From: Desulfovibrionales bacterium
GTDB taxonomy: Bacteria > Desulfobacterota > Desulfovibrionia > Desulfovibrionales > Desulfomicrobiaceae
Reading direction: 5' to 3'
DNA length: 64,000 bases
Assembly (NCBI GenBank): GCA_012729655.1
Contig: JAAYCS010000189.1
Coordinates: forward strand, 1-64,000
This document shows positions 1 through 64,000 of this stretch, piece by piece. The position numbers were made by a program, and so were the translations under genes. The notes under the pieces were generated by a model. It saw only the letters and a program-made list of their open reading frames with translations, was not told where the DNA came from and ran no database searches. The number at the start of each line of letters is the position of its first letter. Within the stretch, counting starts at the first letter, position 1.

Positions 1-119
1 AGACTTTTAATCAAAAAGTATAGAGAGAACTTAGTCATGCACCGGTCCACGCCCCGATCTGGACGACAACCGGATGATACGCCAGGCTGACCGACCGCAT
101 AGATTTGTCCGAACACCCG

Positions 120-144
120 ATGAATCAATGTGATCTTGATTCAT
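120..144. promoter_or_regulatory. Candidate operator: 9-bp inverted repeat upstream of the GntR gene
   Basis: Perfect inverted repeat ATGAATCAA, 7-nt spacer, TTGATTCAT, lying about 70 bp upstream of the regulator's start codon. GntR/UTRA regulators commonly autoregulate through such palindromes, so this is a plausible binding site. That role is inferred from position and symmetry only. Confidence 0.45.
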
Positions 145-215
145 TCTCTTGAGTATTTTTTACAAAAATCACGGAATTCAAAATCACTCACTGGAAACTC
201 GAAAAGGATCCGTTC

Positions 216-950
216 ATGTCAGAAGCGAAATACGTAAAGATATACAACTGGCTTTCAGAGCAGATAAGCAACAAAGTCTTTGTTCCTGGAGACAAAATAC
301 CAAATGAAACAGAGATCGCTGCAAAGTTCAATGTCCACAGGATGACTGTTCGGCAGGCCATTGATAAGCTGGTCAACAACCACATGCTGATCCGCACACG
401 CGGGAAAGGGACATTTCTCCTTTCGGAAAAAACGCCTGTGCTGACCAGATCACTGGTAGGCATCTCAACGTACTACGATGATATTGTGAGGGCAGGGCTT
501 GAGCCGAAATACAAAACGATCCAGGCAATGATCCAGGATCCCTGTGAAGAGACCGCAGAGAAATTGGGATTGCAGGCCGGAGAGCAGATCATATTTCTGA
601 AAAGACTGATGCTGGCCAACAATGTCCCTCTGGTTCTGGAGCATTGCTATCTTCCTGAAGAATTGTTTCCTGACATATTGGACAAGAATCTCAACAGTAT
701 TTTATACAACGTGATCCGGGAAGAGTATGGAATGAAACTGATGCATTCGAGTCAGGAAATTGGGGCCATTCTGCCAGAGGAATCTGACCGGAAGATTCTG
801 AAAATTTCCAGCACGAATGCATGCCTGTGGGTCGAAAGCGTTGTTTTCAACGATGCCGGCAGGGCCGTTGAATATGCGTATTCTCTCTATCGCGGGGACA
901 AATACAGGTTCAGATGTGACATCGACAATTATATGTACCTCGGAAATTGA
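216..950 (+). CDS. GntR-family transcriptional regulator (HutC/PhnF-type, UTRA domain)
   Basis: The 244-residue protein has a winged-helix GntR DNA-binding domain at about residues 1-72, with the typical run PGDKIPNETEIAAKFNV, then RMTVRQAIDKL and the wing RTRGKGTF. A UTRA ligand-binding domain follows at about 90-240. The family represses metabolic or transport genes and releases DNA on binding a small effector. Its target is unknown because no obvious partner gene lies inside the window; the next gene, tupC, runs tail to tail with it. The gene is visibly AT-richer than its neighbours, which may mean it was acquired. A 9-bp palindrome upstream may be its operator. Confidence 0.85.
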   Translation: MSEAKYVKIYNWLSEQISNKVFVPGDKIPNETEIAAKFNVHRMTVRQAIDKLVNNHMLIRTRGKGTFLLSEKTPVLTRSLVGISTYYDDIVRAGLEPKYKTIQAMIQDPCEETAEKLGLQAGEQIIFLKRLMLANNVPLVLEHCYLPEELFPDILDKNLNSILYNVIREEYGMKLMHSSQEIGAILPEESDRKILKISSTNACLWVESVVFNDAGRAVEYAYSLYRGDKYRFRCDIDNYMYLGN

Positions 951-1025
951 GTGCGTCCCCACCGGCGTGCGCTACGGGACACGGGCAGCAGGCCCGTGTG
1001 TGTTCTGACTGGAGGCAAGGGGCCT

Positions 1026-2030
1026 TCAACATTTCCGGCAGAAATCAACAGACTCGGGAGATATTTCGACCCGGACCAGTTCCCCCACACATGCGCTCAG
1101 ACTCTGAAAGTCCTTCATCCCCAGGCGCACGCATAACGGCAAACCCAGATCCACGGTCATGGAGACGATCCCCGCCTCGAGCTGAACCTGGGTGACAACA
1201 CCATTGTTCAGACCTGGCTGGGCGACCGGTGCAACCTTCACGCGTTCGGGCTCGATGACCACCCGGCCACGCCCTGTGGCGGCAAAGGGAGCCGCGACCC
1301 CGAACCGATCCGTAATCCGGCACCAGGTGTGGCCATCCTGTTCCACAAAATCGCAGGCATATGAATTGGTCAGGGGTCTGGTGGCCAAACGCCCGTCCTC
1401 AAGATAAATGACATTGGGGCACAGGGCCCAGGCCTGATAGCGGTTGTGTGTGCAGAGGATGATGGTCGTCTCCCTGGCATCACGCAGGTCGGCAACGATC
1501 TGTTCAATGACCGATCGATGCTGAGCATCCACACTGGCCGTTGGCTCGTCCAGAAGCAGAATCTTGGTCACGCATGCCAGGGCGCGGGCAATGGCCACGC
1601 GCTGGGTTTCTCCGCCGGAAAGGCGGGGCGCGAAGGTATCGGCCATGTGGGCCAGACCGACCCTGTCCAGGGCCCGCAGCACCCGATCGTCCAGTTCCTT
1701 CCCGGAGTAGCCACGCATTTTCAGGCCGAACCCCACATTTTCCCGTACGCTGCGGCTGAACATGACCGGATGCTGATCCACCAGACCCACCTGCCGCCGC
1801 AAAGGCCTGAGGTATGTTTCGGTCCACACCACGGGCGTATCCTCGAAACGGACCTCGCCATCGTGGGGCGGGCTCAAAAAAGACAGGATCCCGAGCAGAG
1901 TGGATTTTCCAGCCCCGTTGGGGCCCTGCAGGGAATAGGTCAGACCCCGCTCCAGGGAAAGAGCATCGACATCAAGGATCCGCCTGCCGCCATGGGTTAC
2001 CGACACTTGCGAGAGGGTATAGATATTCAT
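1026..2030 (-). CDS. tupC: Tungstate ABC transporter, ATP-binding protein TupC
   Basis: This 334-residue ATPase energises high-affinity tungstate uptake at the cytoplasmic membrane. Walker A GPNGAGKST is at residues 36-44, the ABC signature LSGGE at 137-141, and Walker B ILLLDEP at 157-163. A C-terminal extension of roughly 100 residues resembles the regulatory/oxyanion-binding tail found on some molybdate/tungstate ATPases. The start codon overlaps the stop of tupB by 4 nt, so translation is probably coupled. Tungstate rather than another oxyanion is inferred from the TupA-like binding protein at the head of the operon. Sulfate reducers use tungsten or molybdenum in formate dehydrogenases. 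Confidence 0.87.
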   Translation of the reverse strand: MNIYTLSQVSVTHGGRRILDVDALSLERGLTYSLQGPNGAGKSTLLGILSFLSPPHDGEVRFEDTPVVWTETYLRPLRRQVGLVDQHPVMFSRSVRENVGFGLKMRGYSGKELDDRVLRALDRVGLAHMADTFAPRLSGGETQRVAIARALACVTKILLLDEPTASVDAQHRSVIEQIVADLRDARETTIILCTHNRYQAWALCPNVIYLEDGRLATRPLTNSYACDFVEQDGHTWCRITDRFGVAAPFAATGRGRVVIEPERVKVAPVAQPGLNNGVVTQVQLEAGIVSMTVDLGLPLCVRLGMKDFQSLSACVGELVRVEISPESVDFCRKC

Positions 2031-2719
2031 CGCAACGTCTTCCCCTGCACATAACCCAGGGCAGTGTTCACGGTCAGGCTGATGGCCAGCAGGACGATGC
2101 CCAGGGCCAGGGAAAGCACGAACTCGCCCTTGTCGTATTCCAGGGCCATGGCCGTGGTCATGGTCCGGGTGAATCCCTTGGCGTTGCCGCCGAGCATCAT
2201 GGAGATGCCGATCTCGGAAATGACCCGCCCGAAGGCGGCCACCACTGCGGCCATGATGCTGAAGCGGGCCTCGCGCAGGATGACCATGGCCACCTGCCAG
2301 GATGATGCGCCCAGGGCCAGGGCTGTGCGCCGGTAGCGGTCGTCGATGCGGCCTACGGCCGCAATGGTGAAGGCCACGATGATGGGGGTGATGAGTATGA
2401 TCTGGCCGATGATCATGGCTTTCTGGGTATAGAGCCAGCCAAGGGAGCCGAACACCCCACGCCGGGACAGCAGGGTATAGACGACCAGGCCGATGACCAC
2501 GGTGGGCAGGGCCAGCATGGTATTGAAAAAAGTGATCGCAGCTTGTTTGCCGCGGAAACTGCTGATGCCGATGACGAATCCCATTGGTATCCCGACCAGA
2601 CAGGCCGCGACCGTGGACCAGAAGCTGATGTTTAGGGACACGCCGACGATGAACAGCAGTTCGGCGTCGAATTGACCAAGCAGCATCAATGCGGAATACA
2701 AGCTGTCAAAAAAATACAT
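2027..2719 (-). CDS. tupB: Tungstate ABC transporter, permease TupB
   Basis: The 230-residue integral membrane protein has about six predicted helices. It carries a binding-protein-dependent permease coupling region, seen around the run RIDDRYRRTALALGASSWQV, the EAA-type loop that contacts the ATPase. With TupA and TupC it forms the tungstate importer. It follows tupA after a 110-nt gap that contains a strong hairpin, and it overlaps tupC by 4 nt. The length matches the family. It could also carry molybdate, but the binding protein favours tungstate. Confidence 0.87.
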   Translation of the reverse strand: MYFFDSLYSALMLLGQFDAELLFIVGVSLNISFWSTVAACLVGIPMGFVIGISSFRGKQAAITFFNTMLALPTVVIGLVVYTLLSRRGVFGSLGWLYTQKAMIIGQIILITPIIVAFTIAAVGRIDDRYRRTALALGASSWQVAMVILREARFSIMAAVVAAFGRVISEIGISMMLGGNAKGFTRTMTTAMALEYDKGEFVLSLALGIVLLAISLTVNTALGYVQGKTLR

Positions 2720-2762
2720 GACAAAAAACCTCAGGGAAGAAAGCGGGTCGAACCCCCAGGGA

Positions 2763-2795
2763 ATAATCGGCCCGCTCTGGTGGCGGGCCGATTAT
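2763..2795 (-). terminator. Intercistronic hairpin between tupA and tupB
   Basis: A perfect 13-bp stem (ATAATCGGCCCGC / GCGGGCCGATTAT) with a 7-nt loop sits between the binding-protein gene and the permease gene. No clean T-run follows on the transcribed strand. It therefore looks more like an attenuator or mRNA-stabilising hairpin that favours expression of the binding protein than a full terminator. Confidence 0.6.
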
Positions 2796-2829
2796 CATTT
2801 GCTGTGCAACGGCATGTCAGTCGTGCCGA

Positions 2830-3696
2830 TCACTTCTTCGCGTCAGGAAAGAAAAGCTGCTTGTCAAGAAGTTTGTAGTCACCGATGACCTTCTGTCCGC
2901 GTTCGGACACCAGCCACTGGGCGAACTTGTCAGCCAGGTCGAACCGGACGTGGGGGTGTTTGGCAGGATTGACCGGGATGACCCCGTAGGGATTGAACAG
3001 CTTGACATCGCCTTCAGAGATGGGCTCAAGCTGCAGGCTCTCCGGACGGCCATACTTGTATTGGATATACGTGCCACGGTCCGTGATGGTGTAGCCCTGC
3101 TTTTCCTCGGCAAAAACCAGGGTCTTGCCCATGCCCTGTCCAATGGACATATAGCCCTTCATCTGATCGGGGTGGACCGCCTTGACGGTCATATCCTTCA
3201 AGATCGTCTCCTCTTCCTTCAGGGCCAGACCGGTGGCCTTCCAAAGTTCCTGCTCCTTGGCATGGGTGCCGCTGGCATCGCCGCGGGACACGAACACCGC
3301 GCCGGACTCGGCGATCTTCTTCATTGCCGCGGCTCCATCCTTGCCTTTGGCCTTGGCCGGGTCAGAGGCCGGGCCGATAATGAGAAAGTCATTGTACATG
3401 ACGTAGTAGCGCTTGGTCCCAAAGCCGGAGGCCACGAACTTTTCCTCGCGCGCAGGGTCGTGCACGAAGATCACGTCCACATTGCCGTCCTCCCCATCCT
3501 TGATTGCCGCTCCCGTACCCTTGGCCAGGACCTTGACGTCTATGCCCGTGTCCTTCTTGAACTCGGGCAGCAGGACCCCCAGCAGGCCAGACTGTTCCGT
3601 GCTGGTGGTGGTGGACATCTTGAGAACCTGATCTTGGGCGCAGACCAGAGCCGGAAATGCCAACAGGAAAAGCACCAATGCCAGAATTTTTCGCAT
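2830..3696 (-). CDS. tupA: Tungstate-binding periplasmic protein TupA
   Basis: The solute-binding protein captures tungstate in the periplasm and delivers it to TupBC. The ATG at 3696 is chosen because GGGAGGAA lies just upstream; the longer frame starts at a TTG inside that ribosome site. A signal peptide of about 21 residues (hydrophobic LALVLFLLAFPALVCA) precedes the mature start. The mature N-terminus carries KMSTTTSTEQSGL, matching the TTTST oxyanion-binding motif of TupA/WtpA-like proteins, and RGDASGTHAKE matches the second ligand-binding segment. The product is about 288 residues, normal for the family. It heads the operon, under a palindrome overlapping the likely -10 box. Confidence 0.9.
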   Translation of the reverse strand: MRKILALVLFLLAFPALVCAQDQVLKMSTTTSTEQSGLLGVLLPEFKKDTGIDVKVLAKGTGAAIKDGEDGNVDVIFVHDPAREEKFVASGFGTKRYYVMYNDFLIIGPASDPAKAKGKDGAAAMKKIAESGAVFVSRGDASGTHAKEQELWKATGLALKEEETILKDMTVKAVHPDQMKGYMSIGQGMGKTLVFAEEKQGYTITDRGTYIQYKYGRPESLQLEPISEGDVKLFNPYGVIPVNPAKHPHVRFDLADKFAQWLVSERGQKVIGDYKLLDKQLFFPDAKK

Positions 3697-3719
3697 AATT
3701 CCTCCCAATAGGTGAAGTG

Positions 3720-3745
3720 TGACATATGTTAATTATAATATGTCA
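3720..3745 (-). promoter_or_regulatory. Candidate operator/promoter of the tup operon
   Basis: Perfect 8-bp inverted repeat TGACATAT-N10-ATATGTCA. Read on the minus strand, the 10-nt centre begins with TATAAT, a consensus -10 box, about 20 nt upstream of the tupA start codon. A dimeric repressor bound here would block RNA polymerase. Tungstate-responsive regulators are known in sulfate reducers, but assigning one to this site is inference. Confidence 0.5.
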
Positions 3746-3791
3746 TGGGAGACTTAAAAACAAGCCCGAAAGGGACCTCCAACTCAAAAAA

Positions 3792-4364
3792 TCATTCCAG
3801 CCGGGTACCGACCGACGGCAGGGCGACGACACTCCCGCGCGCAGAGCGGGGCAGGCGGACATACGGCAGGGAAAAGTCAGACGAGGCCAGAGCCACGCCA
3901 TCGCTGGTCCGCAACACCCTGGCATTGAAGTAAATCTGGCGGCCAACGACCGTATACGTCCCGAGCAGGATGGAATAGGCGTATGCGTCGGCATTGATCC
4001 GGGTCAGATCCCTGGACAGGGCAAAGACCCCACCCCCGGGCAGCACGGCCAGCTGATCCGCCCGCAGTTGGACTTCGGCCAGTGAATAGCCGAGCTGGCT
4101 CAAACGTGAGGCGATCTGTTCCGAAATGAGGCGACCTGCATCATTGGTGATCCCGACATCGGCCGAATCGACAAACGCAGCTGCCAGCATGGGATATGCG
4201 GCCACCCCGCTGCCGGCCAGTTGCCCGTGCAGATGGTCGGCGGCTTTGTAGGACACCTCCATCAGGTTGGGTTCACTGTTCCCTGAATCAGCCGGGGTGA
4301 TGCCCGTCAAAGACGTGCATGCGGCCAGGATGACGAGAAAAATAGCGGCAAAGAATTTGGGCAT
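3792..4364 (-). CDS. FlgO-like outer-membrane lipoprotein
   Basis: The ATG at 4364 has a GGAGGG ribosome site and begins a lipoprotein signal peptide (MPKFFAAIFLVILAAC), with the lipobox LAAC at Cys16. The mature part resembles the FlgO domain: a putative oligomerising segment (LISEQIASRLSQLGYSLAE) followed by beta-rich sequence (YAYSILLGTYTVVGRQIYFNARV). FlgO proteins are outer-membrane components linked to flagella in Vibrio, but no flagellar genes lie in this window, so the role here is open. The upstream in-frame extension in the longest frame has no supporting signal. It is divergently arranged with another lipoprotein gene, 103 nt away. Confidence 0.7.
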   Translation of the reverse strand: MPKFFAAIFLVILAACTSLTGITPADSGNSEPNLMEVSYKAADHLHGQLAGSGVAAYPMLAAAFVDSADVGITNDAGRLISEQIASRLSQLGYSLAEVQLRADQLAVLPGGGVFALSRDLTRINADAYAYSILLGTYTVVGRQIYFNARVLRTSDGVALASSDFSLPYVRLPRSARGSVVALPSVGTRLE

Positions 4365-4467
4365 GATGGACCCTCCGGCAAAAAAATGACATCCGGCACT
4401 TGCAAAGCACACCCTGTGCCAACCCGCTGCGTCTAAAGTTTTTCCCGTTTTCGCCGATTCCTTCAGC

Positions 4468-5181
4468 ATGAACAAAGACACCAAGTTCTTCACGCCCATG
4501 ATCCTGCTGGTCCTGCTGGTTCATAACGCCCTGGTCGGGTGTTCGTCCCTGCGGACGGACTCAAGCAATGCGCGCCTGATGGCCACAGCCCAGGTACCTG
4601 TCCCCACCGGATACCTGCTCAGCACCCAACCCAAGATGCAGGCCCTGCAGCATTGGGACAACCTGGCCGCCAAGGTGGCCGAACACGGCAGCAAAGCGTT
4701 GGGGCATTTTTTCCCCCAGGGCGGGGTTGCGGTCTTTGTCCCTCAAGCTGGCCATACGCCCTTTGCAAAGGCCCTGCGGGAGTCCCTGCTCACCCACCTC
4801 GTGGCGTACGGTGTGCCAACAGCCCCCTCCCCTGAAGGGGCGATTATCCTGGAGGTCAATGTCAATTTTCTCGCCCATGCCCGCACCCTGACCAAGACCG
4901 CGGAGGGTGTGCGGATGTCCCTGGAGCCAGGATTCAGGCAGCTCAAGGACGACCAGGGTGCCTATCGGCCCCTCCCCCTGGTCGCCGAGGAAAGTGGCCA
5001 ATTCTCGGCCCAGACTCCTGACGGCGAAATCCAGGTCAACTCCTCCTTCACCTACCAGGGCTCCTACCTGTATCGGGATTCGAGCATCTTTTATGTCGAG
5101 AGCGCCCAGTGGCCGCATTATGTGGAGCAACCCCCGCCGGGCGCCGTGCAGCTCAAAAAATTCTCGCTGGTTAACAAGTGA
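4468..5181 (+). CDS. Putative lipoprotein of unknown function
   Basis: The 237-residue protein has an N-terminal hydrophobic segment ending in a lipobox (ALVGC, Cys about 25), so it is probably lipid-anchored. I do not recognise the mature domain. It contains SKALGHFFPQGGVAVFVPQAG and a segment FAKALRESLLTHLVAYGV that reads like the oligomerising region of FlgO/TolB-N-like domains, then beta-rich sequence with TPDGEIQVNSSFTYQGSYLYRDSSIFYVES. It is divergent from the FlgO-like lipoprotein gene, sharing a 103-nt intergenic region, which suggests a common cell-envelope task. Confidence 0.7.
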   Translation: MNKDTKFFTPMILLVLLVHNALVGCSSLRTDSSNARLMATAQVPVPTGYLLSTQPKMQALQHWDNLAAKVAEHGSKALGHFFPQGGVAVFVPQAGHTPFAKALRESLLTHLVAYGVPTAPSPEGAIILEVNVNFLAHARTLTKTAEGVRMSLEPGFRQLKDDQGAYRPLPLVAEESGQFSAQTPDGEIQVNSSFTYQGSYLYRDSSIFYVESAQWPHYVEQPPPGAVQLKKFSLVNK

Positions 5182-5264
5182 CCAGACGATTTCCCGCACC
5201 ACCTGCCTTCGGCATCCTTGAGCAGCACGGCTGACGCACCGCGGCAGGGCGGATGAAAACGCGA

Positions 5265-5295
5265 AACGGCCGGACTGCAACCCAGCCCGGCCGTT
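5265..5295. terminator. Hairpin between convergent lipoprotein and nrdD genes
   Basis: AACGGCCGG pairs with CCGGCCGTT across a 13-nt loop. It lies between the 3' ends of the convergent genes at 5181 and 5329 and could end transcription from either side. Confidence 0.6.
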
Positions 5296-5328
5296 CATTG
5301 ATATCTGATTCCCGGATAGTGAGCGACC

Positions 5329-7389
5329 TTACGTCCTGAAGCACGAGGACGGGGAATATTCGACCCGGTCCTTGTACTCTGCCTGCTTGCCCTTGTTCCA
5401 CATCTTCACCGGCCGGTAGTAACCCACAACCCGCGTGTAGACTTCGGTCTCCTGACCGCACCGCGGGCACGTGGACTGCTCCCCGGTCAAGTACCCATGA
5501 TCCTTGCACACCGAAAACGTCGGGGTGATGGAGATATAGGGTATCTTTGTTTCGCTCAGCGCCCTGACAATGAAGCTGCGCAGGGCCGCGACATCCGGCA
5601 CCGACTCGCCCAGAAAGCTGTGGAACACCGTGCCGCCCGTGTACAGCGGCTGAAGCCTGTTCTGATGCTCCAGGGCCGTGAACACATCGGCCGTGTGCCC
5701 CACGGGCAGCAGGGTAGAATTGGTGTAGTACGGGACACCGTTGCCCGAAACCTGGATGTCGGCGTAGAGCTTCTTGTCTATCTTGGCCAGACGGTAACTG
5801 GTTCCCTCGGCAGGAGTGGCCTCCAGATTGTAGAGGTTGCCGGTTTCTTCCTGGAAATGTGCGGTCAGTCCCCGCAGGTAATCAAGGGTTCGGATCATGA
5901 GCCGGATCCCGGCCTCGGTGTCTATGCCCTTGCCCAGCAGGTTCAGACACGCCTCGTGGCCACCCAGCAACCCGATTGTACTGAAGTGGTTGCGGAAGCC
6001 GCTTTTCAGGTACCTCTGGGAAAAAGGGAACATGCCCTTGTCCATGTTGTCCACCACCATCTTGCGCTTGAACTCCAGGGAATCCTTGGCCAAGCCGGCG
6101 TATTCCCCGACCAGATCCAGAAAATCCTCCTCGCCCTGGGCCAGATAGGCCAGCTTGGGCAGGTTCAAGGTCACCACCCCGATGGATCCGGTCAGATCGC
6201 CTGCTCCGAACAGCCCGCCCGTGCGCTTCCTGAGTTCCCGCAGATCCATCTGCAAACGGCAGCACATGGACCGCACATCTTCGGGTTTCAGGTCTGAATT
6301 GATGAAATTCTGGAAATAGGGTGCCCCATACTTGGCCGTGAGCCTCAACAAAAGTTCGCCCACCTCGGATTCCCAGGGAAAATCCGGGGTCACGTTGTAG
6401 GTCGGGATGGGAAAGGAAAAAATCCGTCCGTGGTAGTCACCCTTGCGCATGACTTCCAGAAAGGCCCGATTGATCATCTCCATTTCTGCCGTGAACTCGC
6501 CGTACGTGCTGTCCTGGAGGCTGCCGCCAATAATGACCGCCTCGGCGGCGATATGGGCCGGCGGGGTCAGATCGAAAGTCAGGTTGGTGAAAGGACTTTG
6601 TCCACCCCAACGCGAGGTCGTGTTCAGGTTGAACACGAACTTCTGCATGGCCTGCTTGACCTCGTCGTAACTCAGCCCATCGTGACGGACGAATGGGGCG
6701 AGGTAGGTGTCCACGTTGTTGAACGCCTGGGCCCCGGCCCATTCATTTTGCAACGTGCCAAGAAAATTGACCATCTGGCCCATGGCTGCGTCGAAATGAC
6801 GCGGAGGCCCGGACGAGCAGCGGCCCTCCAGGTTGAAGCCTTCCAGCAACAGGTCGCGCAGAGACCAGCCAGCGCAGTATCCGGCCAGGCCAAAGGACAA
6901 GTCATGAATATGAAAATAGCCGTGCTCATGGGCCTGCCGGATTTCCTCCGGATATTTTTCCAAGGTGTATCTGGCCTGCACAGACCCAGACAGATGCAGC
7001 ATGAGCCCCTGAAACGAGTGGGCCATGTTGGCGTTTTCACTGACCCGCCAGTCGGATTTGTTCAGGTAGCTGTCGATGGTCTCGGTCACATCCAGAAATG
7101 TCTCGGTCTGACTGCGGATCTGACGCCTCTTCTCGCGATAGACGATGTAACGCCGGGCCACATGGTAGAGCCGGGACTCCATCAAAACCTGCTCAACCGT
7201 ATCCTGGACCATTTCCTGCTCAGGGCTGGACAGACCCTCCAGCTTGGCTTCGACCTTGCCGGCAAGACGCTTGGCCAGGAGGGGATCCTTGATTCCGCTC
7301 GCGTTGAGAGACTTCAGGATTGCCTGGGTGATGCGGTCCAAAGACCACGTTTCGATCCGGCCATCACGTTTGACAATATGCTGAGGCAT
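5329..7389 (-). CDS. nrdD: Anaerobic (class III) ribonucleoside-triphosphate reductase
   Basis: This oxygen-sensitive glycyl-radical enzyme makes dNTPs from NTPs. The ATG at 7389 is preceded by GGAGAAT, giving 686 residues. An ATP-cone regulatory domain opens the protein (IVKRDGRIETWSLDRITQAI). The barrel contains SRWGGQSPFTNLTFDLT, characteristic of NrdD. The C-terminus has a Cys-rich metal site (CPRCG) followed by RVVGYYRPV, whose glycine is the expected radical position. It is downstream of the activase gene nrdG, 42 nt away, with a cobalamin riboswitch leading the pair. Confidence 0.95.
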   Translation of the reverse strand: MPQHIVKRDGRIETWSLDRITQAILKSLNASGIKDPLLAKRLAGKVEAKLEGLSSPEQEMVQDTVEQVLMESRLYHVARRYIVYREKRRQIRSQTETFLDVTETIDSYLNKSDWRVSENANMAHSFQGLMLHLSGSVQARYTLEKYPEEIRQAHEHGYFHIHDLSFGLAGYCAGWSLRDLLLEGFNLEGRCSSGPPRHFDAAMGQMVNFLGTLQNEWAGAQAFNNVDTYLAPFVRHDGLSYDEVKQAMQKFVFNLNTTSRWGGQSPFTNLTFDLTPPAHIAAEAVIIGGSLQDSTYGEFTAEMEMINRAFLEVMRKGDYHGRIFSFPIPTYNVTPDFPWESEVGELLLRLTAKYGAPYFQNFINSDLKPEDVRSMCCRLQMDLRELRKRTGGLFGAGDLTGSIGVVTLNLPKLAYLAQGEEDFLDLVGEYAGLAKDSLEFKRKMVVDNMDKGMFPFSQRYLKSGFRNHFSTIGLLGGHEACLNLLGKGIDTEAGIRLMIRTLDYLRGLTAHFQEETGNLYNLEATPAEGTSYRLAKIDKKLYADIQVSGNGVPYYTNSTLLPVGHTADVFTALEHQNRLQPLYTGGTVFHSFLGESVPDVAALRSFIVRALSETKIPYISITPTFSVCKDHGYLTGEQSTCPRCGQETEVYTRVVGYYRPVKMWNKGKQAEYKDRVEYSPSSCFRT

Positions 7390-7431
7390 GTATTCTCCAA
7401 TTTTGGTCGGCAGTACTGGGTTCACGAAAAA

Positions 7432-8055
7432 TCACGTCATCGCCGGAACGAAATCCTGAAACACAAGGGGCAGATCCGACGGGACCTGGGCCCTGGTCCG
7501 GACAAGGTCGGCTTCCGAAAGGCGCGGCACCTTGGTGCAGCGGAAGTAAATCCGATCCGGAAACTCCCGGGCCAACTCGAAGATCTGCTCCAGGCGGCCC
7601 AACGCATCCATGGCCGACATTGTCTGGCCGGTTAAGTCCGGGTACAACTCCCACGGACCTTTCACGTCCACGGCCAGGGTCTGGACCAGGCCGGCACGCA
7701 ACAACCGCTCCAACACCGCCGGAGCAGAGCCGTTGGTATCCAGTTTGATGGGCAGACCGGCTGCGGCCAGATCGTTCAGCAGCTCCTCCAGCCCTTCCAA
7801 AGCTGTCGGCTCGCCTCCCGATAGGGTGAGTCCGTCCAGCCAGCGCCTGCGGCGACGCAAGTCAGTCAACACTCCATCGCGGCCAAGGGTCGGCAGCATC
7901 TGCCAGTTCCAGGCCAGGGTCGGATTGTGGCATGTCGGGCAGCGCAGGTTGCATCCTCCGGCAAAAAGGACGCACACGATCTTTCCCGGCCAGTCGCAAA
8001 GACTTACCGGGACAATGCCGCGCACGCGCTCCCAGGCCGGGGTCGTGTCAGCCAT
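7432..8055 (-). CDS. nrdG: Anaerobic ribonucleotide reductase activating protein (radical SAM)
   Basis: The 207-residue radical-SAM activase uses S-adenosylmethionine and a 4Fe-4S cluster to generate the glycyl radical on NrdD. The cluster motif CNLRCPTC fits CX3CX2C near residue 35, and LSGGEPTALEG matches the SAM-binding GGE motif. The sequence resembles the NrdG/pyruvate-formate-lyase-activase-like group seen in deltaproteobacteria, longer than E. coli NrdG. The ribosome site is weak (GAGAAC), which would suit riboswitch control. Gene order nrdG-nrdD is the reverse of E. coli. Confidence 0.92.
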   Translation of the reverse strand: MADTTPAWERVRGIVPVSLCDWPGKIVCVLFAGGCNLRCPTCHNPTLAWNWQMLPTLGRDGVLTDLRRRRRWLDGLTLSGGEPTALEGLEELLNDLAAAGLPIKLDTNGSAPAVLERLLRAGLVQTLAVDVKGPWELYPDLTGQTMSAMDALGRLEQIFELAREFPDRIYFRCTKVPRLSEADLVRTRAQVPSDLPLVFQDFVPAMT

Positions 8056-8112
8056 GAGTTCTCAACGTGATGATTGGTGAATGTCCCAACACCCTGCATC
8101 CGCGTGCAGAGG

Positions 8113-8277
8113 GTTACGAGAAATGCTTCAGGCAGGTTTTCTGACTCCCCCGCCACACATCGCCTTCCCACCGGAATCGGCAGTGGCATGTGATGCGCGG
8201 CATGTGCAGGGTCACAGCGGCGGGACCGTTCCGGGCTTGCACCGGATTCCCTTACACCCGAAGGTGTTATGCAGAAC
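8113..8277 (-). ncRNA. Cobalamin (B12) riboswitch upstream of nrdG-nrdD
   Basis: On the minus strand the hallmark elements occur in order. AAGGGAATCCGGTGCAAG comes first, then a GCCACTG core at 8181-8187, then a GGTGGGAAGGCG segment, and finally the B12 box AGTCAGAAAACCTGCC at 8131-8146, which matches the AGYCAGGAGACCTGCC consensus closely. The 3' edge is about 60 nt from the nrdG start codon, with a short hairpin (CTGCA...TGCAG) between. Cobalamin binding should turn expression off. Boundaries are approximate. Confidence 0.9.
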
Positions 8278-8283
8278 ATAAGC

Positions 8284-8312
8284 TGTATAATGCAACGCAA
8301 GCCCTGCCGCAA
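8284..8312 (-). promoter_or_regulatory. Probable sigma-70 promoter for the riboswitch-nrdG-nrdD transcript
   Basis: On the minus strand TTGCGG and TATACA are separated by exactly 17 nt, and the -10 box ends a few bases before the 5' edge of the riboswitch. It lies between the stop codon of the upstream MFS gene and the riboswitch. Confidence 0.65.
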
Positions 8313-8358
8313 CCAAAACCTTTTCCACAGGTCTGCTCACAGGGTGAAAACAGCCTTT

Positions 8359-9549
8359 TCAGCCGCTGGCAGATGCATTGTGACGCACAAATACCCTCCC
8401 GCTGACCGGGAGGATAACGGCAAACAGGCCGCCCACAACGAAAAAGGTGACGGGAAGCCCCTGGCCATCAGCAAGACCGCCCACCAAGGGGCCGGTCAGG
8501 ACAAAACCAAGACGGAAAAGCAGGCTGTGCAGGGACAGGATGCTTGCCCTGTTGCTGCGCTCGCTGGCGTTCTGCAGGCGGGCGCGCATGAGAGGCCCCT
8601 GCAGCCCGCGCATGGCCGTCAGCAGATAGTAAAAGAGGAACCCGCCTGGCGCCGCAGTCAGCCCCAGGCCAGCATAGGCCGTAACGACAAGGACGAAAAA
8701 AAGGATGTTCATGCCTGCCAGGCCCAGGCAGGACTGCACCCGATGGCTGTTTGCCGCTGCCAGGGCCACCACCAGATTGGCCCCGGCCCATGCCGGGCCG
8801 AACCAGTCCAGGGGCACTCCACAGTACTGCATGTACGGTTGGATGAGCCAGACCAGGTAAAACGAGGCCAGCCCCAGAAGCATGCCATGCAGCATGGTCG
8901 AGCGGATGCCCGAATTTTCGCGCAGGGCGTACCTGCATACGCCCAGGGCCTCGGAAAGATGGGATGTGACCGGCCTCAAGGTCTTGGCCCGGGGCTCGTG
9001 CAGAGTCAGGCACAGGCCAAGGGCCAGCACCCATACGCCGGTCTGGGCCACAAAAGGCAGGAGGGGGGATGTGCTGTACATGATCCCTGCAGCGAGGGCC
9101 CCGGCAGCCTCCCCACCCTGGGCCCAGCTCACCATCCGACCGTCGCAACGGGTGTAGAGCTCAACACGGTTCTCGGCCTGCAGGATCTCAAAGAGCAAGG
9201 CCGTATCCGAACCGCTGATGAATGCATAGGACACGCCCAAAAGCAATTCAGCTCCCAAGACCCCCCAAAACGAGGTCGCCACAAGATACCAGCCCCACCC
9301 GAGGATGCCGAGGATACAGGCCACAATCAAAGCGCGGCGATATCCCAGTCTGTCGCTGACATACCCGGAAGGGTACTCCATGACCACGCTGGCTGCCGAA
9401 AAAAAGGCCTGCAGCATCAGTATCTCGGTAAGGGACAGACCGATCCGGTCCTTCCAGAAGATGGTGATCACGGCCATGGGGAAAAGGGTCATCTTCAGGG
9501 CCGCGAACACGTTCAACTTGAGAATGGAAGCCGACAGGACTGTGCTCAT
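8359..9549 (-). CDS. Major facilitator superfamily transporter
   Basis: The protein of about 396 residues has 10-12 predicted membrane helices. The MFS loop 2-3 signature is seen as SGYVSDRLGYRRALIVA, with the conserved D-R-x-G-RR pattern. The ATG at 9549 is preferred because GGGGCG precedes it; the longer frame has no such site. The substrate is unknown. The sequence resembles small-molecule/drug exporters of Desulfovibrio. It lies upstream of the nrdG riboswitch on the same strand but is separated from it by a promoter, so it is probably an independent unit. Confidence 0.85.
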   Translation of the reverse strand: MSTVLSASILKLNVFAALKMTLFPMAVITIFWKDRIGLSLTEILMLQAFFSAASVVMEYPSGYVSDRLGYRRALIVACILGILGWGWYLVATSFWGVLGAELLLGVSYAFISGSDTALLFEILQAENRVELYTRCDGRMVSWAQGGEAAGALAAGIMYSTSPLLPFVAQTGVWVLALGLCLTLHEPRAKTLRPVTSHLSEALGVCRYALRENSGIRSTMLHGMLLGLASFYLVWLIQPYMQYCGVPLDWFGPAWAGANLVVALAAANSHRVQSCLGLAGMNILFFVLVVTAYAGLGLTAAPGGFLFYYLLTAMRGLQGPLMRARLQNASERSNRASILSLHSLLFRLGFVLTGPLVGGLADGQGLPVTFFVVGGLFAVILPVSGRVFVRHNASASG

Positions 9550-9676
9550 ATCGCCCCGCGCCTCCCGCACATCAGATCCCACGACGCTTGTTCATCCTTT
9601 TGTTATGCTTGGCGCAATGCCCTTCTCGATCATCCCGTATCCGCGACAACACGGAACCCCTTTACGAAAGGGGAAC

Positions 9677-9702
9677 AAAAAAGGCCCCGCAGGGCCTTTT
9701 TT
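9677..9702. terminator. Bidirectional intrinsic terminator after qrcD
   Basis: AAAAAAGGCCC pairs with GGGCCTTTTTT around a CGCA loop, giving T-runs on both strands. It sits 19 nt beyond the qrcD stop codon and ends the qrc operon. Confidence 0.9.
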
Positions 9703-9720
9703 GTGGGGAGCGCACGCACC

Positions 9721-10956
9721 CTACTTGTTCAGCTTCACTTCCTGAGGGAAGATCGGCAGGTAGCGGTAGGACAGGCTCATGACCAGGAATCCGTAGGCCA
9801 CGATCATGAGGGATGTGGACCACTCGGCCCAGTTGGGCATGTAGGAGGTCCAGCGGTCAAAGGTCATGACCGGGATGGCCAGGCCTTGCACCGTGAAGAC
9901 GAACCGGTTGATGGTCACGCCGATGGCTGCCAGGACCGCGGCAATGTACATCAGCGCCGGACGGTTGCGCACCGCGGGCAGGATGAGCATGAGGGCTGGC
10001 AGCAGCCCGCACACAACCAGTTCAGCCCACAGCAAACCGATGCCATAGCCGTACTCGCTGTTGTACATCTGCTCGAAGGTCAGACCCATGCCGGGCAGGA
10101 TGCCCTTGGCCCAGGCATACGTGTCCAGAATCTTGAAGAACATGTAAAAGCACAGGAGCAGACCGGAAATCTTGCCCATGAGCTTCTTGGTTTCGTAACT
10201 GACCAGTTTGCGGCCGGTGATGGTTTCCATCAGCGTGGCACAGAGCATGGTGAAGCCGGGGCCCGTGGCGATGGCCGAGGAGATGAACAGGAAGAACGTC
10301 CAGGGCCAGATGAAGAAGCCTTCGCGATACACGAACGGGCGGCCGAAGAGCACACCGTACATACCGCCCAGGGAACCCTGATGGAAGAAGGACAGGAAAG
10401 TGCCGATGCCGGCGAAGAGCGGCATGTACACATGGAAGTTGTGGGCCAGGTGGTGGCAGAACTTGTTCTCGTTGATCTTGCGGTTTTCCAGGATGATCGG
10501 CACGTACTCGATGATCAGGACGGTCAAGTAACAGGTGATACAGAAGATGACTTCCGTCAGCATGGAATGGACGTTGGGGTGCCAGTAGCCGAACCAGGCC
10601 CGCAGGGGCTGCCCGACGTCGAGCACCAGGACGAGCATGGCGCCGGAATAGCACAGGAATCCGACAATGACCGCCAGGTTGATGATGTTTTTCAGCTCAT
10701 CGATGCGGATGATGTAACGCAGGAAGCCGGAGAAAAAGGCTCCGGCGCCCAGGGCGATGACCGCCAAGTCAAAGGTGATCCACAGGCCGAACCCGAAATA
10801 GTTGTCCAGACCCGTCACGCCGATACCGGTTCCCAGGACCTTGAACGCCCCGTATCCGCCCCAGGCGAGGAAGATACTGATCACGCCCAGCCAGGCCAGG
10901 AACTTTCCAACAGAACACCGTTCCACCCCTTCGGGCCAGTACGCTCTATCAGACAT
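9721..10956 (-). CDS. qrcD: Menaquinone reductase, integral membrane subunit QrcD (NrfD-like)
   Basis: The 411-residue NrfD/PsrC-type membrane protein has about ten helices and binds the quinone in the Qrc complex. Qrc passes electrons from periplasmic cytochrome c3 (from H2 or formate) to menaquinone. The sequence is strongly hydrophobic throughout, with characteristic charged/aromatic loops such as FFHQGSLGGMYGVLFGRP and EGFFIWPWTFFLF. It is the last gene of qrcABCD, overlapping qrcC by 8 nt, with the ribosome site GGGGAGAA. A strong terminator follows. Confidence 0.93.
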   Translation of the reverse strand: MSDRAYWPEGVERCSVGKFLAWLGVISIFLAWGGYGAFKVLGTGIGVTGLDNYFGFGLWITFDLAVIALGAGAFFSGFLRYIIRIDELKNIINLAVIVGFLCYSGAMLVLVLDVGQPLRAWFGYWHPNVHSMLTEVIFCITCYLTVLIIEYVPIILENRKINENKFCHHLAHNFHVYMPLFAGIGTFLSFFHQGSLGGMYGVLFGRPFVYREGFFIWPWTFFLFISSAIATGPGFTMLCATLMETITGRKLVSYETKKLMGKISGLLLCFYMFFKILDTYAWAKGILPGMGLTFEQMYNSEYGYGIGLLWAELVVCGLLPALMLILPAVRNRPALMYIAAVLAAIGVTINRFVFTVQGLAIPVMTFDRWTSYMPNWAEWSTSLMIVAYGFLVMSLSYRYLPIFPQEVKLNK

Positions 10957-11719
10957 GTTCTCCCCCCTTCGCGTTCTTCAGGTAGTTGTCCCCGAGTTTG
11001 CGCACCCATTCACGCTTGGAGTAGTAGTACACCTGCGGGTCGGTGCCGAGCTTGGCCAGCAGGCGGAAAGCGTTCTTGGACGCGGCCAGCTTGCTAACTT
11101 CGTGCTCGGGATTGTTGAGGTTGCCGAATTTGATGGCTCCGGTCGGGCAGATCTCCGCGCACGCCGGGATATACGCATTCTCTGGCAGCTCCGTCGGGTT
11201 TTCTCCGTTCATGCGCGCCTGTTCCTTGGCTGCGTTGAAACGATGATGGCAGAATGTACACTTCTCCACCACGCCACGTGGACGTGCCGAAACATACGGG
11301 GTCAAGGTCTTTTCCATACCCTCGGGCCAGATCGGATCAAACCAGTTGAAATAACGGGCATGATACGGACAGGCCGCCATACAGTACCGGCACCCGATAC
11401 AACGGGGATAGATCTGGCTGACGATGCCGCCCTCTTCGTCCTTCAAGGTCGCCACCACGGGACAGACCGTGGAGCAGGATGGCTTGCCGCACTGCATGCA
11501 CGGCCTGGGCAGATAGGCGACCTGGTGTTCGGGAAAGGGTTTCTCGTTTGACAGCTCATATATGTTCATCCAGTCGGTGGTCCGCAGCTTGTTGGACGCG
11601 TCGACTTCCGGGGGCAGGTTGTTCTCCGCCTTGCAGGCCACGGCGCAGGCGCCGCAGCCGGTGCACTTGTCAAGGTCAATGACCATGCCCCATTTCACCT
11701 TGAATTCTTTTGCTTGCAT
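10949..11719 (-). CDS. qrcC: Menaquinone reductase, iron-sulfur subunit QrcC
   Basis: The 256-residue ferredoxin-like subunit carries four Cys clusters: CTGCGACAVACK, CMQCGKPSCSTVCP, CIGCRYCMAACP, and the later CTFC...CAEICP. This is the usual arrangement of the four-cluster electron-transfer subunit of molybdopterin-oxidoreductase-type complexes (PsrB/NrfC type). It connects the heme subunit QrcA with the membrane subunit QrcD. It lies 40 nt downstream of qrcB with an AGAGGAT ribosome site. Confidence 0.93.
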   Translation of the reverse strand: MQAKEFKVKWGMVIDLDKCTGCGACAVACKAENNLPPEVDASNKLRTTDWMNIYELSNEKPFPEHQVAYLPRPCMQCGKPSCSTVCPVVATLKDEEGGIVSQIYPRCIGCRYCMAACPYHARYFNWFDPIWPEGMEKTLTPYVSARPRGVVEKCTFCHHRFNAAKEQARMNGENPTELPENAYIPACAEICPTGAIKFGNLNNPEHEVSKLAASKNAFRLLAKLGTDPQVYYYSKREWVRKLGDNYLKNAKGGEHV

Positions 11720-11759
11720 TGTGGGTATCCTCTTCTTTTCTCCAGGTGCTCAAGAAACG

Positions 11760-13820
11760 TTACGCCTTGCTGACAGTGACCCGAACCGCGCCAAGCCGTG
11801 AAATACCGGTCTTGGCCTCAACTTCTGCGGTCAAGAGCTTGAAGACGTTATCTCCCTTGCCTCTGGAAAAACCGTCCCAGGCAGTGTGGCCAAAACCCAA
11901 CGGAGCCACCACGGTATCGTTCATCACTCCCTCAAAGATGCCGACTCTGGCTTTGCACTCGCCGCCGGCATTTGCCAACTTGACCAGGTCGTCCTTTTTC
12001 AGACCCAGGTTCTTGGCCGTGGCCCCGTTGACCAGCACGTACATGTCGTTGCCAAACATCTCGTTGAAACGGATGGCGTTGGTCCCAAAGGGCGGGGTGG
12101 CGATTTTGGCGCTGCCGATCTTCAAACGCGTCACCGCAGACAGGGCCAGGGACTTGCCATCCGCGGAGGCGACAGGAATTTCCTGCATGGGTTTCGTCCA
12201 CAGGGCCAGGTCCTGGGCAGGGTATTCCTTGCCGATCCACGGAGTGCCTTCCAGCAGGGAATCCATTTCGGCACCCAGGGCCTCGGCCTTGGCCTTGACC
12301 ACGTCCTCGAACTTCTCGAAGCCCAGGTCCAGACCGGCCTTGGCAGCGACAGAGAGCAGGACGTCGCCGGCCGGCTTGGTGTCGAATACGGGCTTGATGA
12401 CCGCCGCGGCGACCGTATAGTTGGGCTGACCCGAGCCATAGGGTGAATATGCGTCATCCAGACGCTCGAACGCGTAGCAATCGGGCATGATCAGGTCGGC
12501 CATGGTTGCGGTCTCGTCCATGAAGGGGCTGAAGGACACCACAAAACCCGCCTTGTCGATGGCCGCCTGGGCCTTGGCCAGATTCGGCATGGCGTAGGCC
12601 GGATTGGCGGAGTGAACAAGGAGCACGGCCGGAGCATCTGACCCGCCATCCGCCACAGTCGACAAGAAGGCTGCAAGGTCATTGCCGAGGAGTGCCTTTT
12701 TGCTCGCTGCGGCCTGCACGACTTTCGGGGCCCATGGCAGAACCCGCACCCCACCAACCACGTTGATCCGCTCCAGGAGCATGTTCACATACATTCCTGC
12801 AACGGCCTCCATGGCGCCCAGGCCCTGCCCAGACTCGGATGCCGCCAATACCAGCGGGCGACCGGCCTTGATCAGGTCCAAAGCCAGCCCTTTGATCACT
12901 TCGGCGGAAACACCAGTCAATGCGGACACCTGTTCCGGCTTGTAGTGAGCCTCCAGGAACTTCGCAAAATTGGCGTAGCCAGGCCAGGTCGAGCGGTCGC
13001 GGCCCTCCTTGAGGATCACGGAAGCCAAACCCAGGGCCAGAATGGGCTCTGTGCCGGCGTTGCATGGCACCCAGACATCGCCCACGGCCGAGGTCCCGTT
13101 CTGGGCCGGTCCGACATATACGTACTTGATCTTTTTGTCCCGGCTGGCGGAGAAGGCCCGACCATTCCGGGCCACATTGCCCCAAGAGCCCAAGGCGTCG
13201 GCCCCGAGCAGAAGGACATGGCTCGCATTTTCAATGTCGTAGCCGACCTGGCCATCCCCCCCGAGCATGGCTAGCGCCGCCGCCGCAGGGGCGCTTTCAC
13301 CGGGCATGAAGAACGCCTTGTCTGAGCCGGCCTTGCCTACGAGGCCTGCCAGCACGTCGGACACGGAGCCGGTCTCGTCACCGCTGATCATCGCCACGCT
13401 TGATCCCGCGGCCTTCAGCTTTTCGACCAACAGATTCTCGGCCTCTTCCCAGCTGATATCCTTAAATTTATCACCGTCCTTGACCTTGGGATTTTTCACC
13501 CTGGAAGGACTGTACAGGAGTTGCACACTGGCTGCGCCCAGGGGGCATATCCCACCCAGGCTCAGCGGATGGTCAGGATTGCCCTCAGCCCCGACCGGCT
13601 TCCCAGCCACGGTTTTGACCTTGATGCCGTATGCATCGGCACCCAGCTTGCATAATGCCGGAACCTTCACTTCCTCGCCGTAGTTCAGACGGGGAACCCA
13701 CGGCCAATTCTGGGTCCAGACGGACACGTCATCAAGGGATTTCCAAACCACGGGAGTGAAGAGGCTGCCTACGACGCCGCCAGTCACCAAAGAAATAAAG
13801 CTTCTTCTGTCGAGTCCCAT
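11760..13820 (-). CDS. qrcB: Menaquinone reductase, molybdopterin-oxidoreductase-like subunit QrcB
   Basis: The 686-residue periplasmic subunit has the fold of the CISM molybdopterin family and a twin-arginine-type N-terminus (DRRSFISLVTGG). The N-terminal Cys cluster expected of active family members is missing. The region that should hold it shows only isolated cysteines (VPALCKLGADAYG and GGICPLGA). This matches D. vulgaris QrcB, which is known to lack the molybdenum cofactor and FeS cluster. Its role is therefore structural or electron-transfer rather than catalytic. The start has a strong GAGAGGAG site. Confidence 0.93.
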   Translation of the reverse strand: MGLDRRSFISLVTGGVVGSLFTPVVWKSLDDVSVWTQNWPWVPRLNYGEEVKVPALCKLGADAYGIKVKTVAGKPVGAEGNPDHPLSLGGICPLGAASVQLLYSPSRVKNPKVKDGDKFKDISWEEAENLLVEKLKAAGSSVAMISGDETGSVSDVLAGLVGKAGSDKAFFMPGESAPAAAALAMLGGDGQVGYDIENASHVLLLGADALGSWGNVARNGRAFSASRDKKIKYVYVGPAQNGTSAVGDVWVPCNAGTEPILALGLASVILKEGRDRSTWPGYANFAKFLEAHYKPEQVSALTGVSAEVIKGLALDLIKAGRPLVLAASESGQGLGAMEAVAGMYVNMLLERINVVGGVRVLPWAPKVVQAAASKKALLGNDLAAFLSTVADGGSDAPAVLLVHSANPAYAMPNLAKAQAAIDKAGFVVSFSPFMDETATMADLIMPDCYAFERLDDAYSPYGSGQPNYTVAAAVIKPVFDTKPAGDVLLSVAAKAGLDLGFEKFEDVVKAKAEALGAEMDSLLEGTPWIGKEYPAQDLALWTKPMQEIPVASADGKSLALSAVTRLKIGSAKIATPPFGTNAIRFNEMFGNDMYVLVNGATAKNLGLKKDDLVKLANAGGECKARVGIFEGVMNDTVVAPLGFGHTAWDGFSRGKGDNVFKLLTAEVEAKTGISRLGAVRVTVSKA

Positions 13821-13838
13821 CGTAAATCCACTCCTCTC

Positions 13839-14381
13839 TTATTTGTGGCACACAAAGCAGGCGTTGCTGGCGCCATTCTTGGCATGGCATTCTTCACACT
13901 GCCACATCTTCATGGTGTCCTTGCTGTAGCCCGAGAGCCTGTTTTCATGGTAGACGGGCGGGGTGCTCATCGTGGACACATCGTGGTGACACGTTTTGCA
14001 CTCAAATTTTTCCTTGTGCGCGATATGGGAGAAGTACACGTTATCTGGCTGTTTCTGGTAGGCCAGCCATTCCACTTCCTTTTCCTTCTGCACGTACTCG
14101 GTTACGAAACGGGCCTCTTCTGGATCCTCCCCCTGGACGTCCTCATGACACCCGACACAATTTGCATTGGTAGGCAACCCGGTGAAGGAGCCATTCTCCC
14201 GAAACGCATGACAATCCTCACATGCCATGGCCTGGCCTTCCACATGCACGACGTGATCGAACCGGATGGGTTGGGCCTTCTGACTGTACAGGACTTTGGG
14301 GAAGCCCCACCAACCAAGCACGATCGATGCCACCAAGCCGACCAGGAATGGCAGCACCACGCAGCTTTTGCATTTTGCCAC
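13839..14381 (-). CDS. qrcA: Menaquinone reductase, multiheme cytochrome c subunit QrcA
   Basis: The 180-residue membrane-anchored cytochrome receives electrons from periplasmic type I cytochrome c3 and feeds the Qrc complex. An N-terminal membrane helix (VVLPFLVGLVASIVLGWWGF) precedes five CxxCH heme sites: CEDCH, CVGCH, CKTCH, CEECH and CFVCH. The D. vulgaris protein is described as hexaheme, so one site here is missing or atypical. The start is a GTG with GGAGAGGA upstream. It heads the qrcABCD operon. A candidate TTGACA box lies about 90 nt upstream. Confidence 0.92.
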   Translation of the reverse strand: MAKCKSCVVLPFLVGLVASIVLGWWGFPKVLYSQKAQPIRFDHVVHVEGQAMACEDCHAFRENGSFTGLPTNANCVGCHEDVQGEDPEEARFVTEYVQKEKEVEWLAYQKQPDNVYFSHIAHKEKFECKTCHHDVSTMSTPPVYHENRLSGYSKDTMKMWQCEECHAKNGASNACFVCHK

Positions 14382-14467
14382 AGTCCTCTCCTCCTACCGC
14401 GTTGAAATGAGATATGAAAAAAATCCCTCAGAATAATTGCCCTTCTGTATTCAAGAGGGTCTGCCCG

Positions 14468-14473
14468 TGTCAA
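14468..14473 (-). promoter_or_regulatory. Candidate -35 element of the qrc operon
   Basis: A perfect TTGACA on the minus strand, about 90 nt upstream of qrcA. The matching -10 is weak (TACAGA at 18-nt spacing), so this is only a candidate promoter. Confidence 0.35.
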
Positions 14474-14587
14474 GAGATAATGAAAAAAATCACGATCTTC
14501 CGAATAGGAATAACCCCCTCGAAAGACGAAGATTTCCGTGGCGAAACGGACTATTCCCACCTGAATGATCGACAATGCATCTCACGT

Positions 14588-15139
14588 TCAAATGGAAAAC
14601 TGAATCCCCGATTCTGCCCACAGCGGCAGGCGCAGGTCCTTGTCCGAGAGGATTGGCGGCAGATCAGGCCACGCGATGTTCAGATCAGGATCGTTCCAGC
14701 GAATTCCTCCTTCGTGCCCTGGGGCATAAGGAGCATCCACCTTGTAGAGAAATTCCACATGTCCGGTAAGGGTCATGTACCCATGCGCCATGCCCTTGGG
14801 AACCAGAAGCTGAAGAAAATTCTCTGCTGACAGGGTAAACCCCTGCCACTTGCCGAATGTAGCCGAGCCCTTGCGCAGGTCCACCACCACATCAAAAACC
14901 GCGCCCCTGGTCACCCGCACAAGCTTGGCCTGGGCCATGGGCGGAATTTGAAAATGCAGTCCTCGCAATACACCAGCTCTTGTAGAAATAACTTGATTGT
15001 CCTGAACAAAATCAATGTCCAGGCCATGGGCGGCAAACTGGCGACGGCTATAGGTTTCACAAAAAGAGCCGCGATGGTCGCCGAAGACATTCGGCTTTAT
15101 GAGCAGCACGCCGGGGATATCAGTCAACGTTACATTCAT
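14588..15139 (-). CDS. rfbC: dTDP-4-dehydrorhamnose 3,5-epimerase
   Basis: The 183-residue cupin enzyme epimerises dTDP-4-keto-6-deoxyglucose at C3 and C5 on the way to dTDP-L-rhamnose, a precursor of surface polysaccharides. Family motifs are in order: FVQDNQVIS, then GVLRGLHFQ with the catalytic His, VVVDLRKGSATFG, and the C-terminal VPKGMAHGY. The length is typical. It stands alone here, without rfbA, rfbB or rfbD beside it, so the rest of the pathway must be elsewhere. No strong ribosome site is seen at the ATG. Confidence 0.92.
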   Translation of the reverse strand: MNVTLTDIPGVLLIKPNVFGDHRGSFCETYSRRQFAAHGLDIDFVQDNQVISTRAGVLRGLHFQIPPMAQAKLVRVTRGAVFDVVVDLRKGSATFGKWQGFTLSAENFLQLLVPKGMAHGYMTLTGHVEFLYKVDAPYAPGHEGGIRWNDPDLNIAWPDLPPILSDKDLRLPLWAESGIQFSI

Positions 15140-15279
15140 AGGATACCCGAGTATCAGGGTTGATGTTTACACACTGCGGAGACACTCTCTCTGCAGGCGA
15201 TGCGGCCTGCGTTTTGGTCACACAGGAACGCATAAAGCAAGCCTTCTTTTTCATGTCGGCATGGACGATGCCCATGATA

Positions 15280-18243
15280 TCATTGCTCCTCCAGACCCTC
15301 GTCAGGAAGGATAACGCCGCACGACGTCCGGCCATCCACCTTGATGAGCAGAGGTTTCGACAAACGAACGTGGACGACGTGTCCATTCCGGACCGCCCCG
15401 GCCCTCCCTTCCAGCCACTCCCAGTCAAATCGTTCCCCTTCTTTGCCGGAAACCATGATGTAGTTGATGCCCAATGTCGTAATATTATGAAAAAAATGAG
15501 ACCCTTGAGATGGTTCGACCCGCAACTGGGACACAGTGGTCTCGACAATGGCTGCCACCCCGCAGATGTCATTCCAGCCAACCGGTATGCCCAGCCAGCG
15601 GTCTGAAGAACCCCATCTTCCCGGTCCGACCAGGAGATACTTACGTCCCGCGGCCGTCAGACGGGCATTCATATCTGCAATCTCCCGTGCAATCTCGACC
15701 GTTCGGTCCACGGCGAATGTTTCAGGAGACACAAAAACAATGTCGCTCACATCACTTTTTTCCGCATTGCCCAGCGCATGGGAGGAAATACAGAAAGCCT
15801 TCTCCCGGTCCGGGCCCGTGATTGTCACCCGATGCATCGCGGCCCGGGCGGTCATGGGACGAAGCTGCAAAAGGGAAAAATTCGGCTTGCGGGTCTTGTC
15901 CTTATAGAGATTGCAGGCGAATTCCAATTCCACCGGGCAGCCCATGGCCCCTTCGGCGACGGCCAACAGGTCGCACAGGATCTCGGCCAGGGGCAAGGTT
16001 CTGTGTTTCAGGACCTGGGCAAAGAGGAGAACCCGTTGGCCAGGGATGGAGGTTGTATCCCGGATGCGCCTTTCTTCCGCCAGAAATGTCGATGACACGA
16101 GATCCAATGGCCCATCCCCTGCCGCCTCTACGATGTTCCGCCGTGAAAGGAGGAAATCCGTGTCCGGCCAGGGCCGGCCATGCAGCGGAAGACTGTAAAA
16201 ATCGGTTTGGGTCGTACGCAAGGCCAGTTCCACTGTCAGACACTGGGGCAGAACATGGGGATGCCTGGGCGAAAAGCGCAGCGCCTGACCGCCATCAACC
16301 ACTGTCTTCCCCAGACCCATGGCGATGGTGGCCACTCCATCCTCGGGCTTGATGCGCCCGGAAGGATAATAGTTGTAGGACTGGGCTACCCCGGAAATAG
16401 CCGGGTACAAATACCCCCCATATTCCTCACCCACGACCTGCTGGATGAGCACGCCCATCTTTTCCTCTTCGGTGCGCAGGCTGACACGGCGGGAAAACGT
16501 CTTGGGGGCTTGAAAAAAGGTCGAGGCATAGACATGTTTGATGGCCAGAAGGAGTTCCTGCAACCTGATTTGAAGATCTGGGTTGTTGTTGGGAAGCATC
16601 ACGGTCGAATAGAGACCAGCGTAGGCCTGGAACTGGGCGTCTTCCAGCAGGCTCGACGAGCGCACCGCCAACGGGCGCTGGACATGGGTGAGATAGGACC
16701 CGAGCTGCTGCCTCAGGCGTCTGGAAAAACTGCCCTTCCCGAACTGGACCAACACCTCTTTGTCGGAGACGTCCATGCGGGAAAAACTCTTCAGACCGTT
16801 TCGCTTCAGAAAGCCATCAAAGCATTCGGTGGCCAAAGCCAGGGTCTTGGGCATGACAAAATCAACCTGCGGGTATTTGTCCCGCAGAGCCGGCAGCCGG
16901 CTCATGAGGGAGTAGAGAAATGCCAGACCCCGCCCCTTTCCTCCCAGTGACCCTTCGCCAATTTTGAAAAAATCTGTGGCCGGATCGAAATCTCCAGGGC
17001 TGAAGCTGGCGATGATTCCCCGCTGGCGCAGTTCCCGGCGGGCGCGGATCATCTCTGCAAGACTGCCTCGCAGCTGCTCAGGCGAGGAGAAATCCTGCTC
17101 TGTCATGGGGCGAAGCCGTTCAGCCAGCTCGAATTCGGTGCGGGCGTAGAACCAGCGTGAAAAATCATTGAGCCGGGCGTGGCGGATGAGTACCTCCGCC
17201 TGGACGGCCTGCAACCTCTCCTCCAGGGCGAAGAGATTCCCGGCCCGGACAATCTCCTCCCCATCCGCCCGCCGGAAGATGAATTCGCCGAACCCCAACC
17301 GCTCCAGCACGAAACGCCGGACCTCAGCCAGAAGGGTGGGGGCATTCTTGTCCACGAAGGTGGCGGATATGTCCTCTGCGCGACGTTTGTTTTCGGGCTC
17401 GCTGCTCATCAGAAGCAGCGGGATGTCGAAGCGTTTGGTCCCGACCGTGCGCAACAGATCCACTCCTGCCTCCGGATCGAGCTCTCCCCTTCGAGGCAAA
17501 CACGCGTCCGAAAGCATACCAAGGACAAATGGTTCGTACTTCTCGAACAGGGCCAAAGCCTCTTCATAGGTGCGGGCCAGCAGAATCTTGGGCCTGCAGC
17601 GCATGGTCAGCAGGCGGTGTTCCTGGTTGAGGCCTTCCCGGATGACGTCCTGGGTCTGGACCACCAGTTCCCGGTACAGGGCGGGAAGCAGGCTGGACAG
17701 ATAGACCGGCGAATCCTCGACCACGATAATGACCCTGACACCCACCGCCTTGGTGTCGAAATCCGCATTCATGAAATCTTCCGCGTATTTAACCAGGGCC
17801 ACCAGCAAATCCGCATTCCCGGTCCAGACAAAATGCTGGTCAATGCCTTCGACCTGACGGTCATGGGTCTCAGTGATCTCGCGGTGGGCCAGAAGATAGA
17901 CAGGGATACCCAGGTTGAGGCCTTTGATCCGCCGGGCCAACCCCATCGACTCACCTCCGGTCATCTGCGGGATGAGGATGATCAACTCGAAAGGGCGGTT
18001 GGCAAGGCAATCCAGGGCCTCTTCAGCGCTGGACGCCCAGGTCAGGCGCGGCGGACGGCTCAGGTTCAAACCGCGGTATTCGGACACGATGCGTTCAGAC
18101 AGCTTACAGTCCTCCTCCATGACCCAAGCATCGTACGCCGTGGACACGAGGAGGATGTTCTGGACCTTACGGGCCATGAGATCATGAAATTTCCGGAATT
18201 CGGAGTCTTGGGCCACGGGATTCAGGACCGAGGTGCAGGGCAT
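15280..18243 (-). CDS. PEP/pyruvate-binding ATP-grasp protein with N-terminal receiver-like domains
   Basis: The product has about 987 residues. The ATG at 18243 has a GGAG site; an ATG 36 nt upstream has none. Two response-regulator-like domains come first. One is around residues 25-150 (ELIILIPQMTGGES). The second is around 170-320 (VIIVVEDSPVYLSSLLPAL, then GMLSDACLPRRGE). A PEP-synthase/PPDK N-terminal ATP-grasp domain follows, seen as GEGSLGGKGRGLAFL, RPLAVRSSSLLEDAQ and AGLYSTVMLPNN. I see neither the phosphohistidine swivel motif nor the PEP barrel of true PEP synthase, so full PEP-synthase chemistry is unlikely. It may be a regulatory or partial-reaction protein. It is divergent from an ADP-forming acyl-CoA synthetase gene. 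Confidence 0.75.
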   Translation of the reverse strand: MPCTSVLNPVAQDSEFRKFHDLMARKVQNILLVSTAYDAWVMEEDCKLSERIVSEYRGLNLSRPPRLTWASSAEEALDCLANRPFELIILIPQMTGGESMGLARRIKGLNLGIPVYLLAHREITETHDRQVEGIDQHFVWTGNADLLVALVKYAEDFMNADFDTKAVGVRVIIVVEDSPVYLSSLLPALYRELVVQTQDVIREGLNQEHRLLTMRCRPKILLARTYEEALALFEKYEPFVLGMLSDACLPRRGELDPEAGVDLLRTVGTKRFDIPLLLMSSEPENKRRAEDISATFVDKNAPTLLAEVRRFVLERLGFGEFIFRRADGEEIVRAGNLFALEERLQAVQAEVLIRHARLNDFSRWFYARTEFELAERLRPMTEQDFSSPEQLRGSLAEMIRARRELRQRGIIASFSPGDFDPATDFFKIGEGSLGGKGRGLAFLYSLMSRLPALRDKYPQVDFVMPKTLALATECFDGFLKRNGLKSFSRMDVSDKEVLVQFGKGSFSRRLRQQLGSYLTHVQRPLAVRSSSLLEDAQFQAYAGLYSTVMLPNNNPDLQIRLQELLLAIKHVYASTFFQAPKTFSRRVSLRTEEEKMGVLIQQVVGEEYGGYLYPAISGVAQSYNYYPSGRIKPEDGVATIAMGLGKTVVDGGQALRFSPRHPHVLPQCLTVELALRTTQTDFYSLPLHGRPWPDTDFLLSRRNIVEAAGDGPLDLVSSTFLAEERRIRDTTSIPGQRVLLFAQVLKHRTLPLAEILCDLLAVAEGAMGCPVELEFACNLYKDKTRKPNFSLLQLRPMTARAAMHRVTITGPDREKAFCISSHALGNAEKSDVSDIVFVSPETFAVDRTVEIAREIADMNARLTAAGRKYLLVGPGRWGSSDRWLGIPVGWNDICGVAAIVETTVSQLRVEPSQGSHFFHNITTLGINYIMVSGKEGERFDWEWLEGRAGAVRNGHVVHVRLSKPLLIKVDGRTSCGVILPDEGLEEQ

Positions 18244-18430
18244 GGGCTTCTCCACGGGAAACGAAGGAGCGGAATGCATGCAGATCTACTGTAAGAGGCT
18301 GGTTCCCGCAACGCGTCTCATCCGCGCAGCAAGACAACGGGGCGACTGCGAAAAGCAGACCACCTCGGTCCTTGCCAAAAAAGGGACAGCCCTTCATGAT
18401 GATGCACAATACTCATCCAAGGAGAAGCGC

Positions 18431-20563
18431 ATGACCCCGCAGCAGCTCGATTTTGAACAGAGTCGCAACTTACTGAAGCAATATGATATTCCTGTCCTGG
18501 GTCGTGGGCTCCGAACTCTGGACCAGGCAGTGAAGGCAGCCCGGGCCATGGGCTTTCCCGTGGTCCTGAAGGCTGTTTCAAGCCAGATCCTCCATAAGAC
18601 CGACGTTGGCTGCGTATTCCTGAATATTTTCAGCGAGGCCGACCTGCGCGCGGCCCACGACCGTATGCTGGAGAATATCCGCGTGGCCGGATTCAATGAG
18701 CCGGAAGGGCTGCTGATTCAGCCCTTGGTCCGGCCAGGCCTGGAAATCCTCATCGGCGCCACACAGGATCCGAGTTTCGGTCCCATGACCATGGTCGGCT
18801 CGGGCGGCAGGCTGGTGGAGCTCCTTGCCGATGTCATGCCAGGCATCGGCGCGCTGAACGAGGATGACGTGCGCGGCATGCTGGCCAGAACCCAGGCCGG
18901 ACGCATCATGGACGGATTTCGGGGCCCCTCCCTGGACAAGAACGCAGTAATCCGGCTGGCCGTGAACGTTTCCCGCCTCATGAGCGAGCATCCAGAGGTT
19001 CACGAACTCGATCTGAACCCGATAATCGTCTATGAAGAAGGCTTTGCCCTGGTCGATGCCCGCGTCATTGTCGGCGACCCCGTGCATTATCCGAAACAAA
19101 CCGATGTTTCTCCGGGCAAAATGCGGAGCCTGGAAACCATTTTCAATCCCGGGTCCGTAGCCGTGTTCGGGGCTTCCAACACCGGGACTGTAGGCGGTAT
19201 CGTGCTCAAGAACTTGCGCCGCCGCTGCACGGTCTATCCCATCAACCCTCGTGTGACATCGCTGCAGGGGATGACCTGCTACCCTGATCTGGCCAGCCTG
19301 CCAGCGGTGCCGGATCTGGCCGTCTTCGTGGTCAATTCCGAAACCGTTGTGCGGGAATTCGAGAAATTCTGCCAGGCCGGAGGCAAGGGGGCCATTGTCA
19401 TCAGCGACGGATTCGCCGAATCAGGCCGCAGGGAACTGGAAGATCGACTGCGAGAACTGAGCCTCGCCCACGATGTGGCTTATATCGGCCCGAACTGCCT
19501 GGGGATCATCGACAATTTTTCCGGCGTGAACACCATGTTCATTCCCGACCACCGCACCGGAGTCATCCGAGAACAGAACGGTATTGGAATCATTTCACAG
19601 AGTGGCGGCATTGGTTTGGAATTGATGGAAATGCTCCATGCGGATCGGGTCGGCATGGGCAAATGGGTCTCCTGTGGCAACTCCAGCAGCGTCGGTGTGG
19701 CCGAAATCCTGGCCCACATGGATCAAGATCCGCGCATCAGTATCATCGCCATCTATCTTGAGGGGTTGTCCGAGGGTCTCAAACTCATGGAAGTGGGGAA
19801 AAAGGTCTCGGCCCAGAAGCCTGTCATCATCATCAAGGGTGGTTCCGGCGGGGGCCGCGAGGCGACCATGTCCCACACAGCCTCTCTGGCCGGTAGCCAC
19901 GAGGCCTTCCGGGCCTGCTGCTCCCAGGCTGGATTTTATCTCATAGAGGAGCTGACCGAGGACCCCAAGATCATGGTCAATGTCCTGTCCATCCTGACCA
20001 CGCAGCCCCCGGCCATGGGCAAGCGAACGGCCGTGGTCAGCGTGGGCGGAGGCGCGGCAGTACTGCTGGCGGACCAGATCACTGCCGAAGGCATGGAACT
20101 TGCCAACTTCGCCCCCCAAACCCGGCAACGGCTCCAAGACCTGTTGCGGGAGAACGTCAAGGCCGCCCGCCCTGACGATCTGGAACTCATGCTCGTCAAC
20201 ATTGGCAACAACCCCATGGACCTCTTCGGCAACTGCGACGACCGCCGCCTGATTCGTGCCCTGGAAATCATCGCCGACGACCCGAACACGGACGTGATCA
20301 TGGCCGCAGTGTACCTGCAGGTCCCCTACCTCTCAGAATATCTGCCAGAGCGGCTCGTGGAATTCCGACGCGCAACCCCAAAACCCTTCATTGTCTCTCC
20401 GCGCGGGCTGTCCACCCACATGGCCCGGTTTCGGGAAGCCCTCTATGCCCATCGTTTCCACACCTACACCGTGCCCATGGTCAAACCCCTGAACATGGCG
20501 CTCGACATCTGGGCCCGCTATGGCAGAGGCTTCATGAGCGAGTGTGAATTGCATGAGGAATGA
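18431..20563 (+). CDS. ADP-forming acetate/acyl-CoA synthetase (fused subunits)
   Basis: The 710-residue protein interconverts acyl-CoA + ADP + Pi with acid + CoA + ATP, allowing substrate-level phosphorylation or acid activation. The ATG at 18431 has GGAGAAG upstream. The ATP-grasp (beta-like) domain lies at the N-terminus (GFPVVLKAVSSQILHKTDVG and HELDLNPIIV). The CoA-binding domain follows from about residue 235 (NPGSVAVFGASN), then the succinyl-CoA-ligase-like domain (GIISQSGGIGLELMEM, and SHTASLAGSHEAFRA around the phosphohistidine loop). The substrate acid is not decidable from sequence alone. It shares a 187-nt divergent promoter region with the PEP-binding protein gene. Confidence 0.88.
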   Translation: MTPQQLDFEQSRNLLKQYDIPVLGRGLRTLDQAVKAARAMGFPVVLKAVSSQILHKTDVGCVFLNIFSEADLRAAHDRMLENIRVAGFNEPEGLLIQPLVRPGLEILIGATQDPSFGPMTMVGSGGRLVELLADVMPGIGALNEDDVRGMLARTQAGRIMDGFRGPSLDKNAVIRLAVNVSRLMSEHPEVHELDLNPIIVYEEGFALVDARVIVGDPVHYPKQTDVSPGKMRSLETIFNPGSVAVFGASNTGTVGGIVLKNLRRRCTVYPINPRVTSLQGMTCYPDLASLPAVPDLAVFVVNSETVVREFEKFCQAGGKGAIVISDGFAESGRRELEDRLRELSLAHDVAYIGPNCLGIIDNFSGVNTMFIPDHRTGVIREQNGIGIISQSGGIGLELMEMLHADRVGMGKWVSCGNSSSVGVAEILAHMDQDPRISIIAIYLEGLSEGLKLMEVGKKVSAQKPVIIIKGGSGGGREATMSHTASLAGSHEAFRACCSQAGFYLIEELTEDPKIMVNVLSILTTQPPAMGKRTAVVSVGGGAAVLLADQITAEGMELANFAPQTRQRLQDLLRENVKAARPDDLELMLVNIGNNPMDLFGNCDDRRLIRALEIIADDPNTDVIMAAVYLQVPYLSEYLPERLVEFRRATPKPFIVSPRGLSTHMARFREALYAHRFHTYTVPMVKPLNMALDIWARYGRGFMSECELHEE

Positions 20564-20578
20564 TCGGCCTCTGCACGA

Positions 20579-20615
20579 AAAAAGGCAGGACCTCCACCTG
20601 GAGATGACCTGCCTT
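20579..20615 (-). terminator. Intrinsic terminator after msrA
   Basis: AAGGCAGG pairs with CCTGCCTT, with an inner CTCC/GGAG pairing. On the minus strand a run of seven T follows. It lies just beyond the msrA stop codon and may also serve the convergent acyl-CoA synthetase gene. Confidence 0.8.
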
Positions 20616-20638
20616 GGGGGCCGTTGAACGGCTCGCCA

Positions 20639-21241
20639 TCAGGGGGTTTTATCAGACCCCGCCCCCTCGCCCCAGATCCGGTTCAGTTGCTGATCCCTCC
20701 CGCAGGCCTGGCGATAAAAATGGTATCTGATGGGATTCTTTTTGTAATAGTCCTGATGATAGTCCTCGGCAGGATAGAACGTGGTTTTGGGCAGGATCTC
20801 TGTCGCGATCTTCAGCCCCTTGACCCGGGCCAAACTTTCCATGGATGCGCGCGCCGTCCCCTCCTCTTCGGCTCCTGCAACAAACACTGCAGAACGGTAC
20901 TGCGGACCGCGGTCACAGAACTGCCCTCCACCGTCTGTGGGGTCGATATTTCGCCAGAACACGTCCAGCAGGCCCGCAAAATCGACCTTCTGCGGATCAT
21001 AGACCACCCGGATCGCCTCCACATGTCCGCTGGTTCCGGAGGAGACAATCTCGTAAGTGGGGTTGGGCACAGAACCCCCTGTGTAGCCGACTTCGGTTTC
21101 GAGTACTCCGGGCAGGGCGTCAAAAGGCAATTCCAAACACCAGAAACATCCGCCCGCAAAAACGGCTTCCCTGGTTTGTGCGCTCATACTCCCTCCTGAC
21201 AACACAACAACCATAACAGCTGCAAAGAAAACCGCGCGCAT
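20639..21241 (-). CDS. msrA: Peptide methionine-(S)-S-oxide reductase MsrA, exported
   Basis: The 200-residue enzyme reduces methionine-S-sulfoxide in proteins. The active-site motif GGCFWC is at about residues 30-35, followed by VGYTGG, PTYEIVSSGTSGHVEAI and the glutamate-containing AEDYHQDYY. An N-terminal signal-like segment (AVFFAAVMVVVLSGGSMSAQ) suggests export, so it would repair periplasmic or membrane proteins. Resolving Cys candidates are C109 and a near-C-terminal C179. A lipoprotein gene ends 9 nt upstream on the same strand, so the two are probably co-transcribed. Confidence 0.93.
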   Translation of the reverse strand: MRAVFFAAVMVVVLSGGSMSAQTREAVFAGGCFWCLELPFDALPGVLETEVGYTGGSVPNPTYEIVSSGTSGHVEAIRVVYDPQKVDFAGLLDVFWRNIDPTDGGGQFCDRGPQYRSAVFVAGAEEEGTARASMESLARVKGLKIATEILPKTTFYPAEDYHQDYYKKNPIRYHFYRQACGRDQQLNRIWGEGAGSDKTP

Positions 21242-21250
21242 CGCCTCTCC

Positions 21251-21721
21251 TTATTTGACAGCCCCGGAATCCCAGAGTGTCCCCTTGGAGGTGAAGGGCA
21301 TCTGCCCCGCGCGAAGGCCACTGAGGAACAGCACCCCGTCCATGTCGTAGGCCAGCTTGCCCTGACCGCCCTTCAGGCTGATGATCTGCCGCAGAACATC
21401 GAAAGTCGAGACGGTCGCTTCGACCTTTATTTCCGCTTCACCAAGACCCTCCACCGAGCCGTTTTCCTTGGATACGGCCGGAAGCAAATCCATGTCGTTG
21501 AAACGGGTGTTCACCTTGCAACCGCTCCAGGAAAGGGCGAATTCGTTGGGGTTGGTCACCCGCAAGGTCAGGCGCAAACGCTGTTCGAAAAGGGAGCTCC
21601 CGGCAGGCATGATATTGACAAGGCGCACAGTGGGTGGTTCCACAGGTCGTCCCAGATGCGCGCATCCGGACAGAACAACAAAAAACACCCCGCACAGCAA
21701 CAGCTGCATGACTCGTCGCAT
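21251..21721 (-). CDS. LEA type-2 family lipoprotein
   Basis: The ATG at 21721 has GGAGGG five nt upstream and starts a lipoprotein signal peptide with lipobox LSGC. The mature part of about 135 residues matches the LEA14/WHy domain pattern (LRLTLRVTNPNEFALSWSGCKV, then IKVEATVSTFDVLRQI), an Ig-like beta-sandwich associated with stress. It ends 9 nt before msrA, so the pair may form a cell-envelope stress operon. The exact function is unknown. Confidence 0.8.
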   Translation of the reverse strand: MRRVMQLLLCGVFFVVLSGCAHLGRPVEPPTVRLVNIMPAGSSLFEQRLRLTLRVTNPNEFALSWSGCKVNTRFNDMDLLPAVSKENGSVEGLGEAEIKVEATVSTFDVLRQIISLKGGQGKLAYDMDGVLFLSGLRAGQMPFTSKGTLWDSGAVK

Positions 21722-21750
21722 CCGTCCCTCCGTCTGCATTCACGTGACGT

Positions 21751-22023
21751 TTATCTGGCTTCCCAGACAGGATATGACCCCGGCAACTGCTCATCGGTCA
21801 GTTGCCACCTCTCGCCGTCATCAGTCCGCACCAACCCGGCGTATTTGAGCTCAATATTACTTGGTCCACTGGCAATCCACCCGTTGCCGCCCAGGGCTTC
21901 CAAGGCCTCGTCCTTATCCGGATATTCCAGGGCGGATACATAACAGACTTTCTGACCAGCGTTCTCAATGCAGTGTGGTTCGAAATAGCGCATGAAGTGC
22001 AAGAGTGTATTCATATTTTTCAT
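21751..22023 (-). CDS. Small protein of unknown function
   Basis: The ATG at 22023 follows an excellent ribosome site (GGAGGAAACACTC), giving a 90-residue soluble protein. Its readable features are RYFEPHCIENAGQKVCYVSALEYPDKDEALEALGG and a C-terminal LKYAGLVRTDDGERWQL. The last segment resembles the end of small Desulfovibrio hypothetical proteins that I cannot name. No signal peptide or membrane helix is seen. It lies 29 nt upstream of the LEA-type lipoprotein gene on the same strand and may belong to the same operon. Confidence 0.7.
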   Translation of the reverse strand: MKNMNTLLHFMRYFEPHCIENAGQKVCYVSALEYPDKDEALEALGGNGWIASGPSNIELKYAGLVRTDDGERWQLTDEQLPGSYPVWEAR

Positions 22024-22413
22024 GAGTGTTTCCTCCTGAAATACTTTCTCTCTTTCTCTTTGACAGCTACTAATCACTGCAGGCCGAATGACAAACAAAA
22101 AATTGGCTCCTGCCCTCAAATTCCAGCCTCACGAGCCATGAACCTGCACATTTTGTCGTATCGATCCGGAGTTGCCTGACTTGTTACGCGTGGCCCGGCG
22201 ACTGTCCTTTCGAAAGTTCGGCAGCATCCATGACCATCCATGCCACCGCTCCAAGGCGGGGAGTACAACCTGATGCCTGTTTCCCGATAGACGAGGAAAG
22301 ATATCAACCAAGGTCAGCCTTCTATGGCCAGATTTTGCCCCATCCGCACCATGTTGTCTTCCTGCGCTCCAGTGCATATCATTATATAGTTTGCAATTCC
22401 AAGGAGGTTTGCC
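22024..22413. other. Gene-free stretch between divergent small genes
   Basis: Contains the 5' regions of the leftward 90-residue gene and of the rightward 62-residue gene. An AT-rich patch at about 22378-22394 (ATCATTATATAG) could hold the -10 region of the latter. I see no further gene or repeat here. Confidence 0.5.
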
Positions 22414-22602
22414 ATGTCGGAAAAACAAATGCAGAAGCTGCCCCTGGCCGGAGACAACAAAAAGAAGCTCACCGGTCGAAAATGCAAAGAATTAGACGGC
22501 CAATCTGCCGCCATGCTTGAGTCGAACGAAGTGAAGGCCATCTCCGGGGATGGCGAGGAATGGTGGTGCCCCAACCCAGAGTGTAAAATTGTCGATAAAT
22601 AG
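22414..22602 (+). CDS. Small hydrophilic protein with C-terminal CPNPEC motif
   Basis: A 62-residue lysine-rich frame with a strong ribosome site (AAGGAGG, 7 nt before the ATG). The C-terminus reads EWWCPNPECKIVDK, so two Cys lie in a CX4C arrangement that could bind a metal or cycle redox. I do not recognise the family. It stands alone, separated from groEL by a bidirectional terminator. The good initiation signal and the compact ending in a defined motif support a real gene, but no homologue could be checked. Confidence 0.6.
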   Translation: MSEKQMQKLPLAGDNKKKLTGRKCKELDGQSAAMLESNEVKAISGDGEEWWCPNPECKIVDK

Positions 22603-22727
22603 ATCTGGGCCTATTCCTCCAGGTGCCAGACTGCTAACTCAAGACCGGATATCTGGGAGAGGGTGTCTGTGACGGCGCGAGGTCCTGTGCCTGCGGTTGA
22701 GATATTCTCAGCCCGGACCCAAGAAAT

Positions 22728-22755
22728 GAAAAAGGCCGGAAAGCCGGCCTTTTTC
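22728..22755. terminator. Terminator after groEL
   Basis: GAAAAAGGCCGG pairs with CCGGCCTTTTTC around an AAAG loop, with T-runs on both strands. It lies 19 nt beyond the groEL stop codon. Confidence 0.9.
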
Positions 22756-22774
22756 ATCTGTGTGAAAGGGGGGA

Positions 22775-24424
<1,650 letters not shown>

Positions 24425-24430
24425 TTAAAT

Positions 24431-24721
24431 TTAGGCTTCGATTACAGCAAGAATGTCGTCTTCGCGCATGATGAGCATTTCATCGCCGTCGATCTTCACT
24501 TCGGTTCCTGCATACTTGTTGAAGATGACCTTGTCGCCAACCTTCACGTTCATCGCGATCAGCTTTCCGTCATCCGCGGTCTTGCCGGGACCGGCGGCAA
24601 CGACTTCACCCTTGATGGGCTTTTCCTTTGCGGAATCGGGAATGATGATGCCACCCTTGGTGACCTGTTCCTCGTCGAGACGCTTGACCAGAATACGGTC
24701 GTGCAGAGGTCTGAGCTTCAT
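24431..24721 (-). CDS. groS: Co-chaperonin GroES (10 kDa)
   Basis: The 96-residue lid protein of the chaperonin begins [17 protein letters not shown] and contains the mobile loop around [19 protein letters not shown], which docks onto GroEL. The roof and core segments VVAAGPGK and [17 protein letters not shown] are standard. It is the first gene of the groES-groEL operon. Heat-shock control by HrcA is expected from the CIRCE element 49 nt upstream. Confidence 0.98.
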
Positions 24722-24769
24722 GTTTTTCCTCCAAGATGTTTAAGAATTTCTTCCGTATAGGTACTATTC

Positions 24770-24796
24770 TTGGCACTTCGACCTTGAGAGTGCCAA
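24770..24796 (-). promoter_or_regulatory. CIRCE operator (HrcA site) of groESL
   Basis: TTGGCACTT-N9-GAGTGCCAA, the 9-9-9 architecture of the CIRCE element (consensus TTAGCACTC-N9-GAGTGCTAA) with G/C substitutions. It lies 49 bp upstream of groS. HrcA repression is inferred from this family-specific site. Confidence 0.88.
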
Positions 24797-25006
24797 CGTA
24801 CAAGGCTGGAAATCCGACTCCAGCCCGCACAAGACAGAGGCCCAATTAATCCCTGGCAAAGGGAAGTCAAGGGAAGAAACGAAAAAAAATCACGTCACGC
24901 AGAATCACCTGCTTGTGGTCCAGCCCGAGGCAGGCTATTCATTTCGCCGCAAAACCACATCCGCCGAACACTGAGGCGGCCTCGAAACCACGACAAGGAC
25001 CTCTCC

Positions 25007-26281
25007 ATGCTGGACATCAAATTTGTTCGTTCCAATACCCATGACGTACGCGACGCCCTGCGCAAGCGGCGCAGCTCGCTCGATCTGGACCAGTTTCTGG
25101 CCATCGATCAGAAGCGCCGTGACCTGCTCCTGGAAGTTGAGGACTTGAAGGCCAACCGCAACCAGGCCTCGGGAGAAATCAGCCGCAGAAAAAAGACCGG
25201 GGAAAGCGCTGACGATCTGCTGGAGGAACTCGGCGCCATGGCTACTCGGATCAAGGCGTTGGACGAGAAGCTCAAGGACATCGACGAGCAGACCCTGGAA
25301 TGGATCATGTCCATCCCCAATGTGCCGCACCCGTCGGTCCCCGAAGGGAACGATGAAAGCAGCAATGTGCAGGTCAAGATGTGGGGTCAGAAACCTGCCT
25401 TCGATTTTCAGCCCAAAGAGCACTGGGAACTGGGGACGGCCCTGGGCGGACTCGACTTCGAAACCGCAGCCAAGATCACGGGCAGCCGGTTCGTCATCCT
25501 CAAGGGCTGGGCTGCACGCATGGAACGGGCCCTCATCAGCTTTATGCTCGATGTGCAGACGCGGGAAAACGGGTATAATGAAGTTATGCCCCCGGTCATT
25601 GTCAACCGCGAAAGCCTCATGGGTACGGGCCAGTTGCCCAAATTTGAAGAAGACCTCTTCCATCTCGAAAACACGAACTACTACCTCATCCCCACGGCCG
25701 AGGTGCCGGTCACAAACATCTACCGGGACGAGACCCTGGCCGAAAGCCAACTGCCCGTGACCATCTGCGCCTTCACCCCGTGCTTCCGGTCCGAAGCAGG
25801 TTCCTACGGCAAGGACACCAAGGGCATGATCCGCCAGCACCAATTCGACAAGGTCGAATTGGTGCGCTTTGTTCACCCGGACTCCTCCTATGCCGAACTG
25901 GAAAAACTCCTGGGCCATGCCGAAAGCATCCTGCAGAAGCTGGGTCTGCACTACCGGGTGGTCACCCTGTGCTCGGGGGATCTGGGCTTCTCCTCGGCCA
26001 AGACCTACGACATCGAGGTCTGGCTCCCTGGCCAAAACAAGTACAGGGAGATTTCATCCTGCTCCAATTTCGAGGATTTCCAGGCCCGTCGGGCCGGCAT
26101 CCGCTTCAAGCCTGCCGGAGCCAAGAAGAGCAGGCTGGTGCACACCCTGAACGGCTCGGGCCTGGCTGTTGGCCGGACCATGGTAGCAATCCTGGAAAAT
26201 TATCAGCAGGCTGACGGCTCCATCATCGTCCCTGAAATCTTGCGCCCCTATCTGGGCGGGCTGGAACGGATAGGGATGTGA
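25007..26281 (+). CDS. serS: Seryl-tRNA synthetase
   Basis: The 424-residue class II synthetase charges tRNA-Ser. The N-terminal helical arm (about residues 1-105) forms a coiled coil that binds the long variable arm of the tRNA; it is rich in K/R/E heptads such as [21 protein letters not shown]. Class II motif 2 is seen as [23 protein letters not shown], and motif 3 as [19 protein letters not shown]. The length is normal. A tRNA cluster begins 60 nt downstream with its own promoter. Confidence 0.97.
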
Positions 26282-26297
26282 AATCCTGTTTTCCGGC

Positions 26298-26325
26298 TTG
26301 ACAAGGAACGGCGGCCCCCTATAGA
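26298..26325 (+). promoter_or_regulatory. Promoter of the tRNA cluster
   Basis: TTGACA and TATAGA separated by 16 nt, ending 16 nt before the tRNA-Lys gene. The match to the sigma-70 consensus is strong, as expected for a stable RNA promoter. Confidence 0.8.
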
Positions 26326-26341
26326 AGCGTTTTCTCTTTCG

Positions 26342-26417
26342 GGGCCGTTAACTCAGACGGTAGAGTATCTGCCTTTTAAGCAGAGAGTCGAAGGTTCGAT
26401 CCCTTCACGGCCCACCA
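26342..26417 (+). tRNA. tRNA-Lys(UUU)
   Basis: A full cloverleaf with encoded CCA. Acceptor stem GGGCCGT/ACGGCCC, anticodon loop CTTTTAA (anticodon TTT), T arm GAAGG-TTCGATC-CCTTC. Confidence 0.97.
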
Positions 26418-26426
26418 AATACATGC

Positions 26427-26502
26427 GTCCCCATCGTCTAGTGGCCTAGGACGGCGGCCTCTCACGCCGCTAACAGGGGTTCAAACCCCCTTGGGGACGC
26501 CA
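26427..26502 (+). tRNA. tRNA-Glu(CUC)
   Basis: Acceptor stem GTCCCCA/TGGGGAC, discriminator G and encoded CCA. The anticodon stem GCGGC/GCCGC carries loop CTCTCAC (anticodon CTC). It is second in a three-gene tRNA cluster. Confidence 0.96.
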
Positions 26503-26523
26503 CTTTTTCTCGACGCAGCCTGC

Positions 26524-26601
26524 GTCCCCATCGTCTAGCTAGGTCCAGGACACCGGCCTTTCACGCCGATAACAGGGGTTCAAATCCCCTTGGGGACGCC
26601 A
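26524..26601 (+). tRNA. tRNA-Glu(UUC)
   Basis: Acceptor and T arms match the preceding tRNA-Glu. The anticodon loop is CTTTCAC (anticodon TTC), with encoded CCA. The D loop is two nt longer than in its neighbour, and the outermost anticodon-stem pair is a C-A mismatch (CCGGC/GCCGA). Confidence 0.94.
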
Positions 26602-26612
26602 CAGAAATCACG

Positions 26613-26637
26613 CCCGTGCCACAAGCGCGGGTTTTTT
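26613..26637 (+). terminator. Terminator of the tRNA cluster
   Basis: CCCGTGC pairs with GCGCGGG (one G-T pair) and is followed by six T. It lies 12 nt after the last tRNA. Confidence 0.85.
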
Positions 26638-26762
26638 CTTGGCTGACAGCCCGCGATCCAACCTTCATGCCCACGGGACACTCCGGCTGCGAGCGCAGAG
26701 TTTTCACAGCCGCAAGTGTGCTCCAACTCAGCAATTTTTGACGCAGATCGACAAATAGGATA

Positions 26763-26779
26763 ATCAGGATCATCCTGAT
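26763..26779 (+). promoter_or_regulatory. Candidate operator of the bd-like/multiheme operon
   Basis: A perfect palindrome ATCAGGAT-C-ATCCTGAT. It overlaps the 3' end of a likely -10 box (GATAAT at 26759-26764, with TTGACG at 26738-26743). A repressor bound here would block initiation. The regulator is unknown. Confidence 0.45.
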
Positions 26780-26824
26780 CTTGGCAATTCCTGATGCGGC
26801 GTACATTTCAACAAGGAGAGGCCC

Positions 26825-27889
26825 ATGGACCCCACTCGTCTCATTCCCCAAGCCCTCCCCATTCCCGTGGAGTGGGGCTGGTTCTACCTCTTCCAGGTGC
26901 TCACGTTCATCCTCCACATCCTGGTCATGAATGTCATGCTCGGGGCATCTATCATCGCTCTGGTCCACCACCTGCGCGGGAAACGGGAGACCGAGCCCCT
27001 GACCACGACCATCTCCGTCAAGCTGCCCTTCACCATCGCCTTCGCCGTCAACTTCGGCGTGGCGCCGCTGCTCTTCATGCAGGTCCTCTACGGGCAGTTC
27101 CTGTACACGAGCAGCGTGCTCATGGCCGTCTACTGGTTGGCCGTCGTCGGACTGGTCATCGCCGCGTACGGCAGCGCCTACATCTACGACTTCCGCTACC
27201 CGTCCCTGGGCGGGCTGAAGACCGTATTCATCGGCGTGACGACCGCCTGCCTGCTGGCCACGGCCTTCATTTTCACCAACAACATGACCCTCATGCTGAA
27301 CCCCGAGACCTGGACCGGATATTTCGACAATCCCGGCGGGACCATCCTCAACCTCTCGGATCCGACCGTGCTGCCGCGCTTCCTGCACATCGTCGCCTCG
27401 TCCACGGCCCTGGGCGGCCTGGCCCTGGCCCTGATCTACTCGTGCCGCACGAGCGACCCGCAGGCCACGCACTGGATCCGGCACGGCATGAACTGGTACG
27501 CCTTCTCCACGGTTGTACAGATGGCCCTGGGGCTGTGGTTCCTCACGGCCCTGCCCGAGCGCATCTCGCACCTCCTGCTGGGCGGCTCCCTGCCCCACAC
27601 GCTGGTCTTCGCCGCTGGCGCAACCCTCGGAATCTTCAGCATCAGCAACGCCCTGCGCTACAACGTTCGCACCACGGCCATCATCTCCGTGACCACCATT
27701 TCGCTCATGGTCTACCTGCGTGACATGGTCCGGGATGCGTACCTGAGCCCGTATTTCCAGGTCAGCGACCGCGTCGTGACCGGCGAATACCTGCCCTTCG
27801 TCCTTTTCGTCCTGACCCTGGCGGCCGGACTCGTCATCGTCGCCTGGATGCTCAAAACGGCTTCCACCGACACGGAGGTGCGCTCATGA
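26825..27889 (+). CDS. Cytochrome bd-like (CydA-like) membrane subunit, short partner
   Basis: The 354-residue protein has about nine membrane helices and an overall CydA-like layout. Examples are EWGWFYLFQVLTFILHILVMNVMLG and the second block KLPFTIAFAVNFGVAPLLFMQVLYGQFLYTSS, which aligns with the CydA quinol-oxidase core. It lacks a heme c site and a recognisable CydB partner gene. It overlaps the following CydA-like/multiheme gene by 4 nt (ATGA), so the two probably form one complex with two CydA-like subunits. The start has AAGGAGAGG. A palindrome overlaps the promoter. The substrate is unknown; quinone contact is inferred from the fold. Confidence 0.75.
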   Translation: MDPTRLIPQALPIPVEWGWFYLFQVLTFILHILVMNVMLGASIIALVHHLRGKRETEPLTTTISVKLPFTIAFAVNFGVAPLLFMQVLYGQFLYTSSVLMAVYWLAVVGLVIAAYGSAYIYDFRYPSLGGLKTVFIGVTTACLLATAFIFTNNMTLMLNPETWTGYFDNPGGTILNLSDPTVLPRFLHIVASSTALGGLALALIYSCRTSDPQATHWIRHGMNWYAFSTVVQMALGLWFLTALPERISHLLLGGSLPHTLVFAAGATLGIFSISNALRYNVRTTAIISVTTISLMVYLRDMVRDAYLSPYFQVSDRVVTGEYLPFVLFVLTLAAGLVIVAWMLKTASTDTEVRS

Positions 27890-30528
27890 ACTTTCCGATC
27901 TGGGAACTCCACTGGGCCGGCGGCGGCCTGCTCATCGCCCTGATTTCCGTCTTTCACGTCTACATCGCCCACTTCGCCGTGGGCGGCGGCCTTTTCCTCG
28001 TGTTGACGGAACTTCTGGCCTACCGGCGCCAGTCGCCGGAAATCATGGACTACGCCAAACGGCACACCAAATTCTTCCTGCTGGTGACCATGGTCCTGGG
28101 CGGCATCACCGGCGTCGGCATCTGGTTCATCATTTCCCTGGTCGCACCGGCGGCCACCGTGAGCCTCATCCACACCTTCGTCTTCGGATGGGCCATCGAA
28201 TGGGTCTTCTTCCTCGGCGAAATCGTGTCCCTGTTCATCTACTACTACACCTTCGGCAGGATGAGCCGCCGCAACCACCTCGCCATGGGCTGGCTCTATT
28301 TCTTCTTCGGCTGGATGTCGCTGTTCATGATCAACGGCATCATCGGCTTCATGCTCACCCCCGGCGACTGGCCGGCCACGCGGGACTTCTGGGACGGCTT
28401 CTTCAACCCGACCTTCTGGCCGGCCCTGGTCTTCAGAACCTGCATCGCCCTGATGTTCGCCGGGCTCTACGGCTTCGTCACGGCCACCTGGGAAAAGGAC
28501 GCGCCGACCCGCGAAACCATGGTCCGCTACTGCGCCCTGTGGCTCCTGCTGCCCTTCGGGGTGCTGCTCCTGTCGGGATGGTGGTACCTGCAGGTCCTGC
28601 CTGAAGGGCCCAGGGCCATGATCCTCGGCGCTAACCCCGAGATCGCGCCCTTCCTCAAGGGCTTCGTCCAGATCTCCGCCCTGCTCTTCGCCGGCGGCCT
28701 CGCCATGGCCATCCGCATGCCGGCCGCCGTCAAGCGCCCCATGGCCGTGACCCTGCTCGTCATCGGCCTCCTGTACATGGGCTGCTTCGAGTGGATGCGT
28801 GAAGCCGGCCGCAGGCCGTACCTCATCTACGGACACATGTACTCCAACGCCATCCTGGCCGGGACCGAGGAGGCCATCTCCAAGCAGGGCTTCCTGGCAA
28901 CGTCGGGCTGGAACCGCAACCAGGAAGTCACCCCCGATAACGCCCTGGACGCTGGGAAAGAGATCTTCCGAGGCCAGTGCGCCTCCTGCCACTCCATCGG
29001 CGGCCCCCTGAACGACATCAAGCCCCTGACAGCCGTGTTCGGCCGGTTCGCCATGGAGTCCATGATCCGCGGCATGGGCAAGATCCACTCCTACATGCCG
29101 CGTTTCGCCGGCACGGAACTGGAGCGGGGCGCCCTGGCTTCGTATATCGTGGAGGGATTGCACGGCAAAAAAACCGCGGCCGCGGAAGCCCTCGCGCGTC
29201 CCGAAGCCGCCCTCGAAATCCCGCCCTTCGATGCGGAGAACTGCAAGTACGTGCTGCTGGCCTGGTGCACCCTCGGCGAAAAGTGCATCTCCGACAGCGA
29301 CGCGCATTTCTCCTTTCTCCCTCCGGGCAGTGCCCTGGTGGCCCAGCTCGTACGCCGCGACACGCGGCCCGAGATCGTGACCCAGGCCGTGAAGCTCACC
29401 TACCTCCCGCCGGCGGGCTTCGAAAACCCAAGCAAGCACGTAGACTTCTGGAAATATGCGCCGTCCCTGCTTGGCAAGGAGCTGCCGGCCAACGTGAGCG
29501 CCAAGGGGCTGGGTCTGTCGGGCGAGATGAAGCTCAATGAAAAGAACCTGACCTTCGTGGCCGACGGCATCCCTGTGCTGCCCTACCCCGACGGTGGCGG
29601 GGTCAACCCCTACCCCGTCTTTACCATTGAGGCCCGGGACGCCTCCAGCGGCGAACTCCTGGCCATGACCAGGGTCGTGGCGCCCATCTCCACGGAGATC
29701 GGCTGCCGCAAATGCCACGGCGGCGAATGGCGGCGCGACGGGGTCACGGGCATCTCCGCCCTGACCGCCTCGGACGTCCTGGCCCGACACGACCGCCGGC
29801 ACAAGACTAACCTGCTGATTCAGGCCGAAGGCGGCAAGCCCGTGCTCTGCCAGAGCTGCCACCCGGACCCGCTGCTGAACGCCGCCGGCAAGCCGGAACT
29901 ACTGAATCTGCCCGCCTCCATCCACGGCTTCCACGCCAACTACATGACCGGCATGGAAGACGCCCTGGCCTGCCACGCCTGCCACCCCACGGGTCCGGAC
30001 AGCCACACGCGCTGCGCCCGCGGCGTGCACGCCTCGCAGGCCGGACTGACCTGCGTCAACTGTCACGGCACCCTGGAAGACCACGCTCTGTCCCTGCTGA
30101 AGGCCGAGAAAGAAGCGGGCAAGGCCAAGGCCGACCGGCTCATGCGGCATATCAAGCCCAGACTCGTGGCCACGGTGGAGGAGATCTCGCCGCGCCAACC
30201 CTGGAAGGACGAGCCCGACTGCCTGACCTGCCACCTGGACTTCGCCGCCCCGCAGGGCGACTCGGCCTTCAACCACTGGGTGCGCGGCCCCGAGGGGCTC
30301 TACCGCACCCGCAGCGACGACGCGGGGCTCATGTGCGAGGCCTGCCACGGACCGACCCACGCCGAGTACCCGGCCGTGAACCCGTTCCACCCCGACCTCG
30401 ATGCCATCCAGCCCCTGCAGTACCAGGGTGCTCCGGGTCCCATTGGCTCGGGTGGCAACTGCGCCGTGTGCCACACCGAGGAAATGCTGGACGAGTTCCA
30501 CCACCCCAACATCCTGGGCGGCAAATGA
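27886..30528 (+). CDS. CydA-like quinol-oxidase domain fused to an eight-heme cytochrome c region
   Basis: In this 880-residue protein, residues 1 to about 330 form a CydA-like membrane domain. It includes HVYIAHFAVGGGLFLV, TKFFLLVTMVLGGITGVGIWF, and an IEWVFFLGE segment with two Glu eight residues apart, like the paired glutamates of CydA. A monoheme domain follows (CASCH at residues 365-369). A region rich in hemes comes next, with CxxCH at about 607, 655, 696, 723, 779, 817 and 859, making eight in total. The heme part should be periplasmic. It is probably a quinone:cytochrome c module, either quinol oxidation to periplasmic carriers or the reverse. Oxygen reduction is not established. Confidence 0.78.
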   Translation: MNFPIWELHWAGGGLLIALISVFHVYIAHFAVGGGLFLVLTELLAYRRQSPEIMDYAKRHTKFFLLVTMVLGGITGVGIWFIISLVAPAATVSLIHTFVFGWAIEWVFFLGEIVSLFIYYYTFGRMSRRNHLAMGWLYFFFGWMSLFMINGIIGFMLTPGDWPATRDFWDGFFNPTFWPALVFRTCIALMFAGLYGFVTATWEKDAPTRETMVRYCALWLLLPFGVLLLSGWWYLQVLPEGPRAMILGANPEIAPFLKGFVQISALLFAGGLAMAIRMPAAVKRPMAVTLLVIGLLYMGCFEWMREAGRRPYLIYGHMYSNAILAGTEEAISKQGFLATSGWNRNQEVTPDNALDAGKEIFRGQCASCHSIGGPLNDIKPLTAVFGRFAMESMIRGMGKIHSYMPRFAGTELERGALASYIVEGLHGKKTAAAEALARPEAALEIPPFDAENCKYVLLAWCTLGEKCISDSDAHFSFLPPGSALVAQLVRRDTRPEIVTQAVKLTYLPPAGFENPSKHVDFWKYAPSLLGKELPANVSAKGLGLSGEMKLNEKNLTFVADGIPVLPYPDGGGVNPYPVFTIEARDASSGELLAMTRVVAPISTEIGCRKCHGGEWRRDGVTGISALTASDVLARHDRRHKTNLLIQAEGGKPVLCQSCHPDPLLNAAGKPELLNLPASIHGFHANYMTGMEDALACHACHPTGPDSHTRCARGVHASQAGLTCVNCHGTLEDHALSLLKAEKEAGKAKADRLMRHIKPRLVATVEEISPRQPWKDEPDCLTCHLDFAAPQGDSAFNHWVRGPEGLYRTRSDDAGLMCEACHGPTHAEYPAVNPFHPDLDAIQPLQYQGAPGPIGSGGNCAVCHTEEMLDEFHHPNILGGK

Positions 30529-30535
30529 CGCCCCC

Positions 30536-30567
30536 GTCCGCCCGGACCGCCTTCGGTCCGGGCGGAC
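30536..30567 (+). terminator. Strong hairpin after the multiheme gene
   Basis: A perfect 13-bp stem (GTCCGCCCGGACC / GGTCCGGGCGGAC) with a 6-nt loop, 7 nt after the stop codon. There is no clear T-run, so it may be a Rho-assisted terminator or a 3' stabiliser. Confidence 0.65.
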
Positions 30568-30719
30568 CCTCCCTCGAGAATGCATATGGCCTGCACACTT
30601 GCCACCACAGAACAGAAACTCCTTTACCCCTCAACGGCCTTGGGTTAGCCTTTTTCCAAGGTTCCATCGGAATCCCGTTGCGCCCGACGCTTCCCCCCCA
30701 CATCCAGAGGAGAATCGCC

Positions 30720-30971
30720 ATGACGTATCTCCCCTGCGTTGGATGCGGGTGGTGCTGCTTGCACGATCAGTGTACCGATTCACTGCATCGGCACGGGTAT
30801 CTGCCCCGTTGCCCGGAGCTGTTCTGGAGCGAGGAAGCAGGAAGATATCTCTGCCAGACCATGACGGAGAAAGAATCGGGGGACACGATCCGCCGTAATC
30901 AGCATACCGGCCAGGGATGTTGCGCCCCCCTCAATGCCTGGCGGAACAACATAAAAAACCGGGACCCATGA
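30720..30971 (+). CDS. Small cysteine-cluster protein (YkgJ-like)
   Basis: An 83-residue protein starting at an ATG with GAGGAGAA upstream. Its N-terminus, PCVGCGWCCLHDQC, carries five Cys in 13 residues, with further Cys at about 31, 45, 67 and 68. This resembles the Fe/Zn-chelating Cys cluster of YkgJ/UPF0153 proteins, but the protein is shorter. Its stop codon overlaps the start of the next gene, a histidine kinase (ATGA), so it is probably made together with it and may serve as a metal or redox input. Function is not proven. Confidence 0.7.
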   Translation: MTYLPCVGCGWCCLHDQCTDSLHRHGYLPRCPELFWSEEAGRYLCQTMTEKESGDTIRRNQHTGQGCCAPLNAWRNNIKNRDP

Positions 30972-32704
30972 GCAGCCTTCCCCCCAGCAGCCCAACTCCA
31001 CAAACCATCCCGATCGAGACATCCCGCGCAGGCCGTGGAAAAAGAAGTACCCCCCGCCTCGTAACCGGCCACCTGTCGATCATTGTGCTCATGGCCGGGA
31101 TCCTGCCCCTCCTGTGCCTGGGGGCACTCGCTGTCTTCTATGACATCGCGTATCTGGAAAAAGCAAAGACCCTGCTTGGCGACCAGACCCTGCGGAGCGC
31201 CCGGGCCATTGATTCGTTTCTGGCGGAAAAGATCTCCAGCCTCCTGCAGGAGGCATCTTTCTCTCCGGTGGAGACCCTCGCCCAACCCAACATCCTGCGT
31301 GACCGCCTGCTCGCGCTGCAGCATGTACATCCTGGGCTCTTCACGGACCTGGATCTCCTCAACGCATCGGGACAGGTTATCGCCCACGCCGGAGCCCACC
31401 CCGACGAGCCGGATCAATCCAAGGAATCGTGGTTTCAACAGGCCGTGACCCGCCCCACTCTTGTCAGCGGCATTTCCTCAGGGAATTCCCCTGTTTTTGT
31501 CTCGGTGCGCATACCGGATCAAAAGACTGCGTGGGTCCTGCGTGCACACCTGGATCCGCGACAGATCGTGGATAAAATCCGCGTCTTCTATCCTGGCGGA
31601 TCTGGCAATGCCTTCATCCTGGGGCAGAGCGGAACCTTTGGCGTGGCTGCTGCCGACCAGGACTCCACCTCCCTGGCAACCGCCCAATCCCTGTCCAGAC
31701 AGGTTTTTCCGGAAAATCGGCCCACCGTGGTGGAAATGGACGATGCCCGAGGCGAAGCCCAATGGTATGCGTGTGCCCCCCTCAGAACCGACGGAAGCAT
31801 TCTGGTCTTCCGGCAGCCCAAGTCCGAGGCCCTGGGTGCCCTGGGCACGATCCGCATCCTGACTGCGGCGGCCATCCTGCTCGGCGGCCTCGGCATCGCA
31901 ACCACCGCCCTCATTGCCGTCAGACGTAAGGAGGACCGTCTGCGCAAGGCCGAACTCCTGCAACAGCAGATGCAGAGGCAGATGGTCGAGGCGGGAAAAC
32001 TGGCTTCCATCGGCGAACTGGCGGCCAACATCGCCCACGAGATTAACAACCCCCTGGCCATCATGATGGAAAATTCGGGCTGGATTGAAGACTTGCTCAA
32101 GTCCGACGACCCTCAAAGCGAGGAGAACATGACCGAGATCCATGCCTCCCTGAAAACCATCGTCACCCAGGGTCACCGCTGTCGGGATATCACTCAGAAG
32201 CTTCTGAACTTTGCCCGTAAAACCGACAGCATGACCCCCTTGGTCCAGGTCCATGCCCTGCTCCAGGATATCGTCGGGTTTACCCGTCACAAGGCCAAGC
32301 AGCAGGGCGTGGCGGTGACCCTGGATCTCGGTCATGACCTGGGAGAGGTGGTTGCCTCCGCCACTGAACTGCAGCAGGTCATTCTCAACCTAGTCAACAA
32401 CGCCATCGACGCCATTGCCGGACCAGGTGGCAGGGTGCTTCTTCGGGCCCGGCAGGACAGCGACTATATCAGCATCGATGTGGAAGATACCGGACAGGGA
32501 ATACCTGCAGATGTCCTGCCCCGGATTTTCGAACCCTTTTTCACCACCAAACCCATGGGCAAGGGCACAGGACTGGGTCTGGCCATCTGCCGGGACATCC
32601 TGGCCGGCATGGGGGCTTCCATCTCGGTCGATTCCGTCCCTGGCCATGGCACGGCCTTTCATGTCCGCCTGCCGCGGCATGCTGCAAGCGACCACAATCT
32701 ATGA
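30968..32704 (+). CDS. Membrane sensor histidine kinase with periplasmic (Cache-like) sensor
   Basis: This 578-residue kinase starts at the ATG that overlaps the stop of the Cys-cluster gene. Membrane helices near residues 38-60 and about 298-320 flank a periplasmic domain of about 230 residues, of Cache/PAS-like type (LLNASGQVIAHAGAHPDEPDQSKESWFQQAV). The cytoplasmic part has HisKA with HEINNPLAIMMENSGW and an HATPase domain with the N box NLVNNAIDAIAG, DTGQGIP and [15 protein letters not shown]. No intact response-regulator gene follows. The next frame is interrupted by a UGA, so the cognate regulator is unknown. Confidence 0.88.
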   Translation: MSSLPPSSPTPQTIPIETSRAGRGKRSTPRLVTGHLSIIVLMAGILPLLCLGALAVFYDIAYLEKAKTLLGDQTLRSARAIDSFLAEKISSLLQEASFSPVETLAQPNILRDRLLALQHVHPGLFTDLDLLNASGQVIAHAGAHPDEPDQSKESWFQQAVTRPTLVSGISSGNSPVFVSVRIPDQKTAWVLRAHLDPRQIVDKIRVFYPGGSGNAFILGQSGTFGVAAADQDSTSLATAQSLSRQVFPENRPTVVEMDDARGEAQWYACAPLRTDGSILVFRQPKSEALGALGTIRILTAAAILLGGLGIATTALIAVRRKEDRLRKAELLQQQMQRQMVEAGKLASIGELAANIAHEINNPLAIMMENSGWIEDLLKSDDPQSEENMTEIHASLKTIVTQGHRCRDITQKLLNFARKTDSMTPLVQVHALLQDIVGFTRHKAKQQGVAVTLDLGHDLGEVVASATELQQVILNLVNNAIDAIAGPGGRVLLRARQDSDYISIDVEDTGQGIPADVLPRIFEPFFTTKPMGKGTGLGLAICRDILAGMGASISVDSVPGHGTAFHVRLPRHAASDHNL

Positions 32705-32949
32705 CAGTCTTCGTCTGGTCGTGTCTCAGGGCCCAAACCAAGCAGCCATGAACATCATGGATTATCGGCCTCATGGTCAGTCTGGCCAAAACCCTGGCCA
32801 AGGCGGGCATCGGCGCCAAGCACACCCCGGATCTGGACTTGGCCACCAGTCCTGAGGCCGTTCAGCTTGAACTCTTGGACATCAAGGCCGCTGGGCTGGA
32901 GGTGATCCTGGAGGATTACGTGGCCTACATCAAAGGCCTGGGGATTTGA
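32701..32949 (+). pseudogene. Interrupted reading frame after the histidine kinase
   Basis: The ATG at 32701 overlaps the kinase stop (ATGA), like a coupled gene, but the frame stops at a TGA (32749) after 16 codons. The same frame then stays open for about 65 codons to 32949, reading WIIGLMVSLAKTLAKAGIG... and ending in ILEDYVAYIKGLGI. An internal ATG at 32773 could start a 58-residue peptide, but no good ribosome site precedes it. I do not recognise the sequence. A degraded or point-mutated small gene is the simplest reading. Sec decoding is unlikely because there is no redox context and no well-placed hairpin. Confidence 0.4.
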
Positions 32950-32952
32950 CAG

Positions 32953-32979
32953 AAAAAAGGCCGCCCCAGAGAAGCGGCT
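32953..32979 (-). terminator. Terminator after the DUF2207 gene
   Basis: On the minus strand GCCGC...GCGGC forms a short stem followed by CTTTTTT, 19 nt beyond the stop codon at 32998. Confidence 0.65.
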
Positions 32980-32997
32980 CCTCTCCTGGAACAATTT

Positions 32998-34872
32998 TTA
33001 CCATCCACCGCCACCGCCACCGCCACCGCCTCCACCAGAGGAGCCGCCGCCGCTGGTGCCCGAGGACGAGCCCGGCGCTGCCGAGGCCGAGGACACGGAC
33101 GACGAAATCCCGCTGCTCAGGCCTGAGGCGAACCCGCCAGGATGCATGTGGCTCCAGAGCGGCCCTGCATACCACCCCGGTGCATACCCGGCCCGACTCA
33201 GGATGCCGGCGAAACGCTCGCCCCATTCGTTCTCCACCCCCAGAGCCATGGCATACGGCAAAAATTTTTCAAAAAGTTCAGGGGTTTCTTCCGGTGGATG
33301 AATGAAATTGAGACGGTCTTCCTCAGCCACCGAGAGATAGGCCCTGAGCCCCTCAATCTCGTCCAGGACCTGGCGACCAATGCGCGTCGGCGCTTTGAGG
33401 AGCTCATAAAAGAGGGCATTCATCAGAACCATGACCAGGAACACGAACGTCGGCGGCAAGCCGGCCTGCATCCCGAAAAAGCTCAGCCCGGCCACCTCTC
33501 CAGTCAGAAACGGAATGGAGAAGAGAGAAAGGAACAGGGCCGACACCTTGCCCATCACGCCCCTGGCCTGCCAGGCCCGCCACGCCTGTCGGAGCAACAA
33601 GGAGCACCCGAACGTCCATCCCGTCAGCCAAACGCTGATGAAAAGCAGAGCCATGGGCTCCGGAGCGGTCCAGGCCATGGCCGCGACGGTAGCCAGGGTG
33701 ATGACGACCCCTGGAGCAACCCAACCAGAATTGGTCACGAAATAGTTCTGGGCCAGCTCCTTGTGCAACTTGTCCTTCATCACCTGCCGGGCCCTGTTCA
33801 GGACCTGATGGTTGGTGTTCTTGAGCACGATGCTCCCGCCCGCCTTGCGCAACTCGTCCCAGGCCGCCTTTTCCCCGGCGGAAAGCCGAGCTGGTGGCTG
33901 TTTGGCGAGCTCGAGGCGCATCTGATCATCCTCCCTGATGACCAGTCCGCCTTTGACCGCCATGTTCACGATGCCGGCGGTGAAGGCGGTGTTGTCGAAC
34001 TTCATGCTCCAGAGCATGCGGACCATGGCTGGAGAAAATCCCTTGGGCGGCTCAAAGCGGGGGATGATGACCCCCTTGGCCGGGTCTCGCCCCACCTTCA
34101 GCCAGGCGAGGACGTAATAGAGCAGCAGCAGCGCTCCACCTCCCACGGCAGGCACCAACGCCCCGCGACCGGAAACGTACCCCTTGGCCAGTTCCGATGC
34201 CGTGGGAGGGGTCACGAAACCCTTGGGCCAGGACACGGCAATGGTCAGCCCTTCGCCCAGTCCGTAGGGGCGCGAGGAAGCCATGGTGATACTGCTTTCC
34301 CCCCCCTTGAATCGGCGGCTTTCCGTGCTTCCTTGTGGTCCTTCGTAGGACACGGCCTCCAGAACCTTGGCCCCGTCCGGCAAATGGACCTCGCAGCTGA
34401 CCTTGTCCAAAGGCAGGCGCCAGCCATTGCCGTTCACGTTCCAGTACAATTCGTCATAGTTCTCGAAAAAACCAAGCTGCCGCGTGGTCTTGTATACCAG
34501 GGTGTATGTATAGGAGCCGGGACTGAGGAACACGTTCTTGTCCCCGACGTAGATGGCCACGCCGTTGATGCGGTCTTCCGTGTGATAGGGTTCGGCATGT
34601 CCGTCGCGGTGCACGTCCACCAAATCGAAACCGACCCGGACCGTCTGGCCTGATGACGTGGTGTAGACGGTCGGGAACTCCCGCACGATGCCGCGCTTGA
34701 TCTGATCTCCCGTGGCCAGCACCGTGATGGTCTCGGACACGAGCAGAGAACTGTCTGCATTGACGATCACCGTGGAGGAAAAATCGAGGATGCGTTCGGT
34801 TTCGGCCCCGAGAGGCGAAGCTGCAGTCAGCAGCGCCAGGAGGGCGAAGAGGACAATCCGGCGTGGCAGCAT
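32998..34872 (-). CDS. DUF2207-domain membrane protein
   Basis: The 624-residue protein has a signal peptide (FALLALLTAASPLGA), an extracytoplasmic DUF2207 beta domain (about residues 25-230, starting LDFSSTVIVNADSSLLVSETI), a membrane helix near 240, and a cytoplasmic part with two or three more helices around 410-500. The C-terminus is a Ser/Gly-rich tail ending in an uninterrupted glycine run and Trp, a common feature of this family. It lies 5 nt downstream of a lemA gene. LemA/DUF2207 pairs are frequent, but their biochemical role is not established. Confidence 0.85.
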   Translation of the reverse strand: MLPRRIVLFALLALLTAASPLGAETERILDFSSTVIVNADSSLLVSETITVLATGDQIKRGIVREFPTVYTTSSGQTVRVGFDLVDVHRDGHAEPYHTEDRINGVAIYVGDKNVFLSPGSYTYTLVYKTTRQLGFFENYDELYWNVNGNGWRLPLDKVSCEVHLPDGAKVLEAVSYEGPQGSTESRRFKGGESSITMASSRPYGLGEGLTIAVSWPKGFVTPPTASELAKGYVSGRGALVPAVGGGALLLLYYVLAWLKVGRDPAKGVIIPRFEPPKGFSPAMVRMLWSMKFDNTAFTAGIVNMAVKGGLVIREDDQMRLELAKQPPARLSAGEKAAWDELRKAGGSIVLKNTNHQVLNRARQVMKDKLHKELAQNYFVTNSGWVAPGVVITLATVAAMAWTAPEPMALLFISVWLTGWTFGCSLLLRQAWRAWQARGVMGKVSALFLSLFSIPFLTGEVAGLSFFGMQAGLPPTFVFLVMVLMNALFYELLKAPTRIGRQVLDEIEGLRAYLSVAEEDRLNFIHPPEETPELFEKFLPYAMALGVENEWGERFAGILSRAGYAPGWYAGPLWSHMHPGGFASGLSSGISSSVSSASAAPGSSSGTSGGGSSGGGGGGGGGGGW

Positions 34873-34877
34873 CGCTT

Positions 34878-35432
34878 CTAGAACCCCACGGAGGGAACTG
34901 CCCGGTCGGCCAGGTTCTCCAGCTCGAAGAACTCCGCCTTCTCGAACCCGAAACGCCCGGCCACCAGGTTGGACGGGAAAGATTCCACGGCAATGTTCAG
35001 ATCGCGCGCCGCCCCGTTGTAGTAGCGGCGGGAAAGCTGGATCTGCTCCTCGATTTCCTGCAACGTGGATTGAAGTTGCGCAAAATTCGTATTGGCCTTC
35101 AAATCCGGATAGCTCTCTGCCAGGGCGATGAGCTTACCCAAGGCCGCTCCCAGCAGCCCCTGGGCCTGGGCCGTTTCCCCCACGCCATGGGCGTTCTGGG
35201 CCAGATTTCGCAGCCGCACCACCTCTTCCAGGGTTTCCTTTTCATGGGCCGCATAGGCCTTGACCGTGGACACCAGGTTCGGAATCAGGTCCGTGCGCCT
35301 CTTGAGCTGCACATCGATGCCGCTCCAGGCCTCTTCAACCATGTTCCGCTTGCGTACCAGGCCATTGTAAATGCCAATGGCCCACAGCACTATCCCGGCC
35401 ACCAATCCCAGAAGAACAAGAAATGTGATCAT
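34878..35432 (-). CDS. LemA family protein
   Basis: The 184-residue protein has one N-terminal membrane helix (ITFLVLLGLVAGIVLWAIGIY) and a helical-bundle domain with the family signature: NMVEEAWSGIDVQLKRRTDLIPNLVSTVKAYAAHE, then ALAESYPDLKANTNFAQLQ and ARRYYN-like RRYYNGAARDLN. It is probably anchored in the cytoplasmic membrane. It is the first gene of a two-gene unit with the DUF2207 protein, separated by 5 nt. Its molecular function is unknown. Confidence 0.93.
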   Translation of the reverse strand: MITFLVLLGLVAGIVLWAIGIYNGLVRKRNMVEEAWSGIDVQLKRRTDLIPNLVSTVKAYAAHEKETLEEVVRLRNLAQNAHGVGETAQAQGLLGAALGKLIALAESYPDLKANTNFAQLQSTLQEIEEQIQLSRRYYNGAARDLNIAVESFPSNLVAGRFGFEKAEFFELENLADRAVPSVGF

Positions 35433-35742
35433 GCTACCTCCCTGTATGTGCGTATTTTATAGAACATTGCTCTCGCCTTGAAAAGCAAAGCCTTGGCTTG
35501 TGCTCCTGTCAGCCAGCGTCATCCGATGGGGAGCTGCCGCTCTGCCCAATGATCGGTTTCCCTCCCGCTGCTGTACCACAAGCAGCCCACCTTTATGCTT
35601 GCGCTTATCGTGAGAAATGACATTACGTTAAATCATACGAAGATCTTGGCGGGGCTGGTTTGCACAACTTGTTCGTGCTGTGGTCCCCTCGGGCATGCAG
35701 GGTATCCGTGTGATGGTTTCTGCAACATATGAGGAGAGGAGT
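35433..35742. other. Intergenic stretch between divergent lemA and thioesterase genes
   Basis: Holds the 5' regions of both genes. I see no gene, repeat or clear promoter pair in it. An in-frame upstream extension of the thioesterase gene is possible but lacks a ribosome site. Confidence 0.5.
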
Positions 35743-36234
35743 GTGGAGGATAAATCAGAACCCGCCGGGCTTACAGGACCGCACCTGATCGAGATGGGGG
35801 CCTGGATCAGTTGCGCACCGTTCGAACGATTGCTGGATATGAAAATTGTCGAAGCGGCTGGAGGACGTGCGGTGTTGTCCATGCCTTTTCGCATCGACCT
35901 CGCCCAGGGAGCCGGACTGATGCACGGCGGGGCACTTGTCAGCCTGGCGGATACCGCCGTCGTCATGGCAATCAAGAGCCTTGTGCCTCCGGGGACCCAT
36001 TTTGCAACGATTTCTCTGGAAACCGTATTTCTGTATCCGGTCAAACAGGGAGTTGTCATTGCCAGAGCCCGGGTAGTGTCGCAGGAAGACAGGATCGTGC
36101 AGGGACAGGCGATAGTTTACAATGAACAGGAACGGCCGGTGCTCGAATTCACGTCGACATTCAAAATGGCGCGAGACAGGAGAATCAGGGGGGTCGTTTT
36201 CCGGGACAGCGAAGACCTGGGTGAGCGGATTTAG
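35743..36234 (+). CDS. PaaI-type hotdog-fold thioesterase
   Basis: A hotdog-fold acyl-CoA thioesterase of about 163 residues. I chose the GTG at 35743 because GGAGAGGA lies 4 nt upstream; earlier ATGs in the frame have no ribosome site. The fold signature is QGAGLMHGGALVSLADTAVVMAIKS (HGG with the following helix), then THFATISLETVFLYPVKQG. It hydrolyses an acyl- or aryl-CoA thioester in the cytoplasm, but the substrate cannot be read from the sequence. It converges on the sigma-54 activator gene downstream. Confidence 0.82.
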   Translation: MEDKSEPAGLTGPHLIEMGAWISCAPFERLLDMKIVEAAGGRAVLSMPFRIDLAQGAGLMHGGALVSLADTAVVMAIKSLVPPGTHFATISLETVFLYPVKQGVVIARARVVSQEDRIVQGQAIVYNEQERPVLEFTSTFKMARDRRIRGVVFRDSEDLGERI

Positions 36235-36394
36235 ATTGGCCGACATTGAGTCCTGGAAGATCACGGTGCGATCGGGCCACCGCCCATGCACGGAATCGTC
36301 CGGAACGCCGGTCCGGTTCGGCCGGGGTCCTGCTCAACACAGCTTCTCATCAGCCCTGGACCTGGGCCGGAGAGTTCAGGACGCAGGGTGTCGT

Positions 36395-37834
36395 TCAGCG
36401 AAATTTCCAGGCATCCTCGCCCAGACGGGCCAGAATCTTCTGCAGGGCCACGCGCGACAGGCCGGAGATCCTGGCGGCCTCCGACACGTTGCCCTTGGTC
36501 TGGGCCAGCACCTCGTGCACGTAGGCCAGGGTGAAGGCGTTGACGACCTCGGCCTTGGCGGCCTTGTAATCCCCCAGGGGCGCCTGCGGCGCGGGAACGC
36601 AGACCGGCATGGGGACGGGCAGGCACCCGTCCTGGCACACCAGACGGACTAGGCCCATGTCCACGCGGTCCGAAGGGGCGAAGACCGTCAGCCGGCGCAC
36701 GAAGTTCTGCAGTTCGCGCACGTTGCCGGGCCAGGGGTTGCCCGCCATCCAGTGCAGGACCTCCGGGTCCACCGTCTTCTCGGCCAGCCCCATCTCGCGG
36801 CAGGCCACGCGGAAGAAATGCCCGGCCAGGAGCGGGATGTCCTCGGACCGGTCCCGCAGGGGCAACAGGGTGATGGAGAGCACGTTCAGACGGTAGTAGA
36901 GGTCCTCCCGGAAGGTCTTGGCCTTCAGGGCGGCCTCGAGGTCCTGATTGGTGGAGGCTATGACGCGCACGTCGACCTTCACGGAGCGGTTCGAACCCAC
37001 GGGCCGGACCTCGCCCTCCTGCAGCACGCGCAGAAGCTTGGTCTGCACGGCCGGGGAGATGTCGCCGATTTCGTCGAGGTGGATGGTCCCCTTGTCGGCG
37101 GCGGCGAAAAGCCCCTTGTGGTCGCGGTCGGCGCCGGTGAAGGATCCCTTGGCGTGGCCGAAAAGCTCGCTTTCGAGCAGATTCTCGGGGATGGACGGGC
37201 AGTTGACCGCCAGGAACGGCCTAGCCGCCCTCGACCCCAGATGATGGATCATGCGCGCCACCAGTTCCTTGCCCGTGCCCGATTCACCCCGGACCAGGAC
37301 CGTGTACTCCGACTGGGCCACGGCCGCGATGGTCCGCTTCAGCTGCCGCATGGCCGTTCCCTCGCCGATCAGCTCCCCTCCCGCTTCCTTGCTGGCCAGA
37401 ATCTGGCGCAGACGGCTGTTTTCCTCCAGCAGCCGGCTGCGCTCCAGCCCCTTCTCGACCACCCGGATGAGCTGATCCTGTTCGATGGGCTTGGTCAGGA
37501 AATCATAGGCCCCGGCCCGCAGGGCCTCCACGGCCGTCTCGATGGTCCCGTAGGCCGTGAGTACGACCATGCTCAACTCTGGCTGCACGGCCAATGCCTG
37601 GTTCAGGAGTTGCAACCCGGTCATCTCCGGCATGCGCAGGTCCGTGATCATGAGCTGGGCCGGCTTTTCCGCCAGCACGCGCAACGCCTCGCCGCCGCTG
37701 TGCACGGCGACCGCGTCGAGACCGGGAAAACGGCCCCCGACGAGTCGTGCCAGGCCGCGCGCGAAATCCGCCTCGTCGTCGACGATGACGACCCGCAACC
37801 CTTGAATGTGATGGTTCGCTGCTGTCATGTTCAT
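36395..37834 (-). CDS. Sigma-54-dependent response regulator (NtrC-type)
   Basis: The 479-residue activator has a receiver domain (residues 12-128: VVIVDDEADF, phospho-acceptor Asp in MITDLRMPEM, Lys in TKPIE). An AAA+ domain follows (Walker A GESGTGKE, the sigma-54 contact loop as ELFGHAKGSFTGA, Walker B GTIHLDEIGDI). A Fis-type HTH closes the protein (NVSEAARISGLSRVALQKIL). The usual GAFTGA is GSFTGA. The gene starts 13 nt after the heme-sensor kinase gene. Likely targets include the upstream YeiH operon, where TTTGCA half-sites and a -24/-12-like element occur. That link is inference. Confidence 0.92.
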   Translation of the reverse strand: MNMTAANHHIQGLRVVIVDDEADFARGLARLVGGRFPGLDAVAVHSGGEALRVLAEKPAQLMITDLRMPEMTGLQLLNQALAVQPELSMVVLTAYGTIETAVEALRAGAYDFLTKPIEQDQLIRVVEKGLERSRLLEENSRLRQILASKEAGGELIGEGTAMRQLKRTIAAVAQSEYTVLVRGESGTGKELVARMIHHLGSRAARPFLAVNCPSIPENLLESELFGHAKGSFTGADRDHKGLFAAADKGTIHLDEIGDISPAVQTKLLRVLQEGEVRPVGSNRSVKVDVRVIASTNQDLEAALKAKTFREDLYYRLNVLSITLLPLRDRSEDIPLLAGHFFRVACREMGLAEKTVDPEVLHWMAGNPWPGNVRELQNFVRRLTVFAPSDRVDMGLVRLVCQDGCLPVPMPVCVPAPQAPLGDYKAAKAEVVNAFTLAYVHEVLAQTKGNVSEAARISGLSRVALQKILARLGEDAWKFR

Positions 37835-37847
37835 GTGTCGGGCATCC

Positions 37848-40265
37848 TCACTGCAGGGCTTCGGCCGCGGCCGGCGGGAGCAGGACCGTGAACCGTGCCC
37901 CGCCCATGGGCGAGCGCTCCACGGCGACCTCGCCGTCCGCGTCGCGGACCATGCCGTAGACCACGGTCAGGCCCAGGCCAGTGCCGGCGCCGATGGCCTT
38001 GGTGGAATAGAAGGGGTCGAATAAGTGCGGCGCATCCTCGGCAGACACGCCCGGACCGTTGTCCTCCACGATGATGGCCACCCGGCTGTCCGCCGACCGG
38101 ACACGGATCGCGATCTCGCCGCCCTCCTCGGCCACCGCGTCCACGGCGTTGATGACGAGGTTGCTGACGACCTGCTCGAGTTCCCCGATGCCCATGCGGA
38201 CCATGAGCGGCTCGGCCGGACAATCAAGCCAGAGCCGCGCGCTTTTTTTGGCCGCTTGCACGGAAAAGACGTCCCGGACCGAGGCGGCCACGCCGCAGGC
38301 GTCGGCCGTGCCCGAACCGGCAGTCTTGGGCCGGGCGAAGTTGAGGAGCTCCTGCAGGACGCGCTGCGCCTGCCGGGTGTGGCGCTCGATGACATCCAGG
38401 TCCGCGACCTGCTGCGGGTCCGTGATGACCTGCCGCAGGAGGCCGGCGTAGCAGAGGATGACCCCGAGGGGGTTGTTGATCTCGTGGGCCAGACCGGCCG
38501 TGAGCTTGCCCACGGTGGCCATCTTCTCGGAATGCCAGACCTGGGCGCGCATCCGCTTCTCCATCGTGGTCTCCCGCACGTAGACCACCACGCAGTCCGT
38601 CTGGCCGCCCTGGCCGCGGGCCGGGTACATGGACAGGGAGAAGGAGCGCCCGCCGGGCAGCTCCACTTCACGCTGGTCCGGGGTCCCGCGGCGGATGGCC
38701 TCCAGCATGGGGCACTGCCCGACCTCGGGGTCGTAGAAGATGGCCAGCATGTTCCCGTCCGTGCGCTGCCCGTCCGTCAGTTCCGAGGTCAGGTTGCGGG
38801 CGGCCTGGTTCACGGTCAGCACGGCGCAACTCGAATCCATGAGGGCCAGGGGGTCGGTGATGCCCTCGACGATAGTCTCCAGCACGTTCATCTGCCGGAT
38901 GAGGCTGTCGATGGCTGTCAGGTTTTCCGCCGCCGTGCCGAGCTGGCGGCCCAGGGCCTGCAGCACGCCCTGGTCGTGGCGGGAGGCTTCGGCCTCGGTC
39001 TCCCAGTACAGGCAGAGAATGCCCTCGGCGTTGCCCGAACTGGATTCGACGGGCACGAATATCCTCGAACCGGACAGCACGCAGGCGCTGCTGGTCAGCG
39101 CCCCAACGAAATCCTCGGGCATCTCGGGGCTCTCGTCCGACTCGGGCCAGACGAAATAATTCTGGGAGGCCATGGTGCAGACATAGGCGATGCGGCTGGC
39201 CTCGAACCTCCTGCAAATCTGGGGCAGGGCCAGGCGCCACAGCTCGGAGCGCGAACCGCTGCGGCGCATGTCGTCGAGGAGGCTGACAAAGAGCTGCACG
39301 TCGGCCTGTCGGGCGGCCGCCTCGTGGGACAGCTCGTCGGTGCGTTCGTCGACCATGCGACGCAGGTTCTCGGCGTAGTCCTGAAGCTGGCGCCGGGCCT
39401 CGTAGAGGTGATCCCCCATCTGCTCCATGCCTTCGACCAGTTCCTCGATCTCGTCGCCCTGTTCCAGCTTGCGCAGGATGGCCGACCCCTCGGCGTCGGC
39501 CACGTTGCGCCGGAAGACGTTGTTCAGACGCTTCAGGTTGTTGACCACGAGCACCCGGAACAGGACGTTGGTGGCCGAAAAAAAGAGAAGAGCCCCGAAG
39601 GCGAAAAAGGAGAAGTAGGTCAGGATGGTCTGCTGCACACGGCCCACGCTGCTGTGCACGGAGATGCCCACGAAATCCACGCCGGCGATGGCGCCCAGCT
39701 CCTTGCCGAACCCTCTGCCCCCGTAGAGAGAGGCCAGCTCGGGCGGCGCGTCCTCGGGCTGCCCGTGGCAGTACATGCAGCTCTCGTCGAAGCGCACGGC
39801 GCGGGCCTTGATGTAGTACCTCTCGTCGTCCATGGTCTTGTAGCCCTGCCAGAGGGTCTGTTCCGGATTGGCGCGGAAATAGCCGATCAGGTCCCGCTCG
39901 TGGACGTTGGCCTCATAGGCCGGGTTGCGCGCCTCGATGGCCACGCGGCGGTAGACCACGCCCTCGTGGTCGTCGTTGATGGAGGCCATGATGGTCCGGG
40001 AGATGTAGGAGGAGGACATGGCCTCGATGACGAAGGTCGCCGGCAGGCGCTCGTACATGGCCGGCCGGAGCACGTCGCGCACGTAGTGCTGGATGGAGTC
40101 CACGTTCTTGAAGATGAGCAGGGCCTTGTCCTGGACCTCCTCCTCGAGGACGTTCTTCATGTGCAGGTAGAACCCGGTGGAGAAACCGATGCCCAGGATG
40201 AGGGCGGCAACGAGCAGGCCGGAGACGAACTTGGTCTGTATTCTCAAAGGCTTCGGGATATGCAT
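37848..40265 (-). CDS. Sensor histidine kinase with periplasmic c-type heme (DUF3365-like) domain
   Basis: The 805-residue kinase has N-terminal helix VSGLLVAALILGIGFSTGFYL, then a periplasmic domain of about 165 residues. That domain ends in ESCMYCHGQPEDAP (CxxCH at about residues 163-167), as in DUF3365/Tll0287-like heme sensors. A second helix (about 218-240) and HAMP-like segment follow, then a GAF-like domain (about 330-450), a PAS domain, HisKA (HEINNPLGVILCYAGLL) and HATPase (EDNGPGVS, GAGTGLGLTVVYG). It is likely a redox or gas/ligand sensor signalling to the adjacent sigma-54 regulator. The export machinery for cytochrome c maturation is assumed. Confidence 0.88.
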   Translation of the reverse strand: MHIPKPLRIQTKFVSGLLVAALILGIGFSTGFYLHMKNVLEEEVQDKALLIFKNVDSIQHYVRDVLRPAMYERLPATFVIEAMSSSYISRTIMASINDDHEGVVYRRVAIEARNPAYEANVHERDLIGYFRANPEQTLWQGYKTMDDERYYIKARAVRFDESCMYCHGQPEDAPPELASLYGGRGFGKELGAIAGVDFVGISVHSSVGRVQQTILTYFSFFAFGALLFFSATNVLFRVLVVNNLKRLNNVFRRNVADAEGSAILRKLEQGDEIEELVEGMEQMGDHLYEARRQLQDYAENLRRMVDERTDELSHEAAARQADVQLFVSLLDDMRRSGSRSELWRLALPQICRRFEASRIAYVCTMASQNYFVWPESDESPEMPEDFVGALTSSACVLSGSRIFVPVESSSGNAEGILCLYWETEAEASRHDQGVLQALGRQLGTAAENLTAIDSLIRQMNVLETIVEGITDPLALMDSSCAVLTVNQAARNLTSELTDGQRTDGNMLAIFYDPEVGQCPMLEAIRRGTPDQREVELPGGRSFSLSMYPARGQGGQTDCVVVYVRETTMEKRMRAQVWHSEKMATVGKLTAGLAHEINNPLGVILCYAGLLRQVITDPQQVADLDVIERHTRQAQRVLQELLNFARPKTAGSGTADACGVAASVRDVFSVQAAKKSARLWLDCPAEPLMVRMGIGELEQVVSNLVINAVDAVAEEGGEIAIRVRSADSRVAIIVEDNGPGVSAEDAPHLFDPFYSTKAIGAGTGLGLTVVYGMVRDADGEVAVERSPMGGARFTVLLPPAAAEALQ

Positions 40266-40429
40266 GGGCCTGCCTGGGACCAGTGCCGCTTCGGCGGAGG
40301 AGCGGCGGACGGAGATGATCGGGCCGGGAGGGCGCGCCGCCGGTGGACGGGCGCCTCACGAATTCGATTAGACGAGACGGGGTGGACTGGCAAGGGCCGG
40401 ACGAGGCGGCCGGCCGGGAGCGGTGGCGT

Positions 40430-40663
40430 TCATCGCTGCTTGAGAACCTCGTACAGATAGTTCTCCCCTTCCTTCACCTGCTCCACGTCGGTGTAGTAGT
40501 ACCGCGTGGGGTCGATGCCGTTGTCCGCCAGGTACAGAGACATGCGGTGCAGCACCCCGACGGAGTTGGTCAGCATGGGCAGGAAGAGATAGACGAAGGC
40601 CAGGGCCATGCCCAGGGCCAGGACGAAATTCCTCAGTCGCACGGGCAAGCTTTGTGGGTTCAT
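40430..40663 (-). CDS. Small membrane partner of the YeiH-type transporter (copy 1)
   Basis: A 77-residue protein with one membrane helix (LALGMALAFVYLFLPMLTNSV) and a polar tail reading DPTRYYYTDVEQVKEGENYLYEVLKQR-like sequence. The tail motif YTD..E..EG..Y recurs in the small gene after the second YeiH copy (60412-60708), so the pairing is conserved. It lies 54 nt after the transporter gene in the same direction. I know no name for it; an accessory subunit of the transporter is inferred from this repeated arrangement. Confidence 0.75.
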   Translation of the reverse strand: MNPQSLPVRLRNFVLALGMALAFVYLFLPMLTNSVGVLHRMSLYLADNGIDPTRYYYTDVEQVKEGENYLYEVLKQR

Positions 40664-40717
40664 GGCTTGGGGTCCTGTGCGGCCGGGAGGGCGAACCCTC
40701 CCGGCCGATATGTGGTT

Positions 40718-42460
40718 TTAGATCTTGGCCGTGATTTCCGGGAAGACCACGTAGAACATGACGTAGGCCATGGCCAGGGTCAGGGCCAGGTTGAAGCTCT
40801 GGCCGCAGACGTACAGGATGACCGGCTTGCCGCCCTTGAAGTACTTGGCCAGCTCGCGGAAGTTGGTGGACAGGCCGATGGCGGCGAAGGACAGGGCGAA
40901 GAACCAGTCGCGCAGGAGCCTGGTCCCGCCGCGCACGATGCCATGTTCCATGACCGCGTCGCCCAGGTCCTTGCCCATGCCCTGATCCAGGATCGAGAAC
41001 ATGATGGATGCGGCGATGAAGCCCAGCACGAACTTGGGGAAGCGATGCCAGATTTCGCCAGCCCCGACGGTGTGGCCCGTTTCGGTGGCCTCGACCTTGG
41101 TGACCCAGTAGAGCGCGACGCAGAAGGCCGTCACGCCGATCATGACGTTCTGGATCATCTTGATGGTCGCGGCCACGTACATGGCCTTCTGTCCCAGGAA
41201 CGCGCCGGCCGCGGCCACCGCGCCGGTGGAGTCGATGGTGCCGCCCATCCAGGCCCCGCCAAGGACCTCGGGCATGCCCACGGCCTTGATGAAGGCCGGC
41301 ATGGCGATCATCATGATGGCGGTGAAGACCAGGGACAGGCCGATGGACAGGGTCAGCTCCTCCTTCTTGGCCCGGCAGGCCGCCGCCGTGGCGATGGCCG
41401 CGGAGGTGCCGCAGACCGACATGTCGGCGGAGATGACGATGTTCAGGGTCCGCGAAGGCATCTTCAGTATGGTCTGACCAAAAGCGTAGGTCACGACGAT
41501 GACAATGGGCGTGACGACCCAGGCCACGAAGATGCCGGGGATGCCGATGGCCACGATCTTGTTGAAGAGGACCTCGGCGCCCAGGAGCACGAGGCCGGTC
41601 TTGATGAAGAACTCGACCTGGCAGGACGGCAGCACCCATTTGGGGGTGCCCACGGTGTTGGCGATGAGCATGCCCAGGACCACGCCCCAGGCCTCGGCGC
41701 CGAAACCGTACTGCTTGGAGATGGCCTGGCCGCCCAGTACATAGGCCAGAACGGCGACCAGGAAGACCATGGTGAAGCCCTGTACGAACTCCATCATGTT
41801 CTTGCCCATCATGGCGATGCCCACGCCGAAGGCCAGGGCCAGGAACACGCACAAACCGATGAGACTGGGGATCAGGTTGAAGGCCTTGTTCTCGGTCTTC
41901 TTCTTGGCGTCGCCGGCGGCCTTGTTGGCGTCACGCCAGGCCTTGATCTTGGCGGAAGCGTCTTCGTTCAAGGCCGTGTCTTTGAACATGGCGCCAGCGG
42001 CGGCTTCCTCGGCGGCAACGGCGGCGGTCAGCGCGGCCTCGGCCTTGCCCTTGGCCTCTTCATACTTGGGCATGGCCTTTTCATTCTTGGCCTTGGCCTG
42101 CTCTTCACTCTGCATCAAAGCGTCGAGGGGGTTGGACGTCCAGGCACCCGGCTTCTTGGTCCAGTGCGCGGCGAACTTGCCGAAGGGGGTGCTACTCCCC
42201 CGGAGCTTGCCCTTGTCGTCCTGAGCCTTGTACCAGGCGATGGTCTTGAAGGGGGCCTTGGCCGCCTCGGCGGCCTGGATCTCATTGGCGGCCTGGATCT
42301 TTGCGGCGAATTCATCCTTGGGGCCGAAGCTGGTGTAGGCCAGGATGCACACGGCGATGATAATGAAGCCGAGCCAGATGGCCAGGTAGTCCTCTTTCTT
42401 CCACAAGTCCGACCACTGGCTCTTGCCGTGGTCAATGACGACGTTGCTGTCTTGGGCCAT
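40718..42460 (-). CDS. Enlarged YeiH/UPF0324-family putative sulfate/sulfite exporter (copy 1)
   Basis: A 580-residue membrane protein starting at the ATG with GGAGGAAG upstream. The C-terminal ~370 residues form the UPF0324 (Cons_hypoth698) core of about ten helices. It includes [52 protein letters not shown] and [22 protein letters not shown]. The first ~200 residues are an addition: one helix (about 35-55), then an Ala/Lys/Glu-rich probable coiled coil. The family is linked to sulfur oxyanion export, but the substrate is not established here. It heads the operon with its small partner, heme kinase and sigma-54 regulator downstream. Confidence 0.82.
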
Positions 42461-42524
42461 GGGTGTTTCTTCCTCCTGCTGATTGAAAATCCTTCCCGCT
42501 ACGGGCACTTCTCAGGATCCTTCT

Positions 42525-42541
42525 ATCAAAAGGCGTACCAA
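42525..42541 (-). promoter_or_regulatory. Candidate sigma-54 promoter of the YeiH operon (copy 1)
   Basis: On the minus strand TTGGTACGCCTTTTGAT resembles the -24/-12 consensus TTGGCACG-N4-TTGCW. The -24 half is nearly perfect; the -12 half has GA instead of GC. It lies about 65 nt upstream of the start codon. Confidence 0.45.
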
Positions 42542-42614
42542 TCACCCGCTCCATAAAACATCAACAATCACAGCTGACTATGTAATAAGGGCAATCAACG
42601 GGTCGTACCTTGCC

Positions 42615-42640
42615 TTTGCAGTTGCAAACCTGGGTTTGCA
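42615..42640. promoter_or_regulatory. TTTGCA half-site array, possible enhancer for the sigma-54 activator
   Basis: Three TTTGCA half-sites in alternating orientation. They form two overlapping palindromes: TTTGCA-GT-TGCAAA (42615-42628) and TGCAAACC-TG-GGTTTGCA (42623-42640). The array sits roughly 75-115 bp upstream of the candidate -24/-12 element, a normal position for an NtrC-type enhancer. Confidence 0.5.
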
Positions 42641-42687
42641 CGCATCAGGGGCTGCTGCTCCGACGTGGCAGGACAATGTTTGACCGG

Positions 42688-42737
42688 AAAAAACGAATCC
42701 GGCGGGAAAACCGCAACGACGCGGCTTCCCCGCCGGA
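42688..42737 (-). terminator. Terminator after mlaA
   Basis: TCCGGCGGG pairs with CCCGCCGGA, with an inner CCGC/GCGG stem. On the minus strand CGTTTTTT follows. It lies 21 nt beyond the mlaA stop codon. Confidence 0.88.
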
Positions 42738-42758
42738 GGACGGAGAGATGTGCGAGGC

Positions 42759-43526
42759 CTATTTATGGATGTCCAACTCCCGCTTCTTGCTCGAGAAAAA
42801 TCGGACGAGTTGATACTCAAAGGGGCTGCCGGTCTCGTAGTAACGGAACTTGACCTGATGCCGCGCGTCCACGGCCTTGACTGAATACACCCCCGTGGTG
42901 GCCGTGCTGCGGGCGGCCCAGCCCATGCCATCGAAGAACATGTCCGCAGTGTTGAGGTTCATGACCGCATCCACGGCCAACCCTCCGGTATCGCGGACAT
43001 TGGAGGGGCCGAACACCGGAAGGATGAGATAGGGGCCTGCTGGAGCTCCCCAAAAACCCAGGGTCTGTCCGAAATCTTCCTGCTCCTGGGGGATGCCCCC
43101 GTTGCCGAGCACGTCAAAAAGGCCCCCCACCCCGATGGTCGTGTTGAATATGAACCGCCCCAGGGACACGGACGCCTTCTTGGCCTTGCCCTGCAGGACA
43201 GAGTTCACGAAGATGGAAATCTCTTTGAGATTGTTGAAAATATTGGATACACCCTGCTGCACTGGGTCAGGTAGTATCTCTTCGTACACATTGACTACCG
43301 GCAGATAGACGTAGCGGTCCAGCTGGGCGTTGAAATGGTACATACGGCGGTTGAATCCTTCCCAGGGGTCTTCCACCAGGAACGGACGCTCCACTGCCGA
43401 ATCTTCTGCCAGACCCCGATGCACGGGAGCCTGAAACGGCCCGGGCCGGTGTTCGGGAGCACTTGCACAACCAACGACACTGACAAACAGAACAATGAGA
43501 AAAAGTATGCGCATGGTCGTTCTCAC
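42759..43526 (-). CDS. mlaA: MlaA (VacJ) outer-membrane lipoprotein, phospholipid transport
   Basis: The 255-residue lipoprotein (lipobox VVGC) removes mislocalised phospholipids from the outer leaflet of the outer membrane in the Mla pathway. Family motifs are DPWEGFNRRMYHFNAQLDRYV, GVSNIFNNLKEISIFVNSVLQG, RFIFNTTIGVGGLFDVLG and DFGQTLGFWGAPAGPYLILPVFGPS. The GTG at 43526 overlaps the stop of the upstream hydrolase (GTGA); an ATG at 43514 is the alternative start. The other mla genes are not in this window. Confidence 0.93.
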   Translation of the reverse strand: MRTTMRILFLIVLFVSVVGCASAPEHRPGPFQAPVHRGLAEDSAVERPFLVEDPWEGFNRRMYHFNAQLDRYVYLPVVNVYEEILPDPVQQGVSNIFNNLKEISIFVNSVLQGKAKKASVSLGRFIFNTTIGVGGLFDVLGNGGIPQEQEDFGQTLGFWGAPAGPYLILPVFGPSNVRDTGGLAVDAVMNLNTADMFFDGMGWAARSTATTGVYSVKAVDARHQVKFRYYETGSPFEYQLVRFFSSKKRELDIHK

Positions 43527-44818
43527 TTCCGGAAATAATCCAGCATGGCCGCTACGTTGTCACGATAGCGCAGATTGCCGCCGTGCCCGCCGACCGGATA
43601 AAGGGTCAGACGCGGACCGAATGTTCGGGAGAGAAAGGACAGATTGTCCCGGGTCAGGATCGGATCGTCAGCGTTGGTCATGACCGCCACATTGGAGCTC
43701 GTGCGCAGGAACGGGGCAATGGCCTCCAGACTGCATGCGGCCAGAGCCTTCTGGCGAGTGATGGTCGGGTCGTGAAAGGCCAGGAACGGCATCAGGTATT
43801 CCTCGACGTAATCGTCAAAACTTACGCTTACGGCCGCATCAAGATAGGGCGAAAGAGGCTCCTCCCGTGTCACCACATGTCCCCTGGGAACGATATATCC
43901 GGCTCCGGTGCAGACATCGCTGGTAAAGACCATGGACGCCAGGGAAAGACGGAAGGCCACGCCGATCAGAATCTTCAGTTCCTTTTCCGACAATGGCCGG
44001 CTGTCAAACAACGTAAAGAGAAACTCATCCCCGAAATTGACCTCGTCACTGGAGCGATAGGCTTCAGACAATTCCTGCACAAGGGCGGCCACCATCCGCG
44101 CAGCCTCGGCCCGGTCAGTGACGTTGTCCGCCAGCATGTGGTCCAGGATGGATACCGAGGTCAGCAGGTTCACAGCCGGATTGAGAAGCAACACCTTGCC
44201 GAATCCAAAACGCTTTTCCCGCTGGTCCAGCTCCGCCAGAAAGGCGGACTGGGTCCCGCCCAGGCTGAATCCGGTCAGATGAAAGCCGTTGATTCTGTCC
44301 CGGCCGATCTCGTTGGCGATGGCGTCCATGCTTGCGTACAGATCGGCCACATCATGCGGAATATAGCCCGGTACCTGGGTGGAAGAGACGCTGACCACGA
44401 AATTGGGGTACGTCGGGGAGGACAGGCAGACCACATGGAAGCCCGCTCGATAGAACACGTCCTGCAGGTAGCGGCAGGTGCCTGACTGATGCGAGGATCC
44501 TGTCCCGGCGATGACGAAAAGCAGGGGAGCCACTCTGCGCTGCAGGGCCACGGAGTACTGCAGGGTATCCTCGTACCAGAGAATGTCCGGCACCGGCCGC
44601 TCCTTCAAAAGTATCTCCCGGCCACGGATGGCGCCCAGATCCTTGAGTGGATTCAGATCCTTGAATGTTGCCGGTCGGATATCCCCCAAAGGGTACTCAT
44701 ACTGCGGAGGTGTACCCATGATTGTGGCCATATAGGGGTCCTTGATCGGATAGTCGTAGGCATGGGCAGAGACAACCCCCGACAGGACAAGAAGGCACGC
44801 GAAAAGGGCGCGGAACAT
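43523..44818 (-). CDS. Secreted alpha/beta-hydrolase (lipase/esterase-like)
   Basis: The 431-residue protein has a signal peptide (LFACLLVLSGVVSAHA), so it is periplasmic. The alpha/beta-hydrolase features are PLLFVIAGTGSSHQ (oxyanion region), the nucleophile elbow GFSLGGTQSAFLAEL with Ser in GxSxGG, an acid in TNADDPIL, and a C-terminal GGHGGNLRY with the catalytic His. It overlaps mlaA by 4 nt, so the two are translated together. That suggests a role in outer-membrane phospholipid or acyl-chain handling. The substrate is unproven. Confidence 0.78.
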   Translation of the reverse strand: MFRALFACLLVLSGVVSAHAYDYPIKDPYMATIMGTPPQYEYPLGDIRPATFKDLNPLKDLGAIRGREILLKERPVPDILWYEDTLQYSVALQRRVAPLLFVIAGTGSSHQSGTCRYLQDVFYRAGFHVVCLSSPTYPNFVVSVSSTQVPGYIPHDVADLYASMDAIANEIGRDRINGFHLTGFSLGGTQSAFLAELDQREKRFGFGKVLLLNPAVNLLTSVSILDHMLADNVTDRAEAARMVAALVQELSEAYRSSDEVNFGDEFLFTLFDSRPLSEKELKILIGVAFRLSLASMVFTSDVCTGAGYIVPRGHVVTREEPLSPYLDAAVSVSFDDYVEEYLMPFLAFHDPTITRQKALAACSLEAIAPFLRTSSNVAVMTNADDPILTRDNLSFLSRTFGPRLTLYPVGGHGGNLRYRDNVAAMLDYFRK

Positions 44819-44979
44819 GCGCTTTCCTCCATTATCAAAAATTTTGCTTCACCTACTGCGTTGCCTGTCGCATGGCAACATCGGGAATCGCTTCGCCGAC
44901 CAGAGTCCGGCACAGAATGCCCCGGTCAAGCCAGTCTGGTTCGGCTTCCGCCGGCGAATCCCATCCGGTCCGCAAACAC

Positions 44980-45012
44980 AATCCCCGCCAGGAAACTTCC
45001 TGGCGGGGATTT
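44980..45012. terminator. Terminator near the end of the pho operon
   Basis: AATCCCCGCCAGGAA pairs with TTCCTGGCGGGGATT. On the plus strand TTTT follows; on the minus strand the T content is lower. It lies 39 nt beyond the phoU stop codon and between the phoU and hydrolase transcription units. Confidence 0.7.
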
Positions 45013-45050
45013 TTCGCCGTGACCTGTCTGCGCTTCCATGCGCGGACCTG

Positions 45051-45722
45051 TTATTGGTGCTCGTCAAAATAGCGCTTGTGCTTGATGTTCACGCCCTCTG
45101 AAATGAAGACAACGGATTCGGCGATATTCGTGGCCAGATCCCCGATGCGTTCCAGGCGGCGGATCAGGATGATGGTGTGCACGGAGCGCTCGATGGCCGG
45201 TGTCTCATGGATCATGTATTCAATGACCTTGCGCATGTTCTTGTGGTTCAGGACGTCGACCTCGTTGTCCAGGCTGCAGACCTGCAGGGCCGCCTCCACA
45301 TTGCCCGAGGTAAAGGCCTGGATCGCATGCTGGAGCATGGCCATGGCCTTCCCTCCCATTTCCGCCACATCATCCTGAAAAGGCAATGGGGGGCGAGAAC
45401 TCAGCATGATGGATCGCTCCGCGATATTGACTGCCTCGTCGGCGACGCGCTCCAGATCCACACTGATGCGCATGCATCCCAGGATGAAACGCAGATCCCC
45501 GGCCACAGGTTGCTCCAGGGCCAGAAGCCTGAGGGCCAGTTCATCGATCTCCACATCCAGACGGTTGACCTGGACATCCCCGTCCTGAACCTCTTCGGCG
45601 AGGTACAGATCCTTCTTGACATAGGACCTGACGGCCTTGCCCACCGCTTCTTCGGTCAGGGCCGCCATCTTCAGCACCTTGAGTTTCAATGCCTCGATTT
45701 CTTCATGCAAATGCGTATACAT
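45051..45722 (-). CDS. phoU: Phosphate signalling protein PhoU
   Basis: The 223-residue protein is two three-helix bundles and dampens Pho signalling by linking the Pst transporter with PhoR. Typical segments are EVQDGDVQVNRLDVEIDELALRLLALEQPVAGDLRFILGCMRISVDLERVADEAVNIAE and the second-half repeat LVRRLERIGDLATNIAE-like RRLERIGDLATNIAESVVFISEG, both containing the metal-binding ERxxD pattern. It is last in phoB-phoR-pstB-phoU. Confidence 0.95.
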   Translation of the reverse strand: MYTHLHEEIEALKLKVLKMAALTEEAVGKAVRSYVKKDLYLAEEVQDGDVQVNRLDVEIDELALRLLALEQPVAGDLRFILGCMRISVDLERVADEAVNIAERSIMLSSRPPLPFQDDVAEMGGKAMAMLQHAIQAFTSGNVEAALQVCSLDNEVDVLNHKNMRKVIEYMIHETPAIERSVHTIILIRRLERIGDLATNIAESVVFISEGVNIKHKRYFDEHQ

Positions 45723-45766
45723 ATTTCACATCCTTATAAAATTTCATGCAACCCCGCAGGGCCGCA

Positions 45767-46528
45767 TCAGCCGAATCGGCCAGTGATGTAATCCTCGGTC
45801 TGTTTGTTCTCCGGCCGCGTGAACAGCTTGCTCGTGGGACCGACCTCGATGAGCCGCCCCATGTAGAAAAAAGCCGTCCTGTCGGAAACGCGGGCTGCCT
45901 GCTGCATGGAATGCGTGACAATGATGATGGTGAAGCTGCTCTTCAGTTCGTGGATCAGTTCCTCGATCTTCTGCGTGGCAATGGGATCCAGGGCCGATGC
46001 CGGCTCGTCCATGAGCAATACCTCGGGCTCCACGGCCATGGCCCTGGCGATGCACAGCCTCTGCTGCTGCCCCCCTGACAGACTCAGACCCGACTGATCC
46101 AGGCGGTCCTTGACCTCATCCCAGAGTGCGGCCAGTTTGAGACTCTCCTCGACCCGGGTATCGATTAAATTGCGGTCGCTGACCCCGTTGACTCGCAATC
46201 CATAGGCGACGTTTTCGTAAATGCTCTTGGGAAAGGGGTTGGGCTTCTGGAAGACCATGCCCACCCGCCGCCGCAGCACCACCACATCGTGGGCAGGATC
46301 GTTCAGATCCTGGCCGTCCATGGTCAATGACCCTTCGACCCTGACCCCGGCAATGAGATCGTTCATCCGGTTGATGCAGCGCAGGAATGTCGACTTGCCG
46401 CATCCGGACGGACCGATCAGGGCCGTGGCCTGATGCTGGTACATGTCAAATGTGATGTCCTGCAGGGCGTGAAAATCTGAATAGTAAAAATGAAGATTTC
46501 TGCACGAAACCTTGACCTGCTCTGTCAT
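45767..46528 (-). CDS. pstB: Phosphate ABC transporter ATP-binding protein PstB
   Basis: The 253-residue ATPase of the phosphate importer. Walker A is GPSGCGKST (about residues 37-45), the signature [19 protein letters not shown], and Walker [14 protein letters not shown]. It is not with pstSCA, which lies about 10 kb away on the other strand, but sits in the regulator operon. The start ATG overlaps the phoR stop by 4 nt. Confidence 0.95.
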
Positions 46529-48339
46529 GACTTTTCCTCTGCGCTCTGCCCGGCCAGGGGCAATGTGATGATGAATCTGGATCCGGTGCCCGTCTCCGGC
46601 ACCGGGCTCTGGGCCGTGATCCGGCCGCCATGGTTGACCATGATGTGGCGGCAGATGGCCAGACCCAGACCGGTACCGCCCACAGCGCTGTTGCGGTCCT
46701 TTTCTACCCGGTAGAAACGTTCGAAAATTCGGGCCTGATCCTCCCGGGGAATGCCCGCCCCGTTGTCATCAATGCAGATATCCAGACTGGAACCGTTGAC
46801 GGCGGCATGTACGTGAATCCTGGCGTTGGCCTCGGGCACGTACTTGACCGCGTTCTCCAGGACGTTGCGGAAAACCTGCACCAACTGCTCGAAGTTGGCA
46901 CGCACCGGTGGGGCGGACTCGGGCACGTCGTTGATGAAATCGATATGCTTGCGCAGGGGCTGACAGCTTTTCCAGGCCGAATACATGGCCGAGGACGGAT
47001 CCACCGCGATCACGTCCAACCGCTGTTTGGCATGCTCCAGGCGGGAAAGCTGCAGCAGGTCGTCGAGCATGGCGTTCATGTGGTTGCCGTTGCGCAGAAT
47101 GACTTCCAGAAAGGATCTCGTTAGCTCCGCATCGTATGCATCCATGGCCATCAGGGTTTCGGCATATCCCTTGATCGAGGTCAACGGCGTGCGCAGTTCA
47201 TGGGAGACATTGGCTACGAAGTCTCGGCGGATCTGCTCCACCCGCCTGATCTCGGTTATGTCGTGAAAGACCATGATGGCCCCAGGTTCCGCATCACCCT
47301 TGATCGGGACGATGGAAACTTCAAACCATTTCCCGCTCTGCAGATTCACTTCCAGACTGGCCTGGGAAAAATCCCCTGCCTTGCGGCGGGACAAGGCCGC
47401 GTCGCACGCGTCCTGCAAATCCTGGATGCGGGCGACCTCCATGGGCTTCCGGCCGGCGTAGGCCGGAAGACCAGGAAAAATTTCCTGGGCCGCATAGTTG
47501 CCGCGCAGGATATGCCCTCTCCCGTCCAGCACGATGACCCCGGCCTTCATTCCGTTCAGGACGGCCTCGGACTCCATTTTCTGCTTGGTGATGGTCTGCA
47601 CGTTGAGCTCAATGCGCTCGGCCATGTTGTTGAATGCCGATACCAGAGGGGCGAGCTCCTTGCTGGGAGAAATCCGAATGCGCCTGCCCGGGTCGCCCTG
47701 GCCGATATCCGAAGCGGCCTGGGCCACCGATGAGATGGACCGGACAACATACCGGGACACCAGAGAGGCAAGGGCAAAAGCCAGCAGGATGCTGCCGGCC
47801 ATTACCCAGCCGGCTCGCCCGTAGAGGCGGTCTGTGGTGCCCCGTATCTGGCTCATGGGTCGCGCAATGCGCAGTATGCCCATGGACACCTCTCCATGGC
47901 CGGAGTGGGTCTGGGCCGCATACATCAAATACTGCCCCAGGGTGTCGCTGTAGCGCATGCTTGTGCCTGCTCCCCGGGCCACCGCCTCTGCAACTTCGGG
48001 CCGTTGCAGATGGCTTTCGAGCTGACCGACCTGATCCTTGGTCATCCCTGAGTCAGTCAAGACCCTGCCTGACTCGTCCATGTAGGTGATGCGCAGATCC
48101 ATGCGCGCGGCCAGGGTGCGCAGGGTCTCCCCCAGCGCTTCCAGCGAGGGCGACCTGCTGGTCAGCAGCACCCAGTCCACGGCCCGGAGATCCCTCAACG
48201 CGCCCTCCCTGGCCTCCTGCTCCACAGTCTGCTCCAGATGTCGGTGCAGATAGTACAAGGGAAGCCCCATGGTCAGCAGAAGGATGAGGCCGAATGACAG
48301 GGCCAGCCGGTCACGGAGGGAAAATGTGGTTGCTATCAT
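46525..48339 (-). CDS. phoR: Phosphate sensor histidine kinase PhoR
   Basis: A kinase of about 604 residues. The ATG at 48339 is preferred because GAGG precedes it; the longer frame begins at a TTG. N-terminal helix [20 protein letters not shown], an extracytoplasmic region of about 150 residues, a second helix near 170-190 and a HAMP domain come first. A PAS domain follows ([27 protein letters not shown]), then HisKA ([21 protein letters not shown]) and HATPase ([22 protein letters not shown]). E. coli PhoR lacks this large periplasmic sensor. Context in phoB-phoR-pstB-phoU supports the assignment. Confidence 0.92.
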
Positions 48340-48347
48340 GCCAAGCC

Positions 48348-49043
48348 TCAATCCGCCTGATTTTCACGTTTCATGCGGTACCCGATGCCGCGGACCGTCT
48401 CCAGCCAGTCGGCATAGGGCCCGAGTTTCTTGCGCAGGCGGCGGACATGGGTATCCACGGTGCGCGAGTAGCCTTCGAATTCATAGCCCCAGGCATTGCT
48501 CAGCAGCTGCTCGCGGGACAGAACCTTGCCCTCGTTGCGGATGAACTCTCCCAGCAGATTGAATTCCGTAGGGGTCAGATGCGCATCTTCGCCGTCCACC
48601 AGCAAGGCATAGGCCTCGAAATCTGCCACCAGGCCCTCTCGCTGCCAATGAGCGACCTTGGGCTGGATGTTCGCGTTACGACGCAGCACTGTCTTGATCC
48701 GCAGCATCAGTTCCCGCGGACTGAATGGCTTGACCACGTAATCGTCGACCCCGAGTTCAAAACCGAGAATCCGGTCCACTTCATCTCCTCTGGCTGTCAG
48801 CATGACAATAGGAATGTGCGACGTTTCGGCAGCGCCTTTCAACGCCTTGCAGACATCGACCCCGCTCATGCCCGGCAGCATGAGGTCCAGTAAAACCAGA
48901 TCCGGCCGTTCGGTCTGGGCCAATTGCAGCCCCTTTTTCCCATCGCGGACGACAAAACAGTCATACCCGTTGGACTTCAGATGGAACGCCAACAGGTTGG
49001 CGATGTCAGGCTCGTCCTCGACGACCACTATCTTCTGGGCCAT
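48348..49043 (-). CDS. phoB: Phosphate response regulator PhoB
   Basis: The 231-residue OmpR/PhoB-type regulator has a receiver domain (VVVEDEPDI, phospho-acceptor Asp in LVLLDLMLPGMSG, Lys in VKPFSPRELMLRI) and a C-terminal winged helix (LTPTEFNLLGEFI, then YSRTVDTHVRRLRKKLG). It binds Pho boxes to activate phosphate genes. Pho-box-like repeats lie 59 nt upstream of its own start, so autoregulation is expected. Confidence 0.94.
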   Translation of the reverse strand: MAQKIVVVEDEPDIANLLAFHLKSNGYDCFVVRDGKKGLQLAQTERPDLVLLDLMLPGMSGVDVCKALKGAAETSHIPIVMLTARGDEVDRILGFELGVDDYVVKPFSPRELMLRIKTVLRRNANIQPKVAHWQREGLVADFEAYALLVDGEDAHLTPTEFNLLGEFIRNEGKVLSREQLLSNAWGYEFEGYSRTVDTHVRRLRKKLGPYADWLETVRGIGYRMKRENQAD

Positions 49044-49101
49044 GCCTCCCCCTTCCTAACGGCAGGACTTTTTCTTTACCGTCCTTTCATATGGGAATCG
49101 T

Positions 49102-49119
49102 GTGACAGCATTGTGACAG
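49102..49119 (-). promoter_or_regulatory. Pho box upstream of phoB
   Basis: On the minus strand CTGTCACAATGCTGTCAC, two CTGTCAC half-sites spaced 11 nt apart. This is the classical PhoB-binding arrangement, 59 nt upstream of the phoB start codon. Confidence 0.8.
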
Positions 49120-49284
49120 TGTCATGAATTTCCTGTAACATCCTCCACCGAGCCAATCCAGGCACTCTGCTCTCACGCGCCATGCCTGTGTCACAGGAAT
49201 GAGGCGGTCCCTTCAGGTCCCGTCCGTCATCCACGTCACCCTTTGTTTTTCCATCCCGTCAGAATCTTTCCATGCCTTCTGGAC

Positions 49285-50661
49285 TTACTGGGGTCGCGTC
49301 CACTCGACCACCAGCATGTTCCGCCACTTGCCCTGCCTGTAGCGCCACCAGCCGACCACGGACAAGAGCACCAGAAAGGTGCAGCTCACGCCCCAGAAAT
49401 AATACAGGCCCAGACCCAGCCACACCCCGAGGACCAGTGGTCCGACCATGACCGCCAGCACCAGCCCGAGACGCGAGACCATGACAAACATGGTGTCCCC
49501 GGCCCCTTTCAGGGCGGCGTAGACGATGAAGCTGACCCCGTCGAAAAAGAGGTAGGCGACCACGATCATGAGCAGGACCCGGCCCATCTCGGCCACGGCA
49601 GCAAAGGCAGCCGGGTCCATGTCACGCGGCTGGAACAGGTACAGTACGGGACCGGGCGCCAGAAGGAAGATCGCCGACAGCGCGCCCAGATAGGCAAAGG
49701 TCAGGATCAGGCTGGCGCGCACGACCATGGGCACCTCGTCCGGACGGCCCGCGCCCATGGCCTGGCCGACCAGGGTGCTGGTGCCCATGGAAAAGCCAAC
49801 CAGGGGCATGAAGGCCAGGGCGTTGACATTGAGGGCGATATTGGTCGCGGCCAGTTCCAGGGTGCCCAGACGGCCGACCACGAAAACGAAGACCGTGAAA
49901 CCGAGGATGTCGAGAAAGAATTCCATGCCGCTGGGCAGACCGTAACGCAGCAGGCGTAGCCAGAGCCGGAAACGGAAGCCCCAGTCCGAGCGGAAGCGAA
50001 ATCCGGCGTGTTCCGGCCGGAGCATGGCCAGACCCAGGATGAGCGTGATTACCCCCCAGCTCATGGCCGTGGCCAAGCCTGCCCCGAAAATGCCCCACTG
50101 CGGAAATGGACCGACGCCGTTGATCAGGCAGTAGTCCAGGGGAATGTTCACGACCATTCCGGTCACGTTGGCCAGCATGACCACGCGCGTACGGCCCAGG
50201 CCGGTGAAGAATCCGCCCAGGGCCGCGCCAAGCAGGTGGATGCCGGCGCCCCAGCACAGCACGCGGAAATAGGTCGCCTCCAGATCCCGCAAGACCTCCG
50301 GATGCCCGCCCCAGCGGAAGATATCCTCGGCACGCAGGGCCAGCGCCCCCAGAACCACGGCGCCCAAAGCCGCGACATAGACGCCCTGCCAGACGATGCG
50401 GCCAATCAGGTCGTAGCGCCCCTGTCCCTTGTACTGGGCGACGAAAACCGCCACATACCCGGCCGTGCCGACAAAGATGGTCATGGCCAGCAGGGCCATG
50501 ATTCCGGCCGGCGTGGCGGCGGCAATGGCGTCCAGGGAATAGCGGGCCAGAAACAGGCGGTCCGTGAACTCCATGACCGTGGTCGCCGCCAGACTGGCCA
50601 CCAGCGGCATGGAAACCTTCAGGATGCGCCGGTAGATGGTCCTGGTGGTTGTGACTGGCAT
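49285..50661 (-). CDS. MATE-family multidrug/sodium antiporter
   Basis: The protein of about 458 residues has twelve predicted helices in two homologous halves. The halves begin with LKVSMPLVASLAATTVMEFTDRLFLARYSLDAIAAATPAG and LLRYGLPSGMEFFLDILGFTVFVFVVGRLGTLELAATNIALNV, the repeated entry of MATE (NorM-type) exporters. It exports cationic compounds in exchange for Na+ or H+; the substrate is unknown. Start context is weak. It lies downstream of the phoB promoter region but points the same way and is likely an independent unit. Confidence 0.88.
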   Translation of the reverse strand: MPVTTTRTIYRRILKVSMPLVASLAATTVMEFTDRLFLARYSLDAIAAATPAGIMALLAMTIFVGTAGYVAVFVAQYKGQGRYDLIGRIVWQGVYVAALGAVVLGALALRAEDIFRWGGHPEVLRDLEATYFRVLCWGAGIHLLGAALGGFFTGLGRTRVVMLANVTGMVVNIPLDYCLINGVGPFPQWGIFGAGLATAMSWGVITLILGLAMLRPEHAGFRFRSDWGFRFRLWLRLLRYGLPSGMEFFLDILGFTVFVFVVGRLGTLELAATNIALNVNALAFMPLVGFSMGTSTLVGQAMGAGRPDEVPMVVRASLILTFAYLGALSAIFLLAPGPVLYLFQPRDMDPAAFAAVAEMGRVLLMIVVAYLFFDGVSFIVYAALKGAGDTMFVMVSRLGLVLAVMVGPLVLGVWLGLGLYYFWGVSCTFLVLLSVVGWWRYRQGKWRNMLVVEWTRPQ

Positions 50662-50773
50662 GGGGAAGGCTTGCCGCAAGACCGACAGGGTGGCAAGGAT
50701 CAGAGAACCCAGTTAAACAGCCGTGTCGCCTCCGAAGGCCTTCAAACCCGCATTTTGTGCCAGACACAATCCA

Positions 50774-51592
50774 TCACCGCGATGTGTCTTCGCCGTGACG
50801 ATCCCTGCCGCAAAGCAGAAATCCTAAAATCGGCCGGCACTTTTCCGCGCATGGGGCATAAAACTCGCCGTGGCTGCGGGTGCCGGAGCGGTTCTCGCGG
50901 CCCACGTAGAATTCGGCCAGCCCCACGGGTATGAGCCCATGGGTGGCCGCAAAATGCAGGAGCTTGGGCGCGCAGCATTCGCCCGTGCCCGTGGGCATGC
51001 CCGAACCGAGGAAGATCTCGGCCAGGGAACGGGTCTGGCCCCGTAAATTGGTCAGCCAGTAGAGATCGAAGATGCGGGCCATGAGGCCTTGGGAGAGTTG
51101 CCGTCGCTCCGCCATCAAACGAACACGGACCGGAGCAGTGGAAGCGAGAAGGTCTATCTCGCGGGTCAGGGCCTTGATGCGCGGCTCATCGCTTTGGATG
51201 ACCCGTTCGAATGCGGCCGGATCGAGAATCGGAGGAACCCAGCCCGGCACCTCCCAGACCCCGTTGTACTGACCGGAAAAAGCCTTCAGCACGTGTTCCC
51301 GCCCGGAATCGTCGCGGGCGAGCAGCACCCCGAACATCTGGCCCCGGGCCGGGCCGGACAGATAGCCCAGATGCAAGCGCGGGTCGTCATCCATACCCAG
51401 GCCAATGCTTCTGTGCCTCTCCATGTCGGCCAGGAGTTCCCGCGCCGCGTCCAGAGCCGGGGCGGCGGGCAGGCAGTGCTCCTGCCCGCAATCCCGGCAG
51501 TATCCGATGCAGTCGAGGGCGTCTTTTTCCATGGGCAATCCTGTACTGGGCGCGGGCCAGCCCGGTCCAGTCCCGAAGGGGCGTTGCTTCAT
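50774..51592 (-). CDS. Stand-alone homologue of the N-terminal domain of some RluA-type pseudouridine synthases
   Basis: The protein of about 272 residues starts with a Cys-rich patch (CIGYCRDCGQEHC). From about residue 60 it reads SGPARGQMFGVLLARDDSG, FSGQYNGVWEVPGWVPPI, a charged helix (LMAERRQLSQGLMARIFDLYWLTNLRGQTRSL) and GTGECCAPKLLHFAATHGLIPVGLAEFYVG. From memory, the helix and GTGECCAPKLL block match the extra N-terminal domain found on certain gammaproteobacterial RluA-family enzymes. No pseudouridine synthase catalytic domain follows. The role is unknown. Confidence 0.6.
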   Translation of the reverse strand: MKQRPFGTGPGWPAPSTGLPMEKDALDCIGYCRDCGQEHCLPAAPALDAARELLADMERHRSIGLGMDDDPRLHLGYLSGPARGQMFGVLLARDDSGREHVLKAFSGQYNGVWEVPGWVPPILDPAAFERVIQSDEPRIKALTREIDLLASTAPVRVRLMAERRQLSQGLMARIFDLYWLTNLRGQTRSLAEIFLGSGMPTGTGECCAPKLLHFAATHGLIPVGLAEFYVGRENRSGTRSHGEFYAPCAEKCRPILGFLLCGRDRHGEDTSR

Positions 51593-51695
51593 CCGCACAT
51601 CCCTACTGTCCTCAATAGAGAAGCCGCCGCACGCAGACCTTTACACTGAAGAATCCATAATCTATTTCTGAACTCAACATTCTCGCGGAGTGACA

Positions 51696-52016
51696 ATGCA
51701 GATACTTCTCATTCTTTCGAGCAACGATCCGGAAATAAAATGGAACGCAGTCAGGTTCGGCAACTTTTTGCTGGCCGAAGGCGAGGACGTCACCCTCTTC
51801 CTGAATGGTCCGGCGGTCGATCTGTATGCGGGTGACAGCGAGGCCTTCCCCTTGGCAGAGCAGGCCAAACTCTTCGCCTTGAGTGACGGGGTCCTCGCCG
51901 CCTGAGGTAAATGCCTGGGCGTCCACGGTGTGGACGCGAGCGAACATGTCAGGCTGTCGAACATGAAGTTCCTTTATGAGCAGGTCAAACTGGCAGACAG
52001 GATCATCAATTTTTAG
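51696..52016 (+). CDS. DsrE-family selenoprotein (UGA-encoded Sec at residue 70)
   Basis: The ATG at 51696 follows GGAG (51687-51690). The frame encodes a DsrE-like domain (MQILLILSSNDPEIKWNAV, then FALSDGVLAA) and meets TGA at 51903. It continues in frame as GKCLGVHGVDASEHVRLSNMKFLYEQVKLADRIINF to TAG at 52014. Related DsrE proteins have Cys in ...AACGKC..., so the UGA replaces a redox Cys, giving UGKC (Sec70, Cys73). A hairpin GCGTCCAC-GGT-GTGGACGC (51919-51937) starts 13 nt after the UGA with a GGU loop, like bacterial SECIS elements. The product has 106 residues. The Sec and selenium-insertion genes are not in the window. Confidence 0.85.
51919..51937 (+). promoter_or_regulatory. Bacterial SECIS-like hairpin
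   Basis: An 8-bp perfect stem with apical GGU, beginning 13 nt and reaching its loop 21 nt after the UGA at 51903-51905. These values fit known bacterial SECIS elements, including the GGU loop of E. coli fdhF. Confidence 0.75.
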
Positions 52017-52046
52017 CCGAAATCGCCTTTTTTCAGTCTGATCGGC

Positions 52047-52301
52047 TCATCTTCCGAGCAGGTTCCCCCCGGAGCACCAAACGCCCGGTCTGCAGATGGG
52101 GAAGACCGGCACGGTGACGTCCAGCATACTCCGTGCAATGGCCTTTACTGCGAAATGCACCACCGCGGTGGCGGCCACGGCCGTCTCGATGGGAAAGAAG
52201 AGGGCCATGACCGGGGTCAGCACAGTGCCCAGGCCAAAGCCCGAAAAGAGGGTCAGCCCGGAAACGGCCAGGCTGGACAGACAGATGACAAGATATTCCA
52301 C
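52047..52301 (-). pseudogene. Truncated TauE/SafE-family transporter
   Basis: An 84-residue remnant. It opens like a TauE/SafE sulfite/organosulfonate exporter (MEYLVICLSSLAVSGLTLFSGFGLGTVLTPVMALFFPIETAVAATAVVHFAVKAIARSML), with a good AAGGAGATAAA site before its GTG start. It then reads unrelated residues and stops, against about 250 residues for a full protein. The 3' part appears deleted up to the DsrE selenoprotein gene, 30 nt away. It lies 10 nt after chrA and may once have been in that operon. Confidence 0.7.
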
Positions 52302-52310
52302 TTTATCTCC

Positions 52311-53645
52311 TTACATGATCGATTGCGTCGCCATGCGCACCGCCCAGCCCAGGCCGGCGCACCCGGCCAGGGTCGCGCCCATGCCGAGCTTGAAGCGGGT
52401 CATGGCCAGGGTCGCGGCCACCGCCAGGGCCAGGGCCCAGAAATCCAGGCTGGACAGGACGGGAACCGGCAGGCGCAGCCCCAGGGGGCCATGCCACGAG
52501 CCCACCTGGCCGAAGAGCGTGTGCAGCCCGAACCAGACCGACAGATTCAGGATGACCCCGACCACCGCCGCCGTCACGCCGGACAGGGCGGCGGAGAGGC
52601 TGCGGTTGGCCCGCACGGCCTCCATGTAGGGCGCGCCGAGAAAGATCCACAGGAAGCAGGGCGCAAAGGTCACCCAGACCGTCAGGGTAGCGCCCAGGGC
52701 TCCGGCGACGAAGGGATGCAGCGCTCCGGGGCTGGCATAGGCGGCCATGAAGCCGACGTACTCAAGAACCAGGATGAGGGGACCGGGCGTGGTCTCGGCC
52801 AAGGCCAGCCCGCTGATCATGTCCGCCGGGGTCAGCCAGGCGTAGTGCTCCACCGCCTGCTGGGTCACGTAGCTCAGCACGGCGTAGGCCCCGCCGAAGG
52901 TGACCACGGCCATCTTGCTGAAGAACACGGCCAACCGGGCATAGACGTTGTCCCAGCCAAGCAGGAGTCCCGTGAGCAGCACCGGACCGAGCCACAGGGG
53001 AATCCAGGTGACCAGGACCCGGAGGGAGCGCGCGGCACTTGGCTTGGCGTGCTCGGGCACCTCCTCCTCGTCCCCGCAGGCAACGGTGCAGGCCTGATCC
53101 ACTGGCCCGCGTGACCGGACCCAACCGATCAGGGCCGCACCGAAGACCACCACGGGGAACGGCACGGCAAACGCGAACAAGGCCATGAAGGCGACCGCGG
53201 CCAAAGCCAAGGCGAATCCGGATTTCAACGTCTTGGACCCCATGCGCAGCACGGCCCCGACGACAATGGCCAGCACGGCTGGTTTGAGACCGTAAAACAG
53301 GGCGTCAACCGCCGGCACTTCACGGTAGGCGGCATACAGGGCGCTCAGCACCAGGATGACGAAAAACCCCGGCAGCACGAAAAGGCCGCCGGCCATGAGC
53401 CCGCCCAGCGTCCGGTGCTTGAGCCAGCCGACGTACGTCGCCAGTTGCTGGGCCTCGGGCCCCGGCAGGAAATGGCAGTAGTTGAGGGCGTGCAGGAAGC
53501 GTTCGTTGCTGATCCACTTTTTGTCCTCGACCAGCGTCTTGTGCATCATGGCGATCTGCCCGGCAGGTCCGCCGAAACTCAGCAAGCCGATGCGCAGCCA
53601 GGTCCAAAATGCTTCGGCAAGGGTCGACCGGTTCGTTGTCGTCAT
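52311..53645 (-). CDS. chrA: Chromate transporter ChrA (two-domain CHR)
   Basis: A 444-residue membrane protein with two homologous CHR halves. The N-terminal half has FWTWLRIGLLSFGGPAGQIAMMH, NYCHFLPGPEAQQLATYVGWL and MAGGLFVLPGFFVIL. The C-terminal half has FFSKMAVVTFGGAYAVLSYVTQQAV and SGLALAETTPGPLILVLEYVGF. It is predicted to expel chromate or related oxyanions. The start ATG overlaps the chrB stop by 4 nt. It may instead act in general oxyanion homeostasis. Confidence 0.92.
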   Translation of the reverse strand: MTTTNRSTLAEAFWTWLRIGLLSFGGPAGQIAMMHKTLVEDKKWISNERFLHALNYCHFLPGPEAQQLATYVGWLKHRTLGGLMAGGLFVLPGFFVILVLSALYAAYREVPAVDALFYGLKPAVLAIVVGAVLRMGSKTLKSGFALALAAVAFMALFAFAVPFPVVVFGAALIGWVRSRGPVDQACTVACGDEEEVPEHAKPSAARSLRVLVTWIPLWLGPVLLTGLLLGWDNVYARLAVFFSKMAVVTFGGAYAVLSYVTQQAVEHYAWLTPADMISGLALAETTPGPLILVLEYVGFMAAYASPGALHPFVAGALGATLTVWVTFAPCFLWIFLGAPYMEAVRANRSLSAALSGVTAAVVGVILNLSVWFGLHTLFGQVGSWHGPLGLRLPVPVLSSLDFWALALAVAATLAMTRFKLGMGATLAGCAGLGWAVRMATQSIM

Positions 53646-54643
53646 GCGCCCTCCCGCCCCGCGCGGCCGCAGGTCCGGTCGAAGTGTTCGAACAGCCCGT
53701 CCAGGAGGCTTCCGCCCCGTTCCACGCGCTCGAGGTCGCTGTCCGTGCACAGGCAGATGCCGTTCAGCAGGGCGGCCACGCCGGCCGACTCGGGGCGCGA
53801 CGGGGCGGACTCGTCAAGGTCGATGTCGTGGATGACCTGGCTCAGGACCGTCAGGGCCGGGTCGGACTCGAACCCGAAGCGCCGGACCATGACCTCGAAG
53901 GTGCACTGGCTGCCCTCGTGGGTGAATTCGGCCTCGGTCATGTCGAAGCGGATGTCCCCCGGGCCATGGACCCTGGCGTCGAAGCGGAAGGCCGCCTGCG
54001 GGTCGATGAAGCGCCGGATGAGCCAGGCCGAGGCGATGCGGTCCACGTGCACGCTGGGCCGGGTCACCCAGGTTCTCCCCCGGTACAGGGAAGGGTCCAG
54101 GACCTCGTCGCCGGGCCCGCCGGTCAGGGCCCTCATGCGCAGCCAGCGCCCTGCCCCGGCCAGGATGCCCTCGACCACCTCCCGGCCCGGCGCGCCGAAG
54201 TAGTCTATGGCCAGCACGGCGTCGTAGCGGGCGCGCAGCTGGCCGACCCAGCCCTGGACCTCGGCCGCGTCCGGGGCGTTTTCACCCTGCGGGTCGCCGA
54301 GGGTCTCGAAAAGGGGCTGAAACTCCGCGCCGAGGCTGCGGTAGTCCGCGTCGCGGGCGTCCACGAAGAGGCTCCTGATGTGGGTGTCGTCGATGCCGCC
54401 GCCGGACACGTCGAACCGCGCCCCGCAGACGTAGGCCCGCCCGCCGCCCTCCTCGATCTCCTTGGCCAGCCAGACCAGCCCGTCGCGCTGCCGTTCGCCG
54501 TGGGGCAGCACGTAGACGGCGTTCTTGACCGCCACGGCCCCCAGGGCCGCCAGCCTGCGCGCCGCCTTGGCCCGCAGGTAGGCCGGCTTGGGCGGGATGT
54601 TGTGGATGCACAGGAGCCAGTTCACGTCATTGCCTTCGGCCAT
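53642..54643 (-). CDS. chrB: ChrB-type chromate resistance protein
   Basis: A protein of about 333 residues, with two regions. The N-terminal domain begins NWLLCIHNIPPKPAYLRAKAARRLAALGAVAVKNAVYVLP, the signature of ChrB N-domains. The C-terminal domain includes RGRTWVTRPSVHVDRIASAWLIRRFIDPQAAFRF (ChrB C-domain). ChrB proteins regulate or assist ChrA in chromate-resistance operons. It starts one nt after the rhodanese gene stop and overlaps chrA by 4 nt, so rhodanese-chrB-chrA form an operon. Confidence 0.9.
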   Translation of the reverse strand: MAEGNDVNWLLCIHNIPPKPAYLRAKAARRLAALGAVAVKNAVYVLPHGERQRDGLVWLAKEIEEGGGRAYVCGARFDVSGGGIDDTHIRSLFVDARDADYRSLGAEFQPLFETLGDPQGENAPDAAEVQGWVGQLRARYDAVLAIDYFGAPGREVVEGILAGAGRWLRMRALTGGPGDEVLDPSLYRGRTWVTRPSVHVDRIASAWLIRRFIDPQAAFRFDARVHGPGDIRFDMTEAEFTHEGSQCTFEVMVRRFGFESDPALTVLSQVIHDIDLDESAPSRPESAGVAALLNGICLCTDSDLERVERGGSLLDGLFEHFDRTCGRAGREGA

Positions 54644-54644
54644 C

Positions 54645-54962
54645 TCAATCACCTTCTCCCGACCCTTGGGTTTCCCAGGCGGCCAGCCCGCCTTCCACGA
54701 ACCTGACCTCGAAATCCCTTGCCTTCAGCGCGGCCTGCACCGATGCGCTGACGGAACCGCCGCGCACGCAGTAGATGACCACCGGCCTGTCTTTCGGCAG
54801 TTCCGAAGACCATGCCTCGACATGCTCCGGGTCCTTCCAGACGGCCCCGGGGATGCCGGCAGGGCCGGACTCGCGATCGCTCCTGCGACGGACATCGAGC
54901 AACGTGACGTCGGACGCTGCAATGAGCGTCTTCAATTCCCGAGGCGTAAGCGTATTTGCCAT
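54645..54962 (-). CDS. Rhodanese-like sulfurtransferase
   Basis: A 105-residue single-domain rhodanese. The ATG at 54962 has AGGAGGAA upstream; the longer frame lacks this. Domain motifs are LLDVRRRSDRESGPAGIPGAVW and an active-site loop IYCVRGGSVS with Cys about 72. Such proteins move sulfane sulfur or have a redox role. It heads the chr operon, in front of chrB. Rhodanese partners of chrB are seen in other chromate operons. Confidence 0.9.
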   Translation of the reverse strand: MANTLTPRELKTLIAASDVTLLDVRRRSDRESGPAGIPGAVWKDPEHVEAWSSELPKDRPVVIYCVRGGSVSASVQAALKARDFEVRFVEGGLAAWETQGSGEGD

Positions 54963-55099
54963 GCGAGATTCCTCCTGAATCATGATTTCGCGCCGAAACG
55001 GCATCAGACGAAAGTTCCTTCCATCGGTTCGACGGGGCAACCCGCCCGATCAAATTATCCTATCTAGCAACTGCCATATATATAAGTATTTTGAAAATG

Positions 55100-55139
55100 G
55101 CAATTGACTTTTTAACACGAATGAAAATATTTCAATTGC
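55100..55139. promoter_or_regulatory. Candidate operator pair between divergent chr operon and MFS gene
   Basis: GCAATTGA (55100-55107) and TCAATTGC (55132-55139) form a perfect 8-bp inverted pair, 32 bp centre to centre, within a conspicuously AT-rich divergent promoter region (about 55055-55150). A shared regulator is plausible. Confidence 0.35.
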
Positions 55140-55227
55140 AACAAACAACCATCGCTTCCCGCGCCGTTCCCGGATGCGAACCGAGCCTTGGAAAACATTC
55201 TTACGACCGCCCGAAAAGAAATACGCC

Positions 55228-56436
55228 ATGAACCGAAACCTGATCAGCGCTCTGTGCTCCGTGGGATTCCTGGCCCGCTTCTCCTACGCCCTGGCCCGCA
55301 ACCCGGTGCTGCCCCTCTTCGCCATGTACCTCGGCGCGGGCCCCGAAGCCATCGGGTTGGCCGTCGGCATATCAACTGTGACAGGCATCTTCTTCAAACT
55401 CCCGGCCGGTGCGCTGTCGGACGTCATCGGACGCAGGCGGACCATGCTGGCCGGCCTGTGCTTCTTCGCCTTCGTCCCCTTCGCCTATTTCCTCATCGAC
55501 AGTTACCCAATGCTGGTCGCCGTGCGCTTCCTGCACGGCTTCGCCACGGCCGTGTACGGGCCCGTGGCCATGGCCGTGGTGGCCGACGTGGCCGGGGAGC
55601 GCAAGGGTGAGATGCTGTCCTGGTTCTCATCCGTGGCCATCATCGGCACCCTGGCCGGGGCGCCCGTGGGCGGACTCATCGTCTCCCTCATGGGCGGAGC
55701 CGACGGGGCCACGGACGCGACCTTCCGCACCGTGTACGCCATCGTGGCCGTAACGGGGCTGGCATCACTGCTCCTCGGATTCAAGGTTCTGCTCAAGGAC
55801 GAAGCCCCATCCGGCGTCGGCTTCGCCTCCCGCATGGAGCAATTCGTGTCGGGGATCAGGGAAGTGGGCGGCGACAGGCGCGTGGTCGCCGCCTCGGCCA
55901 TGGAGGGCGTGCAGAACATGACCATGGGCGCGCTGGAGGCGTTTCTGCCGATCTACGCGGTGACGGTGGCCGGGCTCTCGGCCTTCGAGGCGGGCCTTTT
56001 GTGGGCCGTGCAGGTGGTCGTGACCATGCTGGCCAAGCCGGTCATGGGCAGGGTTTCGGACCGCTACGGCAGGCGTCCGTTGATCGTGGCTGGCCTTCTC
56101 TCCTGCGCCCTGCCCTTCGCCCTTGTCCCGCACCTCATGGGATTCTGGGCCCTGGTCCCGGCCTGCCTGCTCTTTGGCTTCGGCGAGGCCCTGGTCACCT
56201 CGTCCTCGGCGGCCATGGTCGCGGACCTGTGCAAAGCCCGCCACTACGGCACGGCCATGGGCGTGTTCGGAACCATCTTCGATGTCGGGCACGCCTCGGG
56301 CCCCATCCTCGGAGGGCTGCTGGTCGGGGCACTGGGCTACGGGTGGGGTTTTTTCCTGATGTCCCTGCTGCTGGTCGCGGCTATTCCGTGGTTCTGGCAG
56401 ACAACCCGAGATGTTGAGGGTATCACCAGTTTCTGA
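55228..56436 (+). CDS. Major facilitator superfamily transporter
   Basis: A protein of about 402 residues with twelve predicted helices. The start is NLISALCSVGFLARFSYALARNPVLPLFAMYLGA. The MFS signature loop reads AGALSDVIGRRRTMLAGL, and its second-half copy MGRVSDRYGRRPLIVAG. It resembles drug/metabolite exporters of the DHA1 type. It is divergent from the rhodanese-chrB-chrA operon, sharing about 265 nt of AT-rich regulatory DNA. The substrate is unknown. Confidence 0.85.
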   Translation: MNRNLISALCSVGFLARFSYALARNPVLPLFAMYLGAGPEAIGLAVGISTVTGIFFKLPAGALSDVIGRRRTMLAGLCFFAFVPFAYFLIDSYPMLVAVRFLHGFATAVYGPVAMAVVADVAGERKGEMLSWFSSVAIIGTLAGAPVGGLIVSLMGGADGATDATFRTVYAIVAVTGLASLLLGFKVLLKDEAPSGVGFASRMEQFVSGIREVGGDRRVVAASAMEGVQNMTMGALEAFLPIYAVTVAGLSAFEAGLLWAVQVVVTMLAKPVMGRVSDRYGRRPLIVAGLLSCALPFALVPHLMGFWALVPACLLFGFGEALVTSSSAAMVADLCKARHYGTAMGVFGTIFDVGHASGPILGGLLVGALGYGWGFFLMSLLLVAAIPWFWQTTRDVEGITSF

Positions 56437-56805
56437 TTCTGCCCTGGCAACTCACCATCGGCACGCTCAATCAATCGAACCTTTCTCCATTTTTCTCGCG
56501 GGCTGCAGAACCCGACCTCATTCCCGAAAACATAAGAGTCAACCGCAGGGTCCAGGCCGCCAAAGCACAGGGACCGCCCTTGTCATGGCCTCATCCATGG
56601 CTGTCCAAACCTTGATCTCCATCATGCGGAATCTTGTTTTGCAGACTTCCGCAAAGCTGCAAAACAAACGTCTGCGATACGCTCTCCAGCCGATCAATGT
56701 CACACAGTCGTCACAATAGCCTCAACATCCTGTAACAAACCTTCTCTAGACAGCTTATCAACGCATCAAGCGAATCTGAATCGAAACATCGCCAAGGAGG
56801 CACAC
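56437..56805. other. Intergenic region upstream of pstS
   Basis: Besides the Pho half-sites, I see no gene or repeat in this stretch between the MFS gene and pstS. Confidence 0.5.
56697..56737 (+). promoter_or_regulatory. Pho half-site array upstream of pstS
   Basis: TGTCACA, CGTCACA, a degenerate CTCAACA and TGTAACA follow each other at about 11-nt steps (ends at 56704, 56715, 56726/7, 56737). That is the periodicity of PhoB sites. The array starts about 110 nt before pstS. Confidence 0.7.
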
Positions 56806-57825
56806 ATGAACCGTTTCCTGAAAAAATCCCTCATCGCCCTGGCTCTGCTGGTCGTCGGCAGCGGCATGGCCCACGCCCGCGACCAGGTCAAGGTCACCGG
56901 CTCGTCCACGGTCTTCCCCTTCTCCAGCTACGTGGCCGAAGAGCTGGGCGCGACCACCAAGTTCCCCGCCCCTGTGGTCGAGTCCACCGGTTCCGGCGGA
57001 GGCCACAAGCTGTTTGGCGCCGGCATGGGACCCAACACCCCCGACATCGCCAACTCCTCCCGCCGCATGAAGGACAGCGAGTTCGAAGCCGCCGAGAAGA
57101 ACGGCGTCACGGACATCACCGAAGCCAAGGTCGGCTTCGACGGCATCGCCATCGCCCAGAACAAGGGCAACGCGCCCATGAGCATCACCCTTGAGGAGCT
57201 GGCCAAGGCCGTGGCCGCCGATGTGCCGGTTGACGGCAAGATCGTGCCCAACCCGTATAAGACCTGGAACGAAATCAACGCCAAACTCCCTGCCCGCAAG
57301 ATCGTCTTCTACGGCCCGCCCACCTCTTCCGGCACCCGCGACGCCTTCGAGGAAATGGTCGTCGAAAAGGTCTGCGGCAAGATCGAGGGCTACGAGAAGG
57401 GATACAAGAAGATCCGCCAGGACAGCGCCTACGTGCCCGCCGGCGAGAACGACAACCTGATCGTCCAGAAGCTGTCCAAGGACAAGGACGCCTTCGGCAT
57501 CTTCGGCTACAGCTTCCTGGAAGAGAACGCCGACACCATCCAGGCCGCGGCTGTCAATGGCGTCGAGCCCAGCCCCGAGACCGTCGCCTCCGGCAAGTAC
57601 CCCATCTCCCGCTCCCTGTACTTCTACATCAAGAACGCCCACTACGACGCCATCCCCGGCCTGAAGGAATACGTGGAGCTGTTCATGAGCGAAAAGATGA
57701 TCGGCAAGGACGGCCTGCTGAAGGGCATCGGCCTCATCCCGCTGCCTGACGACGCCCGCGCCAAGGTCCGTGCGGACGTGCTGGCCAAGAAGAAGCTGAC
57801 GCTCGACGAGCTGAAACACAAATAG
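56806..57825 (+). CDS. pstS: Phosphate-binding periplasmic protein PstS
   Basis: The 339-residue solute-binding protein captures phosphate in the periplasm. A signal peptide (LIALALLVVGSGMAHA) precedes the mature start RDQVKVTGSSTVFPFSSYVAEEL, where GSSTVFP forms part of the phosphate site. The second site reads PTSSGTRDAFEEMVVE. It is closer to the PstS of sulfate reducers than to E. coli. A long hairpin separates it from pstC. Pho half-sites lie upstream. Confidence 0.94.
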   Translation: MNRFLKKSLIALALLVVGSGMAHARDQVKVTGSSTVFPFSSYVAEELGATTKFPAPVVESTGSGGGHKLFGAGMGPNTPDIANSSRRMKDSEFEAAEKNGVTDITEAKVGFDGIAIAQNKGNAPMSITLEELAKAVAADVPVDGKIVPNPYKTWNEINAKLPARKIVFYGPPTSSGTRDAFEEMVVEKVCGKIEGYEKGYKKIRQDSAYVPAGENDNLIVQKLSKDKDAFGIFGYSFLEENADTIQAAAVNGVEPSPETVASGKYPISRSLYFYIKNAHYDAIPGLKEYVELFMSEKMIGKDGLLKGIGLIPLPDDARAKVRADVLAKKKLTLDELKHK

Positions 57826-57850
57826 AGTCCATAGCATCCGCATCCGAAAT

Positions 57851-57892
57851 GCCGATGGGCCGGGGAGTGCGACAGCGACCCGGCCCATCGGC
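57851..57892 (+). terminator. Hairpin between pstS and pstC
   Basis: A perfect 14-bp stem (GCCGATGGGCCGGG / CCCGGCCCATCGGC) with a 14-nt loop. No T-run follows. It mirrors the tupA-tupB hairpin and probably tunes expression of the abundant binding protein over the permease. Confidence 0.7.
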
Positions 57893-57918
57893 GCGCTCGA
57901 CAACAAGCGAGGTTTCTC

Positions 57919-59148
57919 GTGACCACAACCTATCTGGCCCAATACCTGTTCACCGGGTTCCTGCCCCTGGCCCTGGTCGCCTACCTGCTTGGCCGCAGGA
58001 CAATCCGCAGCCAGCAGGACCCCTCGGCCCTGTTCAAGGCCTCGGAAAACCTGTTCGGCTGGTACGCCGTGACGCGGATGTTCATGCCGGCCATCGCCAT
58101 CAGCGCGGCCGGGTCGATCCTCGACCTGTTCGACCTGTTCGAGGTCCCATGGACCATGCTCGCGGCCTCGGGCCTCTTCCTGGGCGCGGGGAGCATGTGG
58201 CTGGCGCTTGCGGCCATCAAACCGGCCATGCGGGTGCGCGTGGTCCTGGAGAAAACCATCACCCGCGTCCTGCTCCTGGCCTCCCTCATCTCCATCCTGA
58301 CGACCATCGGCATCGTCCTGTCCATCGTCTTCGAGGCGGTGCACTTTTTCCGCATCGTCGATTTCTGGGACTTCCTGACAGGGCGCGAATGGAACCCCGA
58401 CGCGGCCACCGTCGGCCCGGACGGGAAAGTCCAGCCGCTCTTCGGGTCGGTCCCGCTTTTTGCTGGCACGTTCATGATCACGGCCATCGCCATGTGCGTG
58501 GCCATCCCGGTGGGGCTCTTCTCGGCCATCTGCATGTCCGAGTACGCGTCCCTGGCCACCAGGCGCGTGGCCAAGCCCGCCCTGGAGATCCTGGCCGGCA
58601 TCCCCACCGTGGTCTACGGGTTCTTCGCCGCCATCACCGTCAGCCCGTTCATCGTGCGGATGGCCGAAGCCGTCGGTCTGCAGGCGGATTTCACCAACGC
58701 CCTGAGCCCCGGTCTGGTCATGGGCATCATGATCATCCCGCTCGTCTCGTCCCTGTCCGACGACGTGATCAGCTCTGTCCCTCAGAGCCTGCGCGAGGGC
58801 TCCCTGGCCCTGGGCGCCTACCGGTCCGAGACCATCAAGCGCGTCATCCTGCCCGCCGCCCTGCCCGGCATCGTCTCGGCCTGCCTGCTGGCCGTGTCCC
58901 GGGCCGTGGGCGAAACCATGATCGTGGTCATGGCCGCCGGGCTGCAGCCCAACCTGACCTGGAACCCGCTGGTGGGGATGACCACGGTCAACGTGCGCAT
59001 CGTCGACGCCCTGACGGGGGACCAGTCCTTCGACAGCCCGGAGACCCTGGCCGCCTTCGGCCTGGGGCTGGTCCTCCTGGTCCTGACCCTGGGGCTGAAC
59101 ATCATCTCCCTGACCGTCATCCGCAAGTTCCGGCAACGCTACGAATAG
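57919..59148 (+). CDS. pstC: Phosphate ABC transporter permease PstC
   Basis: A 409-residue membrane protein. The C-terminal ~300 residues form the PstC permease with the coupling loop LREGSLALGAYRSETIKRVILPAALPGIVSA. The N-terminal ~110 residues add further helices (LFTGFLPLALVAYLLG and others), making it longer than E. coli PstC. The start is a GTG with GAGGTTTCTC upstream. It pairs with PstA, 9 nt downstream. Confidence 0.93.
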   Translation: MTTTYLAQYLFTGFLPLALVAYLLGRRTIRSQQDPSALFKASENLFGWYAVTRMFMPAIAISAAGSILDLFDLFEVPWTMLAASGLFLGAGSMWLALAAIKPAMRVRVVLEKTITRVLLLASLISILTTIGIVLSIVFEAVHFFRIVDFWDFLTGREWNPDAATVGPDGKVQPLFGSVPLFAGTFMITAIAMCVAIPVGLFSAICMSEYASLATRRVAKPALEILAGIPTVVYGFFAAITVSPFIVRMAEAVGLQADFTNALSPGLVMGIMIIPLVSSLSDDVISSVPQSLREGSLALGAYRSETIKRVILPAALPGIVSACLLAVSRAVGETMIVVMAAGLQPNLTWNPLVGMTTVNVRIVDALTGDQSFDSPETLAAFGLGLVLLVLTLGLNIISLTVIRKFRQRYE

Positions 59149-59157
59149 GAGCCCGCC

Positions 59158-60318
59158 ATGACCATGCCCATCGACCCGCGCAGCCTGCGCAAACGCAAAA
59201 ACGGCGAGGCCCAGTTCAAGGCCCTGTCCTACATGGCCCTGTCCGTGGCCGGCATCTTCCTGGTCATCTTCTTCACGGACATCGTCCGCCAGGGCTACAC
59301 GGCCTTCCAGCAGACCGAGATCCAGGCGCAGGTCACCTTCACCCAGGAGATCTTCGACAACCCCATCTCGGCCCTGGACCCCAAAATTTCCCGCCTGGTC
59401 AGCCGCGGGGTGACCCGCGTCCTGCCCATGCAGCTGCGCGAGAACCCGCAACTCCTGGGTCACACGCAGACGCTCTGGGTCCTGGCCAACGCCGAGGTGG
59501 ACCAGTACGTCAAGGGCAAAGCCAACCGGCTCAAGCCCCAGGAGACCGCCCTGGTGGACGAACTCCGGGCCGCCGGACAGATCAAGAAGGTCTTCAACAC
59601 CGGCTTCTTCGCCAACGGCGACTCCAAGCTGCCGGAGATGGCCGGCATCCTGTCGGCCGCCGTGGGCACGGTCTACCTGCTGGCCATCACGTTCATCTTC
59701 AGCTTCCCGGCCGGGGTCATGGCCGCCATCTACCTGGAGGAGTTCGCCCCGGACAACCGGCTGATGCACATCGTCGAAGTGAACATCAACAACCTCGCGG
59801 CCATCCCGTCCATCCTCTTCGGCCTGCTCGGCCTGGCCATCTTCATCAACTTCCTGGGCCTGCCGCGCTCCTCGGCCCTGGTCGGCGGCCTGACCCTGGC
59901 GCTGATGACCCTGCCGGTCATCATCATCGCCACCCGCGCGGCCATCCGGGCCATCCCCGACTCCATCCGCAAGGGCGCCCTGGCCCTGGGCGCGACCCAC
60001 TGGCAGGTGGTCTGGGACCACGTCCTGCCCCTGTCCCTGCCCGGCATCCTGACGGGGACCATCATCGGCCTGGCCCGGGCCATCGGCGAGACGGCTCCGC
60101 TCCTCATCATCGGCATGGTGGCCTACATCCAGGACATGCCCCGCGGCCTGACCAGCGCGGCCACGGTCCTGCCGGCCCAGATCTACGTCTGGTCGGCGGA
60201 GTCCATGCGCGCCTTCACGGAGCGGACCTCGGCCGGCATCATTGTGCTGCTGGCCGTGCTGCTGTCCATGAATGCCATCGCCATCCTGCTCAGGAACAAA
60301 TACGAACGGAAGTGGTAG
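59158..60318 (+). CDS. pstA: Phosphate ABC transporter permease PstA
   Basis: A 386-residue membrane protein. The permease core is in the C-terminal two-thirds, with the coupling loop IRKGALALGATHWQVVWDHVLPLSLPGILTG. An N-terminal periplasmic region of about 130 residues between the first two helices (QAQVTFTQEIFDNPISALD...) is larger than in E. coli. pstB is not downstream; it sits with phoR and phoU. No clear terminator is visible after the stop codon. Confidence 0.93.
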   Translation: MTMPIDPRSLRKRKNGEAQFKALSYMALSVAGIFLVIFFTDIVRQGYTAFQQTEIQAQVTFTQEIFDNPISALDPKISRLVSRGVTRVLPMQLRENPQLLGHTQTLWVLANAEVDQYVKGKANRLKPQETALVDELRAAGQIKKVFNTGFFANGDSKLPEMAGILSAAVGTVYLLAITFIFSFPAGVMAAIYLEEFAPDNRLMHIVEVNINNLAAIPSILFGLLGLAIFINFLGLPRSSALVGGLTLALMTLPVIIIATRAAIRAIPDSIRKGALALGATHWQVVWDHVLPLSLPGILTGTIIGLARAIGETAPLLIIGMVAYIQDMPRGLTSAATVLPAQIYVWSAESMRAFTERTSAGIIVLLAVLLSMNAIAILLRNKYERKW

Positions 60319-60411
60319 GCCCGGCCAAGCGCCATCCATGCGTTATGCGTGGAGATGGAATGCGCAAACTGTCGCATCGCCTGTCCAGCAAAATGGAGCA
60401 GACAGTCCTTC

Positions 60412-60708
60412 TTAGCGCTGTGACGTTCTGTCTGGCGGGTACTCCAGACAGTCTCGGATGTATTCGGAACCCTCGGCTGATTCCTTGAAATCGGTGTAGA
60501 AAATGGCTGTGGCCCTGAGGTCGCGCTCTTCGATCACCTGCGCCATGTGCTTGGCCCCTGGCAGGTAGCTGGCCAGAGTCCCGATGCCGAATATGAACCC
60601 CAGGACAGCCATGGCTCCGGCCAAAAGCTTGAGCCAGGCATGGAGGCGCTCCTGCGGGGCCGGAACCCCGCAGGAGGTTGTTGGACTGTTGGATTGCTCC
60701 TGATTCAT
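60412..60708 (-). CDS. Small membrane partner of the YeiH-type transporter (copy 2)
   Basis: A 98-residue protein with one membrane helix (WLKLLAGAMAVLGFIFGIGTLASYL) and a tail TAIFYTDFKESAEGSEYIRDCL. The YTD..E..EG..Y pattern matches the small partner of copy 1 (40430-40663), although overall similarity is low. It starts 3 nt after the transporter gene, so the two are translationally linked. An extra Cys near residue 88 is not seen in copy 1. Function is not known; a transporter subunit is inferred. Confidence 0.75.
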   Translation of the reverse strand: MNQEQSNSPTTSCGVPAPQERLHAWLKLLAGAMAVLGFIFGIGTLASYLPGAKHMAQVIEERDLRATAIFYTDFKESAEGSEYIRDCLEYPPDRTSQR

Positions 60709-60711
60709 TTT

Positions 60712-62466
60712 TTACAGACTCGCAGTCACCTCGGGGAAGACCACATAGAACATGATGTAGCCGACGATGAGGGTCAGGGTGAGCTGGAATGTCTGGCCAA
60801 AGATATACAGCGTGGCCGGCTTGCCTCCCTTGAAATGCGGTTTGAACTCCTGGAAGTTGGTTTCCAAACCGATGGAGGTGAAGGCCAGAGCGAAGAACCA
60901 TTCGCGGAGCAGTCGGGTGAAACCTCGGATTGTGCCATGGTCGATTACCGCCGTGCTGTAATCGTTTCCAAGCGCGTTGAACATGAAGGAGAAGATGATG
61001 GAAGCCGCGATGAAACCGAGTACGAACTTGGGGAACCGATGCCAGATTTCCCACCCACTGACTTTCTGGCCGGGGATATTTTCCACTTTTGTACACCAGT
61101 AGAGTGCAACGCAAAAGGCCGTCACGCCGATGAGCACGTTCTGGATCATCTTGATGGTGGCGGCCACATACAAAGCCTTCTGGCCATAAAACGCCCCTGC
61201 AGCGGCCACTGCGCCCGTGGAATCAATGGTGGAGCCCATCCAGGCTCCCGCCAGGACTTCCGGCAAACCCACCAGTTTGGCAAAGGCGGGCTGACCGACC
61301 ATGCACACCGCCGTAAAGATCATGGACAAGCCGATGGCCAGGGTCAGTTCCTCTTTCTTTGCCTTGCAGGCCGCTGCTGTGGCGATGGCGGCTGAAACGC
61401 CGCAGACGGACATATCCGCGGAGATAGTCATGTTCAGGGTTTTGGACGGCATTTTCAGAATCTTCTGGCCGAACCAATAGGTGAGGATCAGGGTGATGGG
61501 GGTGCACACCCAGGCCACGAAAATGCCCGGCTTGCCAATGGCCAACATCTTGCTGAACAGGATTTCCGCACCCAGTAGCACCAGGCCTGTCTTGATGTAG
61601 TACTCGGTCTGCACAGCCGGCACCACCCACTTGGGAGTACCGATTGTATTGGAAATGAGCATGCCAAAAACAATGGCCCACAGAGGAAAGCCAAAGCCCC
61701 AGTGTTTCATCAGGGCCTGGGTTTCAGCCATGTATGCCAGTACGGCCAGGATGAACACGAAGAAAAAGCCGGTGAGGAAACTCCCAAAGGATTCACCCAT
61801 AATGGCTTTGCCCATGCCAAAAAACAAGGCCAGGGCAATGGCCAGACCAGCAAGGTAGGGGATCCTGTTGAATGGTTTCGCACTGGCCTTGGATTTGGCC
61901 TTGGATGTTTTGTCCACCGTGGCAACCCAGGCGTTGATGTCACTCTCGGCAGCCTTGTTCAGGGTTTCGTCCTTGAACGCAGCGCCAGCGGCAGCGGCTT
62001 CCGAAGCCTGGGCCTTGGCCAATGCAGCCTCCTCGGCCGATTTGGCCTTGTCGAAGGCATCCTTGGCGGCAGCGTTCTTGGCGTCCGCAGCTTCCTGTGA
62101 AGAATACAACGCATCAAGAGGATTACTGGACCAGTTGCTGGGCGCAGCCAGGAAATTCTTCAGGCCCTTGGCATACTCTTCATTGCCGGCGCTGATCTTC
62201 TTCTTGGCCATGGACGCCTTGTTCCAGGCGATGGTTTTGAATGGTGCCTTTGCCGCCTCTTCCTTCATGATGCCATTGTGCTTCGCAAATTCAGCTTCCA
62301 TGTTGGCCGGAGGCCGGGACATGAAAACGACAACTCCGCAGATGAGGATCAGAAACCCCAACCAGATGGCCATCCAATCCTCTTTGGTGTAAAGATCCTT
62401 GAGTGTGGTTTTTCCGCTTTCAATGACGACAATGTTCTTGTCGTCTCTTGCCGAATCATCCGCCAT
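60712..62466 (-). CDS. Enlarged YeiH/UPF0324-family putative sulfate/sulfite exporter (copy 2)
   Basis: A 584-residue paralogue of the transporter at 40718-42460. The ATG at 62466 follows GGGGAGGTTGT. It has the same layout: an N-terminal helix, an Ala/Lys/Glu-rich segment (about residues 60-190), then the UPF0324 core with [52 protein letters not shown] and [22 protein letters not shown]. Sequence blocks are nearly identical in the core and diverge in the N-terminal part. It lacks the kinase/regulator pair of copy 1, so it is under different control. Substrate unproven. Confidence 0.82.
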   Translation of the reverse strand: MADDSARDDKNIVVIESGKTTLKDLYTKEDWMAIWLGFLILICGVVVFMSRPPANMEAEFAKHNGIMKEEAAKAPFKTIAWNKASMAKKKISAGNEEYAKGLKNFLAAPSNWSSNPLDALYSSQEAADAKNAAAKDAFDKAKSAEEAALAKAQASEAAAAGAAFKDETLNKAAESDINAWVATVDKTSKAKSKASAKPFNRIPYLAGLAIALALFFGMGKAIMGESFGSFLTGFFFVFILAVLAYMAETQALMKHWGFGFPLWAIVFGMLISNTIGTPKWVVPAVQTEYYIKTGLVLLGAEILFSKMLAIGKPGIFVAWVCTPITLILTYWFGQKILKMPSKTLNMTISADMSVCGVSAAIATAAACKAKKEELTLAIGLSMIFTAVCMVGQPAFAKLVGLPEVLAGAWMGSTIDSTGAVAAAGAFYGQKALYVAATIKMIQNVLIGVTAFCVALYWCTKVENIPGQKVSGWEIWHRFPKFVLGFIAASIIFSFMFNALGNDYSTAVIDHGTIRGFTRLLREWFFALAFTSIGLETNFQEFKPHFKGGKPATLYIFGQTFQLTLTLIVGYIMFYVVFPEVTASL

Positions 62467-63060
62467 ACAACCTCCCCAATTCCGCAATGTGGTGACGAGT
62501 TAGCTGCCAAGAAAATCGGATTGCTCCAGCCTGAATACATGCCTCATGTTTGAACACCCCTGTTCCTCTCCCTGAAAAAATCATTCCCTCCCTGCGTTGG
62601 ATATAGGTTATATGCAACCGCGGGATGTATAACCTATCGTGCATAATCCCACAAGAGGCATGCATCCAAAATCGTCACCCGTTGCATACGAAAGAATTAT
62701 TCTCCCGGAAAAATGCACGCCCGGAAAACGCAAGGGCTCCCGACCGATTCCGCTGCTCCTCCGGATTAACGACGTGGCGTGAACAAAAAATCCTCTGGAC
62801 CTTTTGAAAAATCTTCGGAACTGCTTTGGGACAACCCGAAGCCACGTCTTGCGGTCCGGGCTGCCATACTGATTGCGAAATCAGTACCCGCTGGATGCAG
62901 GGTTGCTTTCCGGGCTCTCCCCTGTCTCAAAAATCATGTCAGAGGAGTTCACCCACCCCGGAACCTGTATTTCAGCGCGGGGCTTGACTGTTAGTTGGTC
63001 CGGGAATAGCCCCATCAGGAATCTTTTTCCCAACTTTTAAATCAACAATGAGGTGCCGCC
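62467..63060. other. Long gene-free region between divergent YeiH copy 2 and the DUF475 gene
   Basis: About 590 nt of divergent promoter DNA. Apart from the inverted repeat at 62603-62637, I see no gene. An open frame at 62779-62994 has no ribosome site and no recognisable sequence. Confidence 0.55.
62603..62637. promoter_or_regulatory. Candidate operator: 10-bp inverted repeat
   Basis: ATAGGTTATA-N15-TATAACCTAT, a perfect inverted repeat about 140 nt upstream of YeiH copy 2. It resembles a regulator site overlapping an AT-rich promoter. It differs from the TTTGCA array in front of copy 1. Confidence 0.45.
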
Positions 63061-64000
63061 ATGTCTCAGCGCAGCACGATCAGCTATTTTCTCGAATCGA
63101 TCATCCTGTCCATCCTGGGATTGAGCGGAGCTTTTTTTCTCGGCTACCATACTGGCGGTATCCCTGCTGGACTCGCATTTCTTCTGACCACGACCCTGCT
63201 GGCCTGCCTGGAAACATCCGTCTCTCTGGACAACGCCGTGGTCAACGCCACGGTGCTGCGGGTCATGACCCCATTCTGGCGGATCATGTTTCTGACCGTG
63301 GGCATCGCCATCGCCGTCTTCGGCATGCGCGTCCTCTTCCCCATCCTCATCGTCTCCGTGGCCGGGGACATGCCCTTCGGCCAGTCCTGGGTCATCGCTA
63401 CCACCCAGCCCGACGAATACCGCCACATCATGGAAGGCAGCCACATGGGCATCATGGGTTTCGGCGGCACCTTCCTGCTCATCGTCGCCCTGACCTATTT
63501 CCTGAACAAGGAGAAGGAGACGCACTGGCTGCCCGTCATCGAAAAATTCTTCGTCAAGGCCGGCAGCGTCGAAAACGCAGCGGCCAGCATGACCATCGGC
63601 TTGGTCATGCTGACGACCTACTTCATCCCGTCGACGGAACGATACCTCTTCATGATCAGCTCCCTGAGCGGCTTCGCCGTGCACGCCCTGATCGACGTGC
63701 TCAAGCACATCGTGGGCGGCGGCGACATCGTCACCGTGGCGGAAAGGAACGGGTTGGTCGGCTTTCTCTACCTGGAGGTGCTGGACAGCAGCTTCTCCTT
63801 CGACGGCGTGGTGGCGGCCTTCGCCATCACCAACAAATTCTGGCTCATCGCCATCGGTCTGGGCATCGGTGCCCTCTTCGTGCGCTCCATGACCGTCTAC
63901 CTCGTGGAAAAGGGCACCCTGGAGCAGTACAAGTACCTGGAACCGGCGGCCTTCTGGGCCATTGGATTCCTGGTCCTGGTCATGTTCATGTCCGCTGCGG
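63061..64000 (+). CDS. DUF475 (TerC-like) integral membrane protein, truncated by window end
   Basis: The first 313 codons of a membrane protein, cut by the window edge. The ATG at 63061 has a GAGGTG site. Conserved TerC-superfamily patterns are ACLETSVSLDNAVVNATVL in the first half and LEVLDSSFSFDGVVAAFAITNKFWLIAIGLGIG in the second half; each has the acidic-rich membrane motif. DUF475 proteins may export metals or affect tellurite/oxyanion tolerance, but the function is not proven. Divergent from YeiH copy 2. Confidence 0.88.
   Translation, partial: MSQRSTISYFLESIILSILGLSGAFFLGYHTGGIPAGLAFLLTTTLLACLETSVSLDNAVVNATVLRVMTPFWRIMFLTVGIAIAVFGMRVLFPILIVSVAGDMPFGQSWVIATTQPDEYRHIMEGSHMGIMGFGGTFLLIVALTYFLNKEKETHWLPVIEKFFVKAGSVENAAASMTIGLVMLTTYFIPSTERYLFMISSLSGFAVHALIDVLKHIVGGGDIVTVAERNGLVGFLYLEVLDSSFSFDGVVAAFAITNKFWLIAIGLGIGALFVRSMTVYLVEKGTLEQYKYLEPAAFWAIGFLVLVMFMSAA

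Follow-up and report, generated by a model that had tools for sequence, protein, structure and literature searches.

Cytochrome bd-type enzymes that do not use quinol are known from genomes, their function being called unconfirmed in the papers cited here. Bd-like proteins of Nitrospinota without a quinol site are read as carrying out cytochrome c-fed O2 reduction (PMC10839748), related bd-like proteins are described as having no Q-loop and missing quinol residues, with a quinone role also allowed (PMC3578206), and non-quinol bd-like proteins are treated further in PMC12342949 and PMC9040806, none of these passages amounting to a biochemical proof. The OR-N CydAA' or bd-like oxidases of Nitrospirota and Nitrospinota combine two CydA-type subunits and a presumed cytochrome c donor with the lack of a quinol site (PMC10839748, PMC12342949, PMC3578206); O2 reduction is proposed for CydAh of cable bacteria, which is homologous to CydA and has a c domain in the periplasm (PMC13047784); and OR-C is in use as a family name (PMC13189123, PMC11707229, PMC10839748). 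The Qrc complex (QrcABCD), for its part, links menaquinone and the periplasmic cytochrome c3. OR-C, defined by Murali et al. 2021, is a non-quinol branch of the bd superfamily that is reported to contain c-type hemes.

We analysed a window of 64,000 nucleotides from a Desulfovibrionales bacterium (a contig of a 2.84 Mb assembly in 226 contigs, 88.6% complete), in which two genes on the same strand, B upstream of A, overlap by the four bases ATGA. Like the OR-N proteins, they have two co-encoded CydA-superfamily subunits, the mark of the CydAA' type, appear to lack a quinol site and have cytochrome c as their presumed donor. The features of the pair are:

26825..27889, + strand: B (A'), a CydA-fold paralogue of 354 aa with nine helices and no c heme
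27886..30528, + strand: A, an 880-aa CydA-like/octaheme cytochrome c fusion protein
27886..27889, + strand: ATGA overlap of the B stop and the A start, suggesting translational coupling
27904..28851, + strand: eight-helix membrane domain of A with the CydA fold (residues 7-322)
28939..29157, + strand: monoheme c domain of A (residues 352-424), with its CASCH motif at 365-369
29233..29700, + strand: Ig-like beta domain of A (residues 450-605; weak structural match, Z 5-6)
29701..30525, + strand: heptaheme c domain of A (residues 606-880), in which seven CxxCH motifs are accompanied by seven further invariant histidines

Anatomy and predicted folds of A and B

The sequence-only reading of this stretch had described A as a CydA-type membrane domain joined to one monoheme and seven further CxxCH sites, and this description holds: the Pfam model PF01654 matches residues 17-199 (E 3e-11; score 43 bits, cut-off 26.2), and eight CxxCH motifs are present, the first at residue 365 and the other seven at residue 607 and beyond. 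Further Pfam matches are to Cytochrome_C7 (residues 715-863) and, below the cut-off, to Cytochrome_CBB3 (residues 353-421). The AlphaFold model of A (mean pLDDT 87.1; like that of B, without cofactors) comprises eight helices followed by soluble domains, and its residues 7-322 superpose on CydA in ten bd structures of the PDB with Z 27.6-29.4 and an rmsd of 2.7-3.3 Å over 301-314 residues. The ten best solved structural matches of A are all bd oxidases, the next PDB family being alternative complex III and PsrC subunits (Z 16.5-17.5). Profile comparison gave 79.6% (E 1.5e-5) for A with CydA, and 1.2%, 0.1% and 0.2% with CydB, QrcD and MFS, respectively.

The loops of A carry 10 lysines and arginines inside and 5 outside, a distribution that would fit c domains on the outside. 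In the heptaheme domain the only invariant histidines outside CxxCH are 635, 680, 683, 715, 825, 872 and 873, and seven spare histidines for seven hemes would fit a wire of bis-His hemes that are all low-spin, with none left over for catalysis. M404 of the monoheme domain is likewise invariant and is likely the second ligand of that heme, as expected of a Met/His heme. A likeness of the heptaheme part to MtrC was weak (Pfam below cut-off; 4lm8, Z 5.2) and was set aside.

A search of both subunits with PF01654, proposed in the sequence-only reading, thus succeeded for A and failed for B: none of the 30 B members scanned matched Pfam, an NCBIfam scan of B returned nothing useful, and a PDB profile search with B gave chance matches only. 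The B profile nevertheless aligns with the A profile at an hhalign probability of 97% (E 1e-10; membrane-protein controls below 2%), as against a non-significant 1.1% with CydA directly, 0.5% with CydB and 0.4% with QrcD. The AlphaFold model of B (mean pLDDT 91.6) has nine helices, and against the ten bd entries its best match is the CydA chain (Z 26.0-28.5; next PDB family 15.0-18.8); in Foldseek, B reaches similar TM-scores with CydB chains as well. We therefore place B in the CydA superfamily by way of its profile match to A and its fold, the direct match to CydA being non-significant. On this evidence the earlier claim of a second CydA-like subunit encoded immediately upstream is upheld, and so is that of a two-CydA-type pair in place of a normal bd oxidase, A and B being paralogues and A being without b558 and quinol features. 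No CydB adjoins A-B, as had also been noted; the sole CydB of the assembly lies on contig C148, next to another CydA, of the canonical kind.

Retained and missing heme ligands

Residues of canonical CydA (H19, E99, E107, E445, H186 and M393) are given in E. coli CydA numbering. H24, E105, E112 and E306 of A occupy the positions of H19, E99, E107 and E445, and the previously noted paired glutamates are accordingly E105 and E112, both invariant. Ten residues (H24, H29, E105, E112, R184, E302, R305, E306, R309 and P311) are kept in all 35 A sequences of a set made up of 24 octaheme forms (of 85 available) and 11 short forms. Across all 85 distinct octaheme-type rows (>700 aa), H24, E105, E112, R184, E302, E306 and R309 are conserved at 1.00 and H29 at 0.99. 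In a joint ligand alignment of the 24 octaheme and 11 short A rows with 11 bd-like and 13 canonical CydA rows, whose TM8 columns are not to be trusted where bd-like rows are concerned, the 13 canonical rows agree with A at H24, E105, E112, E306, R309 and P311. H29 and R184 are invariant in A and absent from canonical CydA, which we count against a cytochrome c-fed oxidase.

The features of the quinol site and of heme b558 are missing from A. The H186 place (A position 183) holds F, L, M, V or Y in 35/35 A sequences and never histidine, a profile alignment with CydA finds no methionine at the M393 equivalent in the window's A, and in the model there is no Q-loop between helices 6 (206-237) and 7 (253-275), which are joined by a linker of ~15 residues. 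The model of B has no Q-loop either. B has its own invariant set in 33/33 sequences (H31, R185, H188, M295 and R299), of which H188 sits at the H186 place of CydA in the alignment and probably carries a b-type heme; B may even hold a quinol site of its own. A heme-ligand comparison, likewise suggested beforehand, thus recovered the O2-site H19 and E445 equivalents in A, found neither H186 nor M393 there, and located an H186-like histidine in B. With the O2-site residues in A and this histidine in B, the O2-site and b558 functions of CydA look divided between the two subunits.

Set against canonical CydAB (PDB 6rx4, 5doq, 7ose), A therefore shares the CydA fold and H19, E99, E107 and E445, but is without the b558 ligands H186 and M393 and the Q-loop and has eight fused c hemes, and its partner is a second CydA-fold protein, B, instead of CydB. 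The bd-like rows (mostly 556-627 aa, ~12-14 helices; presumably OR-N), unlike A, keep the H186-place histidine and have no c heme in the chain. A c-type heme in the catalytic chain, which A has, is also a feature reported for OR-C.

Distribution and architectural variants

A survey of the gene pair among relatives, as the sequence-only reading had advised, found A in 43 of 61 genomes (E <1e-20) and B in 42 (E <1e-10), the 61 being the window's own genome and 60 relatives. Every B-bearing genome among them has A adjacent to B, and the sole genome with A alone (G021) holds a fragment starting at residue 281 near a contig end. A short A form of ~450 aa occurs in 5 of the 43 (G030, G034, G042, G046 and G057). 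A scan of GTDB contigs yielded a relative encoded in 316 of 329 candidate stretches, and the best 80 of these 316, which were retained, span Desulfobacterota, Bacteroidota, Ignavibacteriota, Calditrichota, Nitrospirota (Thermodesulfovibrio), Gemmatimonadota, KSB1 and others. The best named matches among these 80 are Desulfomicrobium (L023, L024). Exactly eight CxxCH in one frame are found in 66 of the 75 loci with an intact A 3' end among the 80; in the remaining nine A is broken in frame, split or shorter, and the last five of the 80 run into a sequence end. The recurrence of this frame shows that the fusion is no sequencing artefact and that the heme region belongs to the same protein, as originally read. 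The hosts of the pair are mostly anaerobes, an observation counted against a cytochrome c-fed oxidase.

Of 60 genomes sampled from Nitrospirota, 28 match: 8 have frames of octaheme length (770-895 aa), 4 have short forms and 16 have bd-like proteins only. In the Desulfobulbaceae-type family of Desulfogranum (G065), 45 of 73 genomes match A, cable-type forms included, and 29 have frames of at least 800 aa with E <1e-140. With the number of c hemes in brackets, the architectures are A(1)+B(0), A(3)+B(0) and A(8)+B(0), and, with an additional cytochrome, diheme+A(1)+B(2) and triheme+A(1)+B(2). The minimal relatives (L139, L141, L142, L042 and L054) have a monoheme A and B with no other heme protein adjoining, and separate di- or triheme cytochromes stand beside the pair in L133, L134, L140 and L143. 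Common to all of them are B and A's membrane core with a single c heme. From the monoheme-only minimal relatives and the variants with added cytochromes, c hemes emerge as the constant input and the heptaheme domain as an extension.

A quick tree of 92 A-type rows (70 octaheme-type, some of them contig-cut or frame-broken, 11 short and 11 bd-like), with long branches and SH-aLRT support only, nests the octaheme form among monoheme forms and requires three changes for it, the simplest account being a single origin with later losses in L042 and L054. The bd-like Nitrospirota rows fall on the other side of this quick, long-branched tree, across a 100* branch.

CydAh of cable bacteria is like A in that homology to CydA goes together with a periplasmic c domain. 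Cable-type candidates (12 loci, from presumably cable-type hosts), unlike A, have no B partner, keep the H186-place histidine and miss E112 and H29. The window's A is not the cable-bacteria CydAh, because the CydA-like gene of a 13-genome Desulfobulbaceae block is of a different subfamily; a truncated globin is found in 12/13 genomes of this block versus 0/5 controls. The idea that L042 and L054 come from cable bacteria was dropped on the same marker, with 0/5 genomes carrying the globin.

Proposed electron donor and substrate of the A-B pair

Taken together, the kept O2-site residues and the missing quinol features suggest that oxygen is reduced with electrons from cytochrome c. We accordingly favour, as the probable reading, that A-B is an inner-membrane oxygen reductase of the bd superfamily fed by periplasmic c-type cytochromes and not by quinol. 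We infer a complex of A and B, whose heme content, donor, substrate and direction of electron flow would be as follows. Hydrogenases, formate dehydrogenases or Qrc in reverse would load the periplasmic cytochrome c3 pool, from which electrons would enter the heptaheme domain of A and pass by way of the Met/His monoheme to two high-spin hemes in its CydA-like domain. O2 would be reduced there, with protons delivered through the E105/E112 path, and B, with a b-type heme probably on H188, would stand in for CydB as structural partner. The likely role would be oxygen scavenging or micro-aerobic respiration in anaerobes. In favour of this function, c3-type cytochromes are found in the assembly and no heme-copper oxidase was found in it (at 88.6% completeness). 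Counting against it, the presence of canonical CydAB in the genome means that A-B is not needed as the sole oxidase.

It is unlikely, if deserving some weight, that A-B is instead a quinol:cytochrome c oxidoreductase, in which the membrane part, perhaps B, would oxidise menaquinol and the octaheme arm would carry the electrons away, or the reverse would take place. In B, itself of the CydA fold, the invariant H188 and M295 could hold a low-spin b heme close to a quinone, and the menaquinone-bound PsrC (2vpw_C, NrfD-type) superposes on B (Z 15.0) and A (Z 16.5). The Q-loop is, however, absent from both A and B, the H186 and M393 equivalents are missing in A, and the O2-site residues are invariant, though such an enzyme would not need them. 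A Qrc operon, moreover, lies in the same window (9721-14381), its QrcA and QrcB above the NCBIfam cut-offs, so that the quinone-to-c3 link proposed for A-B is already present; the Qrc models that detect these proteins match neither A nor B, and the profile probabilities with QrcD are the low ones given above. Of the suggestion that the heme c region ties the quinone pool to periplasmic carriers, the periplasmic half thus survives, in that the region should connect to such carriers, and the quinone half, on present evidence, does not, nor does the quinone-cytochrome job ascribed to the whole. Qrc and A-B could, speculatively, form a quinol-to-c3-to-O2 chain.

We give a small chance to the same wiring acting on a different small molecule, NO or peroxide for example, or serving as a redox or oxygen sensor. 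A high-spin diheme site could bind NO, the hosts are largely anaerobic, and no conserved third gene adjoins A-B in the neighbourhoods of the best 80 of 316 loci, so that gene context names no substrate; against this stand the ten best structural matches of A, all bd oxidases, the kept proton-path glutamates, and the L142 pair, which lies ~130 bases after a canonical cydAB on the same strand. That two unrelated genes were joined by chance or misassembly is a negligible prospect: the window is a contig of a 226-piece assembly, but conservation of the octaheme fusion in 66/75 loci with an intact A 3' end, from several phyla, refutes it.

Returning to the cytochrome c-fed oxygen reductase, this best reading would make A-B a variant of the non-quinol bd families (OR-C/OR-N), with an apparently new octaheme form; the titles and abstract openings searched name no CydA-octaheme fusion, which need not mean that none is in print. 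More tentatively, and with the balance somewhat against it, quinol may have been dropped entirely and the CydA heme set split, with A keeping the O2 site and B a b558-like one, the eight-heme wire giving many 'strict' anaerobes in several phyla a direct route from periplasmic c3, or even from extracellular donors, to O2. The variants display stepwise addition of c hemes (1, 3, 8 or in separate subunits) to one catalytic core, and the A-B version is both compact, with two genes, and common. It brings a standing question within reach of experiment: by what route periplasmic electrons serve O2 consumption in sulfate reducers that lack a heme-copper oxidase. If the reading is true, oxygen-avoiding bacteria would burn off O2 with electrons from outside the inner membrane.

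Qrc operon and tRNA genes in the window

The window carries a Qrc operon, recognized by NCBIfam models for QrcA and QrcB; the two genes after QrcB presumably code for QrcC and QrcD. Directly upstream of the pair formed by the CydA-fold paralogue B and the CydA-like/octaheme cytochrome c fusion A lie three tRNA genes.

9721-14381, minus strand: Qrc operon
13839-14381, minus strand: QrcA (NF041781, E-value 2.5e-82)
11760-13820, minus strand: QrcB (NF041783, E-value 3.8e-295)
10949-11719, minus strand: Fe-S protein, presumed QrcC
9721-10956, minus strand: multi-helix membrane protein, presumed QrcD
26342-26601, plus strand: one tRNA-Lys and two tRNA-Glu genes

Decayed, split and variant loci

A decayed version of the pair, with frame changes breaking both B and A and a transposase-like gene immediately upstream, was found in a congeneric genome that consists of one contig (L136, G011:C1). 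At two Desulfovibrio-type loci (L069 and L078), A is encoded by two ORFs instead of one, the first being short and CydA-like (435/472 aa) and the second spanning 594-632 aa with nine or ten CxxCH motifs. A variant operon combines a separate cytochrome, diheme in L133, L134 and L143 and triheme in L140, with a one-heme A and a B that bears a C-terminal diheme extension and has Leu in place of N36 (B numbering). At the Nitrospirota locus L144 (2584-5172), an A-like gene of 408 aa and another of 440 aa stand in tandem; both lack c hemes and sit on very long branches in the tree.

Lone CydA-like genes in Desulfobulbaceae

Regions from 12 of the 13 genomes in a Desulfobulbaceae block (L171-L182; G178-G190) contain a CydA-like gene with a c domain that stands alone, without a B partner. 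Among the 12 loci read, the gene has two CxxCH motifs in L177 and a single one in the other 11; the His at the H186 position (E. coli CydA numbering) is kept, and the equivalents of E107 (same numbering) and H29 (A numbering) are absent. Truncated globins occur in 12 of the 13 genomes of this block, as against none of five controls. The lone gene is probably the cable-bacteria CydAh, a CydA homologue with a periplasmic c domain proposed for O2 reduction.

Follow-up and report, generated by a model that had tools for sequence, protein, structure and literature searches.

A TGA-interrupted DsrE-like frame in Desulfomicrobium is predicted to encode a selenoprotein of a family whose second cysteine is often lost

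The 64,000-nt stretch of a Desulfomicrobium draft genome analyzed here (the window: positions 1 to 64,000 of contig JAAYCS010000189.1) contains, at positions 51696 to 52016 of the plus strand, what is almost certainly a single intact gene for a 106-residue selenoprotein of the DsrE/YchN fold, judging from its sequence and those of its relatives. Standard gene calling leaves this gene as a fragment of only 69 to 71 residues. Predictions of such selenoproteins in related sulfate reducers go back to 2006; the gene in the window is real and not new in kind. Possible additions to the literature are the apparent dispensability of the second Cys of the UxxC motif, a covariation between residues 76 and 80, and a neighborhood with TsoA, the last of which may already be contained in Haft and Tolstoy 2025, reportedly the paper defining the Tso selenoproteins.

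The frame opens with an ATG and comprises 106 codons followed by a TAG stop (52014 to 52016), its sole interruption being a TGA at codon 70 (51903 to 51905); read through, it yields 69 residues, the one TGA, and a further 36 residues. This is the arrangement described in the initial annotation, in which AACGKC becomes AA-U-GKC, and its frame, coordinates, and motif are all reproduced here. The presumptive Sec70 occupies the first position of the UGKC motif, whose second residue, Cys73 (51912 to 51914), is not conserved across the family. A Shine-Dalgarno-like GGAG, read directly from the sequence, lies 5 nt 5′ of the ATG (51687 to 51690, plus strand), and many relatives have GGAG or a similar motif near the same place; scans of the locus for promoters and terminators found nothing. 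The mechanical open reading frame ends at 51905, at the TGA, in agreement with the earlier description of a truncated, 70-residue fragment. That reading through completes the domain, also an earlier claim, is borne out by the Pfam DsrE model, which matches the read-through product over residues 3 to 106 at 32.6 bits (cut-off, 22.7), versus 13.3 bits for the 69-residue fragment alone and no match for the 36-residue tail alone. A match to PF02635 above its gathering score, together with a predicted Sec in UxxC (here UGKC), places the product among the DsrE-like selenoproteins; no NCBIfam model matches it.

An AlphaFold model of the whole product, built from an alignment of 84 rows, has a mean pLDDT of 97.4 and a pTM of 0.90. 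In this model, a strand ends at residue 70 and a helix starts at residue 71, such that Sec70 is predicted to sit where strand gives way to helix, at the first Cys of the conserved pair of YchN; the part of the product after the UGA is modeled as two helices and two strands of the domain. The nearest solved folds found by a structure search with the model are DsrE/DsrF-like proteins (including archaeal DsrE-like proteins), DsrEFH, and YchN. When a sequence profile was compared to solved structures at an E-value of 0.01, only YchN was recovered (E = 4e-7), one of its Cys residues aligning with Sec70, and the DsrE of 2HY5 and TusD were not matched. YchN of Escherichia coli (1JX7) resembles the model with a TM score of 0.86 by query but has Cys rather than Sec and shares only ~18% identity with the window protein; we know of no link between YchN and selenium. 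The DsrE subunit of DsrEFH (2HY5, chain A; TM 0.78, E = 2.4e-6) and TusD have the same fold and a single essential active-site Cys that carries sulfur, although there the protein belongs to a three-gene heterohexamer, whereas the window gene stands alone, and no dsrEFH/tusBCD gene trio was found at its locus. By analogy of fold and family, Sec70 would be the counterpart of DsrE Cys78. The same genome also encodes a two-domain Cys protein whose DsrE-like domain has CGTC instead of UGKC, with a weak local match to the window protein (E = 0.018).

Homologues bear directly on how the TGA is to be read. The gene occurs in 27 of 101 related genomes. TGA stands at the Sec codon in all 34 matches that span it; one further match is a downstream fragment. 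A scan of GTDB species contigs yielded 53 loci, mostly with TGA and some with Cys, the latter chiefly in Nitrospirae, and 79 genomes of a 395-genome phylum sample had a match, whereas viral contigs yielded only three weak partial relatives. Pooled, these amount to 131 distinct homologues from Desulfobacterota and Nitrospirae, of which 114 have Sec, 17 (from Nitrospirae and a few others) have Cys, and none has any other residue at the site; a conserved, in-frame UGA position that homologues occupy with either Sec or Cys is the pattern expected of a bacterial selenoprotein. On the tree, which is built from few columns and has many weak forks, the Sec/Cys label changes six times. From these counts, DsrE-like selenoproteins appear to be widespread in Desulfobacterota, not rare. 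Among three observations that the initial annotation had named as speaking against a selenoprotein were the lack of a Cys aligned with the UGA and a homologous protein truly ending at that codon; the 17 Cys members dispose of the former, and no homologue ending at the Sec codon was found among the 101 related genomes or the 395-genome sample.

Two readings would deny the gene its second half. In one, translation yields just the short protein of 69 residues and the remainder is untranslated, which would accord with TGA acting as a normal stop at other genes of the same genomes. However, dN/dS among 14 close members is 0.113 before the UGA and 0.185 after it, versus 1.35 downstream when the frame is shifted by one, which points to purifying selection on the codons 3′ of the UGA. 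Cys homologues, moreover, continue past the site with the same length, and the short product would forfeit two helices and two strands from a domain whose fold is predicted with confidence, making this reading very improbable. In the other, a pseudogene or a sequencing error truncates an ordinary DsrE gene. Standard gene calling, which returns only the short fragment, could be taken this way, but dozens of separately assembled genomes have this TGA at the identical codon, and the selection downstream, together with a covarying stem (below), tells against it; already refuted by the homologues, this reading is scarcely credible. A decoded UGA thus remains the preferred reading. It is not a matter of general recoding, since several members of the family terminate with TGA as well, such that the internal and the terminal TGA of one gene are read differently.

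Just downstream of the TGA lies a predicted apical stem-loop of a bacterial SECIS element (bSECIS), recognized by folding and covariation: an 8-bp stem on the plus strand (51919 to 51926 paired with 51930 to 51937) closed by a GGU loop (51927 to 51929), with 13 nt between TGA and stem, 21 nt between UGA and loop, and a hairpin energy of −12.6 kcal/mol. Stem, loop, and spacing are as the initial annotation had them, including its expectation that folding would place the UGA 16 to 37 nt before the loop. All four values lie within published bSECIS constraints, i.e., a loop of 3 to 9 nt with G in its first two positions, a stem of 4 to 16 bp, a distance of 16 to 37 nt from the UGA, and a minimum free energy at or below −7.5 (PMC13188914). 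Taken alone, the hairpin is unremarkable (z = −1.4), and synonymous resampling produces an equally stable one in 11% of trials, since GC-rich codons for conserved residues favor pairing. As stability in the single sequence is not significant, the SECIS conclusion rests on the comparison of homologues, and it is their conservation and covariation that make the predicted stem-loop significant. Among 63 Sec members, 98.4% of stem cells are paired (89.5% in shuffles), 40 are changed on both sides (14.9 in shuffles), and the covariation score is 0.274, versus 0.120 for shuffles and at most 0.072 for slid versions of the stem; one pair alone occurs as C-G in 27 members, A-U in 24, and G-C in 5. The protein shows a matching covariation between residues 76 and 80, in the combinations I-D, L-E, L-K, and V-D (mutual information of 0.78 bits, reached in 0 of 1,000 shuffles), with codons such as AUC/GAU, CUC/GAG, and CUU/AAG, the choice that pairing in the outer part of the stem would require. 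Of the 114 Sec members, 84 form a strict, uninterrupted hairpin of −7.5 kcal/mol or lower, as do 0 of the 17 Cys members, and some of the Sec members failing this test have a long stem with a mismatch. As such, the predicted stem accumulates compensatory changes in Sec members and is missing from Cys homologues.

The genome also has most of the machinery for selenocysteine insertion. The draft (2.84 Mb in 226 contigs, 88.6% complete) contains selA, selB, and selC (the tRNA-Sec, at 83.4 bits), as well as two full-length formate dehydrogenase genes (fdhA), each with one in-frame TGA. Of the four genes that the initial annotation had proposed to look for, three are accordingly present, and the absence of selB or selC, which it held to be damaging, did not materialize; the fourth, selD, was not recovered from this incomplete draft. 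This absence is probably a gap in the draft, because selD is full-length in 13 of 15 congeners, each copy with its own in-frame TGA. A selD-like match (L015; 36.8 bits) was rejected, as matches of the same level occur in 14 of the 15 congeners, mostly beside a true selD. With selA, selB, and selC present, Cys aligning with the UGA, and no homologue ending there, the claim of a UGA-encoded selenoprotein of the DsrE family is supported.

From conservation and machinery, SelB carrying Sec-tRNA(Sec) would recognize the stem-loop just 3′ of codon 70, the UGA would be decoded as Sec, and the protein would end at the TAG. How the product would then act is suggested by which of its residues are constant. 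The earlier description of a CxxC-like pair holds for the UGKC of the window gene but not as a constant feature of the family, whose members often lack the second Cys but retain Sec: this position is Cys in 93 of the 114 Sec members and L, S, A, or R in the other 21, with ~10 changes on the tree. Among those 21, 12 have another Cys somewhere and 9 have none, the Desulfomicrobium copy L023 being one of the latter, such that an intramolecular selenenylsulfide is impossible in these nine. The second Cys thus appears dispensable, and the constant element is Sec alone, which favors, with moderate confidence, a lone-selenolate carrier or transferase working with an external reductant. Our best guess, argued from fold and residue conservation, is that the selenolate would be the sole catalytic nucleophile, carrying or transferring a chalcogen (sulfane sulfur, possibly selenium) or, alternatively, reducing such chalcogen species with the help of a partner protein or an external thiol, with Cys73 as an optional resolving thiol. 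This role would resemble that of Cys78 in DsrE and TusD, a single essential residue: in DsrE, Cys78 alone carries sulfur, and in TusD, it is the only Cys essential for transfer (PMC3397948). We regard the selenoprotein identity and this lone-Sec carrier mechanism, taken jointly, as on balance probable. Lineages that keep Sec without the second Cys, some of them without any Cys, make the question of a lone-selenolate chalcogen carrier testable.

What counts against the carrier view is the very frequency of the motif, in that 93 of 114 Sec members have UxxC and 15 of 17 Cys members have CxxC, which is compatible with a redox pair of the selenenylsulfide type. A UxxC thiol/disulfide oxidoreductase with a Sec70-Cys73 bond, which is also how published surveys list the family, is therefore a reading to be taken seriously but one that we find rather improbable: the second Cys has been replaced on several lineages in which Sec was retained, nine Sec members have no Cys to pair with it, and the fold is that of DsrE/YchN, not of thioredoxin. 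A role for the selenoprotein in binding or reducing metalloids or oxyanions (arsenic, selenium), as part of a Tso-like detoxification system, would draw on the genomic surroundings of the family. On its deeper branches, in 16 of 129 distinct loci, TsoA (NF045695) lies within ~2.3 kb on the same strand, mostly directly upstream (a representative match scores 224.5 bits; cut-off, 170); an ArsR-type regulator precedes TsoA in the inspected loci and is TsoR (NF045707) in the one scanned; and a Sec-type ArsM-like methyltransferase comes next at three of the loci. Cys forms from Nitrospirae, for their part, are flanked by an ArsR-type regulator on one side and a TauE/SafE permease on the other. However, TsoA is absent from the whole draft genome of the window, and most of the copies in Desulfovibrionales lack a conserved partner, which makes a metalloid role unlikely for the window protein. 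Because TsoA is missing from this genome, the link is a lead, not evidence for the window copy, even if its recurrence suggests a functional neighborhood for the family. Returning to the lone-selenolate carrier, a fuller version of it is conceivable but tentative, in which a Sec-only DsrE has Sec as its only indispensable chalcogen nucleophile, passes through a selenenyl-sulfide or perselenide intermediate, and has, in part of the phylum, been recruited into Tso-type, ArsR-regulated operons with TsoA and Sec-type ArsM.

The three loci with an ArsM-like gene (L094, ~7445 to 9100; L100, ~7407 to 9120; and L102, ~4270 to 6110) each comprise an ArsR-type regulator, TsoA (with LULAEC), DsrE (UGxC), and the ArsM-like gene (SWAGU), apparently three selenoprotein genes in one operon. 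At two other loci (L088, 7513 to 8318, and L125), a Sec TsoA is directly 5′ of a Cys DsrE, and the two Sec sites are therefore gained or lost independently.

In the window itself, a MATE efflux gene and a 274-residue open reading frame lie 5′ of the selenoprotein gene and a weak TauE fragment, chrA (a chromate transporter), chrB, and a rhodanese gene lie 3′, all on the other strand. The sulfur/oxyanion context seen in the initial annotation stands as far as rhodanese, chrB, and chrA are real genes, but the Pfam match of the TauE fragment is partial and below cut-off (19.2 bits). No conserved neighbors were found for the Desulfovibrionales copies, nor any functional partner in the genomic context of the window; since the TauE/chromate context is local and not common to relatives, it says little about function and was dropped as evidence. 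The TauE/SafE-like fragment (52047 to 52301, minus strand; 84 residues), the second half of which has no match, is a truncated permease gene, and the adjoining 274-residue frame (50774 to 51598, minus strand) matches no Pfam or NCBIfam model.

DsrE-like UxxC selenoproteins were predicted in the Sargasso Sea in 2005 (PMC1088965), in Desulfovibrio (now Nitratidesulfovibrio) vulgaris in 2006 (PMC1794560), and in further ocean samples (PMC2398784), and a 2026 review lists the family (PF02635, UxxC; sequence WP_014524487.1) in its Table 1 (PMC13188914). The initial annotation was thus right that such proteins had been reported from deltaproteobacteria. The window protein shares with them the Pfam family and a UxxC with Sec first, and Nitratidesulfovibrio homologues in our set have the same UGKC motif. 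It differs in its occurrence in Desulfomicrobium, and the UxxC of the literature fails where lineages have lost the second Cys.

Several copies elsewhere have been duplicated or disrupted. In two congeners (L037 and L045), the Sec codon, stem-loop, and C terminus are kept, but a replacement or frameshift affects the N-terminal third; these are probably decaying duplicates. Copies at L080 (8001 to 8314), L114, and L124 have extra stops or frame changes besides the TGA and are probably pseudogenes. At L018 (~1180 to 1310, minus strand), a duplicated 3′ fragment of the selenoprotein gene lies ~200 nt downstream of an intact copy, and a 216-residue frame 3′ of the copy in genome G073, at first suspected to be YedF, is instead a piece of this gene, derived from a duplication of its 3′ part. 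Tandem DsrE genes occur at four loci: those at L133 (3001 to 3750), L137 (3001 to 3671), and L156 pair one Cys with one Sec form, and at L168 both genes are of the Sec form.
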